Assembly: GCA_025998755.1 (NCBI GenBank)
Contig: AP024674.1
Span: 2,186,162 to 2,250,161, forward strand
Direction: 5' to 3'
Source: Armatimonadota bacterium
GTDB taxonomy: Bacteria; Armatimonadota; UBA5829; DSUL01
DNA: 64,000 nucleotides
The translations under genes and the position numbers were made by a program. The notes beneath the pieces are model-generated. The model ran no database searches. It was not told the DNA's origin and worked only from the letters and a program-made list of their open reading frames with translations. Shown in pieces: positions 1-64,000 of the stretch; position 1 is the stretch's first letter, and each line of letters opens with the position of its first letter.

Positions 1-1
1 C

Positions 2-208
2 GACTTCCTTGGACCCCTGATCTACCTGGGCAGCCCGGAGCTGCGCACGCTGTCTCTGGCGCTTTACGCGTTTCAGGGAGAGCACAGCGTTGACATCCAG
101 CTTTTGATGGCGGCGGCCACGGTGGTGATGCTGCCGCTGCTGGTCTTGTTCGCGGTGGCGCAGCGCTACTTCATCCAGGGAGTTGTGATCTCCGGCGTCA
201 AAGGCTGA
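2..208 (+). CDS. Carbohydrate ABC transporter permease, C-terminal part (MalG-like)
   Basis: Only the last 68 codons lie in the window; the reading frame is open from base 2 and stops with TGA at 206-208. The visible part has a hydrophobic stretch (LLMAAATVVMLPLLVLFAVA) followed by QRYFIQGVVISGVKG. This ending, with the F-x-x-G-x-x-x-G-A/V-x-K-G form, is typical of the inner-membrane permease of sugar ABC importers (MalG/CUT1 type). It would be the second permease of an importer whose other genes lie to the left. The family call rests on the tail alone, but the tail is characteristic. Confidence 0.8.
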   Translation, partial: DFLGPLIYLGSPELRTLSLALYAFQGEHSVDIQLLMAAATVVMLPLLVLFAVAQRYFIQGVVISGVKG

Positions 209-223
209 GATGCCGAGCGCAGT

Positions 224-253
224 TTGACGCACCTTTCTCCACGGGCCTATAAT
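224..253 (+). promoter_or_regulatory. sigma70-type promoter for the malate/lactate dehydrogenase
   Basis: TTGACG at 224-229 and a perfect TATAAT at 248-253 are separated by 18 bases. The predicted transcript begins near 260, upstream of the GGAGG at 297-301 and the ATG at 313. Confidence 0.75.
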
Positions 254-312
254 GCCCGCAGCGCGCGGGAATGCGACACTGGCGCGCAACGGAACTGGAG
301 GACAATGGTCGG

Positions 313-1242
313 ATGAAGGTTGCGATAGTCGGCGGCGGAGGACGGGTGGGCTCGAATGCCGCGCTGTGCATGCAGTTCGGGGCGGTGGCGCGGGAGATCG
401 CTCTGGTGGATGTGGCGGCGGACCTTGCCGCCGGCGAGGCGCTGGATCTGCGCCACGGAGCGTCTCTTGCAGGCTCACAGGTGTTCACTTCGGGCGGGTA
501 TGAGCTTGCCGAGGGAGCCGATGTGCTGGTCATCACGGCCGGTCTGCGGCGCAAACCCGATGAGAGCCGGCTGGATCTCATCAACCGCAACGTCGGCCTG
601 TTCCGCACCATCCTGCAGGAGTGCCGCAAGGTGCGTCTTGCGGATGATGCCGTGCTGGTTGTGGTCTCGAATCCCGTGGACGTACTGACCTATCTGGCGG
701 TGAAGGAATCCGGCCTGCCGCCGGAGAGGGTCATCGGGCTGGGGACCCTGCTGGACACCACGCGCTTCCGGTCGCTGGTTGCGGACTTTCTGCAGGTGGA
801 TCCTCTCTCGGTCAACGTGCTGATGCTGGGCGAGCACGGAGACAGCATGGTGCCCATCTGGTCGTCGGCCACCATCGGCGGAGTTCCCATCGCCAGCCAT
901 CCGCAGGGGTCGCCGGAGAATCTGCAGGCGGTCACGGACCTGACGCGCAGAAGCGGGGCGGAGGTCATCCGGCTGAAGGGTGGCGCGGGCTACGCCGTCG
1001 GCTGGGCCATCCGCGAGCTGGTGAAGGCCATCCTTTACGATTCGCGATCCGTGCTGCCCGTCTCCACTCTGATGACGGGTCAGCTGGGCATCTCGGATGT
1101 GTGCTTCTCGCTGCCCACCATTGTGGGACGCAGGGGCGTGCTGGACGTCATTGTCCCTCAGGTTTCCGATGAGGAGAAGGCTCAGCTGCAGCAGAGCGCA
1201 AAGGTGCTCCGGGAGACCATCGAGCAGGTTCTGGCCTCCTAG
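313..1242 (+). CDS. mdh: Malate dehydrogenase (lactate/malate dehydrogenase family)
   Basis: A 309-residue NAD-dependent 2-hydroxyacid dehydrogenase, cytoplasmic. The N-terminus MKVAIVGGGGRVGS is the Rossmann GxGxxG. The substrate loop reads AGLRRKPDESRLDL; an Arg (rather than Gln) before the KP is the usual sign of malate rather than lactate specificity, so oxidation of malate to oxaloacetate is inferred. GEHGDSMVP carries the catalytic His and NPVD is conserved. The ATG at 313 is chosen over an in-frame ATG at 271 because GGAGG at 297-301 sits 11 bases upstream and the protein then begins directly with the first beta strand. It has its own promoter. Length fits the family. Confidence 0.9.
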   Translation: MKVAIVGGGGRVGSNAALCMQFGAVAREIALVDVAADLAAGEALDLRHGASLAGSQVFTSGGYELAEGADVLVITAGLRRKPDESRLDLINRNVGLFRTILQECRKVRLADDAVLVVVSNPVDVLTYLAVKESGLPPERVIGLGTLLDTTRFRSLVADFLQVDPLSVNVLMLGEHGDSMVPIWSSATIGGVPIASHPQGSPENLQAVTDLTRRSGAEVIRLKGGAGYAVGWAIRELVKAILYDSRSVLPVSTLMTGQLGISDVCFSLPTIVGRRGVLDVIVPQVSDEEKAQLQQSAKVLRETIEQVLAS

Positions 1243-1308
1243 CCGCAGGGCGGCTCCACGGCCCGGTGAGCGGTTCCGGGCCGCTTGATCCAGAGAGCGG
1301 TAAATACG

Positions 1309-1405
1309 GTGGTCGAGTAGCGCGGCGTCACCCGCGCGTATCGAGACCACGCAGGTTGATGCCCGTGGTTTCGACTCGTCCGGCTTCGCCGGACGGCTCA
1401 ACCAC
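1309..1405. repeat. REP-like double hairpin, copy 1
   Basis: Two adjacent imperfect palindromes. The first (1309-1350) begins GTGGTCGAGTAGCGCGG and ends CCGCGCGTATCGAGACCAC. The second (1365-1405) begins GTGGTTTCGACTCGTCCGG and ends CCGGACGGCTCAACCAC around a TTCG loop. The first hairpin recurs at 2554 and 6806. The layout resembles bacterial REP/BIME intergenic elements, which are moved by RAYT transposases; no RAYT gene is in the window. Confidence 0.75.
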
Positions 1406-1469
1406 CGTAGAAGAAAACGGGCCGCCCGGCAGGTGGCACGGTTCAGCAGATAACCCGTAGAAGAACACC

Positions 1470-1514
1470 AAGGGGGTGCGGGCAGTCCACTCTGTGACTG
1501 CCCGCACCCCCCTT
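1470..1514. terminator. Strong hairpin, probable bidirectional terminator
   Basis: A near-perfect stem: AAGGGGGTGCGGGCAGT pairs with ACTGCCCGCACCCCCCTT around the loop CCACTCTGTG. Only a short T run follows on either side, so it may be a weak terminator or an RNA-end stabiliser. It lies between the converging dehydrogenase (+) and PEP-CTERM (-) genes. Confidence 0.6.
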
Positions 1515-1700
1515 TCGGAAGTCGGAGAAAGGAGAGGTAAACCGCGTTCCGTTGCCTTGCGCTCGACTGGCCGCGGCCGCTTTCACTTTTCATTACGGCA
1601 AGCTCTGCCGAAGGGTTCCCGGCTACGCAAAAAAGCTCATCCGTTGGTGGGACTACAGGGCATTTCCACCCCGCTCTGCATCCGGAAGTCAAGCGGCAAT

Positions 1701-2354
1701 CTAACCCGGCCGCAAGCGCATCACGCCCCCAATCACTGCCAGCCCGGCCGCAATGACGGGAAGGGAGGCGGGCTCCGGAATCACCGTGGCCGTCAGGGCG
1801 AAAAGATAACCCTCCCTGCCGTCCGATGTCTTGAACGGAGGAAGCTGCACGCCACCATAAGGCTTAGCGGAAAGGTTCCACGCTGTTCCCACCGCAGGTC
1901 CCTCAGTGATGCCTTCAGGCTTCGCCAGAAGGGTGATGGTGACCAGAAGATCCGGCGGAGGTGATGACGAGAGCCAACCCAGAGCGAACCACGAAACAGG
2001 CTCGGGATGTTCAGTGTCTATCCACGTATACAGGAACCAGGTCTTCGACGCTCCCATAACCTCAGGAAGCGGGGAACGCAAATCTTGCCAGTAAAAGCCG
2101 GTGGGGCCAGCCCAGCCATTTTGCCCGTCTATGTGAAAGATGCCCACACAAGCGTGCGGACCGATAGCCAGGTAACGATCGAGTGCATCGTAGCCGTCAG
2201 CCGCTTCTGGAGCAACTCCTACGTGAGCACTCTGGGAGGACGTGGCTGTCGAAGCCCCTAGATGCCAGACCCACTGATCCCATGAAGCCGCACACGGGGC
2301 TGCTGCAATAAACACTACGACGGTTACCAGACTGGAAAAGAAGCGAATCCGCAC
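1701..2354 (-). CDS. PEP-CTERM sorting-domain protein
   Basis: A 217-residue exported protein. It starts with a signal peptide (VRIRFFSSLVTVVVFIAAAPCAAS) and ends with the exosortase-type tail: PEPAS, a hydrophobic segment (LPVIAAGLAVIGGVMRL) and a basic R-x-R end. PEP-CTERM proteins are anchored or processed by an exosortase (EpsH/XrtA family) and are often linked to extracellular matrix. No exosortase gene is in this window. The middle is unrecognised and rich in Trp, Gly and Ser. GTG at 2354 is chosen because AAGGAGGTGAG sits about 7 bases upstream; an upstream ATG at 2372 would overlap that site. The gene lies between REP copies 1 and 2. Confidence 0.8.
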   Translation of the reverse strand: MRIRFFSSLVTVVVFIAAAPCAASWDQWVWHLGASTATSSQSAHVGVAPEAADGYDALDRYLAIGPHACVGIFHIDGQNGWAGPTGFYWQDLRSPLPEVMGASKTWFLYTWIDTEHPEPVSWFALGWLSSSPPPDLLVTITLLAKPEGITEGPAVGTAWNLSAKPYGGVQLPPFKTSDGREGYLFALTATVIPEPASLPVIAAGLAVIGGVMRLRPG

Positions 2355-2714
2355 AGCACTCACCTCCTTCATTGGACCAGCCCTATCGCCTGACGCAAGA
2401 GCACCCCTTTTCTGCAGGCGTCCACGGCAGCCTGACCGACGGCATTGCTCCCCTAACGTCAAGGATTATCCGAGAGACGAACCGGAGAATGGAAATGTTC
2501 CTCGCGACCGCAGGAGGGACCAGGAACTCCCGCAGACTCCGCCGTGCTGCCAATACGGTGGTCGAGTAGCGCGGCGTCAGCCGCGCGTATCGAGACCACT
2601 AATTGCAAGCAGTGGTCTCGACTCGTCCGGCTTCATCTGGTCTATCTGCAGGGAAAGGTACGAGCAGACACCAGAAAAAAGGGCCAGAAAAGGGAGAGGG
2701 GCCGTCCCCGGCGG
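2355..2714. other. Intergenic region upstream of the PEP-CTERM gene
   Basis: 360 bases holding REP copy 2 (2554-2640) and the Shine-Dalgarno site of the PEP-CTERM gene. No other gene is supported. Bases 2660-2700 are a purine-rich run of no clear role. Confidence 0.5.
2554..2640. repeat. REP-like hairpin, copy 2 (second hairpin truncated)
   Basis: The first hairpin (2554-2600) matches copy 1 almost base for base, with CGTCAGCCGCGCG at the tip. The left arm of the second hairpin (AGTGGTCTCGACTCGTCCGG at 2611-2630) is present but its right arm is missing. Same orientation as copy 1. Confidence 0.75.
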
Positions 2715-3875
2715 TCAGTAGATGCGCTCTAGCTCCTGGTCGAAAAGCACGCGGTAGAGAACGTCGTAGGCCTCGCGCGCGACCTGACCCGCCGATTTGG
2801 GGGCGGCCAGGGCGGAATCCGCCTCCGTCACACCGATCAGCACATTGCCTCTGGCCAGGATGGCAGCCGGCTCAAGGCTCAGGCGGATGTCGCGCAGGCG
2901 CAGACCGGAATCCAGGAGAGCGTTCAGCCGCTCGCTGATCTCGCGCGCCCGGTGCTCGGAATCGTTCTGGCCGTCCGCGGCGGGAGTGAACATCTTCCTG
3001 CCCGCCAGCCAGACTTCGAACAGTCCTTCCTTCTCCGAGGCGCGCACCTCCGCTGTGGGAGCGTTTGTCACCGCCCGCCGGTCAATTCTGACCCCCATCT
3101 CTTTCAGTCTGGCCGCAATGGCCCGGGATCGATCGCCTGGATACGGGTGCGTCTGGTAGACCCCCCATTCCACCGAAGGACGGTTGATTTCGTCACGGGC
3201 CAGACGCTCCATAAAGGTCAGCATACCCACCGGGTTGTAGCGGGAGTGCGAGAGGTAGGCCAGTGCCGTCATATCGGCGTCCTTCTCGGCTTCGCGGCTG
3301 TAGCCGTTCAGCTTGGCGATCTGGATGAACCGCGCCCCCATCATCACGTTCCCGATATCGGCGGCGGGCGCTCCTGAAAAGATAGCCGCAAGCAAAGCGA
3401 TGGCCATCTGGTTGTTCAGCTTCGCCTGCTCCCGGATGAGGCTCATCATATGGCGGTGTGAGATGTGCGCGATCTCGTGGGCGATGACCCCGGCCAGTTC
3501 GTCGTCGGACTGGGCGTAGTCCACCAGACCCTTGTTCAGGTAGATAAACCCCCCGGGCATCGAGAGGGCGTTAACGTCTTTATCATCCAGGATCTTAAAG
3601 ATGTAGTCGTACTTGCGCACTTCCGAGGAGCCGTAAGTGGCGGGAACCTCCAGCTCGTTAGCGATCTTCGCCAGCTCCTGCCCGATGCGGTCCACCCTCT
3701 CCTGGAGCGCCTCGTCCTTCAGGACTTTGTACTGTTTCTCCAGCTCGGCGGCGGCCTCCCGGCCCAACTGGACCTCGTCCGGCTCTTTCCGTGCGGAGGC
3801 AGGTAAGGCGAGGGTCGCCAGCAGTATTGACAACCCCGTGAGCAGAAGAAAGATTCTGGCGTTGCGGATAAACAT
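2715..3875 (-). CDS. M48 family zinc metalloprotease, secreted or periplasmic
   Basis: A 386-residue protein with a signal peptide (MFIRNARIFLLLTGLSILLATLALPASA). The zinc motif HEIAH lies at residues 133-137 within GVIAHEIAHISHRH, and the third zinc ligand is expected in EAEKDADMTALAYL near residue 195. GGFIYLNKGLV just before the zinc motif is typical of the BepA/YfgC branch of M48, which controls outer-membrane protein quality in diderms. There is no TPR domain as in BepA; the C-terminal third is of unknown type. Likely periplasmic. Transcribed alone. Confidence 0.88.
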   Translation of the reverse strand: MFIRNARIFLLLTGLSILLATLALPASARKEPDEVQLGREAAAELEKQYKVLKDEALQERVDRIGQELAKIANELEVPATYGSSEVRKYDYIFKILDDKDVNALSMPGGFIYLNKGLVDYAQSDDELAGVIAHEIAHISHRHMMSLIREQAKLNNQMAIALLAAIFSGAPAADIGNVMMGARFIQIAKLNGYSREAEKDADMTALAYLSHSRYNPVGMLTFMERLARDEINRPSVEWGVYQTHPYPGDRSRAIAARLKEMGVRIDRRAVTNAPTAEVRASEKEGLFEVWLAGRKMFTPAADGQNDSEHRAREISERLNALLDSGLRLRDIRLSLEPAAILARGNVLIGVTEADSALAAPKSAGQVAREAYDVLYRVLFDQELERIY

Positions 3876-4250
3876 TTGCGGATACCCCGCGGCCGGATGC
3901 GGTGCTCCTCCACCAATATGACGCGACGGCGCTCCACGGCGTTCCGGTCAGATACGCTCCCCCCATCCCTCACGAGAAAAAGTACCAATTACGGGGTCGC
4001 GCGGGCAGGGAGAACCTGTTATTATATACAGGGTCTTGAGATGGCGGAGCTGGTTGTGGAAAGGACCGGGTATCCGCCTGACTGCCCTCCCGGAGGGACC
4101 ACGGGAAGCTGCCCGCAGACCGCTCCTGCGACGCCTCCCCGCGTGACACTGAAGTCTTGCGCGCCTCCAGGGCATTCCCGGTAATACTACGGGCACACTC
4201 GCAGAGAACTCCATGGAAGGTATCAAGTGTTGCGGTGGGAGGACACTTGA
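3876..4250. other. Divergent intergenic region
   Basis: 375 bases between the divergent M48 (-) and CAP (+) genes. It contains the imperfect inverted repeat ACCTGT-N7-ACAGGGT at 4014-4033, whose AT-rich centre holds TATAAT on the minus strand, and the Shine-Dalgarno GGGAGGA before the CAP gene. No gene is supported. Confidence 0.45.
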
Positions 4251-4811
4251 ATGACCAGTCTAGCGCTGTGCGTGTGCATGCTGTTTATGTCGAGCAGCTT
4301 TTCATCCTCGACGGATCCGGCATGCGCTCCCCCGGCGGTGGCCGGCAGCTATCAGATATCGCTCTCCGAAGAAGAGACCAGATTCGTTGAACTGACCAAC
4401 GCGGAGCGCCTGCGTTTGCGCCTTGCGCCATTGCAGATAGACCCGGTGCTGGTGGAGGCAGCTCGCCGCCACAGCCGGGAGATGGCGGAAAAGGACTATT
4501 TCTCGCACGAGTCTCCCACGCCTGAGTTGAAGACTCCCATGCGGCGTTACCTGGCCGCGCTCGGTGCGCGTCCGCCGTATGCGATGGTGGCGGAAAACCT
4601 CTTCTACTGCTCGAGGGTGGACGTCAACCGCGGCGTGAAAGCGCTTATGGAAAGCACATACCATCGCGAGAACATGTTGAACCCGGCCTACGAATACGTG
4701 GGCGTGGGAATCCACGAAGGCCGCGACGGAAGCTTCTGGGTCACTCAGATGTTCCTTCGCCGGACCCCTCCTCTGGAAGAGCGTCCTGCAGTGATGGCAA
4801 GCTCGCGCTGA
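4251..4811 (+). CDS. CAP (SCP/PR-1-like) domain protein, secreted
   Basis: A 186-residue protein with an N-terminal hydrophobic signal (MTSLALCVCMLFMSSSF) followed by one CAP domain from about residue 45 to 170. Diagnostic stretches are LTNAERLRLRLAPLQ, ARRHSREMAEKDYFSHESP and HRENMLNPAYEYVGVGI, which match the bacterial YkwD type. The conserved histidines (RHSREM and YHREN) are present. Bacterial CAP proteins are extracellular and their biochemical role is mostly unknown. GGGAGGACACTTGA sits directly before the ATG. A terminator follows at 4853. Confidence 0.85.
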   Translation: MTSLALCVCMLFMSSSFSSSTDPACAPPAVAGSYQISLSEEETRFVELTNAERLRLRLAPLQIDPVLVEAARRHSREMAEKDYFSHESPTPELKTPMRRYLAALGARPPYAMVAENLFYCSRVDVNRGVKALMESTYHRENMLNPAYEYVGVGIHEGRDGSFWVTQMFLRRTPPLEERPAVMASSR

Positions 4812-4852
4812 GCTTAGTCGGTGTGAACCCTCGCCGGGTTCTGAGGTAAAAT

Positions 4853-4879
4853 GGGCGGTCCCGCACGGGACCGCCTTTT
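4853..4879 (+). terminator. Rho-independent terminator after the CAP gene
   Basis: GGCGGTCCCG pairs perfectly with CGGGACCGCC over a two-base loop (CA), followed by TTTT. It lies 42 bases after the CAP stop codon and before coaX. Confidence 0.85.
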
Positions 4880-4924
4880 GCGTGTGCGAAATGGGCTGTC
4901 CCCGGGCAGTGGAGCATTCGCGCG

Positions 4925-5689
4925 ATGGTTCTGGCAGTAGACGCCGGCAATTATAAGGTGGCTTTCGGGCTTTTCGACGGAATGGGTCCGCCCAGCCGAA
5001 CGCTGGCGCTCGGCCGCGAGTCTCTGCAGGCAAGCAGCCTGGAAGAGCGGCTGGACCACGCCCTGGAGGCGATGGATGCCGATGGCGAGAGCATTCAGGG
5101 AGCCTGTCTGGCAAGCGTGGTGCCCACTCTGACCGGACCGCTTGCCAGCGCGCTTGCGGGCATTTGCGGGCAGGTGCTCGTCCTGGACTGGCAAAGCGCT
5201 CCGGGCATCACGATCCGGTATGATCCGCCGTCCGACCTGGGACCTGACCGGATCGCCAACGCTATCGCCCTCCACGAGATGTATGGAGGTCCGGCGTGCG
5301 CTGTGGATCTGGGCACCGCCACCAACTTCGATGTGGTGACTGCCACCGGAGACTTCGTTGGCGGAGCCATCGCGCCGGGTCTGGCAACCTCGGCGCAGTC
5401 CCTCTTCGAGCGGGCGGCCCGCCTGCGGGATCCGGGGCTGAAACCGCCTGACTCAGCACTCGGCCGGAGCAGCGCGCACTGTCTGCGCTCCGGCATCTTG
5501 CTGGGCTACGGAGGGCTGGTGGATCGCCTTGTGCAGCTCCTGGAAGCTGAAGCCGGACCGTTTTCATCTGTTGTGGCTACAGGAGGGCTGGCCGAGCTGG
5601 TGGCTCCGCTCTGCCGGAGCATCCACCGTGTGCACCCGCATCTGACGCTGGAGGGGCTGAATATCGCGTATCATAGATGGCAGGGGTGA
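4925..5689 (+). CDS. coaX: Type III pantothenate kinase
   Basis: A 254-residue cytoplasmic kinase for the first step of coenzyme A synthesis (pantothenate to 4-phosphopantothenate). The N-terminal phosphate loop MVLAVDAGNYK, the catalytic region GPDRIANAIAL and the following DLGTATNFDVV and GGAIAPGL are hallmarks of the CoaX family (ASKHA fold). Full length. Its 3' end overlaps the possible first start of the downstream dihydrouridine synthase, so the two are probably co-transcribed. Confidence 0.92.
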   Translation: MVLAVDAGNYKVAFGLFDGMGPPSRTLALGRESLQASSLEERLDHALEAMDADGESIQGACLASVVPTLTGPLASALAGICGQVLVLDWQSAPGITIRYDPPSDLGPDRIANAIALHEMYGGPACAVDLGTATNFDVVTATGDFVGGAIAPGLATSAQSLFERAARLRDPGLKPPDSALGRSSAHCLRSGILLGYGGLVDRLVQLLEAEAGPFSSVVATGGLAELVAPLCRSIHRVHPHLTLEGLNIAYHRWQG

Positions 5690-6744
5690 TCCGCACCCGC
5701 ATCGCAATGTTAGTTGCCTCTGCCCTGGAAACAAACCGGCTGGCGTTGAAACCTCTGCGCATCGGAGAGGTGCGCATCTGGCCGCCTCTGGTGCTCGCGC
5801 CGATGGCGGGAGCCACCAATCACGCGTTCCGTCTGCTGGCGCGGGAGTGTGGAGGGGTGGGACTGACAGTCTGCGAGATGGTGTCCAGCTACGGGCTGCA
5901 CTACGCCAACGAGAAGACCCTTCAGATGTTCGACTGGACGGATGATGAGCGGCCCGTGGCGGTCCAGCTATTCGGAGCGGACCCCAGCATCGTGGCGGAG
6001 GCGGCTCGCAAGGCCGAGGACCACGGTGCGGATATTGTGGACATCAATATGGGCTGCTGGGTCCCCAAGGTGGTCAAGACGGGCGCGTGCGCCGCTCTGC
6101 TGAGAGACCTGGACCAGGCGCGGCGCGTGATGGAAGCCTGTGTGCGGGCCACGCGGCTGCCGGTGACCATAAAGACGCGCCGTGGATGGGATCTGGGCGA
6201 CGCCTGCGCTGTAGAGGTGGCGCGCATCGCGGAAGATGTCGGCGTCCGGGCCATCACCATCCACGGGCGCTCGGCGAAGCAGGGATTTTCGGGCAGCGCG
6301 GACTGGAGCGTCATCGGTGAGGTGAAGCAAGCCGTCTCCATCCCGGTCATGGGAAACGGTGATGTGCGCACTCCGGAGGATGCCGAGAGGATGTTCCGGG
6401 AGACGGGATGCGATGCGGTGATGATCGCAAGAGCTGCCCTAGGTAACCCGTTCATCTTCCGGGAGATGTGGGCGTGGCTCGATCGCGGGGAGCGGCTTCC
6501 TCCACCGACGGTCGAAGAGCGTGTGCGGGCAGCCCGCAGGCATACAGAGCTTCAGGTGGAGCTTCTGGGCGAGGAGCGCGGTGTGCGAGAGATGCGCTCG
6601 CTGCTTCCTCACTATGTGAAGAGCATCCCGAATGCGGCCCGCATCCGGCACGCCCTGACTCAGGTCCGCACGCTGGAGGATGTGTACCGGCTGCTGGACC
6701 TGGTGACGCAGATTCAGAGCCGAACAGATCTGCCGGACGAGTGA
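5677..6744 (+). CDS. dus: tRNA-dihydrouridine synthase (DusB-like)
   Basis: A FMN enzyme reducing uridine to dihydrouridine in tRNA. Motifs in order: PLVLAPMAGATNHAFR (FMN barrel start), NMGCWVPKVVKTGACAALL with the catalytic Cys, TIKTRRGWD, ITIHGRSAKQGFSG, PVMGNGDV and ARAALGNPFIF. Up to 355 residues. The start is uncertain: the ATG at 5677 overlaps coaX by 13 bases, whereas the ATG at 5707 gives a protein starting just before the barrel; neither has a strong Shine-Dalgarno site. The coaX-dus arrangement suggests one transcript. Confidence 0.9.
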   Translation: MAGVIRTRIAMLVASALETNRLALKPLRIGEVRIWPPLVLAPMAGATNHAFRLLARECGGVGLTVCEMVSSYGLHYANEKTLQMFDWTDDERPVAVQLFGADPSIVAEAARKAEDHGADIVDINMGCWVPKVVKTGACAALLRDLDQARRVMEACVRATRLPVTIKTRRGWDLGDACAVEVARIAEDVGVRAITIHGRSAKQGFSGSADWSVIGEVKQAVSIPVMGNGDVRTPEDAERMFRETGCDAVMIARAALGNPFIFREMWAWLDRGERLPPPTVEERVRAARRHTELQVELLGEERGVREMRSLLPHYVKSIPNAARIRHALTQVRTLEDVYRLLDLVTQIQSRTDLPDE

Positions 6745-6805
6745 GGTATTCCGGAAGACGGCCACACCTCCTCGCCACGTTGCGTGCCCGGACCAGCCTG
6801 CTATG

Positions 6806-6865
6806 CTGGTCGAGGAGCGCGGCGTCAGCCGCGCGTTGCGAGACCGAGGACTGCAAGCCCGCCTT
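6806..6865. repeat. REP-like hairpin, copy 3
   Basis: CTGGTCGAGGAGCGCGGCG followed by TCAGCCGCGCGTTGCGAGACC, then GACTGCAAGC, which parallels AATTGCAAGC after copy 2. Only the first hairpin is kept. It lies downstream of the dus gene. Confidence 0.7.
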
Positions 6866-6907
6866 CGGACCGGGAATCTTCAGGTTTTCCCCCACAATCC
6901 CGGCGCC

Positions 6908-6935
6908 TTCAACTTTCAACCTTCAACTTTCAACC
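6908..6935. repeat. Solo heptad array: four TTCAACY units
   Basis: TTCAACT-TTCAACC-TTCAACT-TTCAACC in exact 7-base register. It is the reverse complement of the GGTTSAA units at 27575-27658. No four-helix-bundle gene is next to it. It lies just beyond the 3' end of the beta-helix gene. Confidence 0.85.
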
Positions 6936-6955
6936 CCAATTGCGACGCCGGCTCC

Positions 6956-8695
6956 TCACCGCGGAACAGTGGCGCTGACCGGAGCCCCAGTGGCACCCGC
7001 GGCGCGCATGGTGATGGTGTAAAGAGCGATACCAAGCGTCCGCTGATCGCTTGAGCCCGGCAGTGTGTCACGCGGGATCCAGCCGCGGCAGCGAAGCGTC
7101 AGGACCACCGTGTCGCGCTGCTGCGGAGGAATGACCACCTGCAGGGTCTGCTCTCCGGACTTCGAGATGCCCGCCAGCCTCTGATCCCCCAGATAGATTC
7201 CCGCCTCCGGCTCAAGAGCGCTTTCCGGCACCATAACCTGCAGAGTCAACGCATATCGCTTTCCAGGCACGACGGGCAGCGCCAGGGTGGAGCGGTCCCG
7301 CGACCAGCGCATGGTCTGGTGCGCGAACGTGGAAGGCATGCTCTCGCGCCCGTGGAACCGGCGGACGAAGCGTTGATCGCCCTCCGCCCCCACCTGCACG
7401 CGGTAGTGTTCCAGATCCCGCCCGGACAGCACCACATCTGGCTGCTCGTTCGCCACCATCTGGGTCTTCGCTCCGGCGTGGTTGTCCACCACCAGCCCCC
7501 CTGTCGCCTGATTGGCGGTCAGGATGGCGGAGCGCACTTTCTCGCCCACCAGGACGTGCACGCTTCCCTCGCCGAATGTGTTGCCGGTCAGGATGAGCCG
7601 TCCGGCGTCCGCCTGAACGGCCGGGCTGGTGACGGCCCCAATGTCGAACCGTCCGAAATCCACTGCATTGGCGGTGAACCATGCGTCATCGGAGCGCACC
7701 CACACGCAACGGTCCAGCGGACCCCAGAAGGTGCTGTTGGTCAGGCTGATCTTGCCCCGCGCTCCCGGAAGCACCTCGATCCCCACCGAGTCCGTAGTGC
7801 CCCACGCGCCCACAAGCTCCGCGTTCGTGATGAGCAAGCCCCCGGGCTGGGTGGCTTCCACCAGAACGGGACGGCGGCAGCAGTCGGCTCCGATTCCTAG
7901 GAAGTTGCCGTTGCACGGTCCGGCTTTGGACTGGGTGAAGCGGTATCCCACGGCATAACCGAAACAGAAAGTGTTGTGCACGTACTGCCAGTCCGTGCGG
8001 GCGAACTCGAACGCCACAGCGTTCTGCAGCATCCAGTCGTTCAGCTCCTTGAACTCGTTTAGCCAGCCTGTGTAGAACGGCCACAGATGGCAGTTCTCGA
8101 TGCGGCCCACGTCGTAGCACTCATCCACACGGATGCCCAGACGCAGCGGCTGTCCGTAAAGCCCCCGCACGTAGTGACGCCCGGCGCCGGTCAGGTCCAG
8201 GAGCCGGTAAGGATTCACCGCCAGCACGTCAATGACGCTGATGTTGTCGCCCGGGCCTCCCCGGATGGTCCACGGGTAGGCAATGGGCGGAGCCTTGTCC
8301 CGCCTCTGCTCCGGGTAGAAGATAGCGACCCCTTTCAGCGTGCTGTTGGTGGCCATGGTGATGAATGGCGTCCCGTTCTCATTACCTGCGCCACCCGTCA
8401 CCAGCAGGATCGTCCCTGTGTTGTGCATGAAGGCGGTGGGGCTTTGCCAGACCCCCTCCAGCGTCACGCCGGCCGGGATGCGCAGGCTCCCGGCAATCAG
8501 GAAGTTGCCGATGGGGACGCTCACGCGGGTTCCCGGCGCCTTGCCGGCCTCGTCCAGCGCTTTCTGAAAAGCGGCGGTGTCGTCCGTCTTGCCGTCACCC
8601 GCCGCGCCGAAGTCCGTGACGGACAGAACTTGCGCGGCAACGCCAGAAGCGGCCACAGCCACCAAAAGAGTGAGAATGCCAACCGTTCGGAACAC
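6956..8695 (-). CDS. Secreted right-handed beta-helix protein (pectate lyase superfamily)
   Basis: A 579-residue exported protein. The signal peptide (VFRTVGILTLLVAVAASGVAAQ) is followed by the diagnostic start of a Pectate_lyase_3/GH28-like beta helix: VTDFGAAGDGKTDDTAAFQKAL, then a capped parallel helix rich in Asn and Gly turns to about residue 420, and a beta-sandwich-like C-terminal region. It probably binds or cleaves polysaccharide outside the cytoplasm; the exact substrate cannot be read. GTG at 8695 is chosen because GGGAGGGA lies about 8 bases upstream; the TTG at 8701 would be too close. A good promoter lies upstream at 8728. Confidence 0.8.
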   Translation of the reverse strand: MFRTVGILTLLVAVAASGVAAQVLSVTDFGAAGDGKTDDTAAFQKALDEAGKAPGTRVSVPIGNFLIAGSLRIPAGVTLEGVWQSPTAFMHNTGTILLVTGGAGNENGTPFITMATNSTLKGVAIFYPEQRRDKAPPIAYPWTIRGGPGDNISVIDVLAVNPYRLLDLTGAGRHYVRGLYGQPLRLGIRVDECYDVGRIENCHLWPFYTGWLNEFKELNDWMLQNAVAFEFARTDWQYVHNTFCFGYAVGYRFTQSKAGPCNGNFLGIGADCCRRPVLVEATQPGGLLITNAELVGAWGTTDSVGIEVLPGARGKISLTNSTFWGPLDRCVWVRSDDAWFTANAVDFGRFDIGAVTSPAVQADAGRLILTGNTFGEGSVHVLVGEKVRSAILTANQATGGLVVDNHAGAKTQMVANEQPDVVLSGRDLEHYRVQVGAEGDQRFVRRFHGRESMPSTFAHQTMRWSRDRSTLALPVVPGKRYALTLQVMVPESALEPEAGIYLGDQRLAGISKSGEQTLQVVIPPQQRDTVVLTLRCRGWIPRDTLPGSSDQRTLGIALYTITMRAAGATGAPVSATVPR

Positions 8696-8727
8696 AGCCA
8701 ATCCCTCCCGCGCGTTCTGGTCACCTG

Positions 8728-8756
8728 ATTATAACAGGACTGGAAGGGCGCGGCAA
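8728..8756 (-). promoter_or_regulatory. sigma70-type promoter for the beta-helix gene
   Basis: On the minus strand, TTGCCG (8751-8756) and a perfect TATAAT (8728-8733) are 17 bases apart. The start codon lies 33 bases beyond the -10 box. Confidence 0.75.
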
Positions 8757-8953
8757 CGGGTGGAGGGAGGATAGGCCGCGCGTGAGCCGGCCTGGCATCT
8801 CCCGTCCGCTCCGGCCAGCAGCCGGAGCGCGGACCCCTGGGTATCCGCTCCCGGGTTCCAGCCCGTAGAAACAGGGGAGCAGGAAACGCGGAACTGCGGG
8901 GCGAATTTCGGGGATGCGCGCGGAACTAGGCTCGTGCGAACAGGGAGAGTTTG

Positions 8954-9926
8954 ATGACATCGCGAGAACGTGTGCAGAGGGTGCTGTCCGGACAGTTGCC
9001 GGACCGGCTGTCCTTCAACTTCTGGATGGACCGAGACCGGATGGCGGAGTTGGACCGCCGCTACGGCGCGGATTTCCGTCTGACGCACTACGGGGCCGAC
9101 GTAATCGAGGGATTCATTATGCTGAACTTCTGGCCCGGTCTCAGCGCGAAGACCGTGGACGACGGCAAGACCGTCTGGCAGGTGGAGCCGATGGTCCAGG
9201 ACATCCGCAAGGCGGTGGACCATCCGATGCCGGACCCCTCCGACGAAGCCGTCTATTCCGATCTACGACAGAAGCGCTCACAGTGGCCGGACAAGGCCAT
9301 TTTCGCCCTTACCGGAGGCCCTTTTCAGCATTCTGGAGCCACTGCGGCTGGCGGAGAACGTGTTCTATGATGTCATTGACCATCCGGATGCCGTACATGC
9401 CATCCTGAAGCGGGCGGAGGAGGTGTTCACTGAAGCCGCCCGGCGCGCCTGCGCTCAGGACATAGACGTTCTCTACATCGCCCACGATATCTGCAGCCGT
9501 AATGGAGCCTTGATGTCCCCGGATATGCTGCGCGATTTCCACTTCGACTATCTGCGCGGAATGGTGGAGGCTGCACACGCCGCCGGCAAGAAGGTGTTCC
9601 ACCACACGGACGGCTATGTGATGGACATTGTGGACCTGTTCATCGAGTATGGCTTCGACGGAATCAATCCGCTGGAGCCAAGGTACCACGACTCTGAGGA
9701 GTTCGTGCGACGCTCCGGAGGCCGGTTAATGGTCTACGGCGGAGGGGACAACTGCAACATCATCCCGGACGGCACGCCGGATGAAGTGCGCGCGCACGTC
9801 AGGCATCAGTTCGAGGTGCTGGGGGCGAATGGCGGATATATCTTCAGCACGCACGATATCCCCTCGCACTGCCCGGATGAGAACCTGGACGCAATGGTAG
9901 ACGCCATCAAGGAGTGCCGCTACTGA
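8954..9926 (+). pseudogene. Uroporphyrinogen-decarboxylase-family protein, broken by one frameshift
   Basis: Two overlapping frames together make one URO-D-like protein of about 323 residues. The first part (8954-9370) runs from MTSRERVQRVLSGQLPDR to FALTGGPF and then loses similarity. The second frame continues with SILEPLRLAENVFYDVIDHP, carrying HTDGYVMDIVDLF, GINPLEP and HCPDENLDAMVDAIK to 9926. Removing one T from the TTTT at 9322-9325 restores the whole protein. Paralogues of this branch (MtaA/CmuA-like) are methyl-transfer enzymes or proteins of unknown role rather than haem enzymes. AGGGAGAG precedes the ATG. Sequencing error, true mutation or +1 slippage are all possible. It lies upstream of a Tat-exported oxidoreductase. 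Confidence 0.82.
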
Positions 9927-10053
9927 TCGCCCTGTCCCTGGTGCGCCGGGATTTACGGCAAGCCGGCAAGGAAAACATGGGGCTGCTGGCGAACAATGGT
10001 GACATCCTGACACATCACCGGGTGCGGGCGGCGCCCGGACGGAGGATTCTATT

Positions 10054-11364
10054 ATGTCCAGAAGAATCAGCCGGCGCACTCTGCTGAAGGGGGCCGCGGC
10101 CGGCGGGGCGGGGTTTCTGTTCCTGAGGGACAGCCGGCTAGCCTTCGGCTATGAGGCGAACGGCAAGCTCAATGTTGCCTGCATCGGCTGCGGAGGACGC
10201 GGCGGTTCGAACATTGACGGGGTGGCGAGTGAGAACATCGTGGCCCTGTGCGATGTGGACGAGAACCAGGCGAAAGGAAAGCGCGAGAAGTTTCCGAACG
10301 CACGGTTCTTCACGGATTTCCGGGTGATGCTGGACCGGATGGGCCGCGAGATCGATGCCGTCGTGGTCAGCACTCCGGACCACACGCATGCGGTGGCGGC
10401 TGCGATGGCGCTGCGGATGGGCAAACACGTCTACTGCGAGAAGCCCCTGACCCACACCATTCACGAGGCGCGCGTGCTGCGGGACCTGGCCCGGAAGGCG
10501 GGCGTAGCCACACAGATGGGCAACCAGGGTACCTCATTCAGCGGAATGCGCGAATCCGTTGAGGTGCTGCGGTCCGGTGTGATCGGGCAGGTTTACGAGA
10601 TCCACGTCTGGTCCGACCGTCCGGTCTGGCCGCAGGGGATCGAGCGGCCGAAGGACACTCCTCCCGTGCCGGCGGGCCTTGACTGGGATCTGTGGATTGG
10701 CCCGATGCCGTGGCGACCGTATCATCCGGCTTATCATCCGTTCAATTGGCGGGGGTGGAAAGATTTCGGGACGGGCGCCATCGGCGACATGGGCTGCCAC
10801 ACGGTGAACATGCCGTTCATGGCGCTGGACCTGCGTGACCCCATCGCCGTAGAGGCGGAGGCGTTCGAGGGGACGGACGAGACATATCCCAAGCGCTCCA
10901 TTGTGCGTTACAGTTTCGGTCCCCGTGGCAGTCTGCGCCCCCTTAGGATGTTCTGGTACGACGGCGGGCTGAAGCCCTCCCCGGACCTTCTGCTCGGGAG
11001 GGAGCTGCCGGGCAGCGGAGTGGTGCTGGTGGGCGAGAAGGGGCTGATGTTCTCGCCGGACCACTACGGCGGACAATACGAGCTGCTTCCGGCGGAGCGT
11101 TTTGCGGACTTCAAGAAGCCCGCGCCCACGTTGCCGCGATCGCCGGGGCATCACGCGGAGTGGATCCTGGCCTGCAAGGGCGGGGAAGGCGCGATGTCCA
11201 ACTTCGACTATGCGGCAGCTCTCACGGAGACCATGCTGCTGGGGACCTTGGCGATACTGGTGGGAGAGCCCATCTACTGGGACAGCGCCAACTGCCGCGC
11301 CATCAACTGCCCGAAAGCCGACTACTACGTCAGCATGCCCTACCGTAAAGGCTGGCGCCTGTAA
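10054..11364 (+). CDS. Gfo/Idh/MocA family oxidoreductase, Tat-exported
   Basis: A 436-residue NAD(P)-dependent sugar oxidoreductase homologue. The N-terminus has a twin-arginine signal (MSRRISRRTLLKGAAAGGAGFLF), so the folded protein with its cofactor is predicted to be exported. The Rossmann motif CIGCGGRGGSN, the KH-type VYCEKPLTH loop and the GAIGDMGCHTVNMPF stretch are typical of the bacterial secreted subgroup common in Planctomycetota and Armatimonadota. GGAGG lies before the ATG. It follows the broken URO-D gene; together with the next glycoside hydrolase this suggests polysaccharide use. Confidence 0.9.
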   Translation: MSRRISRRTLLKGAAAGGAGFLFLRDSRLAFGYEANGKLNVACIGCGGRGGSNIDGVASENIVALCDVDENQAKGKREKFPNARFFTDFRVMLDRMGREIDAVVVSTPDHTHAVAAAMALRMGKHVYCEKPLTHTIHEARVLRDLARKAGVATQMGNQGTSFSGMRESVEVLRSGVIGQVYEIHVWSDRPVWPQGIERPKDTPPVPAGLDWDLWIGPMPWRPYHPAYHPFNWRGWKDFGTGAIGDMGCHTVNMPFMALDLRDPIAVEAEAFEGTDETYPKRSIVRYSFGPRGSLRPLRMFWYDGGLKPSPDLLLGRELPGSGVVLVGEKGLMFSPDHYGGQYELLPAERFADFKKPAPTLPRSPGHHAEWILACKGGEGAMSNFDYAAALTETMLLGTLAILVGEPIYWDSANCRAINCPKADYYVSMPYRKGWRL

Positions 11365-11446
11365 GGGCATGATGATACACAACCGTTCCTGGCCCCGGGC
11401 GGCGCCGCCGTCCGGGGCCCGCCGTTCAAGGTCCGCCTTCGCCGCG

Positions 11447-11475
11447 TTGACAGGCCACCGACTGTCTTCTAGAAT
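11447..11475 (+). promoter_or_regulatory. sigma70-type promoter for the large glycoside hydrolase
   Basis: A perfect TTGACA (11447-11452) and TAGAAT (11470-11475) are separated by 17 bases. The GGGAGGA ribosome-binding site and the ATG at 11536 follow. Confidence 0.75.
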
Positions 11476-11535
11476 GCCCTCAAACCCATCGGTGCGAGGT
11501 GGAGAACGCCGGGAAAGGGAGGAGTCGCCACGGAA

Positions 11536-14500
11536 ATGCTGGATGCCGGTCTGGCCACGCGCCTGTTTTTCGTCGTGTCGCTGGTAATGGCGCTGTCGTC
11601 CTGCGCGACGGCTGCGCGTCTCGTGTTGCACGAGCAATCCGGCCTGCCCTTCTCCGGAACCCTGAAGGATCGTTTCGACGCGGCGGGCTTCGAGGTCCGG
11701 GCCGCCGGCAATGCGGAGCTGGCCGAGGCGGTTGCCTCCAGGCCCGACCTGGTGGTGCTGCCGGACGCCCGTCGGGTTCCCGCAGTTGCGGTCGAGGCTC
11801 TGGCTTCCTACATGCGTTCCGGTGGACGGCTGCTGGCCGTGGGCGCGCCTGCTTTCTCGGAACTACTGGTGGAGTATGAGGGCAACTGGCAGACCGTGAA
11901 GGAGGCTCTGGAGCGTGTCCGACAGAAACCGCCAGACCGGATCCTGTTCCAGTTCCGTCCGGGGGACGAGAAGCTATGGACACGCTCCACCAATCATCCC
12001 GAGTTCGAAGAGCGTCTGAGCGTCTTTGAGGGGGCGCTGGCCGGATTCGTGGCGGATATCGATGGCTGGAACACCTACGACGCTCCGCCCCTGGAGGATC
12101 CGTTCGCGGGCGGGCATACGCTGACAGTCTTCGAGGCGATGGGCGATGCCAATACCCCGAGGCTCTGGCTGGAGTGGCGGGAGAAGGACGGCTCTCGCTG
12201 GATGGCCGAGGTTCCCCTGCAGGAGAGATGGAATCGCTACGTCCTGCAACCCTCGGACTTTCGGTTCTGGGCAGACGGTGCCCCGCCAGGGCGGGGGGGA
12301 CCGGGAGACCGCTTCAACCCGGACAACGCCGCGTCGCTGCACATCGGGCTGGCCGAGAACTTCGGCCGCCTGCCCCGCGGCCGGCACATCTGGTGGGTGC
12401 GGAACATTGGTGTATCGCGCAGCCCCGTGCTCGCAGAGGGCAAGGAACTCCCCCGGCTCGAAACATTCTCGCCTGCCTACAAGACCTATCCGATGCGGGA
12501 TGTGCACAAAATATCCGCGCGCTCCGACCAGTCAGTTCTGGACCGAACCTTCGCCCTGGAGGGAGTTTTTCACGGAGCGATGCCCGTCTGGCGGCCCCGC
12601 GGGCTCGGGGCCGTTCCCGGCAATCAGCCACCGATGAGGTTCATCCCGCTGGTGGATGCCTTCGACCACCACGGACACTGGAGAGGCTCGGCGGCCTGGC
12701 TGCTGCTGAACTTCGAGGGTGAGTTCGCCGGATCAGCGCTCGCCTGCATCGGGCTGGATCCCTCTACCCTGCAAAATGATGCCATCGGACGGTTGGCGGA
12801 CCTAGCCGTCAGGATGGCCGGCAGATTCTTCGACACGCCATTCCTGCGGAACGGGGGAGCCACGATCTTTGCCGCCAGGCCCGGGGATGCACTGCAACTG
12901 GGTGCGTCGGCCTTCAACCTGGCTTCTGGCCAGGCCCGCGTTTCGGCCGCGTTCAGCCTGGTTCAGGAAGGGAAAGAGCGTCCTCTGGCGCGCAGTGGAG
13001 AACAGGCGCTGCCACCGGGAGGGGCGGCCGTATGGGAGGGACTTTCCGCTGGTCTTGAGGCCATGCCCGGACCAGCCAGGTTGGTAACGCGGCTCTACGC
13101 AAACGACAGGATCGTCGACGAGATCTCCCAGCCCATCACTGTCCGATCCGATCAGCAGGCGAAAGACTTTGTCCGGGTTGAGAACGGGCAGTTTGTCTAC
13201 CGCGGGGAAGCCTTCTTCGCGAACGGAGTGAACTACTGGCCGCGCTCATCCATTGGACTGGAACCCGCCAGCAACAACCAACATCTCGGATGGTTGCTGC
13301 CCTGGAGCTACGATCCGGAGGTGGTGGAGCGGGACCTGGTGGAGCTTGAGGCCCTGCGGGTCAATCTCTTGAGCGTTCAGTACACAGACCCGCAGATGGC
13401 CCCGCAGATGGTGGACTTTCTTGAGCGCTGTCGGACACACAGGATATTCGTCAACGTGTTTGTGGCGGGCGCGAACCCCTTGGGTCCGGACCTGGACCTG
13501 CTCAGGCACCTGGTGTTGCAGGCCAACCTTCCCGAGAGCGACCGGATCTTCGCTTACGATCTTGCCTGGGAGCCCAATCTGGGCCGCGAGGACAATCGGG
13601 CGCAGTGGGATCCTGCGTGGCGTGAGTGGCTGGAGGAGCAGTATGGCTCGGTGAAGCAGGCGGAACGCATCTGGGGCCATCCGGTCCGCCGCGACGCAGC
13701 CGGGCAGCCCACAGGACCTTCGGACGAGCAGCTTACCACGGACGGCCCCTGGCGGCCGATGGTGGCCGCCTACCGCCGGTTCGCAGACGACCTGATCAGC
13801 AGGGGCTACGGGCGCGTGACCCGCTTCCTGCGCCGGCTGGATCCGGTTCATCTCTTCGGTGTTCGCACAGGTTACGGGGGAACGGGTCAGATGTGGCCTG
13901 TGGCGGCGTTTCCGTTCGACCTGGCGAGCGGAGTCGCGCATCTGGACTTCACCTCACCGGAGGGATACGGTCTTCAGGGCGAGACAGACAACTTCCTGGC
14001 GGCCGGTTTCACCACGGAGTATGGCCGCTTCGTGTCCGGCGGCAAGCCGGTGTTCTGGGCGGAATACGGAGTCAGTGTCTGGCCAGACACCGAAAGCGAG
14101 GATCGACTGCAGCGTCAGAAAGAGCTTTTCGAGAATAATTACCGACTGTTCACGCGCTCCCATGCCAACGGAGCGGCCGCTTGGTGGTACCCGGGCGGGT
14201 ACCGCGTGGATGAGAAAAGCGACTACGGCATTATGCGGCAGGACGTGACGCCTCGCCCGGCCGCTCTGGTGCTGCGGGACTGGTACCCGAAAGCGTCCGC
14301 CTCCCTGCAGCCGGAAGATGTTGCGGGAACCATCCTGATTGACCGCGACCGGCACGTCACGGGCTACGCCGGTGTCTGGCGGGAGGCTCGGGATGAGTAT
14401 CTGGCGGCGCTGAAGCGCGGCCGGCGGCTGGTGCCGCGCACGGCAGGCACCGGGACGGACAGCGCTACGTGCCCGGATGACGGTATCGGCGGAGGGTTAT

Positions 14501-14892
14501 GGGCGGAGGGCGCGCCTCCGAAGTACATGAACGCCGAGTTCGGAGCGGTGCAGTTCGCTTTAGGGGGCGGCGGCTGGCAGGACTGGGAGGGCGGACTCTT
14601 GCGGACCGGCCGGGGGCAGGAGGTGCGGCTGCGGCTCGAGGCGTTGAACACCGGCGAGGCGCGTTGGCTCGGCAGAAACGGCCGCGGGTGCGTCTCCCTG
14701 CTTGTGAGTTGGGGAGACAGGCGGATTCGTGTCCCGCTGGGTGATGATGTCGCTCCGCTCAAGTCCCGGATGCTGCCCGAGGTGAACCTCGGAGCAATAG
14801 AAGCGGAGACGCTGGTCGAGCTGAGGATGACCTGCGAGGGGCGAGGTGCTTTCGGGCAAAGGTTGCGCATTATCATCCAGCCTGACCGCTGA
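11536..14892 (+). CDS. Large glycoside hydrolase lipoprotein (clan GH-A, GH5-like TIM barrel)
   Basis: A 1118-residue protein. A short lipoprotein signal ends in the lipobox LSSC (Cys23). Residues about 32-110 look like a type-1 glutamine-amidotransferase-like module (PDLVVLPDARRVPA, YMRSGGRLLAVGAP), as found in ThuA or beta-galactosidase trimerisation domains. A beta-sandwich region follows, and from about residue 540 a TIM barrel starts with GEAFFANGVNYWPRS. AYDLAWEPNLG places the likely acid/base at Glu679, and VFWAEYGVSVWP the likely nucleophile at Glu843, the clan-A arrangement. A final beta-rich module ends the protein. Substrate unknown. It has its own promoter and GGGAGGA site. Confidence 0.8.
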   Translation: MLDAGLATRLFFVVSLVMALSSCATAARLVLHEQSGLPFSGTLKDRFDAAGFEVRAAGNAELAEAVASRPDLVVLPDARRVPAVAVEALASYMRSGGRLLAVGAPAFSELLVEYEGNWQTVKEALERVRQKPPDRILFQFRPGDEKLWTRSTNHPEFEERLSVFEGALAGFVADIDGWNTYDAPPLEDPFAGGHTLTVFEAMGDANTPRLWLEWREKDGSRWMAEVPLQERWNRYVLQPSDFRFWADGAPPGRGGPGDRFNPDNAASLHIGLAENFGRLPRGRHIWWVRNIGVSRSPVLAEGKELPRLETFSPAYKTYPMRDVHKISARSDQSVLDRTFALEGVFHGAMPVWRPRGLGAVPGNQPPMRFIPLVDAFDHHGHWRGSAAWLLLNFEGEFAGSALACIGLDPSTLQNDAIGRLADLAVRMAGRFFDTPFLRNGGATIFAARPGDALQLGASAFNLASGQARVSAAFSLVQEGKERPLARSGEQALPPGGAAVWEGLSAGLEAMPGPARLVTRLYANDRIVDEISQPITVRSDQQAKDFVRVENGQFVYRGEAFFANGVNYWPRSSIGLEPASNNQHLGWLLPWSYDPEVVERDLVELEALRVNLLSVQYTDPQMAPQMVDFLERCRTHRIFVNVFVAGANPLGPDLDLLRHLVLQANLPESDRIFAYDLAWEPNLGREDNRAQWDPAWREWLEEQYGSVKQAERIWGHPVRRDAAGQPTGPSDEQLTTDGPWRPMVAAYRRFADDLISRGYGRVTRFLRRLDPVHLFGVRTGYGGTGQMWPVAAFPFDLASGVAHLDFTSPEGYGLQGETDNFLAAGFTTEYGRFVSGGKPVFWAEYGVSVWPDTESEDRLQRQKELFENNYRLFTRSHANGAAAWWYPGGYRVDEKSDYGIMRQDVTPRPAALVLRDWYPKASASLQPEDVAGTILIDRDRHVTGYAGVWREARDEYLAALKRGRRLVPRTAGTGTDSATCPDDGIGGGLWAEGAPPKYMNAEFGAVQFALGGGGWQDWEGGLLRTGRGQEVRLRLEALNTGEARWLGRNGRGCVSLLVSWGDRRIRVPLGDDVAPLKSRMLPEVNLGAIEAETLVELRMTCEGRGAFGQRLRIIIQPDR

Positions 14893-14917
14893 CACCGACC
14901 GTGGGAGGTAAACCCTG

Positions 14918-15715
14918 GTGGCCGAAGACTTGAGGCAGGATCGTGCCTTGGAAACGGCAGCGGAGATCCTGGCCGCTGCACGGACTGCGGGGGTGTTCGC
15001 CGGCGCGGGCCTGAGCGCGGAGAGCGGGCTTCCGACGTTCCGGGATTCGGGAGGGCTATGGGAAGGGCATCGGGTGGAGGATGTGGCCACTCCCGAAGGG
15101 TTCCGACGCGACCCCGTCCTGGTCTGGCGTTTTTACGCCCAGAGGCAGGTGGACCAGACCCGCGTCGAGCCGAATGCCGGCCACCACGCCCTCGCCGCTA
15201 TGGAGGACATGTTCGACGACTTCCTCCTGATCACGCAGAACGTGGACAACCTGAGCGAGCGCGCCGGTTCGCGCAAGCTGGTCAAGATCCACGGTGACCT
15301 GATGGAGATCTGGTGTTGCCGTTGCCACTGGAAGTCCGTGCTGGACAGGCCCGTGAGTCCCGATTCGCTCAGGACGCCCGATGACCTGCCCCGCTGCCCG
15401 GATTGCGGCTCTCTTGCGCGGCCGGGTGTGGTCTGGTTCGGTGAGATGCTTCCTCCAGCCGCCATCGAACGGGCCATCTCCTTCACAGCCGTCGCAGAGG
15501 TTCTGCTGACGGTAGGAACCAGTGGACTGGTGAGCGGCGGATATGGCTTCACGGATTACGTGCGCAGCCACGGTGGGAAGGTCATCGAGGTGAACCCCAA
15601 CGACACTTATCTTTCGGATCAGGCGGATATCCAGATCCGTTCCGGCTCGGCGACGGCCCTCCCGGCGATCCTGGAACGGCTCCAAGTGTTGCGCTCCAGA
15701 GCACCAGAGGTGTGA
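14918..15715 (+). CDS. Sir2-family NAD-dependent protein deacylase (class III-like)
   Basis: A 265-residue sirtuin that removes acyl groups from lysines using NAD. Motifs: GAGLSAESGLPTFRDSGGLW (NAD loop), TQNVDNLSERAG, IHGDLMEIWCCRC with the catalytic His, two zinc Cys pairs (CCRC and CPDC), VVWFGEMLP and GTSGLVSGG. Tyr73 and Arg76 in RFYAQRQ form the Y-x-x-R pair that in SIRT5/CobB-type class III sirtuins recognises succinyl or malonyl lysine; this specificity is inferred. GTG start with GGAGGT nine bases upstream. It lies 25 bases after the glycoside hydrolase and is probably in the same transcript. Confidence 0.9.
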   Translation: MAEDLRQDRALETAAEILAAARTAGVFAGAGLSAESGLPTFRDSGGLWEGHRVEDVATPEGFRRDPVLVWRFYAQRQVDQTRVEPNAGHHALAAMEDMFDDFLLITQNVDNLSERAGSRKLVKIHGDLMEIWCCRCHWKSVLDRPVSPDSLRTPDDLPRCPDCGSLARPGVVWFGEMLPPAAIERAISFTAVAEVLLTVGTSGLVSGGYGFTDYVRSHGGKVIEVNPNDTYLSDQADIQIRSGSATALPAILERLQVLRSRAPEV

Positions 15716-15790
15716 GCCGAACTTTTCCCACCAGATCCTCCGCGGGTTTGCGCGAGGCAGCCTTACTTGTTGGCAACGCTTGAAGACACG

Positions 15791-15820
15791 AAAAAGCCCG
15801 CAGTTCACCTGCGGGCCTTT
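15791..15820. terminator. Bidirectional Rho-independent terminator
   Basis: GCCCGCAG (15796-15803) pairs with CTGCGGGC (15809-15816), with an A run before and a T run after. It lies between the converging sirtuin (+) and the secreted protein (-) genes, so both transcripts can end here. Confidence 0.85.
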
Positions 15821-15851
15821 TCCCTAGAGTTCAGTCGACTCTGCCAGTGAC

Positions 15852-16490
15852 TTACGAACCCGGGATAATCAGGGCCAGGTTGTCAACCAGCGTGAAGAAC
15901 CAGTAGCCCTTGTTGATCTCAAGATTCTCCAAGTCCGGGAAGGAATCCGGCAGACCAACAGACTTGTAACTGCTAGAAGCCGAATCCCAGACCAGAGCGA
16001 AGTCCTGAACCCATCCCGCAGCCACCGCATCAGCCATGGACTTGGTCTCGATGCCATTCGTGACCAGCAGGGCCTCATATGCCTTGGAGGTGGGGGTCAT
16101 ATTCGGATAGCCGACGATGGTCCACCCGGCCTTCGGCAGGCTGATCCAGTGATCGCCGCTGACATCCGCGCCACTATAGGAGATGGTGCCTACTCCGGCG
16201 GAGTTCTTGAACACCCAATATCCATCACCCAGAAGAATGTTGCCAAAATCCTCGGGCGCGAACTCGTCAAACTGGACATACTGGCGGGCAAACGGATCCC
16301 AGCGCAACAAAAGCGCGCTGTATTGGCCCATCACAGCTGCCGGATCAGGGTTCAGCGGAACGGCGGGGCACCCCACCAGGTTCCAGCCCTGGGTCACCGG
16401 GATGTTCGCAGTCACGGGAGCTGCCATCGCTCCAGCGGCGGTAACCGCGACGAGCACTGCAGCCATGAAAGCAATTCCTGTCCTGTGCAT
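15852..16490 (-). CDS. Secreted protein of unknown function with repeated GWN/GYW units
   Basis: A 212-residue protein with a clear signal peptide (MHRTGIAFMAAVLVAVTAAGAMA). Two similar halves are visible: GWNLVGCPAVPLNPDP ... GDGYWVFKNSAG and GWTIVGYPNMTPTSK ... NKGYWFFTLVDN, with a Trp-rich beta pattern. This W-x-L/I-V-G ... G-Y-W pattern occurs in secreted or cell-surface proteins of several phyla, but no function is recognised. The ATG at 16490 follows GGAAAGGAGAG. It has a strong promoter of its own (16542-16571) and a terminator after it, so it is probably abundant. Confidence 0.7.
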   Translation of the reverse strand: MHRTGIAFMAAVLVAVTAAGAMAAPVTANIPVTQGWNLVGCPAVPLNPDPAAVMGQYSALLLRWDPFARQYVQFDEFAPEDFGNILLGDGYWVFKNSAGVGTISYSGADVSGDHWISLPKAGWTIVGYPNMTPTSKAYEALLVTNGIETKSMADAVAAGWVQDFALVWDSASSSYKSVGLPDSFPDLENLEINKGYWFFTLVDNLALIIPGS

Positions 16491-16541
16491 GAGATCTCTC
16501 CTTTCCACAGAGCCGACAGAAAGACACCTGTAGCTGATTCA

Positions 16542-16571
16542 AGTATAACGCTGGCCCTCAGGCCGCGTCAA
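16542..16571 (-). promoter_or_regulatory. sigma70-type promoter for the secreted protein
   Basis: On the minus strand TTGACG (16566-16571) and TATACT (16542-16547) are separated by 18 bases, and the GGAAAGGAGAG ribosome-binding site follows. Confidence 0.75.
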
Positions 16572-16572
16572 G

Positions 16573-16603
16573 CCGGGTGTTGAAAAAACCACCCGGAATT
16601 TTT
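16573..16603. other. Hairpin with flanking T run upstream of the promoter
   Basis: CCGGGTG (16573-16579) pairs with CACCCGG (16590-16596), followed on the plus strand by AATTTTT. It could stop transcription entering from the left on the plus strand, or insulate the minus-strand promoter next to it. Confidence 0.45.
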
Positions 16604-17083
16604 GACCGCCTGCCAGACGGGCCGTCCTTACAGCGGCCTCCCTAAAAGTGCCGCCCTTTCTTGGAGCACCCGGTTCATCACTTGTCGCGTGCGCAACCCA
16701 AGGGCGACCTTTTGCGCATCTCGCGCCTCTACTCGACTTGCCCGGCTTGCTCCAGCACCATCGTAAAGCATCTGCTGCCCTTCTGTAAAGCCCTTTTCTT
16801 GCGTAAACCTCAAATTCAAGTCATTTTGCCGGCAAAATCCTTTTCGACTCCGGGGAGAGTTGAGGGACGCGGGGTGTTGCAGGTATGCAGACCGAGTGGA
16901 TATTCCGCCGGAACCCGGTTTGTCGTCTTCGGAGCCAAGGCAAAAGGAGTTCGGCACCGGTCCGTGGAGTAAAGGCGCAGGAGGAGCCCAGCAACGCGAT
17001 TGTCCACTCCCGCGTTGACGAGCGCGCCGGGCTCCCGTATAATCCCGAAGGCGGAAGGGATTGACTCCGCCGCTGGCGTTCCT
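16604..17083. other. Intergenic region, no recognised gene
   Basis: 480 bases between the secreted protein (-) and the DnaA-N-like gene (+). It contains a perfect 16-base palindrome, ATTTTGCCGGCAAAAT, at 16823-16838 and the promoter at 17015. Reading frames here lack a ribosome-binding site and any recognised motif; none is claimed. Confidence 0.5.
17015..17043 (+). promoter_or_regulatory. sigma70-type promoter for the DnaA-N-like gene
   Basis: TTGACG (17015-17020), 17 bases, then a perfect TATAAT (17038-17043). This near-consensus promoter rules out a start codon at 17000 for the following gene. Confidence 0.85.
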
Positions 17084-17698
17084 ATGGACATTGCCGCAGT
17101 CTGGCACGAGACAACAGAGAAAGTGAAGGACAGGGTGGTGCATCCCACCCTTTGGAGGGCCCTGGAGACGGCCGTCCCCATCACCACGGAAGGGGACCTG
17201 TTCGTCGTCGGCTTCGCGCCGGGCACCATGCATCTCAGCGGGCATCTGCAGTCCTCCGACCACCGCAACGCCATCGAGGCCGCCCTGCTGGCATCAAGCG
17301 GCAAAAAGCTGCGCCTTTGCGTCATAGACGGCGCCACCATGGAGGACTGGGAGCACTTCAAGGCGCGTCAGAAGGCCAACGAAGAGGCTAAGATGCGGCT
17401 ACGCGAGCGCGCCCGTCGCGAAATGGAGACCACCCAGACCTGGGAGAGCGTCTTCGAGAAGCTGGGGCGGACATACGCCTCGATGAATCTGCGTCAGCTT
17501 CCCCAAGTACGCGGGCGGTACCTGATGGACGCAATTCAGATGATCTCCGACGCGATGGACGAGCTCTACGACGAGCAGTCGCCCGATGAGCCGTCCCAGA
17601 GGGCCCTGGCAAGGATCATAGACCGGGTCGGAACCCTCGCGGAGGTTCCGCCCGCCATCATCGCCTTGGAGCTGCTGCGCTACCGCGCCTCACGCTGA
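17084..17698 (+). CDS. Conserved protein with a DnaA N-terminal-like domain
   Basis: A 204-residue cytoplasmic protein. Residues about 4-78 (VWHETTEKVKDRVVHPTLWRAL ... GDLFVVGFAPGTMHLSGHL) follow the pattern of the DnaA N-terminal domain, the part that binds partners such as the helicase. There is no AAA+ or DNA-binding domain. A basic coiled-coil-like stretch follows (KARQKANEEAKMRLRERARR) and then a helical C-terminal half. Function unknown; a role as a partner or regulator of replication is speculation. The ATG at 17084 is the first in-frame start after the promoter. The prepilin gene follows after 21 bases. Confidence 0.55.
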   Translation: MDIAAVWHETTEKVKDRVVHPTLWRALETAVPITTEGDLFVVGFAPGTMHLSGHLQSSDHRNAIEAALLASSGKKLRLCVIDGATMEDWEHFKARQKANEEAKMRLRERARREMETTQTWESVFEKLGRTYASMNLRQLPQVRGRYLMDAIQMISDAMDELYDEQSPDEPSQRALARIIDRVGTLAEVPPAIIALELLRYRASR

Positions 17699-17719
17699 GA
17701 GAACCCTCGCCCACAGACT

Positions 17720-18445
17720 ATGCATTCCCGGAAAGCATTCACGCTCATCGAGCTACTGGTGGTGATTGCCATTATCGCCATTCTGGCAGGCATCCTTTTT
17801 CCGGTGTTCGCCCGCGCGCGGGAAGCGTCGCGGAGATCGGTCTGCCAGTCCAATCTGAAGCAGATCGCGCAGGGATTTCTTCTGTACCTGGATGACTGGA
17901 ACGGAACCTACCCCTACCGGCCGCTTTCCAACGGCGCCCCCAACCCGTTTTTCTGGGTGGGCAGGCACTGGAGATGGCCTCTGCAACCCTACATTGCTCA
18001 GGGGATGGGCATGGTGGGCGGCGACCCGTTGAAGTCCAACCGCGCGACGGGAGTGCTGTACTGTCCGTCGGACGTCTCCGGCGAGGACGCTTACGACCGC
18101 ACCTCCTACGCATACTCGGCCTGCTTCTTCTACCCCCCTGAACAGGTGGCGCAGATGACACGAAGCGACCTTTACCCCAGCGGACGCTTCACTCCGGTCC
18201 CGCAAAAACAGTCCTCGGTGGAGCATCCGTCCGCCAAGATCCTGGTGGGGGAATGGACATCCAATCACGCCGCACCCCGTCAGGCCACCTGGTGGGGACC
18301 GGGTCAGGGAGCCCGCAACTACGCCTTCGCCGACGGCCACGTGGCCTTTGTCCGAGCCCAGGACATCCTGCCGTCTGCCGATCCGGCCGACCCGATAGAC
18401 GTCAACCGCACCGCAGGAGGCGTTCGGGGACGCGACATCCGCTGA
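17720..18445 (+). CDS. DUF1559-type prepilin / type II secretion pseudopilin-like protein
   Basis: A 241-residue protein with a class III (prepilin) signal: [35 protein letters not shown]. Cleavage is expected before the Phe by a PilD-type peptidase, leaving a hydrophobic helix that assembles into a pseudopilus. The rest is periplasmic or surface-exposed and ends with the family tag [11 protein letters not shown]. Large families of such proteins are characteristic of Planctomycetota, Verrucomicrobiota and Armatimonadota. No other pilus or secretion genes are nearby. Confidence 0.88.
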
Positions 18446-18458
18446 GTTTCGGACCGGG

Positions 18459-18932
18459 TCAGTACGTTCTGCGGCTGCCCTGCTGGCTCCAGAGGCGGAA
18501 GAGCTCCAGGCAGGCCGAAACCAGCAGCCCGCCCCGGATCTTTACCGGGCTGCGGCCCAGGTGCTTCAGCTCCACATTGCCGACGGGCAACTCATTGAAA
18601 CCGTAGAGCTGCGCGTCCCGGATGGATGCTCCGTAAACGATACGCTCCACCCTTGCCCAGTGACAGGCGCTGAAACACATTGGGCATGGTTCGCAGGTGG
18701 AGTAGACCGTGCATCCGGAAAGATCCACCGTCTGCAGGGCAGCACAGGCCATGCGAATGGCATGGACCTCGGCGTGAGCGGTGATGTCCGTGGTCGCCCA
18801 CACCACATTGTGCTCACAGGCGATCACTTCTCCGGCGCGCACAATGCACGCGCCGAAAGGGGTCTGCCCCCGGGAGATGCCCTCAAGAGCCTTCTCGATG
18901 GCCAGGCGCAAGAAGCGCTCATCCGGATCCAT
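18459..18932 (-). CDS. Nucleoside deaminase (guanine/cytidine deaminase-like)
   Basis: A 157-residue zinc hydrolase of the cytidine deaminase superfamily. HAEVHAIR carries the zinc His and the catalytic Glu; CEPCPMCFSAC carries the two zinc Cys. The sequence resembles bacterial guanine deaminase (GuaD) and TadA-like proteins; the missing tRNA-binding features make a free-base or nucleoside substrate more likely. AGGAGA sits before the ATG. It follows pyrG by 31 bases in the same direction, suggesting a nucleotide-metabolism operon. Confidence 0.85.
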   Translation of the reverse strand: MDPDERFLRLAIEKALEGISRGQTPFGACIVRAGEVIACEHNVVWATTDITAHAEVHAIRMACAALQTVDLSGCTVYSTCEPCPMCFSACHWARVERIVYGASIRDAQLYGFNELPVGNVELKHLGRSPVKIRGGLLVSACLELFRLWSQQGSRRTY

Positions 18933-18963
18933 TCAGGCGTCTCCTGGCGCGTGAGCGGCCCTA

Positions 18964-20643
18964 TCAGGCTCCGGCCGCCACGGATTGCGCCCCAGCAGCG
19001 CGCCGGGCACCCTTGCGGGAACCGTTGGACCGACCGGAAGTCTCCCGACAACGCTTCAGCGCGGCTTCCACCAATCCCCGGAACAGGGGATGCGGCCGGT
19101 TGGGACGGCTTTTGAACTCGGGATGGAACTGCGTGGCCATGAAGAACGGATGCCCGGGCACCTCGATCATCTCCACCAGCCTGTAGTCCGGAGACACTCC
19201 GCTGAAGACCATCCCGGCCTTCTCCAGAGCGGGACGGTAGGCGTTGTTCACTTCATAGCGGTGCCGGTGCCGCTCGTAGACCAGCTCCGTGCCGTACAGG
19301 CTATGAGCTCGGGAACCGTGGATGACCCGGCACGGATAGACGCCCAGCCGCATGCTTCCGCCCTTCTCTGTCACGCCCTGCTGCTCCGGTAACAGGTGGA
19401 TTACGGGGTGCTGACACTCCGGATCCACCTCCTCGGTATTAGCCCCTTCCAGCCCGCAGCCGTGGCGCGCCATCTCGATGACCGCCATCTGCAGGCCGTA
19501 GCACAGCCCGAGGAACGGGATGCCGTTCTCGCGGGCGTACCGGATGCTTGCGATCTTGCCCTCCACGCCACGCGCCCCGAATCCTCCGGCGACGATGATG
19601 GCGTCCACATCCGACAGCACGGTCTCCGCCGATCCCGATTCCAGATCCTCGGAGTCCACCCAACGGATGCTTACCCCGCAATCGTTGGCCACGCCTCCGT
19701 GCCGGACAGCCTCGGCGATGCTGATGTAGGCGTCCCCGTTGCCGGTGTATTTGCCCACAATGGCGACCGTCACGTGCTCCTTCGGATGCTTGATGGTCTC
19801 AACGATCCTGCGCCATTCATCCAGGTCCGGAGCGTTTGGCGGGAGCTTCAGCTTCTCGCACGCCAGGCGGGCAAGCCCCTCCTCCTCCAGCGCAAGCGGA
19901 GCCTCGTACAGCGTCTCCACATCCAGCGACTGGATGACGGCTTCGCGGTCCACGTCGCAGAACAGCGAGATCTTGTCCCGCATCTCATCGGACAGCGGCA
20001 CCTTGGAGCGACAGACCAGAATGTCCGGCTGGATCCCGATCTCGCGCAAGTTGATGACGGAGTGCTGAGTGGGTTTCGTCTTCAGCTCGCTCCACGGTCC
20101 CACGCTGGCGATGAGGGTGACGTGGACATACAGAACGTTGTCGTGCCCCACGTCCTTCTTGAACTGGCGGATGGCTTCCAGGAAGGGCAGTCCCTCGATA
20201 TCGCCCACCGTCCCCCCGATCTCCACGATCACCACGTCGGCCGAGGCATCCTCACCGGCTCGGCGGATGCAGGCCTTGATCTCGTCGGTGATGTGGGGGA
20301 TGACCTGAACGGTGCTGCCCAGGAACTCGCCCCGCCTCTCGCGCGCAATCACCTGACCGTAGATCTTGCCGGTGGTGACGTTGGAGTTGCGCGTCAGCGA
20401 GACGTCAACAAACCGCTCATAATGCCCCAGGTCCAGATCCGTCTCCGCGCCGTCATCCGTCACGAAGACCTCGCCGTGCTGAAACGGATTCATGGTGCCG
20501 GCGTCCACATTGATGTAGGGATCCAGCTTCTGCATGGTGACGTTGAATCCCCTGCTCTTCAGCAGACGCCCCAGGCTGGCAGTGGTGATACCCTTGCCGA
20601 TGGAAGACACCACTCCGCCCGTCACAAAAATGTATTTCGTCAT
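18964..20643 (-). CDS. pyrG: CTP synthase
   Basis: A 559-residue two-domain enzyme making CTP from UTP, ATP and glutamine. The synthase domain starts [19 protein letters not shown] with the ATP loop, then [28 protein letters not shown]. The glutaminase domain holds [15 protein letters not shown] with the nucleophilic Cys and [12 protein letters not shown] with the His-x-Glu. GGGAGAGA sits just before the ATG. Full length. It lies downstream of the ThiD-like gene in a four-gene minus-strand operon. Confidence 0.97.
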
Positions 20644-20691
20644 CGCTTGTCTCTCCCCGCCCGGACGCTCCGATGCACCAGTCCGGCGCAC

Positions 20692-21414
20692 TCATCCCGC
20701 CTCCGCCGCCAGGACCCGCGCTCCCCGCGCCGCAACCTCAAGCGGCTCTCCTCGGGCCAGCAGCGCGGCGCAGGCGGCGGCGAGTGCCTCTCCGCTGACC
20801 CCGGCCCCGTCCCCTGCAGGCCACTCCGCTAAGGAATCCTTTGCCAGCAGGACGTCCAGAACCTCCGATCCCTTTCGCACTCCAAGCATCAGTATCGCTC
20901 CGGAAATCCTGTCCAGCACGGCTTGCGCCGCCTGGAAGAAACTGTCTCTCCCGCGCACCTCCACACGGCTGAGCAGTCCCGCGGTCTCGCCGTCGCAGAC
21001 CACCAACCGGCAGCGCGGCGCCAGCGCCATGGCTGTGCGCTTGACGCCCTGAGATGTCATCAATGGCCTGCCTCCACTGGACCCCAGGACCGGATAAAGC
21101 ACCACGTTGCGCAGCTCTCTGCGGCGGATCCGCTCCGCGACGGCGTCCACGGCCTGATGCCGGGCAAGCATCCCCACCAGAACCGATCCCGCGTTGCCGC
21201 CCTGCGCCGCGCAATCCATCTGCCGGGCGATGATCCGCGGAGCGATCGCCTGCACCGCCCGCACCCTTCCTTCGGCGTCCCTCGCCGTGACGCAGGCAGT
21301 CACCGGGCGAAGCTCCACGCCAGCAGCTGCGGCGATCCGTGCATACAGAGCCAGTCCCGCGGACCCGGAAGTATCTGCCGCGCCTGCGGCGATCATCACT
21401 GGCCGGCCGGCCAT
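20692..21414 (-). CDS. ThiD-like pyrimidine kinase homologue, catalytic Cys position altered
   Basis: A 240-residue member of the HMP/HMP-phosphate kinase family (thiamine pyrimidine branch; ribokinase fold). MIAAGAADTSGSAGLALYARIA matches the ThiD opening (G-S-D-x-S-G-G-A-G), and GDGAGVSGEALAAACAALLARG matches the anion-hole stretch normally written G-T-G-C-T. Here the Cys is Ala, and the central ATP-site motifs are weak. The protein may be a divergent kinase or a non-catalytic relative. The ATG at 21414 follows GGAGGG by 7 bases. It lies between a HAD phosphatase and pyrG. Confidence 0.72.
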   Translation of the reverse strand: MAGRPVMIAAGAADTSGSAGLALYARIAAAAGVELRPVTACVTARDAEGRVRAVQAIAPRIIARQMDCAAQGGNAGSVLVGMLARHQAVDAVAERIRRRELRNVVLYPVLGSSGGRPLMTSQGVKRTAMALAPRCRLVVCDGETAGLLSRVEVRGRDSFFQAAQAVLDRISGAILMLGVRKGSEVLDVLLAKDSLAEWPAGDGAGVSGEALAAACAALLARGEPLEVAARGARVLAAEAG

Positions 21415-21439
21415 CCCGCAGCCCTCCGGCACCCTCCGA

Positions 21440-22219
21440 TCATCTCAGCTGTCCCAAGTTCTCGATGATGCCGCCCGGACGCAGATCTCCCTGCGCCTCC
21501 TCGGCCTCCTCCCGGGTGCAGACTCCTCCCAGAACCAGCAGCGTGTGCACTCCTGCGCGGTTACCCACCAGAATATCCGTATCCAGCCGATCCCCCACCA
21601 TGACCGCATCGGTTCGGTCCACGCCGGTAAGGTCAAGGATCTTCCGGATGGTGTACGTCTCTGGTTTGCCGATGGTGATGGGTTCCCGGCCGCTGGCGGT
21701 GGCCACCGCAGCCACAATGGAACCCCCTCCCGGCGACACTCCGTCCTCTCGGGGATAGGTGGGGTCGCGGTTGGTGGCGATGAATGTCGCACCTTTCAGG
21801 ATGGCCTGCTGGGCACAGTTCAGCTTGTGATAGTTGAACGACCGGTCGATTCCCACCACTACGAAGTCCACGTCCGTGGTGTCGTCCGGGGAGAACACCT
21901 GCATCCCGGCGGCGGACAATTCGTCGTAGCAGCCCTTTTCCCCGATGATCATGACCCGCTTTCCGATGGCGCCGTGCTCCCGGAACCACAGGCCCGTCGC
22001 GAAGGAACTGGTCATCACTTCGTCCGGCGACGCCGGAACACCCAGGCGGGTCAGCTTGTTGGACACATCCTTCCGTGAGAGGGAAGCGTTGTTGGTGAGA
22101 AAGAAAACACGGGAGCCTTCCCGGCGGATCCTCTCGATGGTCTCGGAGGCGAAGGGTTGCGGGGTGTTGCCGCGGTAGATCACTCCGTCCAGATCGAAGA
22201 TGTAGAGCGCCCGTTCCAC
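21440..22219 (-). CDS. HAD-IIA family phosphatase (NagD-like)
   Basis: A 259-residue haloacid-dehalogenase-superfamily hydrolase. Motif I is FDLDGVIYRG (nucleophile and acid/base Asp), motif II FLTNNAS, the cap and motif III include IATNRDPTYP and GKPETYTI, and motif IV is VMVGDRLDTDI. Members dephosphorylate nucleotides, sugar phosphates or p-nitrophenyl phosphate. The GTG start lies only 8 bases after the -10 box of its promoter, without a Shine-Dalgarno site, so the mRNA is probably leaderless. It heads the operon with the ThiD-like gene and pyrG. Confidence 0.9.
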   Translation of the reverse strand: MERALYIFDLDGVIYRGNTPQPFASETIERIRREGSRVFFLTNNASLSRKDVSNKLTRLGVPASPDEVMTSSFATGLWFREHGAIGKRVMIIGEKGCYDELSAAGMQVFSPDDTTDVDFVVVGIDRSFNYHKLNCAQQAILKGATFIATNRDPTYPREDGVSPGGGSIVAAVATASGREPITIGKPETYTIRKILDLTGVDRTDAVMVGDRLDTDILVGNRAGVHTLLVLGGVCTREEAEEAQGDLRPGGIIENLGQLR

Positions 22220-22227
22220 GTGAAGGG

Positions 22228-22256
22228 ATGATACGTGTTTCGCCTCCCCAAGTCAA
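22228..22256 (-). promoter_or_regulatory. Promoter of the HAD/ThiD/pyrG operon, leaderless start predicted
   Basis: On the minus strand TTGACT (22251-22256), 17 bases, TATCAT (22228-22233). Only 8 bases separate the -10 box from the GTG at 22219, so transcription would start at or within two bases of the start codon. Confidence 0.7.
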
Positions 22257-22331
22257 CCTTTGATGGCGCCAATGTGGGCACCATTCCAGCACTCCTCCGC
22301 AGACTCCTTCTCATTGAGGGATGGGGCTTGC

Positions 22332-22360
22332 TTGCAGATTGTGGAGACTCCTGCTACAAT
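22332..22360 (+). promoter_or_regulatory. sigma70-type promoter of the symporter operon
   Basis: TTGCAG (22332-22337), 17 bases, TACAAT (22355-22360). The GAAAGGGGG ribosome-binding site and the ATG at 22420 follow. Confidence 0.65.
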
Positions 22361-22419
22361 CGCGCCAATCCTTGCAGTACGCGCCCGCGAAATGAGGCGT
22401 GTGGAAAGGGGGACCCACT

Positions 22420-22581
22420 ATGCTGGGATTCGGTGACTTCTGGGTGGCGCTGGCTTACATCCTCTGCATCGGCTCCACTCTGCTTTGCGTGGTCTACGGC
22501 ATCCTTCACTGGAACGACGACGAAGAGATGGCCGAGCCGGTCCATCCGCCCGATGAAGACCTCGAGTTCGAGGAAGTGTAA
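22420..22581 (+). CDS. Symporter small accessory protein
   Basis: A 53-residue protein beginning MLGFGDFWVALAYILCIGS, with one transmembrane helix (about residues 7-27), then an acidic tail ending in DLEFEEV. Small proteins of this form are found directly upstream of sodium:solute symporters and are thought to help their function. The ATG at 22420 is preceded by GAAAGGGGG. It lies 17 bases before the symporter gene. Confidence 0.8.
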   Translation: MLGFGDFWVALAYILCIGSTLLCVVYGILHWNDDEEMAEPVHPPDEDLEFEEV

Positions 22582-22598
22582 CCGGAAGGACGCAACCG

Positions 22599-24224
22599 AT
22601 GAACTACGAGCTTCTCACCATCATCCTGGCCGCCTATGTGCTGGTGACCGGCTACCTCGGCTGGCTGGGCTACCGCAAGACAAGAAGCGCCGCGGACTAC
22701 CTGCTGGCCGGCCGGCAGGTGCACCCGCTGCTTATGAGTCTGGCTTACGGCAGCACGTTCATCAGCACTTCGGCCATCGTCGGGTTCGGAGGGGCGGCGG
22801 CTCTGTTCGGGATGGGCCTTCTCTGGCTCACCTTCTTCAACATCTTCATTGGGATTTTCATAGCGTTCCTGGTGTTCGGGCGGCGCACCCGGCGGATGGG
22901 AGCAGCGATTGACGCGCATACGTTCCCGGAACTGCTGGGACGCCGGTTCGGTTCGCGCTTTGTGCAGGGCTTTGCAGGAACCACCATCGCGTGCTTGATG
23001 CCGCTGTACGCTGCGGCCGTTATGATCGGCGGGGCACGGTTCCTGGAGGTACAGCTGGGGCTGGAATATCAGCTGGCGCTGTTCGTGTTCGCCGTCGTCG
23101 TGGCGGCCTATGTGTTCTTCGGCGGGCTAAAAGGAGTGGTCTACACGGACGCCCTGCAGGGAACGTTGATGTTCCTGGGGATGTTCATCCTGCTGGTGGT
23201 GACATACTCCAAGGTGGGCGGTCTGGCAAGTCATCACGCGCTGACGGAACTGGCCTCGAAAGTTCCCCCTCCGCTGGTGGAACAGGGGCATCGCGGATGG
23301 ACAGCCATGCCGGCGCCGTTCTCTCCCCTCTGGTGGCAACTCGTTTCCACCATCATCCTGGGGGTGGGCATCGGAGTGCTTGCTCAGCCGCAACTCGCCG
23401 TGCGCTACATGACTGTGAAGAGCGGCAAGGAGTTGAACCGGGCGCTGATCCCGGGCGGCATCTTCATTCTGATGATGACCGGCGTCGCCTTCACGGTGGG
23501 AGCCCTAACGAACCTGTTCTTCTACCAGACCCAGGGCAAGATCGCTCTTGCCATGGTGGTGGATCCGGCCACGGGCAAGCCCAACGTTGACAAGATCATC
23601 CCCACCTACGTTTCGATGGCAATGCCCGAATGGTTCGGATACGTGTTCATGCTGAGCCTCCTGGCAGCCGCCATGTCCACACTGAGCGGGCAATTCCACG
23701 CCATCGGGACTTCCTTCGGCCGGGACCTGTATCAACAGGCGCTCGCGGGAGGCAGGCATCAGGAACGCACGGTGCCGATCGCCAGGCTCGGCATCTTCGC
23801 CGGGTTCGTGCTGACCATCATTCTGGCGTATAACCTTCCGGTGGGTATCATCGCCATCGCGACGGCGCTGTTTTTCGGAATGTGCGCCGCTGTCTTTCTG
23901 CCGGCCTACATCAGCGCCCTGTTCTGGAAGCGAGCCACTCTGCCGGGGGTCATCTCCGGGATGCTGACCGGACTGGCCGCGTGGGCGCTATGGGTGCTGT
24001 TCGTGCACGAGAAGGAGTCCGCGGCGCTGGGGCTGTGCAAGGCCATGTTCGGAAAGACCAGCCTGGCGGTGGGCACGATGTGGGCGGTGGTGGATCCGCT
24101 GGTCATCGCTCTGCCGCTTTCGGCCATCGTCACGGTGGTGGTTTCTCTGGCCACCCGGCCAATGGCTGAGAATGTCCTGAACCGTTGCTTCGGCGGATCG
24201 CCGGCCGGAAGCCCGGCAGCATGA
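22599..24224 (+). CDS. Sodium:solute symporter (SSS family)
   Basis: A 541-residue inner-membrane transporter with about 13 hydrophobic helices. Typical stretches are SAADYLLAGRQVHPLLMSLAYGSTFISTSAIVGF, YVFFGGLKGVVYTDALQG and AAAMSTLSGQFHAIGTSFGRDLYQ; the last two match the sodium-site helices of the SSS/PutP family. The solute (sugar, amino acid or organic acid) cannot be told from sequence alone. Co-transcribed with the small accessory protein. It is followed by a strong terminator. Confidence 0.92.
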   Translation: MNYELLTIILAAYVLVTGYLGWLGYRKTRSAADYLLAGRQVHPLLMSLAYGSTFISTSAIVGFGGAAALFGMGLLWLTFFNIFIGIFIAFLVFGRRTRRMGAAIDAHTFPELLGRRFGSRFVQGFAGTTIACLMPLYAAAVMIGGARFLEVQLGLEYQLALFVFAVVVAAYVFFGGLKGVVYTDALQGTLMFLGMFILLVVTYSKVGGLASHHALTELASKVPPPLVEQGHRGWTAMPAPFSPLWWQLVSTIILGVGIGVLAQPQLAVRYMTVKSGKELNRALIPGGIFILMMTGVAFTVGALTNLFFYQTQGKIALAMVVDPATGKPNVDKIIPTYVSMAMPEWFGYVFMLSLLAAAMSTLSGQFHAIGTSFGRDLYQQALAGGRHQERTVPIARLGIFAGFVLTIILAYNLPVGIIAIATALFFGMCAAVFLPAYISALFWKRATLPGVISGMLTGLAAWALWVLFVHEKESAALGLCKAMFGKTSLAVGTMWAVVDPLVIALPLSAIVTVVVSLATRPMAENVLNRCFGGSPAGSPAA

Positions 24225-24254
24225 CTGCCGCGGGTGAAGCGCATCAGACTCTAA

Positions 24255-24280
24255 GGGGCGGGGAGCCACATCCCCGCCCC
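24255..24280. terminator. Terminator between converging genes
   Basis: GGGGCGGGGA (24255-24264) pairs perfectly with TCCCCGCCCC (24271-24280). There is no clear T run on either side. It lies between the symporter (+) and the acyltransferase-like gene (-). Confidence 0.6.
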
Positions 24281-24287
24281 TGATTGC

Positions 24288-25538
24288 TCATAGCTTCCAG
24301 AAGATGCCTCGCCGGTTGCACCCCCGGATGATCAGCCAGAGGCTCCCTGTCCAGAGGAGCCCCCACGCCAGGCCCAGGTAGCCGCTCCTGTCCAGCAGAA
24401 ACCTCTGCCAGAGCGGAGAGTCCCACAGGCCGGCCCACATCTGAACGGGCTCGGTGGGAGTCCCCTTGAAGAACGGCTCGATGCCAAGCGCACGGAAGGC
24501 GAGCCTCATGATGATCTGCATAAAGTACGCAAGCAGGGCGTTAGAACCCAGCACGTCCAGCGGAGCGGTCCAGCCCCGTATGCCTCGCACATCCACCACC
24601 CAGTAAAAGGCCAGAAAGGTCAGCGCCGCCACGCCGGATGTGAACAGGGCATAGGACGCCGTCACATCCGGCTTGTTGAAACAAAGGTCATACTGGCCGG
24701 TGGCCATTCCCAGCTGATGGATGGCCAGCCCGGATCCGCCGCAAAGCAGTCCCAGCACCAGGCTGCGGCGCGCCACCTGGCGATGATCCCTTGTGGCAAC
24801 CGCCTCTCCCAGCAAAACTCCGGCCACGGTGATGGCGCCGTACGAGATGGACACCCAGGGCAGGCAGTGGACCCGGAGGGGCTTAAGGGGATCTCCCAGG
24901 GGATTGGCGATGGTCCAGAACGGCTCCTGCGTATCGCCGAGTCCCAGCCACCACCCCGTGTAGCGGCTCATCAGAGCGTGGAAGATCAGCACCGCCGGGA
25001 TGGCGGCCCATCGCCACGGGCGGCCAAGCTTCAAACTGGCCGCGCCCATGAGATAGGCCACGCCGATGGCCTGCAGGATCCCCCACCACCACGATAGCCC
25101 CAGGATCAGGCTGATGTAGAGCACTCCTGCGGCGATGAGTCCGGCGGTGCGTGTGAGAACGTGCCGCCACCATTCCGCTCCGCGCCGCGACCGGCTGAGC
25201 GGGATGCACACGCCCACGATGAACACGAAGAACGGAGCCACCAGGTCCGTCAACGTGCATCCCACTTTTTTGCGCGCTGCTTCGGGAAGGCGCTCGATCT
25301 CGGCCTCGGAGAGGCCCTCGGCTTTCTTCTCCTCGACGAATGTCTCCCACCCGGTGTCGGCGTGTTTCCAGGTGGAGACGGGAAGGCTGCCGAACCAGGA
25401 TCTCTCGTGGGGTAGCCGTGGGTAGCCCGCCACTGCGATCACCAGCACCATCAAGAAGATGGTGAATCCTCGAAATGCGTCTATGGACGCCACTCTGCCC
25501 TGCGGCGAGGCTCGCTCGCCTGTGCCGGATGACTGCAT
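24288..25538 (-). CDS. HGSNAT-like / DUF5009 acyltransferase-family membrane protein
   Basis: A 416-residue integral membrane protein with about 10 helices. The opening RVASIDAFRGFTIFLMVLVI and the segment TLTDLVAPFFVFIVGVCIPLS are typical of the COG4299 family related to heparan-alpha-glucosaminide N-acetyltransferase, which passes acetyl groups across the membrane to sugar amines. A charged insert (about residues 58-86) follows the first helix. The ATG at 25538 is preceded by a GGGGGAGG ribosome-binding site; the longer upstream frame is not needed. Likely envelope polysaccharide modification. Confidence 0.8.
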   Translation of the reverse strand: MQSSGTGERASPQGRVASIDAFRGFTIFLMVLVIAVAGYPRLPHERSWFGSLPVSTWKHADTGWETFVEEKKAEGLSEAEIERLPEAARKKVGCTLTDLVAPFFVFIVGVCIPLSRSRRGAEWWRHVLTRTAGLIAAGVLYISLILGLSWWWGILQAIGVAYLMGAASLKLGRPWRWAAIPAVLIFHALMSRYTGWWLGLGDTQEPFWTIANPLGDPLKPLRVHCLPWVSISYGAITVAGVLLGEAVATRDHRQVARRSLVLGLLCGGSGLAIHQLGMATGQYDLCFNKPDVTASYALFTSGVAALTFLAFYWVVDVRGIRGWTAPLDVLGSNALLAYFMQIIMRLAFRALGIEPFFKGTPTEPVQMWAGLWDSPLWQRFLLDRSGYLGLAWGLLWTGSLWLIIRGCNRRGIFWKL

Positions 25539-25734
25539 TCCTCTTCGCCTCCCCCTGTCGGCGGGACGCACTCCTGCCTGCCAGAACGCCCCCGGGAGAT
25601 TTATCTTCCCTCGCCACGCTGACCTTCTCTGGCAGAGGCAGGAGGCTTGCTCAAGGGCGGATAATAGCCCCGTTGTGCCGGTCCGCAAACACGGTGGGCG
25701 GACCGCGCCAGAACAGCATTCGAGGACTCAGGAT

Positions 25735-26724
25735 ATGGCGCTCAGAATAGGCATTGTGGGTGTGGGAAACATCGGCAGCATCCACGCGCAGTGCTACAAG
25801 GACGATCCCCGGTGCGAGGTGGTGGCCTGCTGCGACATCATCCCGGAAAAGGCCGACGCCGGGGCGGCGAAGTTCGGCGGCAAGGCCTTCTACAGCGTCC
25901 GGGAGATGCTGGACAGCGGCATCGAGCTGGACGCATGCAGCATGTGCACCCGGGGAGAAGAGAACGGCGGAGACCACTTCACGCCCACTATGGAGCTTCT
26001 GGAGGCTGGCATCCCGGTGCTGGGCGAGAAGCCCATCTCCAACAACGTGGAGGAGGGGAGGCAGATGGTGGCGCTGGCGGAATCGAAGAAGATCCCTTAC
26101 GCCATCAACCTGAACCACCGCTTCACCCCCGCCGCGCTCCGCGCCAAAGAGTGGGTGGAGAGCGGTCGCCTGGGGTCGCTGTATATGATCAACATGCGGA
26201 TGTGGATCAACAACCCGGTGGAGACATCCCCCTGGTTCCACCTGCGCGCCCTGCACCCCCACTCCTTCGATGTGATGCGGTATTTCTGCGGAGACATCAA
26301 GAGCGTGGCCTGCTTCCTGAAGAAAGGGGACGGGCGCATCTGCTGGTCCAACGCCCAGATCCTTCTGCATTTTGAGAACGGCGTGGTGGGCAATCTTACC
26401 GGCAGCTACGATGCGGGCGGCAGCTACGGGCTGGAGAAGTGCGAGGTGGTGGGCTCGCGGGGGCGGTTCGTGCTGGACGACGCGTGCGAGCACCTGTCCT
26501 TCTACCCGCGGGATTCCATTGAATACGAAACCTACAGCTACCTGGGCGGGATGCGCAGCTTCAGCGAGACCTTCGCCAGCCGCATCCGCAAATGGGTGGA
26601 CCAGCTGGAGGCGAAGGTGCCCTACGACCAGATAGACGGGTCCGGCAGGGACGCTCTCAAGGTGCAGGAGGTCATCGAGGCCGCAATTCGGAGCTGGGAG
26701 ACACACTCCATCGTTGATCTCTGA
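25735..26724 (+). CDS. Gfo/Idh/MocA family oxidoreductase (copy A)
   Basis: A 329-residue NAD(P)-dependent sugar oxidoreductase, cytoplasmic. The Rossmann motif is MALRIGIVGVGNIGSIHAQ; VLGEKPISNN carries the conserved Lys-Pro, and NLNHRFTPAA, GSYDAGGSYG and GRFVLDDA follow. The ATG at 25735 has GAGG upstream. The protein is clearly paralogous to the one at 30580-31587 (shared NHRFTPAA, QIDGSG/EIDGSG and IVxL endings). It begins the cluster with the isomerase, sulfatase-fold and sulfotransferase-like genes. Confidence 0.9.
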   Translation: MALRIGIVGVGNIGSIHAQCYKDDPRCEVVACCDIIPEKADAGAAKFGGKAFYSVREMLDSGIELDACSMCTRGEENGGDHFTPTMELLEAGIPVLGEKPISNNVEEGRQMVALAESKKIPYAINLNHRFTPAALRAKEWVESGRLGSLYMINMRMWINNPVETSPWFHLRALHPHSFDVMRYFCGDIKSVACFLKKGDGRICWSNAQILLHFENGVVGNLTGSYDAGGSYGLEKCEVVGSRGRFVLDDACEHLSFYPRDSIEYETYSYLGGMRSFSETFASRIRKWVDQLEAKVPYDQIDGSGRDALKVQEVIEAAIRSWETHSIVDL

Positions 26725-26769
26725 GGTTCCCGGCACTCTGTCGCAAAACGCGTCAAGGAGACTGTGGAG

Positions 26770-27573
26770 ATGATCAAGTTCGGCGTGAACTCGGTGCTGT
26801 TCGCGGGTTTCGACTTCGCAACGGCCGCCCGGCACATCCGCCTGGCGGGATACGACGGAGTGGAGATATCGGCCATCAAGGGGATGTGCGAGCATCTGGA
26901 CCTGGACAAATGGCGCTCGCAGGCCCGGGAACTGAAGGCCATCGTGGAGGACAACGAGCTGGAGTTCCTGGCGATGGAGGAAGCGGCGCTGGACGAAGAC
27001 CGCCTGATGAAAGCATTCGAGGCGGGCGCGGAGATCGGCATCCCTGTCATCAATATCGGGCCGGGCGGACAGTCGGACAACGATGAGGACTTCGAGCGTC
27101 AGACCGACCTGATGGCGAAGATGGCGCAGGAGGCGGAGGGTTTCGGGGTGACGTTGTGCGTCAAGGCGCACGTCGGCGCTTGCATCTACAACACCCAGAC
27201 GACCCTGCGCGCAATGCGCAAGATCAACTCTCCCGCCTTCGGCATAGATATGGATCCGAGCCATGTCTACCGCGCCGGCGAGAACCCGGAAGAGGCGCTT
27301 CCGCGGGTGCTTTCGCGCACTCGCCACATCCACATCCGCGACTGCAAGGGGCGCGGCCCCTCTCCCGGCTCACCGTTCGATCAGACCTGCGGACGGGGCG
27401 ACATTGATCTTGCCGGTTACTGCCGCGCCATGGTGCAGGGCGGCTACTCCGGCCCGGTGGATCTTGAGATCATAGGCGCGGGAGAACTGAGCCTGCCCGA
27501 AGTCTCCATGATCGCCGCCGAATCCCGCGGCTACCTCCGGGCAGTGATGAGGGCGATAGGAGGGGAGGATTAG
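26770..27573 (+). CDS. Sugar phosphate isomerase/epimerase (xylose-isomerase-like TIM barrel)
   Basis: A 267-residue metal-dependent isomerase/epimerase of the AP endonuclease-2-like TIM barrel. Motifs: MIKFGVNSVLFAG, RLAGYDGVEISA, VINIGPGG, VTLCVKAHVGACIYNT, FGIDMDPSHVYRAGENP, HIHIRDCKGRG and VDLEIIGAG, which bring metal ligands (Glu, Asp, His) to the barrel mouth. AAGGAG lies nine bases before the ATG at 26770. It follows the oxidoreductase after 45 bases; together they probably convert an inositol- or keto-sugar-type substrate. Confidence 0.88.
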   Translation: MIKFGVNSVLFAGFDFATAARHIRLAGYDGVEISAIKGMCEHLDLDKWRSQARELKAIVEDNELEFLAMEEAALDEDRLMKAFEAGAEIGIPVINIGPGGQSDNDEDFERQTDLMAKMAQEAEGFGVTLCVKAHVGACIYNTQTTLRAMRKINSPAFGIDMDPSHVYRAGENPEEALPRVLSRTRHIHIRDCKGRGPSPGSPFDQTCGRGDIDLAGYCRAMVQGGYSGPVDLEIIGAGELSLPEVSMIAAESRGYLRAVMRAIGGED

Positions 27574-27574
27574 G

Positions 27575-27658
27575 GGTTGAGGGTTGAAGGTTCAAGGTTC
27601 AAGGTTGAAGGTTGAAGGTTGAAGGTTCAAGGTTCAAGATTCAAGATTCAAGGTTCAA
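27575..27658 (+). repeat. Heptad array of twelve GGTTSAA-type units
   Basis: Twelve consecutive 7-base units in exact register: one GGTTGAG, then GGTTGAA, GGTTCAA and GATTCAA variants, changing mainly at the fifth base. It starts two bases after the stop of the isomerase gene and precedes the four-helix-bundle gene. Its reverse complement reappears on the other side of that gene. Confidence 0.95.
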
Positions 27659-27698
27659 GGTCAAGAATTGCAGCCTCTCGGGCAGGGCGTTCTTGACC
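27659..27698. repeat. Hairpin at the inner end of the heptad array
   Basis: GGTCAAGAA (27659-27667) and TTCTTGACC (27690-27698) form a perfect 9-base stem with a 22-base loop. It directly abuts the last heptad and lies 43 bases before the start of the four-helix-bundle gene. Confidence 0.7.
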
Positions 27699-27741
27699 CA
27701 GCGAATCACCATGCCAGACCTGTAGGCGAAGGGCGATAGGC

Positions 27742-28203
27742 GTGCAGCATTCTTCAAATGCGCAACCAGACGAATTCCTGTTCGGATTCGAGCGGCTCGA
27801 CGGCTGGCAAAAGGCGGTGGAGCTTGCTGGAGATGTCTACGCCGCCACGCGTGAGCTTCCGCGAGAGGAACTCTTCGGCCTGTCTCTTCAGATGCGCAGA
27901 GCTGCGGTCTCGGTCGCTGCGAACATTGCCGAAGGCACGTCAAGATCCTCCGGAAAGGATCAGGCAAGATTCTTCGAGATCGCATTTGGCTCTCTCAGCG
28001 AACTCGCCACCCTGTTGCTCATAGCCGGCGGGCAGGGATGGCTGAATTGCGAGAAAACCCGCACACTGAGAGATAGGCTCGAGAGAATATCGCGAATGCT
28101 CTCGGGACTTCGCCGTAGCGCCTGCAAGAAGGTTCAGCAGTCCGAGCAGCACCTGGTACATCAGCGTTGTTCTTCTACCCACTCAGAGGGAGAAGAGATC
28201 TGA
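27742..28203 (+). CDS. Four-helix-bundle protein (S23 / 23S rRNA intervening-sequence family)
   Basis: A 153-residue protein. ERLDGWQKAVELAGDVYAAT, FGLSLQMRRAAVSVAANIAEGTSR and ARFFEIAFGSLSEL are the marks of the S23/IVP four-helix-bundle family. Members occur inside 23S rRNA intervening sequences, as free genes, and as the Avd accessory protein of diversity-generating retroelements. No rRNA and no reverse transcriptase are near here. The C-terminal 40 residues are longer and more polar than usual. GTG start with a weak AGGGCGATAGG upstream. It sits between inverted heptad arrays and interrupts a metabolic cluster. Confidence 0.85.
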   Translation: MQHSSNAQPDEFLFGFERLDGWQKAVELAGDVYAATRELPREELFGLSLQMRRAAVSVAANIAEGTSRSSGKDQARFFEIAFGSLSELATLLLIAGGQGWLNCEKTRTLRDRLERISRMLSGLRRSACKKVQQSEQHLVHQRCSSTHSEGEEI

Positions 28204-28316
28204 TGATATATTATGACGGTTGGATTTCATGGCACCGAAGCCGGTTTTTCTTTACTACTGCTTTACTGAAGGGCCATTGTGCACGTGAGACGGCATAAGA
28301 TCTTCAATCAATATCC

Positions 28317-28351
28317 TTCAACATTCAACGTTAAACTTTAAACATAAAACC
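28317..28351 (-). repeat. Inverted, degenerate heptad array of five TTMAAMN-type units
   Basis: TTCAACA, TTCAACG, TTAAACT, TTAAACA and TAAAACC follow in exact 7-base register. They are inverted relative to the twelve-unit array at 27575 and enclose the four-helix-bundle gene. The stretch 28200-28350 is noticeably richer in A and T than its surroundings. Confidence 0.75.
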
Positions 28352-28394
28352 ATCGCCTGGCCATCCGGCGGCGATCTGGAAAGCATAACCCAAG

Positions 28395-29798
28395 ATGAAA
28401 CAACCCAATCTCATCCTTTTCGGTATTGACAGTCTGCGGGCGGATCACATGAGCCTGTATGGCTATCATCGCCTCACCACGCCGCACATAGACCGGTTTG
28501 CGGCGGGGGGGACGGTGTTCACGCGCTGCTTCAGCCCGCACATTCCGACAACCCCCGGCTACTCCTCCATGTTCACCGGGATGGATGTCTTCGGCACCGA
28601 TGTAGTGGCGTTGCGCCACGAAGGGCCCCTGGGCAGTCACCTGAAAACTCTGGCGGAGATCCTGGGGGAGCGCGGCTACAACACCACGTGCGTGGGGTTC
28701 AGCGGGAATGTCGCGTCGCGGGGGTTCCAGAACTACCTGGACTTCAGCGGCTGGGGGGAGTATTCAGCCGGCCGCAGCCCAAAGGCCGAGAACCTGAACG
28801 CGGTCGCGATCCCGGAGCTTAAGCGGCTGGCCGCGGATGGCAAGCCGTTCTTCCTGTTCCTGCGGCATATGGACCCGCATTCGCCCTATCTGCCTCCTCA
28901 GCCCTTCGAGCGCATTTTCTACGGCAAGGACGAGTTCGATCCGGAGAACAACTCGCTTGAGCCAGTGCTCTCGTTCAAACCGTTCCGGGACTATTTCGCG
29001 AGCTGGTTCCCACCGGGCGTCCGGGACAAGGATTACATCATCGCGCAGTATGACGGGGCCGTGGCGTATATGGACGCCTGCATCCAGAACCTGTTCACGC
29101 TGATTGCTGATCTCGGGCTGGAGGAAGACACTCTGGTGGTCATAAACTCCGACCATGGCGAAACCCTCTACGACCACGAATGCTGGTTCGACCACCACGG
29201 ATTATACGATTGCACGCTGACCGTGCCGCTGATCTTCCGCTTCCCGGGACGGGTTCCGGAAGGCTTGCGGTTCGACCATTACTGTCAAATCAAGGACGTG
29301 ACGCCCACCATTCTGGATCTGATGGGCATCGAGACCGACATCGCCTTCGATGGACGCAGCCTGGTCCCCCTGATGCGGGGCGAGTGGCGCGAGCCCGAGC
29401 CGGAGTTCTACATCACCGAGTGCACCTGGATGCGCAAGCATGGCTGGCGAACACCGGAATGGAAGCTGATCGTTGCTCTGGAGCCGGACATTCACTTCAA
29501 GCCACCGGTCGAATTGTATAACCTGATCAAAGATCCGGAGGAAAACCGTAACCTGGCCGACGAAGAGCCCGGTGTCGTTCGAATGCTGAAAGAGAGGATG
29601 GAGGCTCACATTGCCCGGCGCGAAAAGGAGACCGGGCGCACAAACCCCATCTTCACGAACCTCAACTGGCACGGCAGAGGGGTGCAGTTCAAGACCTCGC
29701 AGGAAGCATACGACACACTCTACATCGGATCGCCCAGCGAGGCGCGCGACTTGCAGGCCAAGGAGCTCCAGACCCAGCGTGGACAGAAGGAGCTCTGA
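28395..29798 (+). CDS. Sulfatase-fold (alkaline phosphatase superfamily) hydrolase without the formylglycine site
   Basis: A 467-residue cytoplasmic protein (no signal peptide). The metal-binding opening NLILFGIDSLRADHMS and the late motif VINSDHGETLYDHE are those of type I sulfatases. Where sulfatases have C/S-x-P-S-R followed by A-S-L-L-T-G, this protein has TTPGY followed by SSMFTG: Thr52 stands at the formylglycine position and Tyr56 replaces the Arg. It may therefore act as a Thr-nucleophile phosphodiesterase or phosphotransferase rather than a sulfatase. Six bases separate it from the sulfotransferase-like gene. Confidence 0.85.
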   Translation: MKQPNLILFGIDSLRADHMSLYGYHRLTTPHIDRFAAGGTVFTRCFSPHIPTTPGYSSMFTGMDVFGTDVVALRHEGPLGSHLKTLAEILGERGYNTTCVGFSGNVASRGFQNYLDFSGWGEYSAGRSPKAENLNAVAIPELKRLAADGKPFFLFLRHMDPHSPYLPPQPFERIFYGKDEFDPENNSLEPVLSFKPFRDYFASWFPPGVRDKDYIIAQYDGAVAYMDACIQNLFTLIADLGLEEDTLVVINSDHGETLYDHECWFDHHGLYDCTLTVPLIFRFPGRVPEGLRFDHYCQIKDVTPTILDLMGIETDIAFDGRSLVPLMRGEWREPEPEFYITECTWMRKHGWRTPEWKLIVALEPDIHFKPPVELYNLIKDPEENRNLADEEPGVVRMLKERMEAHIARREKETGRTNPIFTNLNWHGRGVQFKTSQEAYDTLYIGSPSEARDLQAKELQTQRGQKEL

Positions 29799-29804
29799 AC
29801 TGCG

Positions 29805-30524
29805 GTGCTGGTGACCGTGATCGGCCGGGGACACTCCGGCACACGCGCAATGTCCCACACGCTCAGCGAAAGCGGAGTATACATGGGCGCGCAGATCAAC
29901 GAATCGGGAGATCTCGTCCCTCCCGATGATATGTATGAAGCGTGCCGGGTGCTTGCCCGGCACGTCCGGCATCTGGGTGGATTCCGCTGGGATTTCTCCC
30001 GCCTGATGGATGGTCCCATCGAGCCGGAGTTCACCCGGCTGGTGGAGTCCTATCTGTCTTCGGTCCTCTCAAGCGACGCTCCACACCGGGGATGGAAGCT
30101 GCCGGAGACCACACTTGTCTATCCCTGGATCGTGCGGATGTTCCCGGACGCTTACTACATCCACTGGGTGCGCGACCCGCGCGACAGCATACTGGGGGCG
30201 CACGTCACGGACGACCTGGCCGATTTCGGCGTGCCTTATGAGCCCACCGACGACCTGATGCTGAAGCGAGCCACCAGCTGGAAGTATCAGCGAGCCATAG
30301 TCAGTGCCACCCCGCCTCCGAAGCGCTACATTGAGGTCCGCTTCGAGGACTTTGTGCTTCACCAGGAAAGAGAGCTGCAAAGACTGGAACAGTTCCTGGG
30401 GATCCCGCTGGCGCGGATCGAAGTGAGGCGGGACCCTGTGGGGCGATGGAAGCGCTGTGCCGGCTCGCCGGTGTTCAATCTGTTTGCAGACGACATCCGC
30501 GAACTGGGTTACGAGGAACCGTGA
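29805..30524 (+). CDS. Sulfotransferase-like protein
   Basis: A 239-residue protein with the PAPS-binding signatures of cytosolic sulfotransferases: an N-terminal P-loop-like GRGHSGTRAMSHTL (5'-phosphosulfate loop) and HWVRDPRDSILGAH (3'-phosphate-binding Arg and Ser). YIEVRFEDFVLHQEREL near the end fits the same fold. It would transfer sulfate from PAPS to a carbohydrate or other acceptor; the acceptor is unknown. GTG start with AAGGAG 12 bases upstream. It sits directly behind the sulfatase-fold gene. Confidence 0.78.
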   Translation: MLVTVIGRGHSGTRAMSHTLSESGVYMGAQINESGDLVPPDDMYEACRVLARHVRHLGGFRWDFSRLMDGPIEPEFTRLVESYLSSVLSSDAPHRGWKLPETTLVYPWIVRMFPDAYYIHWVRDPRDSILGAHVTDDLADFGVPYEPTDDLMLKRATSWKYQRAIVSATPPPKRYIEVRFEDFVLHQERELQRLEQFLGIPLARIEVRRDPVGRWKRCAGSPVFNLFADDIRELGYEEP

Positions 30525-30579
30525 TTCTCTGCAAGATCTGTGAGGCGTGGAGGCGTTCCGTGGAGTGTGACGGACGGAA

Positions 30580-31587
30580 ATGCTGAAGACTTGCGTGATC
30601 GGCATGGGGCCCATCGGGAACCTGCACGCCGACATTCTGGCGGCCGACCCGCTTGCGGAGCTGGCCGGCGTCTGCGACATCATACCGGAGCGCGCCCGCT
30701 CCGCCGGTGAGCGGCTGGGCGTGCCCTGGTTCACGGACGCGCAGGAGATGCTCCGCGACGTGCGCCCCCAGCTCTGCCACATCACCACCGGGGGCTACGA
30801 ATACGCCAGCGACCACTGGAAACCCACCCTTCAGGCGTTCGAGGCGGGCTGTCACGTGCTGTGCGAGAAACCCATCTGCAACGATTTGTCCCGCGCCGCG
30901 GAGATGGTGGAGGCCGGCCGGAGGGCAGGCCGCTGTTTCGGGATAAACTTCAACCACCGCTTCACACCGGCCGCGCGCATCGCCCGGCAGTGGGTGGACG
31001 AAGGAAAGATCGGGCCGCAGCTATTCGTAAACGTGGCGCTCTGGATAGGGCGTTTCCAGGATCCGGATTCGCCGTATTTCCACATCAAGGCGCTGACTCC
31101 GCACGCAATGGATATGATCCGCCACTTCTGCGGAGATGTGGAAAGCGTCCAGTGCTTCGCGATGAAAGCCCCAGGACGCAGCATCTGGAGCACCGCCTCT
31201 TTCAACTTCCGCCTGAAGAGCGGAGCGGTGGGGCACCTGACCAGCAGTTACGACATCGGGCGCGGCCATCCGATGGAGCGCTGCGAGGTGGCAGGGACGC
31301 AGGGGCGGTTCGTGCTGGAGGACATGTGGCGTGAGGCCACGCTGTACCCGGCTTCCACACTGGTCAAGACCGTGTATACCAACCCCATCTTCGGCGGCTT
31401 CCGGGATTTCAACGATACTTTCCGCGAACGCATCCACCGCTTCCTGGAGCAGGTGGATTCCGACGCCTCTCCGGACGAGATAGACGGCTCCGGGGCGGAC
31501 GGGCTGAAAGCCCAGAGGATCATCCAGGCGGCCATCCTGTCGCTGGAACAGGACCGCATCGTACGGTTGGAGGAGATAACGGAGTGA
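30580..31587 (+). CDS. Gfo/Idh/MocA family oxidoreductase (copy B)
   Basis: A 335-residue NAD(P)-dependent oxidoreductase, paralogue of 25735-26724. The Rossmann opening is MLKTCVIGMGPIGNLHAD; VLCEKPICND, NFNHRFTPAAR, SSYDIGRGHP and GRFVLEDMW follow in the same order as in copy A. Its stop overlaps the start of the next URO-D gene in GTGA, so the two are translationally coupled. The pairing with a URO-D protein repeats the gene order seen at 8954-11364. Confidence 0.9.
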   Translation: MLKTCVIGMGPIGNLHADILAADPLAELAGVCDIIPERARSAGERLGVPWFTDAQEMLRDVRPQLCHITTGGYEYASDHWKPTLQAFEAGCHVLCEKPICNDLSRAAEMVEAGRRAGRCFGINFNHRFTPAARIARQWVDEGKIGPQLFVNVALWIGRFQDPDSPYFHIKALTPHAMDMIRHFCGDVESVQCFAMKAPGRSIWSTASFNFRLKSGAVGHLTSSYDIGRGHPMERCEVAGTQGRFVLEDMWREATLYPASTLVKTVYTNPIFGGFRDFNDTFRERIHRFLEQVDSDASPDEIDGSGADGLKAQRIIQAAILSLEQDRIVRLEEITE

Positions 31588-32609
31588 ACTCCGTGGAGCG
31601 GGTCCGGACGGCGCTATTGCTGGGCCAGCCGGACCGCGTCCCCGTCGTGGAGTTCCTGATAGACCCTTCCGTCTACCGCGCCATCCTGCCTGACGCGCGC
31701 GATCAGGCGGACTTCATGGACCGGATGGACCTGGACGCTGTCGCCTGCGCTCCGGACTGGCTCCGCGTGCAGCAGAACCCCGACGGTACGTTCGTGGACG
31801 AATGGGGAGTGACCTATGTCTCGCGGGGGCCGGATCTGCTCAGCCACCCACTGCGCGGACCCGTCCGGACGATGGAAGATGCGCGCGCCTACATCCCACC
31901 CGACCCCGACGCATCCCACCGGCTGGAGACTCTGCGCGATCTTGTGCGGCGCTACAAGGGCAAGCGCACCATCATCTTTCACCATCGAGCGGAATTCATG
32001 TGGGCGGCCTATGTGGCCGGAATAGACAACCTGCTGGCCGCGCTGCTGTCGGAACCGGAGTTCGCCTGCCTGCTGATGGACAAAGTGCTTGAGGCGAATA
32101 TGCGCGTTGCCCAGAATGCCATCCGTGCGGGTGCGGATGTGGTGGTGCTGGCCGATGACTACGCTCACAACCCGGGCCCGATGATGAGCCCGGATGTGTT
32201 CCGGCGCTACCTGTTGCCCCGGCTGAGCCGTATGGTGGAGCTCATCCTCAGCGAAGGCGCCCTCTGCATCAAGCATACGGACGGAAACATCTATCCGCTG
32301 CTGGATATGCTGATCTCCACAGGCATCCACGGTCTGAACCCCTTAGAACCCCTGGCCGGAATGGACCTGAAGACGGTGAAGCGGCTCGTGGGGGATCGGG
32401 TCTGCCTGGTGGGGAACATAGACTGCGGCGAGCTTCTGCCCCACGGCTCACCCGATGAGGTGACGCAGGCCGTCCGCTCAGCGATCGCCGATGCTGCAGG
32501 AGGCGGCGGCTTCATCCTCTCGAGTTCCAACAGCATCCACGCTTCGGTGGACCCGCAGAACTACGTGGCCATGCTGCAGGCGGCCCGGCGGTTTGGCGTC
32601 TACGCCTGA
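31584..32609 (+). CDS. Uroporphyrinogen-decarboxylase-family protein
   Basis: A 341-residue TIM-barrel protein of the URO-D superfamily: NSVERVRTALLLGQPDRVPV at the start, ADVVVLADDYAHNPGPMMSPDVFRRY, CIKHTDGNIYPLLDML, GLNPLEP and VGNIDCGELLP in order. HTDG and NPLEP are the forms seen in the MtaA/CmuA-like branch, which handles methyl groups or unknown substrates rather than porphyrin. GTG start in a 4-base overlap with the oxidoreductase stop, and GGAGGAG upstream. Intact paralogue of the broken gene at 8954. Confidence 0.88.
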   Translation: MNSVERVRTALLLGQPDRVPVVEFLIDPSVYRAILPDARDQADFMDRMDLDAVACAPDWLRVQQNPDGTFVDEWGVTYVSRGPDLLSHPLRGPVRTMEDARAYIPPDPDASHRLETLRDLVRRYKGKRTIIFHHRAEFMWAAYVAGIDNLLAALLSEPEFACLLMDKVLEANMRVAQNAIRAGADVVVLADDYAHNPGPMMSPDVFRRYLLPRLSRMVELILSEGALCIKHTDGNIYPLLDMLISTGIHGLNPLEPLAGMDLKTVKRLVGDRVCLVGNIDCGELLPHGSPDEVTQAVRSAIADAAGGGGFILSSSNSIHASVDPQNYVAMLQAARRFGVYA

Positions 32610-32610
32610 C

Positions 32611-33075
32611 TCATTCCTCCACGGAAAACTGGGCCCCGGCGTGCTGCAGGGCTCGTATGATGACGCCGGCGTTGTCCGGAAGGAAGAACTGCTTGGGCGT
32701 CCCGTGGTCGCTGTAGCCGATGAGAATTTCATCCGCCAGAGGCCAGGGGCGGCGGCGCACCCGGACCGAGCGGACGGCATCCAGAGGAATGTCCAGCCGA
32801 GCGAACGCGTTGCGATAGTTCACGATGAAGCGCCGGTTGGTCACAAAGACCTCGTAAGGAGCGAACACCCATCCCACCAGTGTCCCAAGGATCCACCCCG
32901 TCTTCCCGAAGCGATGATGAAGCACGGCGGCCTCGCCGGGCCGGGGAGTGGCGCGCGGCGGCCCGAATCCCCACAGACGAACGGCGATCCCCAGGTGGGC
33001 CATATCAATCAGGCCGCCCAGCACAATTGCGCCGGCGACGGCGACAGCGGCGATGATCAGAGCGATATCAGGCAC
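32611..33075 (-). CDS. Small membrane-anchored protein with PH-like domain, unknown function
   Basis: A 154-residue protein with one N-terminal transmembrane helix (PDIALIIAAVAVAGAIVLGGL). The following part, WVFAPYEVFVTNRRFIVNYRN ... LDIPLDAVRSVRVRRR, resembles bacterial PH-domain (bPH2) proteins, which present a beta sandwich next to the membrane. GTG start. It converges with the URO-D gene one base apart. No partner is evident; function not assigned. Confidence 0.6.
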   Translation of the reverse strand: MPDIALIIAAVAVAGAIVLGGLIDMAHLGIAVRLWGFGPPRATPRPGEAAVLHHRFGKTGWILGTLVGWVFAPYEVFVTNRRFIVNYRNAFARLDIPLDAVRSVRVRRRPWPLADEILIGYSDHGTPKQFFLPDNAGVIIRALQHAGAQFSVEE

Positions 33076-33225
33076 CCTGCGGCTGCAAACTCCCGGTGTA
33101 ATAGTGTGAGCTCAGGCGCAGTATAGCCCAAGATTTTCCCTCTTGCCCTCGCCAGCGGGTGCGATAAGACCGGCCCCGCCCTTCGCTCGGAGCGGCCAAG
33201 TGCGAACTTTGCCGGAACAGGGCCG

Positions 33226-33675
33226 CTAGCGCGCCCGGCAGTTGGGGCAGTAGCCAGCGACGTCTATCCTGACGCTTTCGACATCGAATCCGAGCTGTGC
33301 CTCAAGTTTGTCGCGCAGACGCTTTTCGCAGGAGGTCTCGAATTCCACGATCTGCCCACACGACTGGCAACGCACGTGATGGTGCCCGCCGGTCTTCTTG
33401 AACTCATAACAGCGGCGGTCGTCCTCGAAGATGAGCTCATCCACAAGATGAGACTCTTTGAGGAGGGCGATCGTGCGGTACACCGTGGAGAGACTCACCC
33501 TTGAATCAATGTCGCGGGCCTTGCGGTACAGTGTCTCGACGTCGAGATGCTCGTCCGAAGAGCGGAGGATGTCGTAAATGAGCCTTCGCTGGCGAGTAGC
33601 CCTCTGCCCCAGGACCGGGACAGCTTCGTCCCTGCGATCGGTTTTGATTTCCAGTTGAATGTCAGGGCAGTCCAT
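33226..33675 (-). CDS. Fur-family transcriptional regulator
   Basis: A 149-residue ferric-uptake-type repressor. The winged helix (RATRQRRLIYDIL ... VSLSTVYRTIALLKESHLV) is followed by GGHHHVRCQSCGQIVEF with the regulatory metal His cluster and the first zinc Cys pair, and CPNC at the C-terminus gives the second pair. Fur, Zur or PerR function cannot be told apart. The promoter at 33682 places transcription start at the ATG, with no Shine-Dalgarno, so the mRNA is probably leaderless. It is divergent from the exbB-exbD-tonB operon, a usual Fur target. Confidence 0.93.
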   Translation of the reverse strand: MDCPDIQLEIKTDRRDEAVPVLGQRATRQRRLIYDILRSSDEHLDVETLYRKARDIDSRVSLSTVYRTIALLKESHLVDELIFEDDRRCYEFKKTGGHHHVRCQSCGQIVEFETSCEKRLRDKLEAQLGFDVESVRIDVAGYCPNCRAR

Positions 33676-33681
33676 ACCCGG

Positions 33682-33710
33682 ATATTACCTCTTCTGCGAA
33701 ACCTCGTCAA
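33682..33710 (-). promoter_or_regulatory. Promoter of the fur-like gene, leaderless start predicted
   Basis: On the minus strand TTGACG (33705-33710), 17 bases, TAATAT (33682-33687), then only CCGGGT before the ATG at 33675. Transcription would start at the A of the ATG. Confidence 0.75.
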
Positions 33711-33736
33711 TACTTTGTGTGGTTTTGCTCAAATAG

Positions 33737-33781
33737 CGAACCGGTCGCAACTGATCCGCTTGCGCAGACAGAACCGGTTCG
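33737..33781. promoter_or_regulatory. Inverted repeat in the fur-exbB intergenic region
   Basis: CGAACCGGT (33737-33745) and ACCGGTTCG (33773-33781) are inverted repeats; the second lies in the palindrome GAACCGGTTC. They lie between the two divergent starts and could be an operator. They do not resemble the A/T-rich Fur box. Confidence 0.4.
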
Positions 33782-33913
33782 TGACCTCCGGAAAGCGCTT
33801 AGGGATTCGGAAAACGCGGTAAAATGCCAATACTTTCACTGCGCGCCTCCGGCGCGCCAGCGCAGGGCCGGGCCCTGCCTGCCTTCCGGCACCTCTTCGC
33901 AGGAGGGTGATCA

Positions 33914-34585
33914 GTGGATTTTCTGACTTCGGGGTACGAGTTCCTTGTCAAGGGCGGCCCGGTGATGTGGCCGCTTCTTCTGGCGTCCGTGCTGGCCCTG
34001 GGCGCCGCCATCGAACGCTATCTGCTGCTTCGCGGCGCCCTGACCGGCGCGGAGGATCTGATTGAAGATGTCTCCCGTGCCGTTGTGCGGGGATCGGTGG
34101 ACGAAGCCCGCGGGCGCGCTCTCCGGGTGGGAGGTCCGGTGGGCCGCGTGATGGCGGCGGGGCTGGATCACTGGGATGCGGGCATCGCCGCGTGCGAAAA
34201 GGCGATGGAGGAACGCGGGATGATCGAGCGCGAGGCGCTCTCGAAGCGGCTGGTCATCCTGGACACCGTCATCACCGTGGCTCCCCTCCTGGGCCTGCTG
34301 GGGACGGTCACCGGTATGATCAAGGCGTTCGAGGTGGTGGGAGCGGAAAACCAGATCGGCAGCCCCACGGCCATTACCGGCGGAGTGGCCGAGGCCCTCA
34401 TCGCCACGGCCACGGGTCTGTTCATCGCCATTGTGACCCTGGTCATCTACAACTACCTGAATGACAGGGTTCGGCAGGTCGTGGGGATGATGGAGATCGC
34501 CGGAACACGCATTGTGAACCTGCGCACCGCGCTGGATGATGCATCGGGAGGGACCGGCAATGCGCATTGCGCCCTACCAGCCTAA
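33914..34585 (+). CDS. exbB: ExbB/TolQ-type proton channel protein
   Basis: A 223-residue inner-membrane protein with three helices: GPVMWPLLLASVLALGAAIERYLLL, VILDTVITVAPLLGLLGTVTGMIKAF and GVAEALIATATGLFIAIVTLVIYNYL. These are the MotA/TolQ/ExbB channel domain. With ExbD it uses the proton gradient to drive TonB. The downstream ExbD and TonB overlap in a chain (34560 and 34976), so the three are made together. Confidence 0.92.
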   Translation: MDFLTSGYEFLVKGGPVMWPLLLASVLALGAAIERYLLLRGALTGAEDLIEDVSRAVVRGSVDEARGRALRVGGPVGRVMAAGLDHWDAGIAACEKAMEERGMIEREALSKRLVILDTVITVAPLLGLLGTVTGMIKAFEVVGAENQIGSPTAITGGVAEALIATATGLFIAIVTLVIYNYLNDRVRQVVGMMEIAGTRIVNLRTALDDASGGTGNAHCALPA

Positions 34586-34976
34586 GAAGGCCCGCATTGA
34601 GATCGTGCCGATGATTGACACGATCTTCTTCCTGCTGGTCTTCTTCATGATGGCGTCGCTTGCCATGACCACCATGCGCGGGATGCCGGTGAACCTGCCC
34701 AAGGCCGCCCAGGCTCAGTCCAGGCCGGTGGACAAGGTGGTGCTCACACTGACGGCGGACGGGCGGTACTACGTGGACCGTGAGCCAGTCACCTTCGAGC
34801 AGATCCGGCCCGCTCTTCGCGAGGTGCTCCGGCGCAACCCGGACACCGCCGTGGTCATCAACTGCGACCAGAACCAGCGCGTGAAGGGGCTGGTGGAACT
34901 GGCCGACGAGGCCAAGAGCTGCGGGGCCAGACTGCTGACCATCGCCACCAGCCCTAAGGAGGAAGGCGGAAGCTGA
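34560..34976 (+). CDS. exbD: ExbD/TolR-type biopolymer transport protein
   Basis: A 138-residue inner-membrane protein. KKARIEIVPMIDTIFFLLVFFMM is the single helix with the proton-carrying Asp of the family; the periplasmic part follows the usual YYVDREPVTFEQ ... LREVLRRNPDTAVVINCDQ pattern. The ATG at 34560 lies inside the end of exbB and has GGGAGGGA upstream. Stop and the next ATG overlap by one base. Confidence 0.92.
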   Translation: MRIAPYQPKKARIEIVPMIDTIFFLLVFFMMASLAMTTMRGMPVNLPKAAQAQSRPVDKVVLTLTADGRYYVDREPVTFEQIRPALREVLRRNPDTAVVINCDQNQRVKGLVELADEAKSCGARLLTIATSPKEEGGS

Positions 34977-35983
34977 TGGACCGGCGGCGCGACCGGGTCT
35001 TCCTGGCCGGGATAGCCGTGTCGCTGCTGGTGCACGGGGCGGTGGTGTCGGTTATCGCCGTCCGGGCGGCGTCGCACGACCCGGCGGCGCGCCAGATTGA
35101 GTTTCTGCCCGTGGAGTTCACCCGAGAGGTTTCCCCGGTCGAGGTCCAGCGGCCTCAAACGACGCCGCCTCCGCCTGAGCCGCAGCCGGTCGCAGAAACA
35201 CCGCCGGAGCCTGCGCGAGCAACGCGCGAGACACGCTTGCCGGATGCTCGTCGGGATTCCGCAATGCGGCCTTTCCGCCCGCTCCGGCAGGTTGCCTCCG
35301 CCGGGCGGGCGGGCGCCGCGACTGGCGCAAGTCCCCGGCCGGGTGGGGGTGAACTGAATACCGGGACACCGTCCGCAGGTGGCGATCTGGACCTGGGTCC
35401 GGGCGGACGGACGCGTCCCGGATGGGTTCCGGGGCGCGGATCGGGCGAAGGTTCCGGCACCGGCCCTGGCCGTGGCGAGCCCGAACCGGTGGCCACGCCC
35501 GGACCGGCGGCGCCTGTCGCGCCTGCGCCAGCCCCGCCCCCCGCGCCGCGGGAGGTGCGAGTCACCGTCTGCCAGGCAAGCGGCCTGCTGCCCGGGCGAT
35601 ACTGTCAGAACACCCTCACACGGACATTCCGGGAGGCCGACGTCCCCACCCGCACCTGCACACTATGCCGGGCTCCGGAGCCTCCGCCGGAGCATCGGTC
35701 CACTCAGGCGGAGGTGGTCAAAGCCCGGTTCCTCAGCGGGTCGAATCCTTCCATCCCGCCATCTGTCCGCCTCTCGCGCCCGGTGTCAGTTACCTGCCAG
35801 TACACGGTGGGAACGGACGGCGGCGTGAAAGACGCCACCATTGTGGACTCTTCAGGGCACAGGGCTCTTGATCAAGAGGTGTTGAAGGCCGTGCGAAGCT
35901 ACCGCTACAGTCCGGCCACACAGGGCGGGATACCCCGGGAGGTGATAATGAAACGGACCTTCACCTTCCAGCCCACGGATTGA
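34976..35983 (+). CDS. tonB: TonB-family protein with a four-cysteine insert
   Basis: A 335-residue envelope protein. One N-terminal helix (VFLAGIAVSLLVHGAVVSVIAVRA) is followed by a long Pro-rich spacer (TTPPPPEPQPVAETPPEP) and a Gly-rich part, and a TonB C-terminal domain (CQYTVGTDGGVKDATIVDSSGHRALDQEVLKAVRSYRYSPA). Between them lies VCQASGLLPGRYCQNT...FREADVPTRTCTLC, with Cys199, Cys210, Cys228 and Cys231. This resembles the short tail of class A penicillin-binding proteins and is not usual in TonB. It completes the exbB-exbD-tonB operon. Confidence 0.85.
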   Translation: MDRRRDRVFLAGIAVSLLVHGAVVSVIAVRAASHDPAARQIEFLPVEFTREVSPVEVQRPQTTPPPPEPQPVAETPPEPARATRETRLPDARRDSAMRPFRPLRQVASAGRAGAATGASPRPGGGELNTGTPSAGGDLDLGPGGRTRPGWVPGRGSGEGSGTGPGRGEPEPVATPGPAAPVAPAPAPPPAPREVRVTVCQASGLLPGRYCQNTLTRTFREADVPTRTCTLCRAPEPPPEHRSTQAEVVKARFLSGSNPSIPPSVRLSRPVSVTCQYTVGTDGGVKDATIVDSSGHRALDQEVLKAVRSYRYSPATQGGIPREVIMKRTFTFQPTD

Positions 35984-36005
35984 GCCAGGGGATAGTAGAC
36001 AGCGG

Positions 36006-36914
36006 TCAGAAGGGCTTGGCCGCGATCAGTTTGCGGATCTGTTCCCTTTGCTGGCGGACCCAATCGAGCGCAGCCCTCACTTCGGGATCCGGTCTGTCGA
36101 GCATGCTGTCATCTTCGTCCAGCAGAGCGCAGTAGATCCACGCTTCCAGCACAGCGCCCCGCAGGGTCATGCGGGCGATCTCCGCCTCCTGCTCCATCTG
36201 CTCGCGCGTTATCGCGTCTTCCGTGTCACGGGCCGCTTCCGTGCGGGAGCGCACCTGTCCAGCGATTCCCTCTATGACCGGCAGCACGCCGTCGCGGAAA
36301 CGTCTGAGCCACTCCGGATAGTCCCGCGTAGCCGCGGAGTAAGCTCCATCGCGGAAGGCGAAAATCTTCCGTGGAAAAGGTGACCTCGCGAACGGCAAGC
36401 CGCCAAACCCGGCGAAGCGGCCATCGTGGGTTACGATTTCCGCCCAAGGCCCGCCGCTCAGGAATGCGAACTCGGCATTGTCCAGGGTGACAGCCTTGCC
36501 GTCCCAGTCCAGCAGGGTCCTGACGCTCCCCTCTTTGCGGTCCAGTTCAAGGACGATATGCCGGTTGCAGCAGTGCGTGCCGCCCGTGAACTCGCGCAGC
36601 ACCACCTCCGGCCAGCCGTCCAGGTTCAGATCCATCAGACGCACTATGGTGGACGGCTCGCACGGGCGGCTCCAGACCTCCGTCCCGCTATAGAAGATCT
36701 GAGCCACTCCTCCCCGTTCGATCTCGCCGCCTCTGGCCGTGAGCCGTACCGTGAAGCTGCCCGAAGACCAGGAATCCCCCGGTCCGCACTGCATCTTCAG
36801 GCGGCCCATCTCCCTGGCCGGTTCGGGGCTCTGCCCTCCAGCGGCTCCAAACGTTGCGGCGCAAGCCGTCAGCAGCAGGATACCCGCAATCGCTGTCTCA
36901 AGCGCCCAGCGCAC
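36006..36914 (-). CDS. Exported protein of unknown function with TGGTHCC motif
   Basis: A 302-residue protein with a signal peptide (ALETAIAGILLLTACAATFGA). VRLMDLNLDGWPEVVLREFTGGTHCCNRHIVLEL is its most conserved-looking part: an Asp/Asn-rich loop like a calcium-binding FG-GAP or EF-hand-like turn next to a Cys pair. The last 100 residues are helical and acidic. The signal contains TAC, a possible weak lipobox. Function not recognised. Its start overlaps the end of kdsB by 17 bases, so it may be the last gene of the envelope operon. Confidence 0.6.
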   Translation of the reverse strand: MRWALETAIAGILLLTACAATFGAAGGQSPEPAREMGRLKMQCGPGDSWSSGSFTVRLTARGGEIERGGVAQIFYSGTEVWSRPCEPSTIVRLMDLNLDGWPEVVLREFTGGTHCCNRHIVLELDRKEGSVRTLLDWDGKAVTLDNAEFAFLSGGPWAEIVTHDGRFAGFGGLPFARSPFPRKIFAFRDGAYSAATRDYPEWLRRFRDGVLPVIEGIAGQVRSRTEAARDTEDAITREQMEQEAEIARMTLRGAVLEAWIYCALLDEDDSMLDRPDPEVRAALDWVRQQREQIRKLIAAKPF

Positions 36915-37629
36915 GTCTGGCTCTCTCCAGATCTTCCGGGGTATCCACCCCCACCGGCCGGAAGTCCGTCATCACCATGCGGATCTTCCAGCCGGCCTCC
37001 AGCGCCCGGAGTTGCTCCAGCGACTCCGCCTCTTCCAGCCGGCCGCGCTCCAGGTGCGCGAAGGCCATCAGGCGATCGCGCCTCCACGCGTACACGCCGA
37101 TGTGTCCGAAGCGCTTCGGATGGATGCCCGTGCGGTCGTACGGGATGCAGGAGCGCGAAAAATACAGCGCGCAGCCATCCCGCCCCACCACCACCTTAAC
37201 CAGGTTGGGATCCGAAGCATCCTCCCCCTCGCCCAGCGGAAACATCAGGCTCCCCAGCGCCGCATCCGCATCCGCGCGCATCGCCGACACCAGCGCGTCC
37301 AGGTCCTCGGCCCGAATGAGCGGCTCGTCTCCCTGAATGTTCACTACGATGTCCGCGTGTATGCCTCCCGCAGCCTCGGCCACGCGATCCGTGCCCGTGG
37401 GATGCTCGGGCGCAGTCAGGACCGCCCTGGCGCCGAACGAGGCGCACACCGAAGCTATCTCCTCGTCCGGAGTCGCCACGATCACTTCGTCCAGAAGCTC
37501 AGCCGCGCTGGCGCGCTCCCACACCCAGCGGATCATCGGCTTGCCTCCGATATCAGCCAGCGGCTTGCGCGGTAGGCGCGTGGCCGCCAGGCGGGCGGGA
37601 ATGACTCCGATGGCCCGGCCCTCAGCCAT
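36898..37629 (-). CDS. kdsB: 3-deoxy-manno-octulosonate cytidylyltransferase (CMP-KDO synthetase)
   Basis: A 243-residue cytoplasmic nucleotidyltransferase that activates KDO with CTP for lipopolysaccharide inner core assembly. IPARLAATRLPRKPLADIGGKPMI carries the CTP-binding loop; VVNIQGDEPLI, the YFSRSCIPYDR loop and KRFGHIGVYAWR follow, as in KdsB. Full length. It overlaps RfaE2 upstream by 8 bases. Its presence is direct evidence of a KDO-containing outer membrane. Confidence 0.95.
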   Translation of the reverse strand: MAEGRAIGVIPARLAATRLPRKPLADIGGKPMIRWVWERASAAELLDEVIVATPDEEIASVCASFGARAVLTAPEHPTGTDRVAEAAGGIHADIVVNIQGDEPLIRAEDLDALVSAMRADADAALGSLMFPLGEGEDASDPNLVKVVVGRDGCALYFSRSCIPYDRTGIHPKRFGHIGVYAWRRDRLMAFAHLERGRLEEAESLEQLRALEAGWKIRMVMTDFRPVGVDTPEDLERARRALGA

Positions 37630-38119
37630 CCTCTCTGGCTCCCCGCCGGATGATCTCCACCAGCCGTGTGGTGGACCGGTCCTCCACCAGCCCCAGCACG
37701 CAGATCACGGCGCCCACCTCCCGGACCACCTTCGCCTCCGGCAGATCCTCCGGCCGGTAGTCGCCCCCCTTGGTATGGATGTGCGGCCGCACCGCCCGTA
37801 TCAACTCGTCCGGAGTCAGCTCCGGGAAGATGCTCACGGCATCCACGGCCCGCAGAGATGCCAGCATCTCGGCGCGCTCCTCCTCCGGAACGATGGGACG
37901 CTCCGGCCCTTTCAGCGCCCGCGTGGATGCATCCGAGTTCACGCCCACCACCAGCCGGTCGCCCAGAGCCTTCGCCTGCGCAAGATACCGTGCGTGCCCG
38001 ATGTGCAGGATGTCGAAACAGCCGTTTGTGAAGACGATCTTCTCGCCCGCCTCCCGCCACTGACGGCACAATCTGGCCACTTCCTCCCGCGTCAGAATCC
38101 GTTCGGAGGCATCCGTCAC
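37622..38119 (-). CDS. rfaE2: D-glycero-beta-D-manno-heptose 1-phosphate adenylyltransferase
   Basis: A 165-residue nucleotidyltransferase of the cytidylyltransferase-like fold. FTNGCFDILHIGHARYLAQAK carries the HxGH ATP site; VNSDASTRALKG and VDAVSIFPE follow, and KGGDYRPEDLPE is the end of the family pattern. It adds AMP to heptose-1-phosphate on the way to ADP-heptose. In E. coli this domain is fused to the kinase as HldE; here it is a separate gene that overlaps the kinase gene by four bases. Confidence 0.95.
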   Translation of the reverse strand: MTDASERILTREEVARLCRQWREAGEKIVFTNGCFDILHIGHARYLAQAKALGDRLVVGVNSDASTRALKGPERPIVPEEERAEMLASLRAVDAVSIFPELTPDELIRAVRPHIHTKGGDYRPEDLPEAKVVREVGAVICVLGLVEDRSTTRLVEIIRRGAREDG

Positions 38120-39105
38120 AGTCCGTTCTCCCTAGCATGTCTGATCAGATGGCTGATCTCCGACGGCACTGCCGTCTGAACACCCAGCTTGCGCACCACG
38201 CTGGCTCCCGCGAAGTTCGCCAGCCTGGCCGCCGTTACGATATCGGCCCCGGCCGCCAGCGCCAGGGTAAGGGTGCTGACCACCGTGTCCCCTGCTCCCG
38301 CCACGTCGAAGACCTCCACCGGCATCACGGGGATATGCTCCACCCCGCCGCTCTCCTGGAACACCGACATCCCTTGCGCCCCGCGCGTGATGATCACATT
38401 GCGCGCTCCGGTGCGTTTCAGGATGCGGCTGCCCGCCTTCTCGATTGCGCTCTCGTCGTGGATCTCAACGCCTCCCGCGGCCTCCGCTTCCACCTGATTC
38501 AGAGTGATGAGGTCTGCGCCTCGGAACCACCGGAGGTTGCGCGGCTTGGGATTGGAGGTGAACACCACACCCTTCTGCCGCGCCAGCGTGATGGCATCCT
38601 GAGTGACCTGCCCGATCACCCCCTTGTCGTAGTCGGATGCCACCACCGCATCAACTCCGGGGATTGCTTCCAAGATGCGCTCGCGCAGCCGCTTCAGCAC
38701 GCGGCCATCCGGGTGTTCCCGCTTTTCCCGATCCACCCGGACCACCTGCTGGTTTGCCGCAATGATGCGGGTCTTCAATGTGGTGCAGGTATGCGGATCC
38801 TGCACCAGACCGTCCGTCTGCACCCCCAGCGCTTGAAGCTGCTCCGCCAGGCGCCGGCCAGCCTCGTCGCATCCTGTGACGCCGACGATGGACACTTCAC
38901 CTCCGAGCGCGCGCACATTGGCCGCCACGTTGGCAGCGCCCCCGGGCGCCCATCGCACGTCTTGAACGTCCACCACCAGGACCGGGGCCTCCGGCGAAAT
39001 GCGCCGTGTCTCGCCCAACAGATACTCGTCCAGCATCACATCGCCGATGACAAGCACCCTGCGGCCCGGCAGGCTCTCCAGCAGACGCTCCAGCGGGTCT
39101 TTCAA
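38116..39105 (-). CDS. rfaE1: D-glycero-beta-D-manno-heptose-7-phosphate kinase
   Basis: A 329-residue PfkB-family sugar kinase. GDVMLDEYLLGETRRISPEAPVLVVDV is the HldE/RfaE kinase opening; ALGVQTDGLVQD, DYDKGVIGQVTQDAI and the catalytic VFDVAGAGDTVVSTLTLALAAG (GAGD motif) follow. It phosphorylates heptose-7-phosphate at C1. Together with RfaE2 it makes ADP-heptose; the isomerase (GmhA), phosphatase (GmhB) and epimerase (HldD) are not in the window. Confidence 0.95.
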   Translation of the reverse strand: MKDPLERLLESLPGRRVLVIGDVMLDEYLLGETRRISPEAPVLVVDVQDVRWAPGGAANVAANVRALGGEVSIVGVTGCDEAGRRLAEQLQALGVQTDGLVQDPHTCTTLKTRIIAANQQVVRVDREKREHPDGRVLKRLRERILEAIPGVDAVVASDYDKGVIGQVTQDAITLARQKGVVFTSNPKPRNLRWFRGADLITLNQVEAEAAGGVEIHDESAIEKAGSRILKRTGARNVIITRGAQGMSVFQESGGVEHIPVMPVEVFDVAGAGDTVVSTLTLALAAGADIVTAARLANFAGASVVRKLGVQTAVPSEISHLIRHARENGL

Positions 39106-40082
39106 TGAGGCTCTTCCCCCTCGTGTTCGCGTTCTCCCATCTCCTCCAGCACGGCGGCGGCAAGTAGAGGCACCATGATCTCGTGGTGACCTGTCAGCGA
39201 GATGCCTTCCGCCCCGAGCTCCGCCACTCGGTTGACCACCTGTTGATTGGAGCGATAGTGTTGCACAAAGTCCATATTGATCCCGGTAAAACCGGCCAGG
39301 TCCACCCCCAGGTTGCGCAGCACGGTCAGGGCTTTCAGAACGACCTCCGGCAGCACCACGGCCGAGCCGATGTTCATCAGGACGCCACCGCGGCCAAGAT
39401 CCCTCATCGCCTCGATAAGGATGCGGAAATCCCGATGGGAAGTGTCCCCGATGGCGGCCCCGTCGGCCGAAGGATGCATATGGACCACGTCCGTACCGAT
39501 GCCCACATGCACGGTGACCGGAATGCGCATCTCGTAAGCAGCGGCGAATAGCGACACTCCACGGTTAGGACAGTCCGCAGCTACCAGGGCACGGCCCACG
39601 CTCTCGCCGAATCCCAGCTCCAGCTTGCTTCCTTCCAGCACCGCCCGGTTCAGGAAGTCGGCCGTCTCCTGCGTAACGCCAAACACGCCGTCTCCGATGC
39701 CGCTCTCCACATATTCGCTGGTGTGTCCGAACAGCGCAATCTCCACATCGTGAATGGCTCCCGCGCCGTTGGTTGCGACGGCGGTGAGGACTCCGCGGCG
39801 CATCAGGTCAATCAAAACAGGCGCCAGACCGGTCTTGATGACGTGTCCGCCGATGCAAACCACCACAGACCGTCGGCACCGCGAGGCCGCGGCGATAGCC
39901 TTGGCCGCGCTTCGCAGCGAGTCGGCCGCCAGAATGCGGGGAAGACTGTCCAGCAGTTCCCGGACGGATGCGCCCGCGGAAACCGGGCGTCCGAAATCCC
40001 GGATGTGGACCTTGCTCTGCCTGTTCCAGATGCTGGCGCGCCGGAGCCGGGAGAGATCCGCCTGCGGGTAGCGGCTGCTCAC
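39102..40082 (-). CDS. Conserved protein of the ADP-heptose locus (deoxyhypusine-synthase-like?), unknown
   Basis: A 326-residue cytoplasmic protein. Visible conserved-looking stretches are SVVVCIGGHVIKTGLAPVLI, VATNGAGAIHDVEIALFGHTSEYV, HVGIGTDVVHMHPSADGAAIGD, GGVLMNIGSAVVLPEVVLKAL and SLTGHHEIMVPLLAAAV. The Gly-rich and Asp/His-rich blocks suggest a cofactor-binding enzyme and recall the deoxyhypusine synthase fold, but this is low-confidence. It overlaps rfaE1 by four bases, a strong hint of a role in heptose or lipopolysaccharide metabolism. No assigned function. Confidence 0.6.
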   Translation of the reverse strand: MSSRYPQADLSRLRRASIWNRQSKVHIRDFGRPVSAGASVRELLDSLPRILAADSLRSAAKAIAAASRCRRSVVVCIGGHVIKTGLAPVLIDLMRRGVLTAVATNGAGAIHDVEIALFGHTSEYVESGIGDGVFGVTQETADFLNRAVLEGSKLELGFGESVGRALVAADCPNRGVSLFAAAYEMRIPVTVHVGIGTDVVHMHPSADGAAIGDTSHRDFRILIEAMRDLGRGGVLMNIGSAVVLPEVVLKALTVLRNLGVDLAGFTGINMDFVQHYRSNQQVVNRVAELGAEGISLTGHHEIMVPLLAAAVLEEMGEREHEGEEPH

Positions 40083-40124
40083 GCGAAGCGCCCTTCTTTA
40101 TGCCGGACGGAGCGCAGAGAAGAC

Positions 40125-40886
40125 TCAGCGGAATTCGTTGTCCGAAACCCCCGTATTGACGCGGATATTGCTGTAAATGCTGGTCCCGCCAAGCCGCCCA
40201 TTGCCGTTGTACACCCTCTGCTCTCCCGGCACCCAGATTCCGTCCACCTTCCGGTGATTGCTGTAGACATAGCGCACACGCAAAGACCCGTCAGCCTCAC
40301 GCTTCTCTCTGCGCAGGAGCTTCAGATCCTTCGTGTCCACCCAGATATACTGCTTCTTTTGCGGGCTGTTGGCAAGGGAGAGGGTCAGCACATAGCACGG
40401 CACGCCGTTCAGCGTCTCTGTCCGGACTCCCTCCACGTTGAAGAACTGCCAGAGCGAACCGGTCACAATGCCCACGTCCAGAGCGTTCTGCTTCTTGTGC
40501 GGCTCGTCCCCGATGTCGTCCGTCTTCTTGATGAGTCCGGCCTTCACGCGCTTGATATCGCCCGTGACGATATACGTGACGTTCACAAGACCGGCCCGGG
40601 CGGTCATCTTGAACTTGTCCGGGTTCTTGAATACCAGCTGTGAGTTCTTGAACTCATACGCCCGACCGTAATCCTTGCCTATGACCGCAAGCTCTTTCTG
40701 ATCGGCGAAGGCGATCTCCACGTCCATGCGCAGATCTCGAAAACCGGACGTTGCCTGCTGAATGCGCGAGCGCACCTCAGCGAGGGTGACAGCTCCTGCT
40801 TCTTCCGCCGTCGCCTGTTTTACCAGAGCCGAAAGCGCCAGAACCAGCATGGCCTTGCGAAGAACACGATTGAACGTCATCGTCAC
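40125..40886 (-). CDS. LolA-like outer-membrane lipoprotein-sorting protein
   Basis: A 253-residue exported protein with signal peptide (LRKAMLVLALSALVKQATA). The body is a beta-rich LolA/LppX-type barrel: MDVEIAFADQKELAVIGKDYGRAYEFKN, KFKMTARAGLVNVTYIVTGD, NGVPCYVLTLSLANSPQKKQYIWVDTKDLKLLRREKREADG. Proteins of this fold carry lipids or lipoproteins across the periplasm. GTG start with AGGAG seven bases upstream. Its start overlaps the stop of the upstream glycosyltransferase by four bases. Confidence 0.75.
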   Translation of the reverse strand: MTMTFNRVLRKAMLVLALSALVKQATAEEAGAVTLAEVRSRIQQATSGFRDLRMDVEIAFADQKELAVIGKDYGRAYEFKNSQLVFKNPDKFKMTARAGLVNVTYIVTGDIKRVKAGLIKKTDDIGDEPHKKQNALDVGIVTGSLWQFFNVEGVRTETLNGVPCYVLTLSLANSPQKKQYIWVDTKDLKLLRREKREADGSLRVRYVYSNHRKVDGIWVPGEQRVYNGNGRLGGTSIYSNIRVNTGVSDNEFR

Positions 40887-41701
40887 CTGGACACTCCTTT
40901 ACGCTCACCAAGCCTGTCCTCGGTGGAGCAGTCTTCGGGCCTCCACAGCTTTGCCTGCCGTAGAAATACGGAATAGGCCGCCAGGCAAGCTACCACAAAG
41001 CCGTGCTGCCCGTCCAGAAAGCCCCTTTTCCAGACGTACACTTCCAGGAACTTCCTCAGCAGAGTCAGCGCCATCCGACCGGATGAGATCCGCGGACGGC
41101 GCCCACTTTGCAGAATCTGCAGCGCGCCAAGCGAGCTGTAACGGTTCTGCCTCAGCACATAGTCGCTGACGGAAACATACGTATGATGCAGCAGATCCCC
41201 TTTGAGATTCCCGGCCGGATGGTTCGTCACGAACGTCTCGTGGACGACCTGCTCCGAGAACCGGCCGGTGCCTCGCGACACCAGCCGGGTCACCCGGTCC
41301 GGATACCAGCCTCCGTGACGCATCCACCGGTCAATAAAGCAGCTCAACCGCGGCACGCTGTAGACGCGGTATCCCGAGATGCTCCCGGCCACCACGGCCC
41401 GGACCTCCTCAGCCAGCCGGGGGGTGAGCTCCTCATCCGAGTCCAGCACGAAGATCCATTCCCGCGAGCAGGCCTCAAGCGCCAGATTCTTCTGCTGCCC
41501 GTATCCAAGGAACTCCTGCACGATGATGCGGTCTGTGAAACGCCGGGCGATCTCCAGGGTGCTGTCAGTGGAGCCGCTGTCCACCACCACAATCTCATCC
41601 GCGAACGATACGCTCGAGAGGGCTCTCTCCAACGTGCGTTCGCTGTTGAAGCAGGTTAAAGCCACCGAGAGACCGGGCTGCGCCGGGCGAACGTTTTGCA
41701 T
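40883..41701 (-). CDS. Glycosyltransferase family 2 (WaaE/KdtX-like)
   Basis: A 272-residue GT-A glycosyltransferase. LSVALTCFNSERTLERALSSV, DEIVVVDSGSTDSTLEIA and FVLDSDEELTPRLAEEV hold the nucleotide-sugar and DxD-type residues, and RWMRHGGWYPDRVTRLVSRG is typical of lipopolysaccharide core beta-glucosyltransferases such as WaaE. The ATG at 41701 is chosen because it forms TAATG with the stop of the upstream gene; a longer start at 41713 would place the codon inside the GGAGGT site. Part of the envelope operon. Confidence 0.88.
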   Translation of the reverse strand: MQNVRPAQPGLSVALTCFNSERTLERALSSVSFADEIVVVDSGSTDSTLEIARRFTDRIIVQEFLGYGQQKNLALEACSREWIFVLDSDEELTPRLAEEVRAVVAGSISGYRVYSVPRLSCFIDRWMRHGGWYPDRVTRLVSRGTGRFSEQVVHETFVTNHPAGNLKGDLLHHTYVSVSDYVLRQNRYSSLGALQILQSGRRPRISSGRMALTLLRKFLEVYVWKRGFLDGQHGFVVACLAAYSVFLRQAKLWRPEDCSTEDRLGERKGVSR

Positions 41702-43011
41702 TATGACCCGCATACCTCCACGCCGGTTTCGCGGTTCTTCTCGCGGTGCCTGACTACGGCCTCTCCCGCCGCGGCCATCAGATCCTGGCATGCGCGCTCC
41801 ACAGTGAACGGTGAGATACCCGGAATCCGTCTCAGACAACCGTTCTGCCGCCATTCTTTGTAAAGCGCCCGAACTTCGGAGCGAACGGTTTCTCTGTCCC
41901 GCAGGTCTACCGCAGAATGTCCCAGATCCCGCAACAGGGATTCAAGCTCCGGGTTGGCGCAGGTAAGCCCGAGGACGGGGATGCCGGTCTGCACATACTC
42001 ATACACTTTCGATGGGATTGTGGCACTTGAGATGGGGCCGTCGTGCTGGATGAGGGCCAGCACATCGCATCGGCGCATCCCTTGCAAGGAATCAAGTTTT
42101 GAGGAGACACCCTCCTGTATCAGCATCTCCGGATAAGGAAACCCCTCGAACTGCGCGCGCGTCCGCCGGTCGGTAAACCCCTTCTGGAGGAATCGGACGG
42201 TTTCCCTTGCCTCCGGTTCGCTTCGCACAAGATGTTCCAGCCCGTCCAGCAGAGGTGCGGGCAGCCTTCCCATCGCCAGCGAACCGAAATGGCCGATCAG
42301 CATCACGCCGCGGGACCTTACATCCGCCCTCTGCAGATCGGGCAAAAGCTCGGCCCCCGGATAGATGACCCGGCCGCGACCCTCCAGGGAATGGCGCATC
42401 TCGAACTGCTCCATCGCTGCGCGACTCACGAACACCACAGCGTCGGCGTTCTCGGCAACTACCTTTTCCACGAAGCCGTTATAGATGCGCTCGCCGGGCT
42501 TCTGATCGTTGCCGAAGATCACGGGATCCTGGAACTCCGCCAGCCAAGGCAGGCCGCAGAGGCGCGCGCAGATCCATCCGGCAAGATGTGCCGATGGAGC
42601 CCCGCTCGTGGAGTAAACCAACCCTGCGCCGCATTTCCGAGCCCAAGCTGCGGCCACTGTCCCGGCCGGCACGAACCAGGACCACGTTGCATCCAGCCGC
42701 AGAAGAGCTGATTCCAGAAGGTGCCCTGGCAAAATGGGTAGCAGCAAAGTTCGCACTGCCCGTCGGGCCAGACGGTTCCGAAGCCGGCACGCCGCCATCA
42801 GACGGATCTCCTGACGGAGACCGGAAAATGAAGCACAGGGAACCCTGCGGTATCCCAGGACTGTGTCGGGCAGGGAAGCGCACGACGTGATGACAAATGT
42901 CTCGATCCCCTGTTCCCGCAGCCGCGGCAGGCGGGCATCAATGTGATGGGAAGACGCCTTGCCTTCCAGGCCGCACTGATGGGTGATCACCAACCACCGT
43001 GAGGGGAGCAC
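41701..43011 (-). CDS. Glycosyltransferase family 4-like protein
   Basis: A 436-residue GT-B-fold glycosyltransferase. Features are WFVPAGTVAAAWARKC (N-terminal acceptor domain), WICARLCGLPWLAEFQDPV, DAVVFVSRAAMEQF, LIGHFGSLAMGR, and the C-terminal donor-site region SATIPSKVYEYVQTGIPVLGLTCANPEL. It belongs to the branch that includes capsule and O-antigen glycosyltransferases. The last base of its stop is the first base of the next start. It overlaps the upstream GT2 gene by 25 bases. Confidence 0.82.
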   Translation of the reverse strand: MLPSRWLVITHQCGLEGKASSHHIDARLPRLREQGIETFVITSCASLPDTVLGYRRVPCASFSGLRQEIRLMAACRLRNRLARRAVRTLLLPILPGHLLESALLRLDATWSWFVPAGTVAAAWARKCGAGLVYSTSGAPSAHLAGWICARLCGLPWLAEFQDPVIFGNDQKPGERIYNGFVEKVVAENADAVVFVSRAAMEQFEMRHSLEGRGRVIYPGAELLPDLQRADVRSRGVMLIGHFGSLAMGRLPAPLLDGLEHLVRSEPEARETVRFLQKGFTDRRTRAQFEGFPYPEMLIQEGVSSKLDSLQGMRRCDVLALIQHDGPISSATIPSKVYEYVQTGIPVLGLTCANPELESLLRDLGHSAVDLRDRETVRSEVRALYKEWRQNGCLRRIPGISPFTVERACQDLMAAAGEAVVRHREKNRETGVEVCGS

Positions 43012-43989
43012 CTCGCTTGTGCCCTCCAGTCTCCCAGCAGTTTGCGATAAACAGGCGCGTCCCTGTCAGGCAGTCCCATTGCGAGCCACAGAAGCACACC
43101 AGCGCGAGTCCGCAGGCGCTCGCGATGCCGCTGACTGAACGGAGCAAGCACCGCGGCCGATGCGGCCCGGCGCAGATGCCCCGCGGCGCTGGCAAGGCCT
43201 GAGAGAAGCGCGGCCATGCGGCCCCGCCGCCAGAGCAGGAACTGCAGCCTGCTCCGAATCATCTCCACGGAGGCCGCAGTGCCCAGGCTGCGTGCCGAAC
43301 CTCCGCCCATGTGTATCACCTCCGCCTGCGGACAGACCCGCAGACTCCAACCGGCCTGAGCCAGCCGGAAGCTCAGGTCCGCATCCTCGTGATAGAAAAA
43401 GAACCGCTCATCGAAGCCGCCGATCTGCTCGAAGGCCGACCGGCGCACCATCAGAGCCGCTCCGCCGAGATACCCCTCCGGCGGGAGGGGTTGCCCGTTT
43501 TCCGCAGCCAGGTTTACGCGCCGTCTTCGCCGCCCGCGCACCGCTGCGAACAGGTCTGCGAGCGGATCCGGCAAGATGTCCGCTGCCATCTGTGGCTTCC
43601 CGTCTGCACCAGTCAGACGCGGGGCCACCGCCCCGAGCTTCTCATCCGCGTCCAGTTCCCCCCGGAAGCCTCTGAATGCATCCGCCGGTCACCAGGGTGT
43701 CGCTGTTCAGCAGAAAAAGGCAGCGGCCTTCCGCCTTCGCAGCGCCCAGGTTGTTGGCCCTGCCGAAACCTGCATTCTCGTGATTGCGGATGACCTTTGC
43801 CTGCGGGAATCGTCGCGCCACCTCCTCGGCCGTCCCGTCTCGCGAGGCGTTGTCAACGACGACCGGCTGGACCAAATCTGCCGGCGTGGACTGCATGACC
43901 GATTCCAGACAACGCAGCGTCATCTCACAGGTGTTCCGGGTCACCACGATGCAGCTCACAGGCGGCTGGTGCTCTTCAGAGACGCTCAC
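42987..43989 (-). pseudogene. Glycosyltransferase family 2 (rhamnosyltransferase-like), interrupted by a frameshift
   Basis: Two frames make one GT2 of about 333 residues. The first (from GTG 43989) runs PPVSCIVVTRNTCEMTLRCLE, VVVDNASRDGTAEEVA and LLNSDTLVTGG, then meets a stop. The second continues with DADEKLGAVAPRL, then GYLGGAALMVRRSAFEQIGGFDERFFFYHEDADLSFR to 42987. Deleting one base from the six-C run at 43658-43663 (plus strand) joins them. WbbL-type rhamnosyltransferases match this pattern. GAGGGAGG precedes the GTG. The homopolymer could be a sequencing error or a phase-variable switch. Confidence 0.8.
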
Positions 43990-43999
43990 CGGGCCTCCC

Positions 44000-44641
44000 T
44001 CACTGCGGCAGCGCGCGCACAACGAACTGATAGGTGAACGCATCCGGGCAGAGCCAGCGCAGCCTCCAGTCGGTCTTCGCACGGTAGACCCGGTCCAGAC
44101 GATCCACGGTGTAACCGCTCGCCCGGAACAGGGCCATAACGGTCTTCCGCGTAAAAAACCGGAGATGGGAGTCGTCCATAATGCCGGAATCCGTGTAGTC
44201 CCACCTTCCCAGCAACAGCTCTTTCCGGATCTTGTAATAGGCTACATTCGGGATGGAGGCCACCACGCCGCCCCCTTCCGTCAGGGCCGGAAGGCATCGC
44301 TTCAGGACGGCGCCGGGATCGGCCAGATGCTCCAAGACATCCGCAAAAATGATGGAGTCAAATCTCTGTCCGGCCTGGTTCCAGACTGCCGGATCGGTGA
44401 TGTCTCCCACGATCATCCGCTCCGCAAAAGGAGCCGCCTGTTCCGCCGCGGACGGGTTGATCTCCACAGCCGTCACACGGCAACCCATCTCCTGAGAGAG
44501 GTATCGCGTAAAGTAGCCGGTGGCGCAGCCGACCTCCAGCACACGCGATCCGGGACGGATCAGACGCGCGACAGCAAGCTGGGTCTTTCCAACGGACTCC
44601 TGGTGATAGGTCTTCAGGGAATCTCTGCTACCCCCGGACAA
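44000..44641 (-). CDS. Class I SAM-dependent methyltransferase
   Basis: A protein of about 213 residues with the SAM fold: SRVLEVGCATGYFTRYLSQEMG (motif I), VTAVEINPSAAEQA, FDSIIFADVLEHLADPGAVL and GGGVVASIPNVAYY. YFTR, DVLEHL and SIPN occur in methyltransferases linked to surface polysaccharides. A TTG at 44641 with AGAGGAGG upstream is preferred; the longer frame from 44692 would start upstream of the -10-like TATACT at 44667. It is the first gene of the long envelope operon going left. Confidence 0.8.
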   Translation of the reverse strand: MSGGSRDSLKTYHQESVGKTQLAVARLIRPGSRVLEVGCATGYFTRYLSQEMGCRVTAVEINPSAAEQAAPFAERMIVGDITDPAVWNQAGQRFDSIIFADVLEHLADPGAVLKRCLPALTEGGGVVASIPNVAYYKIRKELLLGRWDYTDSGIMDDSHLRFFTRKTVMALFRASGYTVDRLDRVYRAKTDWRLRWLCPDAFTYQFVVRALPQ

Positions 44642-44763
44642 GCTTCGGTGGCCTCCTCTCCGGTGGAGTATATCTGACAACCATTCGGGCAATCCAGCGT
44701 AGGAAGATACGCGGCTCGGTTGCTCCCGAAGGAGGCTGACTGTGCGACCTTATCGCCGCTGGA

Positions 44764-44792
44764 TTGCCGCCCGTCGACCGGTATGTTATACT
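44764..44792 (+). promoter_or_regulatory. sigma70-type promoter of the rex operon
   Basis: TTGCCG (44764-44769), 17 bases, TATACT (44787-44792). Transcription would start near 44799, within the Rex-box-like half-sites that follow. Confidence 0.7.
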
Positions 44793-44820
44793 TTGTGAAA
44801 CTGTGAATGCGCGCTTTCAC
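44793..44820 (+). promoter_or_regulatory. Possible Rex operator half-sites
   Basis: TTGTGAA (44793-44799), TGTGAA (44802-44807) and TTTCAC (44815-44820). The Rex consensus is TTGTGAA-N4-TTCACAA. The half-sites match but the spacing does not, so binding is uncertain. Position just after the -10 box fits autoregulation. Confidence 0.4.
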
Positions 44821-44929
44821 GCGCCCTCGCCGTCTGCCTCGGCCAGGGCAGAGCAGCGAAGCGGCGGACGCGGCCAGGCCGTCCTCCAGAAAGAGCCGCC
44901 CGCCGGGCAACCGGAGTGGAGAGCGTCCG

Positions 44930-45559
44930 ATGAACCAGTCTACCAACAGGGTCCCTGTTCCCACCCTCGAGCGGATGGCCACGTATCTCGCCTGTCTGCA
45001 GGATCTGGATGCCCGCGGCGTGGAAACCATCTCCTCGGCTGAGATCGAAAAGCTCACCCACGTGAACGCCGCCCAGTTCCGGAAAGATCTCAGCTACTTC
45101 GGCGAGTTTGGCCGTCCGGGCATCGGCTACAGTGTTCCCGAGCTCGCACGCCGCATCAGCAAGATCCTGAAGGTGGACCGGGAACAGCCCGTCGTCCTTG
45201 TCGGCGCAGGCAACCTGGGATCCGCGCTGGTGGGTTATCCCAGTCTTTCCCGCGAGCATTTCCGCATCGCTGCGGTGTTCGACAACAGCCCTTCGAAGAT
45301 CGGGCGAAGACTTTGGGATCACGAGATCCGGGACATTGCGACACTGCCGGAGGTCAATCGCGAAGTCGGGGCGCGTCTGGGCATCATCGCCGTTCCGGCC
45401 AGCGCAGCACAATCTGTGGCAGATCTCATGGTCGGGGCAGGCATCACCGCCATTCTGAATTTCGCCCCCGTGTCGCTGAAGGTCCCTCAAGGCGTGGTGG
45501 TACGTAACGTGGACTTTGTGCAGGAGATGGCGGTGCTCTCGTATCATCTGGCGGTCTGA
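44930..45559 (+). CDS. rex: Redox-sensing transcriptional repressor Rex
   Basis: A 209-residue repressor that senses NADH/NAD. The N-terminal winged helix (VPTLERMATYLACLQDL ... EKLTHVNAAQFRKDLSYFGEFGRPGIGY) is followed by a Rossmann domain with GAGNLGSALVGY and FDNSPSKIG, and the C-terminal helix DFVQEMAVLSYHLAV that swaps between subunits. The ATG at 44930 follows GGAGTGGAGAG; the earlier in-frame start lies upstream of or in the operator. The gene heads an operon with the sensor kinase and the HNH-repeat protein. Confidence 0.95.
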   Translation: MNQSTNRVPVPTLERMATYLACLQDLDARGVETISSAEIEKLTHVNAAQFRKDLSYFGEFGRPGIGYSVPELARRISKILKVDREQPVVLVGAGNLGSALVGYPSLSREHFRIAAVFDNSPSKIGRRLWDHEIRDIATLPEVNREVGARLGIIAVPASAAQSVADLMVGAGITAILNFAPVSLKVPQGVVVRNVDFVQEMAVLSYHLAV

Positions 45560-47062
45560 ATGAATGCCAGGCGGCGTCTGCGTTCCGTCCCCGTAAGGGT
45601 CAAGATCTTCGTTCCGGTGACCGCCGTGGTGGTCGCGGCGTTTGCCTGTATTGCGTACGCAACGTCTCTGGTGCTGGAGCGCCAGCTTCAGGAGGCCAGT
45701 GAGCGCTCCGCCCTGCAGAAGGCGGATGTCGCTGAGGCTGCCGTCCGAAGGGCCATGCTGGAAGGCCTGACGCGCGAGATGAAGCATGCCGTAGAGAACC
45801 TGGGCGAGTCTCCGGAGCTCCCCCGCATCGCCCTGCGCAGGGTTAACGGCCAGTATGTTGCCGAGCGCCGGGTTCCCGGGCACGCCTATGTGCCCACCTC
45901 GGAGCTTCCCCTTCCCGGCAGGGCCATCACCCAGGAGATCCTCTCAGACGGCCAGAGCTATCTGCGGGTGACCAAGTCCATCGCCAACGACCGCTCCTGC
46001 TTCCAGTGCCATCCGCCCTCGCAGAAGACGCTGGGCTATCTTGAGGTGGACGTCTCCACCACCTGGTTGACCCGTCGCGTCAGTCAGTCGCATACACTCA
46101 TCGCGGCTGCGGCGGGCATCACGCTCGTCCTGGTCTGGTTGGCGGTGACACTTTCCGTGAACGCGGCAGTTCTAAAACCACTACACCGGCTGGGTCGGGC
46201 CATGTCGGGCTTGAAGCATGGCGACCGGCAGATCCGGCTGGAGGCCGACTCGCGGGATGAAATCGGTCGGCTGGTCCGCCACTTCAACGAAATGGCAGAG
46301 CAGATCCGCGAAGCGGAGCAGGACCTGGTTCGGACCGAGCGCCAGCTTGCCGAGGCGGAGCGCCTGGCCAGCGTGGGTCTGATGGCTGCGGGGATTGCCC
46401 ACGAGATCAACAACCCGCTCGCTGCGGTCTCCGTGGCCGCAGAGCTGCTGAATAATCCAGCAATCAGCGAGGAACAGCGCTCGAAACTGGCGAAAATGGT
46501 GCTGGAAGGGACGGATCGCATCCAGAACATTGTGGCCGAGTTGCTGACGCTGGACCGCAGGCAGGGACTGGTGCTGAAACCTGAGGATCCGGCCACCGTG
46601 CTTCGGCAGGCGCTGCACTCCGTGGATGTGCCGGCGCACATCCGGGTACACTTCCGCGTTCAGGAAAACCTGCCCAAGATTCTGGTGCACCGAGACAAGA
46701 TCGCCCGCGCGCTGGGTAACATCATCAAGAACGCGGTGCAGGCGATGCCGGAGAAGGGCGAGCTGACGTTCTCCACCGAAACGTCCGACGGCCGGATGAA
46801 CATCTACATCACGGACACGGGATGCGGCATCGCCCCGGAGATCCTGGAGCACATCTTCGATCCGTTCTTCTCGACACGTGAGGTGGGCAAGGGTTTCGGA
46901 CTTGGGCTGGCCTTCGCGCACAGCATGATTGAGCAGCACGGAGGCGAAGTCTTCGCGGCCAGCACTGTGGGAGAGGGCAGCACGTTCACCGTGGTGCTGC
47001 CGCTGGCGCAGGAAGAGACGCAAGATGCCAAAGAGGGTATGGAGCCCGGAGAGGGTCACTGA
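45560..47062 (+). CDS. Sensor histidine kinase with a periplasmic CxxCH (heme-binding) motif
   Basis: A 500-residue membrane sensor. A signal-anchor helix (VKIFVPVTAVVVAAFACIAYATSL) is followed by a periplasmic domain of about 150 residues that ends in SCFQCHPPSQ: Cys147, Cys150 and His151 form CxxCH, the covalent haem c attachment motif. A second helix (LIAAAAGITLVLVWLAVTLSV), HAMP, the phospho-acceptor box AAGIAHEINNPLAAVS (His281) and a HATPase domain (NIIKNAVQAMP, DTGCGIAP, GFGLGLAFAHSM) follow. It starts directly after the rex stop and overlaps the next gene. Haem-based oxygen, NO or redox sensing is inferred. Confidence 0.9.
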   Translation: MNARRRLRSVPVRVKIFVPVTAVVVAAFACIAYATSLVLERQLQEASERSALQKADVAEAAVRRAMLEGLTREMKHAVENLGESPELPRIALRRVNGQYVAERRVPGHAYVPTSELPLPGRAITQEILSDGQSYLRVTKSIANDRSCFQCHPPSQKTLGYLEVDVSTTWLTRRVSQSHTLIAAAAGITLVLVWLAVTLSVNAAVLKPLHRLGRAMSGLKHGDRQIRLEADSRDEIGRLVRHFNEMAEQIREAEQDLVRTERQLAEAERLASVGLMAAGIAHEINNPLAAVSVAAELLNNPAISEEQRSKLAKMVLEGTDRIQNIVAELLTLDRRQGLVLKPEDPATVLRQALHSVDVPAHIRVHFRVQENLPKILVHRDKIARALGNIIKNAVQAMPEKGELTFSTETSDGRMNIYITDTGCGIAPEILEHIFDPFFSTREVGKGFGLGLAFAHSMIEQHGGEVFAASTVGEGSTFTVVLPLAQEETQDAKEGMEPGEGH

Positions 47063-47645
47063 AGAGATCCGCGAGCTCAGCCGCCAGGGCGTGGATCTCC
47101 GGCACGGCGCCGTTCAACAGGAGCAGAAGCGGCTGGTCAGCGCCGCCATCCGCTACTTCGGAAGCTGGCGCGCGGCGGTCGAGGCCGCCGGCGTGGATTA
47201 TGACTCGCTGCGCAAGACATCGGAGGAGCAGAGGCTCCAGAAGATCGGCAAGTGGTCTCCCGAGCGCATTCTGGAGGAGATCCGCGAACTCCAGAGCCGC
47301 GGCGAAGATCTTCGCGCGGTGATGGTGAAAAACAAGTTTCCCTCTCTGTTCTCCGCCGCCGTCAGCCCGCGCTACTTCGGCAACTGGCGCAAGGCTCTTG
47401 AAGCGGCGGGGATAGATTATGACAGCCTGCTGCAGAAGTCCCCGCGTGGCCGCCCCCGCAGGACCGAGGTCTGGCATACCGGTCTCATTCTGGATATGAT
47501 CCGCTCCCTCAAAGACGCCGGTGAGAGTCTGGACGCCGACCAGATCTCCCTGAGGCATCCGCGGCTTCTGCGGCTGGCAACCAGCCGGCTGGGAAGCTGG
47601 CACGCCGCTGTGGACATGGCGCTCAATCCTCCAGCCTCACGCTGA
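47025..47645 (+). CDS. Triple HNH-associated-repeat (DNA-binding-type) protein
   Basis: A 206-residue protein made of three similar units, at about residues 6-62, 77-135 and 150-200. Each has W-x-x-x-x-I-x-x-x-I-R-x-L-x-x-x-G-x-x-L and then FGSW or FGNW with A-x-E-A-A-G. This is the repeat first seen next to HNH homing endonucleases (HNH_repeat) and thought to bind DNA; no nuclease is attached. KSPRGRPRR (139-147) between units two and three is AT-hook-like. The start lies inside the end of the kinase gene, so it is translationally coupled to it. It could be the kinase's output partner; no receiver domain is seen. Confidence 0.8.
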   Translation: MPKRVWSPERVTEEIRELSRQGVDLRHGAVQQEQKRLVSAAIRYFGSWRAAVEAAGVDYDSLRKTSEEQRLQKIGKWSPERILEEIRELQSRGEDLRAVMVKNKFPSLFSAAVSPRYFGNWRKALEAAGIDYDSLLQKSPRGRPRRTEVWHTGLILDMIRSLKDAGESLDADQISLRHPRLLRLATSRLGSWHAAVDMALNPPASR

Positions 47646-47662
47646 GAGAGACCCGGGCTTCT

Positions 47663-49192
47663 TCACGCCAGAGCCGCGCGCACGCGGTCTGCTTCTCGCT
47701 GGATCTGGATCCTGTCCTCGCGCGTCCAGTGCTCAGTGTTGCGCAGCTGCATGGTCATTCGCGGATTTCCCTGCAGCGCCGGGAGGTTGCGCAGCAGAAA
47801 GTCGCGGTAAAGGACGGTAAACGGACAGGCGTCCGGACCGGAAGCCCTTTCCGGGTTGTACCGGCAGGAGCGGCAGTAGTTGCTCATCCGCTGGATGTAC
47901 CGGCCGGAGGCGCAGTACGGCTTGGATGCCATCACGCCTCCATCCGCATACTGGGACATCCCCAGCGTGTTCGGCAGCTCCACCCATTCGATGGCATCCA
48001 CGTAAACCGCCAGATACCACCGGTGCACCTTTTCGGGCGCGACGCCGTAGAGCAATGCAAACAGGCCGGTGACCATCAGGCGCTGGATGTGATGGGCGTA
48101 GCCAAATTCCAGGGTCTGGAGGATCACCTGCCGCAGGCATTGCGCATCCGTGTCCGCGGTCCAGTAGAACCGTGGCAGATCCATCCCCGCTCCGAGGGCG
48201 TTCCTTTGCAGATACTCCGGCATCAGCAGCCAGTAAACGCCCCGCACATATTCCCGCCAGCCGATGATCTGCCGGATGAAACCTTCAGCGGATTCCAGCG
48301 GGACGCGTCCCTCCTGCCACGCCCGCTCGGCCGCCCGGACCACCTCCAGCGGTGAAACCAGCTTCAGATTCAGCGAGGACGACAGGCGGGAGTGATACAG
48401 AAACGGCTCGCCGCTCCACATGGCGTCCTGATACGGGCCAAAGAGCGGAAGCTGATGCGCGACGAAATGCTCCACCGCCTGACGGGCCTGCTCCGCGGTG
48501 ACCGGCCAGTCGAAGCGCGCAAGCGATCCCGGATGCTCCGGGAACTCGCGCTCCACCAGAGTTATGACCTGCCGCGTGAGCTCGTCGGGAAGAAACGAGG
48601 CGGGCGGGGGTATTTCTCCCGGACCTTCGCGCCCGAAGCTGCGCCGGTTTTCGGCGTCCAGGTTCCACGCGCCTCCCGCCGGCTGGCCGTCCTCCAACAA
48701 GATACCCAGCCTGCGGCGCATCTCGCGATAGAAGAACTCCATGCGCAGCTGCCTGCGCGAGGCGGCATGCTCCGCGAACTCGCCTGGTGAGCAAAGGAAA
48801 TGCCGGTCCGGACGCTCCTCCAGCGGAACCCCGGCCTCCCGCGCGCCGCGCCGCAGATCCTCCCGCACACGCCACTCGCCCGGAAGCGTAACGATGGCCT
48901 TACGCGGTTGAAGCTCACTCAGCGCCTTCTTGAGCTCTTCGCCGAGCGACCCGGAGTTGCCCGGAGCGTCCAGCTCAATGTAGCGGACGGTGATGCCCGA
49001 GCCGCGCAGCGTCTCGCGGAAGTGGCGCATCGCGGAGAGGAACAGGGTGATGCGCGCCTTGTGACTCCAGACGTATTCGCCCTCGCCCCGGACCTCCGCC
49101 ATCCAGACGGCGTCGCGGGACGCATCGAACCCGTCGAATGCAGAGGAGCCGATGTCAAGCTGGTCGCCGAGGACGATCACAAGGTTGCGCAC
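47663..49192 (-). CDS. Iron-sulfur photolyase/cryptochrome (FeS-BCP, PhrB type)
   Basis: A 509-residue flavoprotein related to deoxyribodipyrimidine photolyases. RNLVIVLGDQLDIGSSAFDG and EVRGEGEYVWSHKARI open the Rossmann-like domain of the DPRP family; FWTADT/FYWTADTDAQC and the region KPYCASGRYIQRMSNYCRSC ... DACPF carry the four Cys of the [4Fe-4S] cluster. Such proteins repair (6-4) photoproducts with light. GTG at 49192 is preferred over ATG at 49234: the -10-like TACAAT (49199-49204) lies just six bases before the GTG, suggesting a leaderless mRNA, although no good -35 box is seen. Confidence 0.88.
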   Translation of the reverse strand: MRNLVIVLGDQLDIGSSAFDGFDASRDAVWMAEVRGEGEYVWSHKARITLFLSAMRHFRETLRGSGITVRYIELDAPGNSGSLGEELKKALSELQPRKAIVTLPGEWRVREDLRRGAREAGVPLEERPDRHFLCSPGEFAEHAASRRQLRMEFFYREMRRRLGILLEDGQPAGGAWNLDAENRRSFGREGPGEIPPPASFLPDELTRQVITLVEREFPEHPGSLARFDWPVTAEQARQAVEHFVAHQLPLFGPYQDAMWSGEPFLYHSRLSSSLNLKLVSPLEVVRAAERAWQEGRVPLESAEGFIRQIIGWREYVRGVYWLLMPEYLQRNALGAGMDLPRFYWTADTDAQCLRQVILQTLEFGYAHHIQRLMVTGLFALLYGVAPEKVHRWYLAVYVDAIEWVELPNTLGMSQYADGGVMASKPYCASGRYIQRMSNYCRSCRYNPERASGPDACPFTVLYRDFLLRNLPALQGNPRMTMQLRNTEHWTREDRIQIQREADRVRAALA

Positions 49193-49221
49193 GGACTCAT
49201 TGTAACGGCGCGTGCTGTGTA

Positions 49222-49250
49222 TTGACAGCCCCATTTCAGCTGGCTAAAGT
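49222..49250 (+). promoter_or_regulatory. sigma70-type promoter for 49290-51364
   Basis: A perfect TTGACA (49222-49227), 17 bases, TAAAGT (49245-49250). The CCAGGAG site and the ATG at 49290 follow. It drives the unknown protein, the sugar-binding lipoprotein and the small membrane protein. Confidence 0.7.
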
Positions 49251-49289
49251 GTGCACAGCCCCTCTGTTTTGACCAGGAGTAGAACGCAT

Positions 49290-49841
49290 ATGGCATCCTC
49301 TCTGAAGGAAGGCGACGCCGTCCAGGTCGTGGATCGCGAGGCCACCCAGGCCGACGAGAAGAATCGCACGTTTTTCAACCATTTCCGTAATACCCGCGGC
49401 GTGCTCGAGAAGCTGTACGATGACGGGACTGCCACGGTGGTGCTGGATGCTTCCACTCTGCCGGAGGAGGTCCGCAGGCGTCATGAGGAGCTGACGGAGG
49501 CTGCCCGCAAGAAATGGCTGGACGGACTGAGCTCGGAGGCACGTGCCCGGCTGACTCCGGAAGAGCAGCAGTTCCAGATGCGCTATACCATTCTGGTCAA
49601 TGTTGACGATCTGCTCCCGGCCGGGGCTGCGAAGAAGGCGGTGAAGGCGTCCACCTCCTCGAAAGCTCCGGCGGCGTCAGCTCCTGCGGAGGAGAAGCCT
49701 GCCAGGAAGACGGCCTCTGGCGCAAAAGCTTCCGCAGCATCCAGATCCGCCGGAGAGTCTCCCAAGACCCTGACACTGAGCGACCTTGAGAAGGCCGAAG
49801 AGGAGGCGCTCCGGAGGAGACAGGCAAAGGCTCGGGAGTAG
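49290..49841 (+). CDS. Unknown protein with low-complexity Ala/Lys/Ser tail
   Basis: A 183-residue cytoplasmic-looking protein. The first 110 residues (SLKEGDAVQVVDREATQADEK ... NTRGVLEKLYDDGTATVVLD) have a KOW/SH3-like beta pattern followed by helices (LTEAARKKWLDGLS, RLTPEEQQFQ). The last 70 residues are Ala-, Lys- and Ser-rich, then acidic. No family is recognised. AGGAG precedes the ATG. The stop is directly followed by the ATG of the sugar-binding lipoprotein (49842), so they are coupled. Confidence 0.6.
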   Translation: MASSLKEGDAVQVVDREATQADEKNRTFFNHFRNTRGVLEKLYDDGTATVVLDASTLPEEVRRRHEELTEAARKKWLDGLSSEARARLTPEEQQFQMRYTILVNVDDLLPAGAAKKAVKASTSSKAPAASAPAEEKPARKTASGAKASAASRSAGESPKTLTLSDLEKAEEEALRRRQAKARE

Positions 49842-51218
49842 ATGAAATCGCCTGTTGCCGGCCGGCTGTGGCGGCTCGGCATTGCTGCGGCTCTGAGTGG
49901 GAGTATTTGCATCCTCGCCGGGTGCTCACGGGCTCCCCGCGAGCCAGTCCAGACTGCGGGGGTGACACAGATAGACGTGTGGCATCCGTGGGGCGGCACG
50001 CAGGCCGATGCGTTCCGCGATATCGCCCGCGAGTTCGAGAAGCGCCATCCCCACATCCGCGTCCGGCTGCTGTACACGCCAAATGACCTCTCCGCCAATC
50101 AGAAGTTTTTCACGGCTGTGGCAGCGGGCATGCCGCCGGATGTCATCATGGTGGACGGCCCGCAGGTGGCTCAATGGGCCGAGCAGGGTGCGCTCTCTCC
50201 CCTAACGGAGAGGCTCCGCAGTGCCGGCCTGGGCGAGAAAGACTACTTCACCCCGTGCTGGAATCAGAACTTCTATGAGGGCGAAGTCTGGGCGCTGACT
50301 TACTGCGCCGACCCGAACTTCGGGTTCGGCTGGAACAAGAAGGACTTCCGCGATGCCGGACTGGATCCGGAGCGGCCTCCGCGCACCCTGAAGGAGTTGG
50401 ACGAGATGGCGCGGCGGCTGGAAAAGAGCGAGGGTGGCAAGCTCCGGCGCATCGGCATCATTCCCTGGGGACAGTTCGGCTACGCCAACTCGCTGTTCAC
50501 TTGGGGTTGGGCGTTCGGAGGATCGTTCTACGACCCCGAGACACGCACAGTCACGGCCGACCATCCGCGCATCGTGCAGGCCCTGGAGTGGATGTGCTCC
50601 TATGCCCGGACCTACGACGTAAACCGCATCGGAACGCTGCAGGCCGGCTTCACCAGCCAGGAGCAGAACCCGTTCTATATCGGCAAGCTCTCCATGCAGT
50701 GCCTCCACATCTCCAGCCTGAAAGACATCGAGCTGTATGCGCCGAAGGACTTCGAGTACGGGGTCACCTTTCTGCCAGCCCCGGAGTTCGGCGAGCAGCG
50801 CAGCTCATGGATCGGCGGATGGTGCATGGCCATCCCGAAAGGAGCCCGGAATCCCGACGCGGCCTGGGAGTATATCCGGTGGATGACTTCCACCCCGGAG
50901 GGAACGAAGATCGTCGCGCAGAAGGCGGGGCTGCTGCCGGGGTTCCGCCGGAGCGCTTATTTCGATCCCTCTGTGAAGAAGCCGCCACACTATGAGACGT
51001 TTCTGGCCATCCTGCGCGAGACCCGCCATCAGCGTCCAGTGATGCCTGCTCAGGCTTACTATATGAGCGCACTGGGAAGAGCGGTGGACATGGCGATTCA
51101 CGGCCTGATGACCCCCAAAGAGGCTCTGGAGGAGGCCCGGCGGGACACGCAGAAGGAGCTGGACAGGATCCTGGCAGGCCGGACTCCGGCGGCAGAACGC
51201 GGGAGCGGGAAGCGATGA
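49842..51218 (+). CDS. Extracellular sugar-binding lipoprotein (ABC transporter, family 1)
   Basis: A 458-residue lipoprotein with lipobox LAGC (signal RLGIAAALSGSICILAGC). The binding-protein fold is shown by IDVWHPWGGTQADAFRDIAREFEKRHP, AVAAGMPPDVIMVDGPQVAQWAEQGAL and GGWCMAIPKGARNPDAAWEYIRWM. It would bind a sugar or oligosaccharide outside the membrane for an ABC importer. No permease or ATPase gene is next to it; the partial permease at the left edge is too far to assume a link. It is coupled to the 49-residue protein downstream through ATGA. Confidence 0.9.
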   Translation: MKSPVAGRLWRLGIAAALSGSICILAGCSRAPREPVQTAGVTQIDVWHPWGGTQADAFRDIAREFEKRHPHIRVRLLYTPNDLSANQKFFTAVAAGMPPDVIMVDGPQVAQWAEQGALSPLTERLRSAGLGEKDYFTPCWNQNFYEGEVWALTYCADPNFGFGWNKKDFRDAGLDPERPPRTLKELDEMARRLEKSEGGKLRRIGIIPWGQFGYANSLFTWGWAFGGSFYDPETRTVTADHPRIVQALEWMCSYARTYDVNRIGTLQAGFTSQEQNPFYIGKLSMQCLHISSLKDIELYAPKDFEYGVTFLPAPEFGEQRSSWIGGWCMAIPKGARNPDAAWEYIRWMTSTPEGTKIVAQKAGLLPGFRRSAYFDPSVKKPPHYETFLAILRETRHQRPVMPAQAYYMSALGRAVDMAIHGLMTPKEALEEARRDTQKELDRILAGRTPAAERGSGKR

Positions 51219-51364
51219 GTGAGCGCAGGACCACGCAAAAACTCAGAAGGCAGCGTCCGGTGGGCACTCTGGCGGCTCAGAAACGGCGGCTTGCCGGGGA
51301 CATTATCCGCCTCGCCATCGTATTGACCGCCATCGCGCTTCTGGCCCGCTGGGCCTGGTTCTAG
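51215..51364 (+). CDS. 49-residue single-span membrane protein
   Basis: A short gene, MSERRTTQKLRRQ..., with a basic N-terminal half and one hydrophobic helix (IIRLAIVLTAIALLARWAWF) at the C-terminus, ending right after it. ATG and the stop of the sugar-binding lipoprotein overlap in ATGA, and GGGAGCGGGAAG precedes it, so it is translated with that gene. No homologue is recognised. It may associate with the transporter or be a membrane anchor or small regulator. Confidence 0.65.
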   Translation: MSERRTTQKLRRQRPVGTLAAQKRRLAGDIIRLAIVLTAIALLARWAWF

Positions 51365-51714
51365 GAGCTCCCCTTGTCCGCCAATATCCCCGCGGGGAGT
51401 GGCTCAGCCATGCAGCGCGCCCGGATGGGTTCAAAAGCAGACATTCTAGTTGATGGTTTTGACGCGCGCGACTGACGCCGCCCTCCCCGACCAGCGCAGC
51501 ACGTACACCCCCGGAGGACGTGACTAGCGGGCTTTCAGGAGTGCTTTCGCCCCAGGCCGGGATGGCGGGATGGCCTTCCCCTTGAGGATCCTTAGGGGAG
51601 CTGACAGGGCCAAGAACGGACCTCCGACCCGCCGCGTTTTGAGGGATAATGCGGGCAACCGATGGGTGATGCTGCAATCATTACAACCTCCGACCCGCCG
51701 CGTTTTGAGGGATA
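51365..51714. other. Intergenic region with direct repeats
   Basis: 350 bases. The left part (51365-51600) shows no gene. The right part holds the repeat pair at 51620-51721. No tRNA or other known RNA is recognised. Confidence 0.5.
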
Positions 51715-51721
51715 ATGCGGG
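51620..51721. repeat. Two 36-base direct repeats separated by 30 bases
   Basis: ACCTCCGACCCGCCGCGTTT (first 20 bases) continues identically to base 36 in both copies, 51620-51655 and 51686-51721. Each has a CCCGC/GCGGG inverted repeat. The unit-to-unit spacing (36 + 30) is CRISPR-like, but only two copies exist and no cas gene is present. Each copy contains GAGGGATAATG; in the second copy this supplies the probable ribosome-binding site and ATG of the DUF2752 gene. Confidence 0.85.
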
Positions 51722-52167
51722 TGCCTGATATGGACGCACCGGAAAGGGGAGGCGAAAGGGATGGCCGCTCCCGGCACGTTGGGACCCATCAACGGGGGCC
51801 ACTCGGCCGATGGCTGACTTGGGCCGTGCTGGGAGCAGGGCTTTTTGCAGTCTGGCTGATTCCGCTGGACCAGTTGCCATCCGCCTGCCTTACGAGGCGG
51901 CTGACTGGCATCCCCTGCCCCACCTGCGGGGTCGGCCGCTCCCTGCACGCTCTGCTGCACGGAGACATCGCCTCATCCCTGCGATATCACCCGCTTCTGC
52001 TGCCGTTTCTAATACTTGGTTTCCTCTGGTGGGCTGTGGTGGTCAGGCCGGCTGCGAAAGCCGGGCGGAGGGTCCCGGCGCATCTGCAGGTCGCCACGCT
52101 GGCCGCAGCCTTGGTCACCCTGCTGGCAGTCTGGCTGGTGCGGTTGGCGACGTCTTCCGTGCCGTGA
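51715..52167 (+). CDS. DUF2752 membrane protein
   Basis: A 150-residue protein with three hydrophobic segments (WAVLGAGLFAVWLIPL, LLLPFLILGFLWWAVVV and TLAAALVTLLAVWLVRL). GIPCPTCGVGRSLHALLHGDIASSLRYHPL is the DUF2752 signature with its C-P-x-C-G-x-x-R and H-P-L parts. The role is unknown. The ATG at 51715 lies in the second 36-base repeat, with GAGGG as ribosome-binding site; an ATG at 51730 is the alternative. Its 3' end overlaps the converging PIG-L gene by 53 bases. Confidence 0.78.
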   Translation: MRVPDMDAPERGGERDGRSRHVGTHQRGPLGRWLTWAVLGAGLFAVWLIPLDQLPSACLTRRLTGIPCPTCGVGRSLHALLHGDIASSLRYHPLLLPFLILGFLWWAVVVRPAAKAGRRVPAHLQVATLAAALVTLLAVWLVRLATSSVP

Positions 52168-53641
52168 TCACCCGGCCGGGCATCGCCAGCCGGTGCCAGC
52201 CCGTCTTGTCCACCGTAAACCCCAGATAGTGCGTGCTGGCCCCCACCCACAAAAGCGACGCGTCACCCAGTCTCCCGGCGGGAATGGCCACCTCCAGCGC
52301 CTTGCCCCTCCATCTGACCTGCACGCCGGGCGGCTGAACCTTTCCCGCAGCGCTGACGGTCACTTCCATCCCGCGGAACCCGTCCGGAGCCAGTGAACGC
52401 ACCTGAAGGCGCGCGGAGACTCCCTTTCCACGGCTCCCGGCCGTCTGCATACGCAAGTAGAGATTGCGCGAGTCCCTTGCCACTGACAGGCCTGTGATGT
52501 CCGCCCCGCGGCGTAGCGCCCTGCCCACAGTGTCGGCCTCCGGGCTGGGAGCTTGAGCCTCAATGGTTTCCCAGGCGGGCGCCCCGACGTTCAGCCCCAC
52601 CAGTCCGTCCGGAACCGCCACCACGGCGCGCACCGGCTCCCTTCCATAGAGTTCGCTCGACCGCACGAAGCTGCGCAGGAACGAGCCCATCACCCCCGTC
52701 TGCGAACGATATTCCTCGATGGCGGCTTGCTTGGCTCTGATCTCGTGGGGGCGCAGTGGGAACACTTCCCAGTGTGTCCCCACGGTCATTAGAGGCTGCG
52801 GCGGAGCCAGCGGCCGTGACGGCGCCGGCCCACGGGGAGCGGGCCACTGGCCGCGATGGATGAGATATGTCATCAGCCGAGGCCTTCCCTCCGCGAAGCG
52901 GCCCTGGATTTCCAGCTCGGAAAGTGCCGCAGTGGTGAACGCATAGGCGGCGTAATGGTCCGGATGGTCGTCCAGCGGCCCTGGGACGCAGATCAGGGTG
53001 GGCCGCCACCCTGCGATGACCTCGGAGAGGATCCTCAGCAGCTCCTGCCCCGTGTAGGGAGCTCCCGGACGATACGCCAGACGATATGGGCAGTGCGAGA
53101 CGCCGGTGTAGCCCGATGTGAACGGGGTCGCCCAGTGGCCGGTCCACAGACGGGTCAGTCCTCTGTCCGGGAATCCCAGGAACAGAAGGTCCGAAGGTTT
53201 CAGTCCAAGCCTCATCCCGGCCAGCATCGCCTCGCGCTGGCGCTCCTCCCCAAACTCGATGAGGTCTCGCGCTGTCGGTCGGATCTTGCGCTCTTCGCGG
53301 CTGGCAGCCACCTTGAACGCGTCGCCGTTGGTCAGGAACACCACCCGCACCTGCCCGCCGGATCCGCGGACGCGCGCAATGAGACCGCCGCACCCCAGCG
53401 TCTCGTCGTCGGGGTGAGGAGAGACAACTAAAAGTCGCAACTCGCCGGGCAGGCGAAGGGAGCTGGGAAGAGATCCCGTGCTCTGAAAGACGTTGGCCGC
53501 CTGGATGCGGAGAGCAATGGCGCTGGAAACGATGCCCAGAAGCGCGGCCGCCATCGCCCCCAGACGCAACAGGGCCCGCGCTGGCGGACGCATCCGTCCG
53601 GATACCGCCGAACTATGCTGCCCCGTTGTGCGCTGCTGCAT
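52115..53641 (-). CDS. PIG-L family N-acetylglucosaminyl deacetylase with C-terminal extension
   Basis: A 508-residue protein. A membrane-anchor helix (LRLGAMAAALLGIVSSAIAL) precedes the PIG-L domain: LLVVSPHPDDETLGCGGLI with the zinc ligands HPDD, FLGFPDRG and PLDDHPDHYAAYAF with the third zinc His. This domain deacetylates N-acetylglucosamine-type sugars. The last 170 residues form a separate beta-rich module (LYLRMQTAGSRGKGVSARL ...), unrecognised. It converges with, and overlaps, the DUF2752 gene. Confidence 0.85.
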   Translation of the reverse strand: MQQRTTGQHSSAVSGRMRPPARALLRLGAMAAALLGIVSSAIALRIQAANVFQSTGSLPSSLRLPGELRLLVVSPHPDDETLGCGGLIARVRGSGGQVRVVFLTNGDAFKVAASREERKIRPTARDLIEFGEERQREAMLAGMRLGLKPSDLLFLGFPDRGLTRLWTGHWATPFTSGYTGVSHCPYRLAYRPGAPYTGQELLRILSEVIAGWRPTLICVPGPLDDHPDHYAAYAFTTAALSELEIQGRFAEGRPRLMTYLIHRGQWPAPRGPAPSRPLAPPQPLMTVGTHWEVFPLRPHEIRAKQAAIEEYRSQTGVMGSFLRSFVRSSELYGREPVRAVVAVPDGLVGLNVGAPAWETIEAQAPSPEADTVGRALRRGADITGLSVARDSRNLYLRMQTAGSRGKGVSARLQVRSLAPDGFRGMEVTVSAAGKVQPPGVQVRWRGKALEVAIPAGRLGDASLLWVGASTHYLGFTVDKTGWHRLAMPGRVITARKTSPTAPARLPAG

Positions 53642-53670
53642 CTAGCCGTGTAGAGCTTGGAAGTGAGAAC

Positions 53671-53697
53671 GGCCCGGTCTGCCGGCGGGACCGGGCC
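53671..53697. terminator. Hairpin downstream of tRNA-Ser
   Basis: GGCCCGGTC (53671-53679) pairs with GACCGGGCC (53689-53697) over a nine-base loop. It is downstream of the minus-strand tRNA and upstream of the PIG-L gene. No T run follows. Confidence 0.45.
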
Positions 53698-53776
53698 TGT
53701 CGCGCCATCAATAATATTACCCCGCCCGGCCCGGATGAGATTCCGGCGGCGAGAGCGCCGGCGGAGGTGTAAGAAA

Positions 53777-53871
53777 TGGCGGAGCGAGTGGGATTCGAAC
53801 CCACGAGCGAGTTTTGGGACCCGCTACACGATTTCCAGTCGTGCTCCTTCGACCAGCTCGGACATCGCTCC
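53777..53871 (-). tRNA. tRNA-Ser (anticodon GGA)
   Basis: A 95-base class II tRNA with a long variable arm. The acceptor stem GGAGCGA...TCGCTCC, D-arm, anticodon stem CACGA/TCGTG with loop CTGGAAA (anticodon GGA, reading TCC/TCT), variable arm and T-loop GGTTCGAATCC are all present. CCA is encoded at the 3' end (53777-53779 on the minus strand). Confidence 0.97.
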
Positions 53872-53908
53872 TTGCGCAGCCGATTCTAGCACGCCCGGCT
53901 CCACCTCG

Positions 53909-54664
53909 TCAATCGGGGCGTGTCCGCTGCTCTTCTAGGATCTCCTTTGGAACCAACAGACGGTCGGTTACCGGCTCATCGGACTCGATGCGACCGTCGC
54001 GGAACCGTACGATCCGGCGGGCGTGCCGGGCGATCTCGGGCTCATGGGTCACCATGACGATGGTCTTTCCGGCATCGTTCAGCCGCTGCAGAATCCCCAT
54101 GATCTGGACTCCCGTGCGGGTATCCAGGTTTCCCGTGGGCTCGTCCCCGAACAGGATGGGAGGGTCGTTCACCAACGCTCGGGCTATGGCTACCCGCTGC
54201 TGTTCACCGCCCGAAAGCTCCGCCGGACTGTGCCGCAGGCGATGCTGCAGGCCCATCATCTCCAGCGCCCGGCGCGCAGCATCCCTGGGCGGACGCCGGC
54301 CCCGGGCGTAAAGCAGGGGGAGCCTCACGTTTCCCAGGGCGCTCATCCTGGGAAGCAAGTTGAAGTTCTGAAACACGAAGCCGATCTTCCGGTTGCGGAT
54401 CTCCGCCAGAGCCGCGTCTGAAAGCCGGTCCACCTCCCGGCCTTCCAGGAAGTAGCGGCCGCTGGTGGGCCGGTCCAGGCAACCGATGATGTTCATCAGC
54501 GTGGACTTTCCCGAACCCGATGGTCCCATGATGGCCACGAACTCGCCCGGGCTCACATCCAGCGACACGTCCACCAGCGCAGGCACCTCCACCTTTCCCT
54601 GCCGGTAGATCTTGCTGACATTGCGGACGGAGATCAATGGTTGTATTCCGGCTGCCGCGGTCAT
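53909..54664 (-). CDS. ABC transporter ATP-binding protein (MacB/LolD type)
   Basis: A 251-residue ATPase. Walker A is GPSGSGKST, the Q-loop [10 protein letters not shown], the signature [15 protein letters not shown], Walker [10 protein letters not shown] and the H-loop VTHE. The N-terminal [23 protein letters not shown] and the FxFQxFNLLP form mark the MacB/LolD/FtsE branch, which exports peptides or lipoproteins or acts in cell division. ATG at 54664 is preferred over GTG at 54676 because GGTGGG precedes it. The permease is not next to it. Confidence 0.93.
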
Positions 54665-54697
54665 TGCCCGTCCCACCTTTTTGAATCCGCCCGCCGC

Positions 54698-56491
54698 CTA
54701 TTTCCGCGCGGGATTGTCCTGACCGGGCGGACGGACCACCCGGATGCCAAGCTCTTCGAGCTGCGCCGGGTCCACTTCGGACGGCGCTCCCATCATCGGG
54801 TCTATCCCACCGCCCATTTTCGGGAACGCAATGACCTCCCGTATGTTCTCATCGTCGGTAAGATACATTATGAGCCGGTCTATCCCCGGCGCGATTCCCG
54901 CGTGCGGGGGCGCGCCCAGCTCGAATGCCTCCAGCATGTGCCCGAACTGCGCCTGAATCTGCTCGTCCGTGTATCCCAGCTTTCGGAAGATGGCCCTCTG
55001 AAGCTCCGGTTTATGGATCCGCACCGAGCCGGAAGCCCACTCCGAGCCGTTGCACGCCAGATCGTAGCAGAAAGAGCGCATCGCGGCCGGATCCGTATCC
55101 AGCAGATCCACATGCTCCGGCCGGGGCATGGCGAATGGATTGTGCGCGAAGGTCCAGCGGTTATTCTCCTCGTCCCACTCGAAAACGGGAAAATCCGTGA
55201 TCCAGCAGAACGCCAGCACATCCGGGTCCGCCAACCCCAGCCGCCCGGCGATCTCCCTTCGCAGCCGGTCCAGAGCCCTGGCCACGACGGCTGGCTGGTC
55301 GGCGATGAAAGCGATCATATCCCCGGGAACGGCTCCCGCAGCCTCCACCAGCCGGGAGACCTCCTCGGGCGAGAGGAACTTGGCGATGGGCGAGCGGACT
55401 GAACCACCCTCCTCCACCAGCAGATACGCCATCCCCTTGGCGCCGGCGTCCTTCGCCAGTTCCGTCAGTTCGTCAATCTGACCGCGAGAAAGGGAAGCGC
55501 CTCCCGGATAGCGCACCGCCTTCACCTGTCCGCCCGAGGCTATGGCGTTCCGGAACACTCCGAATTCAGACTGCGCCACGATCCCGCCGCAGTCCACCAG
55601 CTCCAGAGCGTAACGCACGTCCGGCTTGTCCGTCCCGAAGCGTGCCATCGCCTCGTCGTACGTGAAGCGGGGAAACGGCTTGATCAGCCTCTTGCTGGAG
55701 AACTTCTCCACCACGTCTATGGTCAGAGCCTCCACCACCGCCAGAACGTCGTCCTGCGTGGCGAAGCTCATCTCCAGATCCAGCTGGGTGAACTCGGGCT
55801 GACGGTCGGCGCGCTGCGCTTCATCGCGGAAGCACTTGGCGATCTGGAAATACTTCTCGAACCCGGCCACCATCAACAGCTGCTTGAACTGCTGGGGGGC
55901 CTGGGGCAGGGCATAGAACAGGCCCGGCTGGAGGCGGTACGGCACCAGGTAGTCGCGCGCTCCTTCCGGGGTGCTTTTGGTCATGACGGGCGTCTCCACC
56001 TCGATGAACCCCTGAGCGTACATGAACTCACGGATGTGCCGCACCACGTCACTGCGCAGTTTCATCTTGCGGAACATGGAGGGACGGCGCAGATCCAGAT
56101 AGCGGTATTTCAGGCGCAGCTCCTCGTTTACAGGCGTGTCTTGATCTATCTGGAAAGGAAGCGGCTTCGCGGGGTTCAGCACCTCCACAGCGTCCACCAG
56201 AACCTCCACCTCTCCGGTGGCCAGGTTGGGGTTTTCGGTCCCGGCGGGCCGCCGCCGGACCTCTCCCTGCAGCTCCAGCACCCACTCGCTGTGCACAGCC
56301 TGAGCCGTACGGTGGGCTTCCGGCGACGACTGAGGATCAATGACCGTCTGCACTATCCCGGTGCGGTCGCGCAGGTCTATGAAAATCAGGCCGCCATGGT
56401 TGCGCACACTGTGCGCCCAACCGTCCAGCACCACCCGTTGTCCGGCATGCTCCGGACACAGCTCCCCGCAATAGATTGTCCTTTTCAGCAT
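54698..56491 (-). CDS. aspS: Aspartate-tRNA ligase
   Basis: A 597-residue class II synthetase. The N-terminal OB fold (LDGWAHSVRNHGGLIFIDLRDRTGIVQ) binds the anticodon; FIEVETPVMTKSTPEGARDYLVPYR and AQRADRQPEFTQLDLEMSF carry motifs 1 and 2, the GAD insertion follows, and GIAPGIDRLIMYL is motif 3. The bacterial form has the GAD domain, and the enzyme may be discriminating or charge both tRNAAsp and tRNAAsn. GGGAGAAAG precedes the ATG. It follows hisS in the same direction. Confidence 0.97.
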   Translation of the reverse strand: MLKRTIYCGELCPEHAGQRVVLDGWAHSVRNHGGLIFIDLRDRTGIVQTVIDPQSSPEAHRTAQAVHSEWVLELQGEVRRRPAGTENPNLATGEVEVLVDAVEVLNPAKPLPFQIDQDTPVNEELRLKYRYLDLRRPSMFRKMKLRSDVVRHIREFMYAQGFIEVETPVMTKSTPEGARDYLVPYRLQPGLFYALPQAPQQFKQLLMVAGFEKYFQIAKCFRDEAQRADRQPEFTQLDLEMSFATQDDVLAVVEALTIDVVEKFSSKRLIKPFPRFTYDEAMARFGTDKPDVRYALELVDCGGIVAQSEFGVFRNAIASGGQVKAVRYPGGASLSRGQIDELTELAKDAGAKGMAYLLVEEGGSVRSPIAKFLSPEEVSRLVEAAGAVPGDMIAFIADQPAVVARALDRLRREIAGRLGLADPDVLAFCWITDFPVFEWDEENNRWTFAHNPFAMPRPEHVDLLDTDPAAMRSFCYDLACNGSEWASGSVRIHKPELQRAIFRKLGYTDEQIQAQFGHMLEAFELGAPPHAGIAPGIDRLIMYLTDDENIREVIAFPKMGGGIDPMMGAPSEVDPAQLEELGIRVVRPPGQDNPARK

Positions 56492-56538
56492 TCTTTCTCC
56501 CAGATCATCCAGGACAGGATGCCCTGTGCCTTTCCGCC

Positions 56539-57831
56539 CTAGATGGTTCCGATCGTCTGCGATTCCGGCGTTTGCAGGTAGTCCCGCATCATCTCCGGGC
56601 AGCCTTCCAGCGGCAGCCTCCACTGCTGCTGGGCCAGCATGTCACGGGCGGTAACCTGTCCGGCCGCCAGTTCATCCTCTCCCAGGATCAGCGCGAAGCG
56701 CGCTCCGGACTTCCCGGCCTTCTTCATCTGCGCCTTCATGCTGCGCCCGCCGTAGTCCATTTCGCAGGCAAACCCCTGCCGTCTGAGCCGGTCCGCGAGA
56801 GCCAGACCCGCCACCTGTGCCCGCTCACCCACGCGTACGAGAAACACGTCCGGGGCAGGTTCATCACCCTTCAGGGCTGCACGCGCCTCCAGTACCAGCA
56901 GCAGACGCTCCACACCCATCCCGAAGCCGAAGGCCGGAGTGGGCGGGCCGCCGATCTGCTCCACCAGCCCGTCATACCGCCCCCCGCCGCACACAGTGTT
57001 CTGCGCTCCCAGAACGTCCGTCTGGAACTCGAAGACCGTCCGGGTGTAATAGTCGAACCCCCTGACCAGGCGGTGGTCCACCTCGTATTCCAGTCCCAGC
57101 GCCTCGAGCCCCTCCCGCACCTTCGCGAAATGCTCCGCCGACTCGACGTCCAGGTAGTCCACCAGATGCGGCACCCCGCGCGTCAGATCCCGGCAGCGCT
57201 CCTCCTTGCAGTCCAGCATCCGCAAGGGGTTCCTCTCGTAGCGCGTCTGGCAGCTGGGGCACAGTTCCCGAACATAAGGCTCCACGCTCTCTTTCAGCGC
57301 CTGGACGAAGGCGCGGCGCGACTCCGGGACGCCTGTGCTGTTGATCTTCAGAAAGAACGGCGCGGCCCCGGCGTCCGTCAGAAACCGGGCGGCCATCCCG
57401 ATTATCTCCGCGTCCAGCGTGGGGTCGTCGGAGCCGATGGCCTCCACACCGAACTGGTGATGCTGGCGGTAGCGGCCGGCCTGAGGCCGTTCGTAGCGGA
57501 ACACGCTGTAGATGTAAAACAGCTTGGTGGGCAGCCCGTCCGCCCCCAGCGAATGCTCCACCCACGCCCGCACAATGGGCGCCGTGCTCTCCGGCCTCAA
57601 TGTCAGACTGCGCCCGGAGCGATCCTCGAAGGTGTACATCTCCTTGGAGACAATGTCCGTCTCCTCGCCGATGCTGCGCGTGAAAAGCTCTGTCTCTTCA
57701 AAGATGGGGGTACGGATCTCCCGGAATCCGTGGAGATGGCAACAGTTCCGGAACCGCTGTTCGAGCGCCTGCCACTGCCAGGACCGGTCCGGTAAAATGT
57801 CGTTGGTACCTCTGGGGGCCTTGTAGCGCAT
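56539..57831 (-). CDS. hisS: Histidine-tRNA ligase
   Basis: A 430-residue class II synthetase. YKAPRGTNDILPD and EIRTPIFEETELFTRSIGEETDIVSKEMYTF give motif 1; LRPESTAPIVRAWVEHSL and YSVFRYERPQAGRYRQHHQFGVEAIG give motif 2; LVRGFDYYTRTVFEF is the histidine-specific loop; AFGFGMGVERLLLVLE is motif 3; a C-terminal anticodon-binding domain follows. AGGGA precedes the ATG. A promoter at 57957 gives a leader of about 120 bases that can form two hairpins. Confidence 0.97.
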   Translation of the reverse strand: MRYKAPRGTNDILPDRSWQWQALEQRFRNCCHLHGFREIRTPIFEETELFTRSIGEETDIVSKEMYTFEDRSGRSLTLRPESTAPIVRAWVEHSLGADGLPTKLFYIYSVFRYERPQAGRYRQHHQFGVEAIGSDDPTLDAEIIGMAARFLTDAGAAPFFLKINSTGVPESRRAFVQALKESVEPYVRELCPSCQTRYERNPLRMLDCKEERCRDLTRGVPHLVDYLDVESAEHFAKVREGLEALGLEYEVDHRLVRGFDYYTRTVFEFQTDVLGAQNTVCGGGRYDGLVEQIGGPPTPAFGFGMGVERLLLVLEARAALKGDEPAPDVFLVRVGERAQVAGLALADRLRRQGFACEMDYGGRSMKAQMKKAGKSGARFALILGEDELAAGQVTARDMLAQQQWRLPLEGCPEMMRDYLQTPESQTIGTI

Positions 57832-57956
57832 GCGAGTGACGTCCCTGAAGGCCCGCCTGTGCCGATCTCCGGGCAAAGCGGCCTCGCGCCGTCTGCCCGG
57901 CAAGTGGCAAGCGAGCGAAAGGCGGATGGACTTGCTCGCCAGCGGGCCGAAGATGC

Positions 57957-57986
57957 ATTCTAACGTTCGCCCGCAGGGTCTGTCAA
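57957..57986 (-). promoter_or_regulatory. Promoter for hisS (and aspS)
   Basis: On the minus strand a perfect TTGACA (57981-57986), 18 bases, TAGAAT (57957-57962). The -35 box overlaps the last codons of the deacetylase gene. The leader down to the ATG at 57831 has two possible hairpins (GGCGAGCAAG with CTCGCTTGCC; CCGGGCA with TGCCCGG). No T-box specifier is recognised. Confidence 0.75.
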
Positions 57987-58942
57987 CGCGGAAGCGGCGC
58001 GCCCAGTTGCGACACTGTGACACACCTCAGACCCCGGCGCTCCAGTTCATCCAGAATGTCTGGGAGCGCGTCCGCCGTTGCACGGCTGCCGATGTGGAAT
58101 AGCACCACCCCGCCCGGACGGATGCGCTCCAGCACGCGGTCCCGGATCTCCTCCGCCTTGATCCCCTTCCTGTAGGAATCCCAGGAGTCCAGGGTCCAGT
58201 AGACGCACTGGTAACCCTCCTCCGCCGCCACACTCAGTACGCGGCGGTCCCGCGATCCAAACGGCGGGCGGAACCACGGCCGGGTGGAGGTGCGCGCGAT
58301 GCCCGAGATGACTTCCTCTGCCCTGCGCAGCTCCTCGCGGATGGCGTCGTCGTTCAGTTTCCGCAGGTCCGGATGGCTGAAAGTATGATTGCCCAACTCA
58401 TGACCACCGGCCACGATGGCTTTCACCAGTTCCGGATTCCGCTGCGCGAAACGACCCGTCAGGAAGAACGTGCACCGTATGGAACGCTCCCCCAGCGTCT
58501 TCAGGATGTCCCAACCCGGCTCGACCGCCGCCCCCGCATCGAACGTCAGCGCCACCTGTCCCTCCTCAGATCCGCTCTGAGGCCGGGAAGCCGATGGGGG
58601 CCGTTCCGGGGCGGCCTTCCGAATCGCAGGGGGCGGAGCGGGAAGCTTCGTGCGGACCGCGGAGGACGCCCGGGGTTTTTCCGTGCGGGATCCAGAATCC
58701 GGCCTGGCTTTTCCAACTTCCGGCGCCGTCGTGGAGGACACTGGGGTTGGCTTCCCGGAAACGGGAGCCTTCACTCCGGACACGACAGGACCGGCCTGAC
58801 GGGACAGGGAGATCAGAATCCCCGTCGCCACACCGCCAATCGCCACCAACAGAAGCGCTGGCGGAATGGCCGAATGCCGCCGCCGTGTTGAGCCGGCCGC
58901 CTTCCTCCGAGCCGGCCCGGCGGAGGATTTGCGGCCGCTCAC
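57983..58942 (-). CDS. Polysaccharide deacetylase (NodB domain), membrane-anchored
   Basis: A 319-residue protein. A basic N-terminus (RKSSAGPARRKAAGSTRRRH) and one helix (AIPPALLLVAIGGVATGILISL) are followed by a Pro/Ser-rich linker and the NodB domain: VALTFDAGAAVE (motif 1, with Ala where many have a second Asp), GHELGNHTFSHPDL (metal His pair), RPPFGSRD and GGVVLFHIGS. It likely deacetylates peptidoglycan or another envelope polysaccharide. The TFDAG form is also seen in PdaA-like proteins. It is downstream of the S41 pair in the same direction. Confidence 0.88.
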   Translation of the reverse strand: MSGRKSSAGPARRKAAGSTRRRHSAIPPALLLVAIGGVATGILISLSRQAGPVVSGVKAPVSGKPTPVSSTTAPEVGKARPDSGSRTEKPRASSAVRTKLPAPPPAIRKAAPERPPSASRPQSGSEEGQVALTFDAGAAVEPGWDILKTLGERSIRCTFFLTGRFAQRNPELVKAIVAGGHELGNHTFSHPDLRKLNDDAIREELRRAEEVISGIARTSTRPWFRPPFGSRDRRVLSVAAEEGYQCVYWTLDSWDSYRKGIKAEEIRDRVLERIRPGGVVLFHIGSRATADALPDILDELERRGLRCVTVSQLGAPLPR

Positions 58943-58955
58943 GGGAGCGCATCCC

Positions 58956-60380
58956 TTACCGGCGAGCCTGCGTGCCGCCGGAGTTCATGGAGGCCAGCTT
59001 CTCCCGAAGGAAGTCCACCGCCTTGCGAAGTTGCGGATCATACCTCAGCCGGTCGGCCTCCAGGTCGGCATCGTCCGGCAGAGTGTCCGGCTCGGGCATC
59101 TGCACGACGATGTCAGGCTGAATGCCCACCTTATGGATGTCCGTGCCCTTGGGGGTCAGATACTTGGCCGTTGTGATGCGCACCGCGGCGTCGCCCGGCA
59201 TGGGGACGACCGTCTGCACCCTGCCCTTGCCGAACGTCTTGTTGCCAATGAGCGTGCCCACCTTGTTATCCTTTATGGCGCCCGCGACGATCTCGGAAGC
59301 GCTGGCCGAGAACTCATCCACAAGCACCACCAGAGGGTAGGTGCGGTGGTCGTGCTTGGAAGGGTCCACCTCCAGAGCGCTGCGGCGTCCCTGGCGCTCC
59401 TGAATGATCACTACCGGGCCGCTCTCGATGAACCGGCTGCCGATCTCCACCGCAGACTCCAGCAGACCGCCCGGGTTGCCCCGCAGGTCCAGAATGAGGG
59501 CTTTCAGGTTCTTTTTTTCAAGGTCCGTCAGTGCGGCGTCCATCTGCGCATCCGCCTTGCTGTTGAACTGCCGCAGCTGAAGCCAGCCGATTCCGTTCTG
59601 AGGGTCCACCAGGTCATATTCCACCATCCGGTAGTCCACCACCTGGCGGACAATGGTGATCTCGATGGGTTTCGGCTCGCGGGCCCGCTGAAGCGTCAGC
59701 GTGACTTTGGTGTTCTCCGGTCCGCGGATCATCTTGACGACCTGCTCGATGTCCATATCCGCCACGGACTTGCCGTCCACCTTGAGGATGATGTCCCCCT
59801 TGCGGACTCCTGCCTTGATGGCGGGGCATCCTGGCAGAGGCTCCTTCACATAGACCTGCCCCTGTTTGTTGGTGTTCAACTGCGCTCCGATGCCGACGAA
59901 GTTGCCTTCGTTCTCCTCGCGCATCTTCTTGTAGTCTTCAGGGTCCAGGAAGCCGGTATAAGGATCATCCAGCGATCCCAAAATGCCCCGGATGGCCATG
60001 TATGTCAGCTGCTGGACGTTCAGGGAGGGCTTCTGCGTCTCCACCTTTCCCGTCACGCTGTTGGTGGGCGTCTTGACGACGGTGGTCTCCAGCACGGATG
60101 CCTCAGGATAAAACTTGTCCAGGATGGTGTTCAGCGTCTCTTGGTAGGTGGCACGGACGGGCAGGTTCTCCACCTTCGGACCGGCCGGTTTCTCAAGCAG
60201 CATCTCCATCCGGTCCGGAATGGCAAGCAGGGCCGTCGTCACCGGACGGCCGCTCCCGGCCGCAGCCCGGACGTCGTTGAAGGCGAAACCGAGCATGAAA
60301 AACCCGGTGAATACGATCAGTGCAAGAACGGCTATGCGCAGTCTGCTGCTCATCTCAAAAGGAGCCAGATCCTTTCCCAT
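58956..60380 (-). CDS. ctpA: S41 family C-terminal processing peptidase, catalytically intact
   Basis: A 474-residue periplasmic protease. A signal-anchor helix (LRIAVLALIVFTGFFMLGFAF) precedes a PDZ domain (GFLDPEDYKK, FVGIGAQLNTN, CPAIKAGVRKGDIILKVDG). The catalytic part has VVLVDEFSASASEIVAGAIKD with the nucleophilic Ser, and IGNKTFGKGRVQ with the general-base Lys 25 residues later. It degrades or trims proteins in the periplasm. Start at 60380 is taken for its closeness to the upstream stop; an ATG at 60353 is possible. It is directly downstream of an inactive paralogue. Confidence 0.92.
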   Translation of the reverse strand: MGKDLAPFEMSSRLRIAVLALIVFTGFFMLGFAFNDVRAAAGSGRPVTTALLAIPDRMEMLLEKPAGPKVENLPVRATYQETLNTILDKFYPEASVLETTVVKTPTNSVTGKVETQKPSLNVQQLTYMAIRGILGSLDDPYTGFLDPEDYKKMREENEGNFVGIGAQLNTNKQGQVYVKEPLPGCPAIKAGVRKGDIILKVDGKSVADMDIEQVVKMIRGPENTKVTLTLQRAREPKPIEITIVRQVVDYRMVEYDLVDPQNGIGWLQLRQFNSKADAQMDAALTDLEKKNLKALILDLRGNPGGLLESAVEIGSRFIESGPVVIIQERQGRRSALEVDPSKHDHRTYPLVVLVDEFSASASEIVAGAIKDNKVGTLIGNKTFGKGRVQTVVPMPGDAAVRITTAKYLTPKGTDIHKVGIQPDIVVQMPEPDTLPDDADLEADRLRYDPQLRKAVDFLREKLASMNSGGTQARR

Positions 60381-60383
60381 CCG

Positions 60384-61769
60384 TCACGCTGCCGGCCTTT
60401 TCGCCACCGCAATCGCGCGCTCCAGCTGCCGGTCATCCGGTGAGCCGGGAGCCGCCAAAGGGGGCATGGCCACAACCGCATCCGGCCGCACTCCCGTCCT
60501 GTGGAAATCCGTCCCACCGGGAGGAACGAACTTGCCGGTGGTCAAGGTGTAGCCCGCGCCGTCGGCCAGTTGAAAAGCGGTCCTCTCGAATGCATTGCCC
60601 CACGTTCTCTCGCCGATAAGCTTGGCTCCGGCCGAGTCCCGGAGGGCCGCAGCAAGCAGCTCGGCGACTCCCTCGGTGCCCTTGTTGACCAGCGCGGCAG
60701 CAATCCGGAAGCTGAAGGCTTCTCCGGCGGGAGCTTTTGCCGTGAGAGAGTCCTTCCGGTCACGGCTTCGCAGAACGGTGCCCAGCTTCTTTCCCGGCAT
60801 CAACAGTCCGGCCACGCTCTGAGCCGCCGCGAGCGATCCTCCCGGACAGTTGCGCAGATCCACCACCAAAATGCGGACGCCCCGGCTGCGCAGATCCTTC
60901 AGCTCTCCCTCCAGCGCCTGCCCGGTCTGAGGGGTCAGCAGGTGGATGCGCACGTAGCCGAGGCCATCCTCCAGCACGCGCGACTCCACGGTCTTCGCCT
61001 CGACCTCGGCCGTGCTGATGGTGATGGCCAGCTCCCGGCCATCGCGGCGCACCTTCAACCCCAACGGTTCCTGCTGAGGGGTGGTGAGCTTCGTAAATGC
61101 TTCATCGAGCGAAATGGCCCGCTTGCGCAGCTCCTCGGCATCCTTCACCGCCTTGCGCTTGTCGCCGGGTGAGGCGGCATGATCCCGCGTGACTTTCATC
61201 GCCTCGCTGTAGGGGTCGTGGCTCATCACCCACTTGCCGTCCACCTCCACGATGACATCACCGGGCTGCAGTCCCGCCTTCGCCGCCGGGGATCCCTCGA
61301 TGGGGGCCACCACCGTCAGCTCCTGCTCCGTCCAGTCCGGCTTCTTCTGATCCCGGATCATCAGAACCGCGCCGATGCCGGTGAAACGGCCAAGGGCCAT
61401 CTCGCGATACACCTGCGCCTGTTTCTCATCCAGGAAGCGCGATCCGGGGTCACCCAGGCTGGAGACCATGTAGCGGACCGCCTCGTGGGCCATGCGGGAG
61501 TTCTCGAAGGGGTTGACGTCCTCCACATAGTAGTCTTTGACCACCTTGAGGACCTTGCCCACCAGCACCACCGGGCTGAGATCTGCCTCCAGCCCCGCGT
61601 TCACATCCGCGGAAGCCGTGCTGCCCTCCACCGCCATCAACGCGGAGGGATCGGCCTTGGGGTGCGTGCGCTCACAGGCGCGGCGCAAACTGGCGTCTGC
61701 GACGAAGCCCGCTCCCAGCGCCGCCAGCGCAAGAAGGGAAAAAAGAAAACCGCGATTGGTCAGGGACAT
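60384..61769 (-). CDS. S41 peptidase homologue lacking the catalytic Ser and Lys
   Basis: A 461-residue relative of CtpA with signal (GFLFSLLALAALGAGFVADA), a PDZ-like region (FTGIGAVLMIRD, SPAAKAGLQPGDVIVEVDG) and the S41 core (GLGYVRIHLLTP, LVVDLRNCPGGSLAAA). Where the active family has S-A-S-A-S-E it has T-E-G-V-A-E, so the nucleophile is Gly; where it has F-G-K-G it has W-G-N-A, so the Lys is Asn. It cannot use the standard mechanism and may be a scaffold, inhibitor or adaptor of the active protease three bases downstream. A TGGTATAAT extended -10 lies upstream. Confidence 0.88.
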   Translation of the reverse strand: MSLTNRGFLFSLLALAALGAGFVADASLRRACERTHPKADPSALMAVEGSTASADVNAGLEADLSPVVLVGKVLKVVKDYYVEDVNPFENSRMAHEAVRYMVSSLGDPGSRFLDEKQAQVYREMALGRFTGIGAVLMIRDQKKPDWTEQELTVVAPIEGSPAAKAGLQPGDVIVEVDGKWVMSHDPYSEAMKVTRDHAASPGDKRKAVKDAEELRKRAISLDEAFTKLTTPQQEPLGLKVRRDGRELAITISTAEVEAKTVESRVLEDGLGYVRIHLLTPQTGQALEGELKDLRSRGVRILVVDLRNCPGGSLAAAQSVAGLLMPGKKLGTVLRSRDRKDSLTAKAPAGEAFSFRIAAALVNKGTEGVAELLAAALRDSAGAKLIGERTWGNAFERTAFQLADGAGYTLTTGKFVPPGGTDFHRTGVRPDAVVAMPPLAAPGSPDDRQLERAIAVAKRPAA

Positions 61770-61822
61770 GCGTTAACTCACTCCGCCGGCAGCGCGTGCG
61801 GGAAACCCAGCCTCCACGCTTG

Positions 61823-61831
61823 ATTATACCA
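61823..61831 (-). promoter_or_regulatory. Extended -10 promoter for the S41 operon
   Basis: On the minus strand TGGTATAAT, an extended -10 with a perfect TATAAT (61823-61828). No good -35 box is seen. The start codon lies 53 bases beyond. Confidence 0.55.
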
Positions 61832-61977
61832 CACTGCCTTTCCACTCACCCTTTGCCAGATGCCGCCGGCGATCATCCTGTATGACGTATCCTTCGGGGT
61901 TGCGGTTCCTGCCTGCATTCGTGACGGCGAAGCCTGCCATGCCGGGCAGCTGCATCCCATGACATCATCTGCGTGAG

Positions 61978-62958
61978 ATGGAAGACCTTGCGGCTGGCGG
62001 AGACAGAACAGCGCACCAAGCGCGGGCGGCGCGAGCCGCGCAGCGGACCGGCCGGATCTGCGTGCTGGCAGCGGCACTGCTGTGGAGCACCGGAGGGGCG
62101 TGCATTAAGGCCCTGGACGGATACAGCCCCTGGACCGTGCTTTCCGGACGGTCGCTTCTGAGCTCCCTTTTCTTTCTGATGTTGCTGGGAGGCCGACCGC
62201 GTCTGACTCCCGGAGCCGGTCTATGGCCGGTTGCTGGAGCGTTGTCCTACGCCCTGGTGGTCACCACGTTTGTACTGGCCAACCGCTTGACCACGGCCGC
62301 GAACGCCATCATCTTGCAGTACACCTCCATCCTGTGGATCGCCCTGTTCGGTTGGTTGATGGTCCGGGAGAATCCCACGCGGCGCGAGTATGCGGCGATG
62401 GCGGTGGGAGTGCTGGGTGTCGTGCTGTGTCTGGGGCACGGCGTGCGCCTGTTCGCGTCCGGCCCGGGGGATCACAGGGCACTTCTGGGAGACATCGTCG
62501 CCCTGGCTTCAGGATTCTGCTTCGCCATCACCACTGTGGCACTGAGACGGATCGGCAAAGCCGTGGCCCTTGCCGGCACCCAGGCTGGAGACCCTGCCCT
62601 GGTCTGTCTGTTCTACGGCAATCTGCTGGCGGGTCTGTTCGGGTTATCCTGGCTGGCAAGGGAGATCGGCGATCCGGGAATCACCGGCCAGAGCAGTCTG
62701 CTGGGGTGGGCTGTTCTGGCCTGGCTGGGATTCGGCCAGCTGGGGGCGGGCTACTGGTTCTACCAGCACGGATTGAAGACCACGCGGGCGCTCACCGCCT
62801 CGCTTCTGTCGCTGGCGGAACCGCTGGTCAACCCGCTGCTGGTGTTTCTGACTGTTCAGGAGATTCCACCCCCGGGCACCATCGCCGGGGGGGTGCTGGT
62901 CATCGTGTCCCTGGCGCTGACGCTCACAGCCCGGCCGCCCTCCGGGAACGCGAAATGA
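61978..62958 (+). CDS. EamA/DMT-family transporter
   Basis: A 326-residue inner-membrane protein with about 10 helices and two EamA repeats: GRICVLAAALLWSTGGACIKAL to VLCLGHGVRL, and GDIVALASGFCFAITTVAL to ASLLSLAEPLVNPLLVFLTVQEIPPPGTIAGGVLVIVSLAL. Proteins of this family carry amino acids, nucleotide sugars or drugs; the substrate is unknown. The N-terminal 25 residues are polar and may start later, but no later start has a better site. Its stop overlaps the next ATG in ATGA. Confidence 0.88.
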   Translation: MEDLAAGGDRTAHQARAARAAQRTGRICVLAAALLWSTGGACIKALDGYSPWTVLSGRSLLSSLFFLMLLGGRPRLTPGAGLWPVAGALSYALVVTTFVLANRLTTAANAIILQYTSILWIALFGWLMVRENPTRREYAAMAVGVLGVVLCLGHGVRLFASGPGDHRALLGDIVALASGFCFAITTVALRRIGKAVALAGTQAGDPALVCLFYGNLLAGLFGLSWLAREIGDPGITGQSSLLGWAVLAWLGFGQLGAGYWFYQHGLKTTRALTASLLSLAEPLVNPLLVFLTVQEIPPPGTIAGGVLVIVSLALTLTARPPSGNAK

Positions 62959-64000
62959 GCAAGCGCACGGTCGTGATCATCGGGGCAGGGGCCGCCGGGC
63001 TGATGGCGGCGGGGAGCGCCGCCGAAGCCGGCGCCCGGGTCATCGTGCTGGAGCGCAACACGCGCGTGGGACGCAAACTGCGCATCTGCGGCAAGGGCCG
63101 GGCGAACGTCACAAACATCGCGGACGTCGCCGAGTTCGTGACGGCATTCGGCCCGAACGGCCGGTTCCTGTACGGAGCGTTCTCGCGCTTCTTCCGGGAC
63201 GATCTCATCGCGCTCCTGGAATCGCTGGGGGTACCCTGCAAGGTGGAGCGGGGAGGGCGACTCTTTCCGCGGTCCGACGACGCCGACCACGTCGCGGACG
63301 CGCTGGAGCGTCGGGCGCGTTCGCTGGGAACCGTATTCCGTATGGGAGCACGCGCAAGGCGGCTGACGCTGAGCGAGGGCCGCATAGCGGGGGTGGAACT
63401 AGAGGACGGGGAGATGATCGCGGCGGACAGCGTCATCCTGGCCACCGGCGGCATCACCTATCCCGCCACAGGCTCGACCGGCGACGGCTACCGGATGGCG
63501 GCGGAGGCCGGGCATACCGTCGTGAAGCCCCGGCACGCGCTCACCGCAATGAACTGCGCCGAAAAATGGGTGCTGGAGGTGGCCGGACTGAGCCTCAGAA
63601 ACGTGCAGGCCACCGTCTTCGCCCCGGAGCATCAGGGGCAAAAGCCTGTAGGCCGCGAATTCGGTGAGATGTGCTTCACGCATCGGGGAGTATCCGGCCC
63701 CATCATCCTGACTCTCAGCCGCCGCGTGGTGGACCTGGTGGGACGCACACCGCTCATCCTTTCCATCGACCTGAAGCCAGCCCTAACGCGGGAACAGCTG
63801 GAGGCGCGGCTCCAGCGGGAGATGGCGGGCTCCAACCGTCACCTGCGGAATTATCTGCCCACACTGCTGCCCAGGTCTCTGGCGCGCGCATTCCCGGGCA
63901 TTCTGGGACTGGACGAGCACGTGCCGCTCAACCGCGTGACGCGCGAGCAGCGGCAAACTATCATCGAAGGGCTGAAAGACCTGCGTCTAAACGTGGTCAA
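62955..64000 (+). CDS. NAD(P)/FAD-dependent oxidoreductase (BaiN/YhiN, HI0933 family), N-terminal part
   Basis: At least 348 residues; the gene runs off the right edge without a stop. VVIIGAGAAGLMAAGSAAEAGARVIVLERN is the FAD-binding GxGxxG, GRKLRICGKGRANVTN the HI0933-family signature, SVILATGGITYPATGSTGDGYRMA the second FAD/NAD part, and MCFTHRGVSGPIIL another family mark. Function unknown; a bile-acid-reducing role is known for one member only. Coupled to the EamA gene by ATGA. Confidence 0.92.
   Translation, partial: MSKRTVVIIGAGAAGLMAAGSAAEAGARVIVLERNTRVGRKLRICGKGRANVTNIADVAEFVTAFGPNGRFLYGAFSRFFRDDLIALLESLGVPCKVERGGRLFPRSDDADHVADALERRARSLGTVFRMGARARRLTLSEGRIAGVELEDGEMIAADSVILATGGITYPATGSTGDGYRMAAEAGHTVVKPRHALTAMNCAEKWVLEVAGLSLRNVQATVFAPEHQGQKPVGREFGEMCFTHRGVSGPIILTLSRRVVDLVGRTPLILSIDLKPALTREQLEARLQREMAGSNRHLRNYLPTLLPRSLARAFPGILGLDEHVPLNRVTREQRQTIIEGLKDLRLNVV

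Follow-up and report, generated by a model that had tools for sequence, protein, structure and literature searches.

An S23/IVP gene between inverted heptad arrays in an Armatimonadota genome: probably a member of a widespread class of small mobile elements

Intervening sequences (IVSs) with an S23 open reading frame were described for Coxiella, also for Leptospira and others, and have long been suspected to be selfish or mobile (PMC4990558). They lie in 23S rRNA, from which RNase III excises them. S23 genes occur commonly and are mostly annotated just as 'four helix bundle protein'; to our knowledge, no catalytic function of S23 is known. Homology of S23 to Avd of diversity-generating retroelements was reported as well (PMC10053308). 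Heptameric repeats are described for Xanthomonas (GGGAATC) and Nostoc (GGGGATT) (PMC4692102), for Beggiatoaceae (TAACTGA) (PMC4679880) and for Geobacter metallireducens (GGACCGG) (PMC2700814), and STRR hairpins for cyanobacteria (PMC2670836). A link to S23 was found neither in PMC4692102 nor in PMC4679880. Likewise, no paper tying S23 genes to tandem arrays was found in the open-access literature searched.

RAYTs are Y1 (HUH) transposases, and each REP is one short palindrome. MITEs and small insertion sequences are short, have inverted ends, duplicate their target and form gene-less derivatives.

The window, i.e. the whole stretch of DNA that was analysed, comprises 64,000 nucleotides of an Armatimonadota bacterium (GCA_025998755.1, contig AP024674.1, positions 2,186,162 to 2,250,161, forward strand). 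Between a sugar-isomerase-like gene (TAG stop at 27571-27573) and a sulfatase gene (start at 28395) an element of about 0.78 kb is located (27574-28351, forward strand, with presumed end bases), recognized by the intergenic gap as compared with relatives. The left end is a 5' array of twelve GGTTSAA units on the G/T-rich strand (27575-27658, forward strand), recognized by TRF (score 104-119), by its register and by predicted RNA pairing. Nine of the twelve units are exact; GGTTGAG stands first and GATTCAA occurs twice, all in exact 7-base register. For the best 84-bp stretch 71 of 77 period-7 identities were counted, and none of 20 first-order Markov resamples of the window exceeded 41. A stem-loop with a 9-bp stem, GGTCAAGAA...TTCTTGACC, adjoins this array (27659-27698, forward strand); its left arm reads as a possible decayed extra heptad. 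The right end is a 3' array of five degenerate inverted heptads (TTCAACA, TTCAACG, TTAAACT, TTAAACA and TAAAACC; 28317-28351, reverse strand), and the pairing reaches back to 28299. The GC content of 28204-28351 is 38.5% in contrast to 63.6% for the window, a value equally low in 1 of 1277 windows.

The enclosed gene (27742-28203, forward strand) is intact and encodes an S23/IVP four-helix-bundle protein of 153 amino acids. It starts with GTG, with AGG a few bases upstream. The match to TIGR02436 (109.3 bits, cut-off 24, E 1.1e-31) covers model positions 2-107 of 109, and no other gene of this genome matches the model. A relative with solved structure is XCC0516 of Xanthomonas campestris (PDB 2gsc), matched at 1.4e-21. 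In the preliminary description of this locus the twelve-unit array in 7-base register, the five reverse-complement units, the abutting 9-base stem, the S23/IVP-type gene and the AT-rich right end had been noticed from the letters, and all of them were found again. The distance from the stop codon had been given as two bases; the left array begins one base after the TAG.

As in IVSs, one open reading frame of this protein family is enclosed by complementary ends capable of forming a long stem; in the predicted RNA fold the two arrays of the window pair mutually with 38 pairs (27582-27627 with 28299-28351). In contrast to IVSs, the element lies between protein genes and is bounded by tandem arrays; no rRNA was matched within 26500-29500. 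The relation to Avd is a remote homology (NF033474 at 7e-4, below its cut-off; PMC10053308), and, unlike in diversity-generating retroelements, no match for a reverse transcriptase (RVT_1) was detected in the window genome. According to the preliminary description neither an rRNA IVS nor Avd of a retroelement is present here, but IVSs are not irrelevant to the element. S23-encoding IVSs, in which the same protein family is encoded between inverted repeats, are probably the same kind of element, situated in 23S rRNA hairpins.

The arrangement is not restricted to the window. For TIGR02436 loci of the phylum the left flank was compared with the reverse complement of the right flank, and a score of at least 30 was reached for 53 of 71 loci; none of the 68 shifted controls and only 10 of 355 pairs of swapped flanks reached it. 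In a sample from many phyla, including Methanophagales archaea, 54 of 80 loci had an inverted flank match (controls 0 of 73); for both samples together the shifted controls gave 0 of 141. About a quarter to a third of the loci are without clear arrays, and no rRNA was found around 20 such loci. The preliminary description had proposed to look for inverted GGTTSAA arrays beside S23 genes of related genomes. Exact arrays of this kind were detected at none of 30 other S23 loci of the phylum, and this test fails because the unit differs between elements. Inverted tandem repeats of differing units were found there, of 7 bases, sometimes of 8, 9 or 10, with period 7 as the commonest (158 of 216 scored arrays). 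Some S23 lineages show period 10 or 12 in place of 7 (L080, L081, L079, L042, L052, L082). As judged from the sequences, the conserved feature is the inverted pair of matching short tandem arrays, with a unit that varies by element.

The median outer span of the elements is 477 bp. Pairing from arm to arm was predicted for 96.5% of 115 elements and for 7% of the controls. In 92% of the elements G prevails over C in the 5' arm. A strand asymmetry was also observed among 121 S23 elements, with 5' arms that are G- and purine-rich and poor in C. The unit is matched between both ends of one element and is common to related proteins. Among 121 elements the mean fraction of shared 6-mers increased from 0.014 at less than 45% protein identity to 0.79 at more than 80% (Mantel 0 of 1000), where some of the most similar pairs represent one insertion carried by related plasmids, but L177, L186 and L251 are at different sites.

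For the window site, empty counterparts were identified. The isomerase and sulfatase genes are 14, 32, 51 and 96 bp apart in four relatives of the class, compared with 824 bp here by the same measure; hence, the site is empty in these relatives. In two other relatives the gap of about 865 bp is filled by other sequence. Two class members (L092, L055) have S23 elements of their own beside these same two genes, at different positions. The comparison of orthologous loci had been proposed in the preliminary description; with plasmids, empty sites without arrays were found in addition.

Insertion takes place between genes, and in two clean cases a 5-bp target duplication was read. Plasmid C of Trichormus variabilis is about 97.5-98% identical to plasmids of Nostoc linckia, Tolypothrix and Aulosira and differs by an insert of about 0.43 kb. 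The empty site is AAAAAGTAATTAACAAATAAATATG; the filled site consists of AAAAAGTAAT, the insert (array, S23, inverted array) and GTAATTAACAAATAAATATG, with GTAAT as target duplication. The second case is Nostoc ATCC 53789 compared with two C052 plasmids (about 90-91% identity), with the target duplication TTCTA. Both inserts include the arrays, and both targets reach across the stop codon of the gene upstream. These duplications were read in the two plasmid elements only, the relatives of the window being too distant for base-exact ends. A blind search for target duplications at 118 loci gave no excess, probably due to decayed outer array ends; such duplications can be read from empty sites alone.

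At further sites the gene is also missing in relatives (cas10|cmr3, nrdB|nrdA, tra and a site neighbouring an integrase), with less clear ends. The same was observed, with exact ends unreadable, for Anabaena 90 versus Dolichospermum, Picosynechococcus 7003 versus 7002, Nostoc edaphicum versus Calothrix and Nostoc C052 versus C057. The carA|carB site of Xanthomonas was rejected as an empty site; its gap holds other single-gene cassettes. These cassettes of similar length differ by Xanthomonas species (L260, L309-L337), and one of them is an S23 element. Direct evidence of movement comes from elements at unrelated sites of Nostoc, Aulosira, Trichormus and Scytonema plasmids, which are 78-81% identical in DNA over a length limited to about 0.42 kb.

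In 54 of 91 elements, no more than 10 bp separate the start of the 5' arm from an upstream stop codon on the same strand. Stop codons are frequent in the repeat units and the gaps are short, so that such starts can reflect selection instead of targeting. At 69 loci the element has the same direction as both neighbours; antisense insertions exist as well. Three elements of cyanobacterial plasmids are situated within CRISPR-Cas operons (L179, L180 and L183; cas10|cmr3 once and cas6|cas4 twice).

Gene-less arrays with the unit of the window element were found in the same genome. A solitary array (GTTGAAAGTTGAAGGTTGAAAGTTGAA; 6906-6935, reverse strand), overlooked in the preliminary description, reads as a remnant or a gene-less derivative, as far as can be told from its letters. 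Its neighbours are a dus-like gene and a convergent gene, whose 3' ends face it from either side. Two more are located elsewhere, at C1:239352-239453 and C1:500567-500625. The former is followed by a decayed inverted array (C1:239351-239540, corresponding to L022:3352-3540) and is predicted to fold on itself; it is therefore regarded as a gene-less pair. This pair lies directly 3' of an imuB-like stop codon, in an apparent imuB/dnaE2 mutasome operon. A sample of 464 kb of this genome (400 kb and the window) contained three period-7 arrays with a score of 40 or more, and each of them carries the unit of the S23 element.

In Xanthomonas, gene-bearing and gene-less forms can be compared between genomes. 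The GGGAATC heptad was published as a repeat that forms G-quadruplexes, left without explanation; X. campestris was reported to have about 70 inverted pairs of it (PMC4692102). The single S23 element of Xanthomonas vasicola (G237) lies at accB|accC and has CGGGAAT arrays, and many GGGAATC arrays and pairs are found elsewhere in this genome. At accB|accC the sequence matches through the S23 element in 31 of 35 Xanthomonas genomes, and the remaining four have a gene-less CGGGACC pair at this site. Among these four, about 146 hits of CGGGACC were counted in G268 and about 106 in G267; five genomes of the GGGAATC kind gave none. The only S23 gene of G268 is located at carA|carB and has CGGGACC arrays at both ends. 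In some genomes, gene-less pairs with the unit of the S23 element accumulate. Their unit follows that of the resident element, with exceptions: to a second gene-less family of G268 (CGGGATT type) no S23 gene corresponds, and the genomes G263, G272 and G267, which carry gene-less pairs, have no S23 gene at all. A six-mer test for splitting the two unit families was not discriminating, and the units were read directly instead. Within accB|accC the heptad unit differs by clade (L252-L255), as if it had been replaced in place or the site had been hit repeatedly.

The gene-less pairs look like non-autonomous copies. The preliminary description had regarded arrays without a gene as an argument against a mobile element if they were equally frequent and if empty sites were lacking. 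Such pairs exist, but they have the appearance of derivatives, and empty sites were found.

In these respects S23 elements resemble REPIN/RAYT systems: per genome there is one gene-bearing element and many short, mostly intergenic matching pairs without gene. Pairs of this kind were found in the window genome (L022, together with the same-unit arrays) and in the Xanthomonas genomes G237 and G268. In contrast to RAYTs, S23 is a four-helix bundle; the ends are 7-mer arrays whose unit varies by element, and both clean insertions show target duplications of 5 bp. The suggested similarity to REP/RAYT holds for the gene-less pairs; a mobilization in trans by a RAYT-type Y1 transposase finds no support. 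With MITEs and small insertion sequences, S23 elements have shortness, inverted ends, target duplication and gene-less derivatives in common. They differ by the lack of a recognizable transposase and of a terminal sequence conserved across elements. Published heptameric repeats are, like the arrays described here, 7-bp intergenic tandem arrays, often in inverted pairs, and the Xanthomonas unit is that of the accB|accC S23 element; however, they were published as repeats of unknown function.

We conclude that the element consists of an S23 gene within two inverted arrays of a short unit, mostly of 7 bp, which are part of the insert. That it is a mobile element with the arrays as its ends, as the preliminary description had supposed, is very likely: inverted arrays flank most members of the family, are missing at empty sites and occur as gene-less pairs of the same unit. 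The fuller account, which counts the window locus among the copies of a widespread class of small mobile elements moved by way of an S23-bound hairpin, is considered probable. The arrays, as single-stranded DNA or as RNA, would form one long hairpin, and an S23 oligomer would bind the hairpin of its own unit specifically. Together with a nuclease and a polymerase not encoded by the element, S23 would copy or move this hairpin, and in trans also short gene-less hairpins of that unit, into staggered breaks close to the ends of genes. The window copy would have been inserted one base past the stop codon of the isomerase gene. A unit-specific action of S23 in trans is favoured, with some reserve, while any particular chemistry of the movement is doubtful.

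Four other explanations were considered. The first regards S23 as cargo: a host transposase, of the Y1/RAYT type or another, moves hairpins with suitable ends, and S23 only stabilizes or regulates them. Y1_Tnp is enriched in the S23 genomes of the phylum (85 of 103 versus 76 of 134; Fisher p 2e-5, OR 3.6) and was present in all 16 checked genomes with at least seven S23 copies, although this correlation is confounded by genome content and phylogeny. Since Y1 is commoner in S23 genomes, help by Y1 is possible in some hosts. However, no PF01797 gene was found in the window genome, and 14 S23-bearing genomes from the same phylum have neither Y1 nor a reverse transcriptase; thus, neither protein is a general requirement. 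Furthermore, the end sequences are too variable for one fixed recognition sequence, and the unit tracks the S23 protein. The 5-bp duplications of the two clean insertions also argue against cargo; we know of no Y1 element that makes them. Altogether, this explanation is unlikely.

Still less probable is a retroelement, in which S23, as a homologue of Avd (PMC10053308), recruits a reverse transcriptase in trans, so that the hairpin RNA is reverse transcribed and inserted. The predicted RNA hairpin agrees with this idea, as does the tendency of the elements to read with the upstream gene and to start near its stop. Besides the window genome, however, RVT_1 gave no match in many genomes with multiple copies, among them G069 (11 copies), G116 (13) and G188 (9).

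The arrays might also be older than the genes, i.e. S23 genes sit in, or were captured by, heptad repeats born by slippage, without any movement. Gene-less arrays exist and the repeat number varies, as this would predict. Against it stand the empty sites without arrays, the inverted orientation and common unit of the end arrays, whole elements of about 80% DNA identity at unrelated sites and the S23-element unit in the other arrays of the window genome. We consider it very improbable. A regulatory or operon-linked cassette serving neighbouring genes, e.g. of CRISPR or sugar metabolism, is least credible of all, as the position inside operons, often co-directional with both neighbours (69 loci), and the '23S rRNA IVP' among repeat-associated genes in a figure of a 2023 CRISPR survey (PMC10910872) are opposed by unrelated neighbours at different sites (cas, nrd, acc, car, tra, integrase), orthologous operons without the element and antisense insertions. 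The entry in that survey may be explained by the elements within cas operons mentioned above.

The favoured reading, a mobile element with locus-specific arrays, might be extended. S23 elements could form a self-contained class of transposons, in which a small four-helix-bundle protein without known catalytic motif recognizes arrays of a co-evolving unit and spreads its gene as well as gene-less heptad hairpins, and of which the heptad repeats of many bacteria and the IVSs are products; we regard this as a tentative proposal that is slightly more doubtful than not. The heptads of Nostoc, Geobacter and Beggiatoa and the STRRs look like further products by analogy, the link itself having been examined for Xanthomonas and for the heptads of cyanobacterial plasmids at S23 genes. 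It is the element class that is new. The protein family was known already, as was the suspicion of its mobility within rRNA, and a stricter reader could group the class with the IVS kind.

The location of most S23 genes in a mobile unit with array ends gives this protein family a biology. It also suggests where the heptameric repeats of Xanthomonas, and perhaps those of Nostoc, Geobacter and Beggiatoa, come from. The element seems to form a link between IVSs and the heptads of Xanthomonas and possibly of these other bacteria, and the old question of IVS mobility becomes directly testable. Ends made of locus-specific tandem arrays, combined with the absence of a recognizable transposase, would point to an unfamiliar way of DNA movement.
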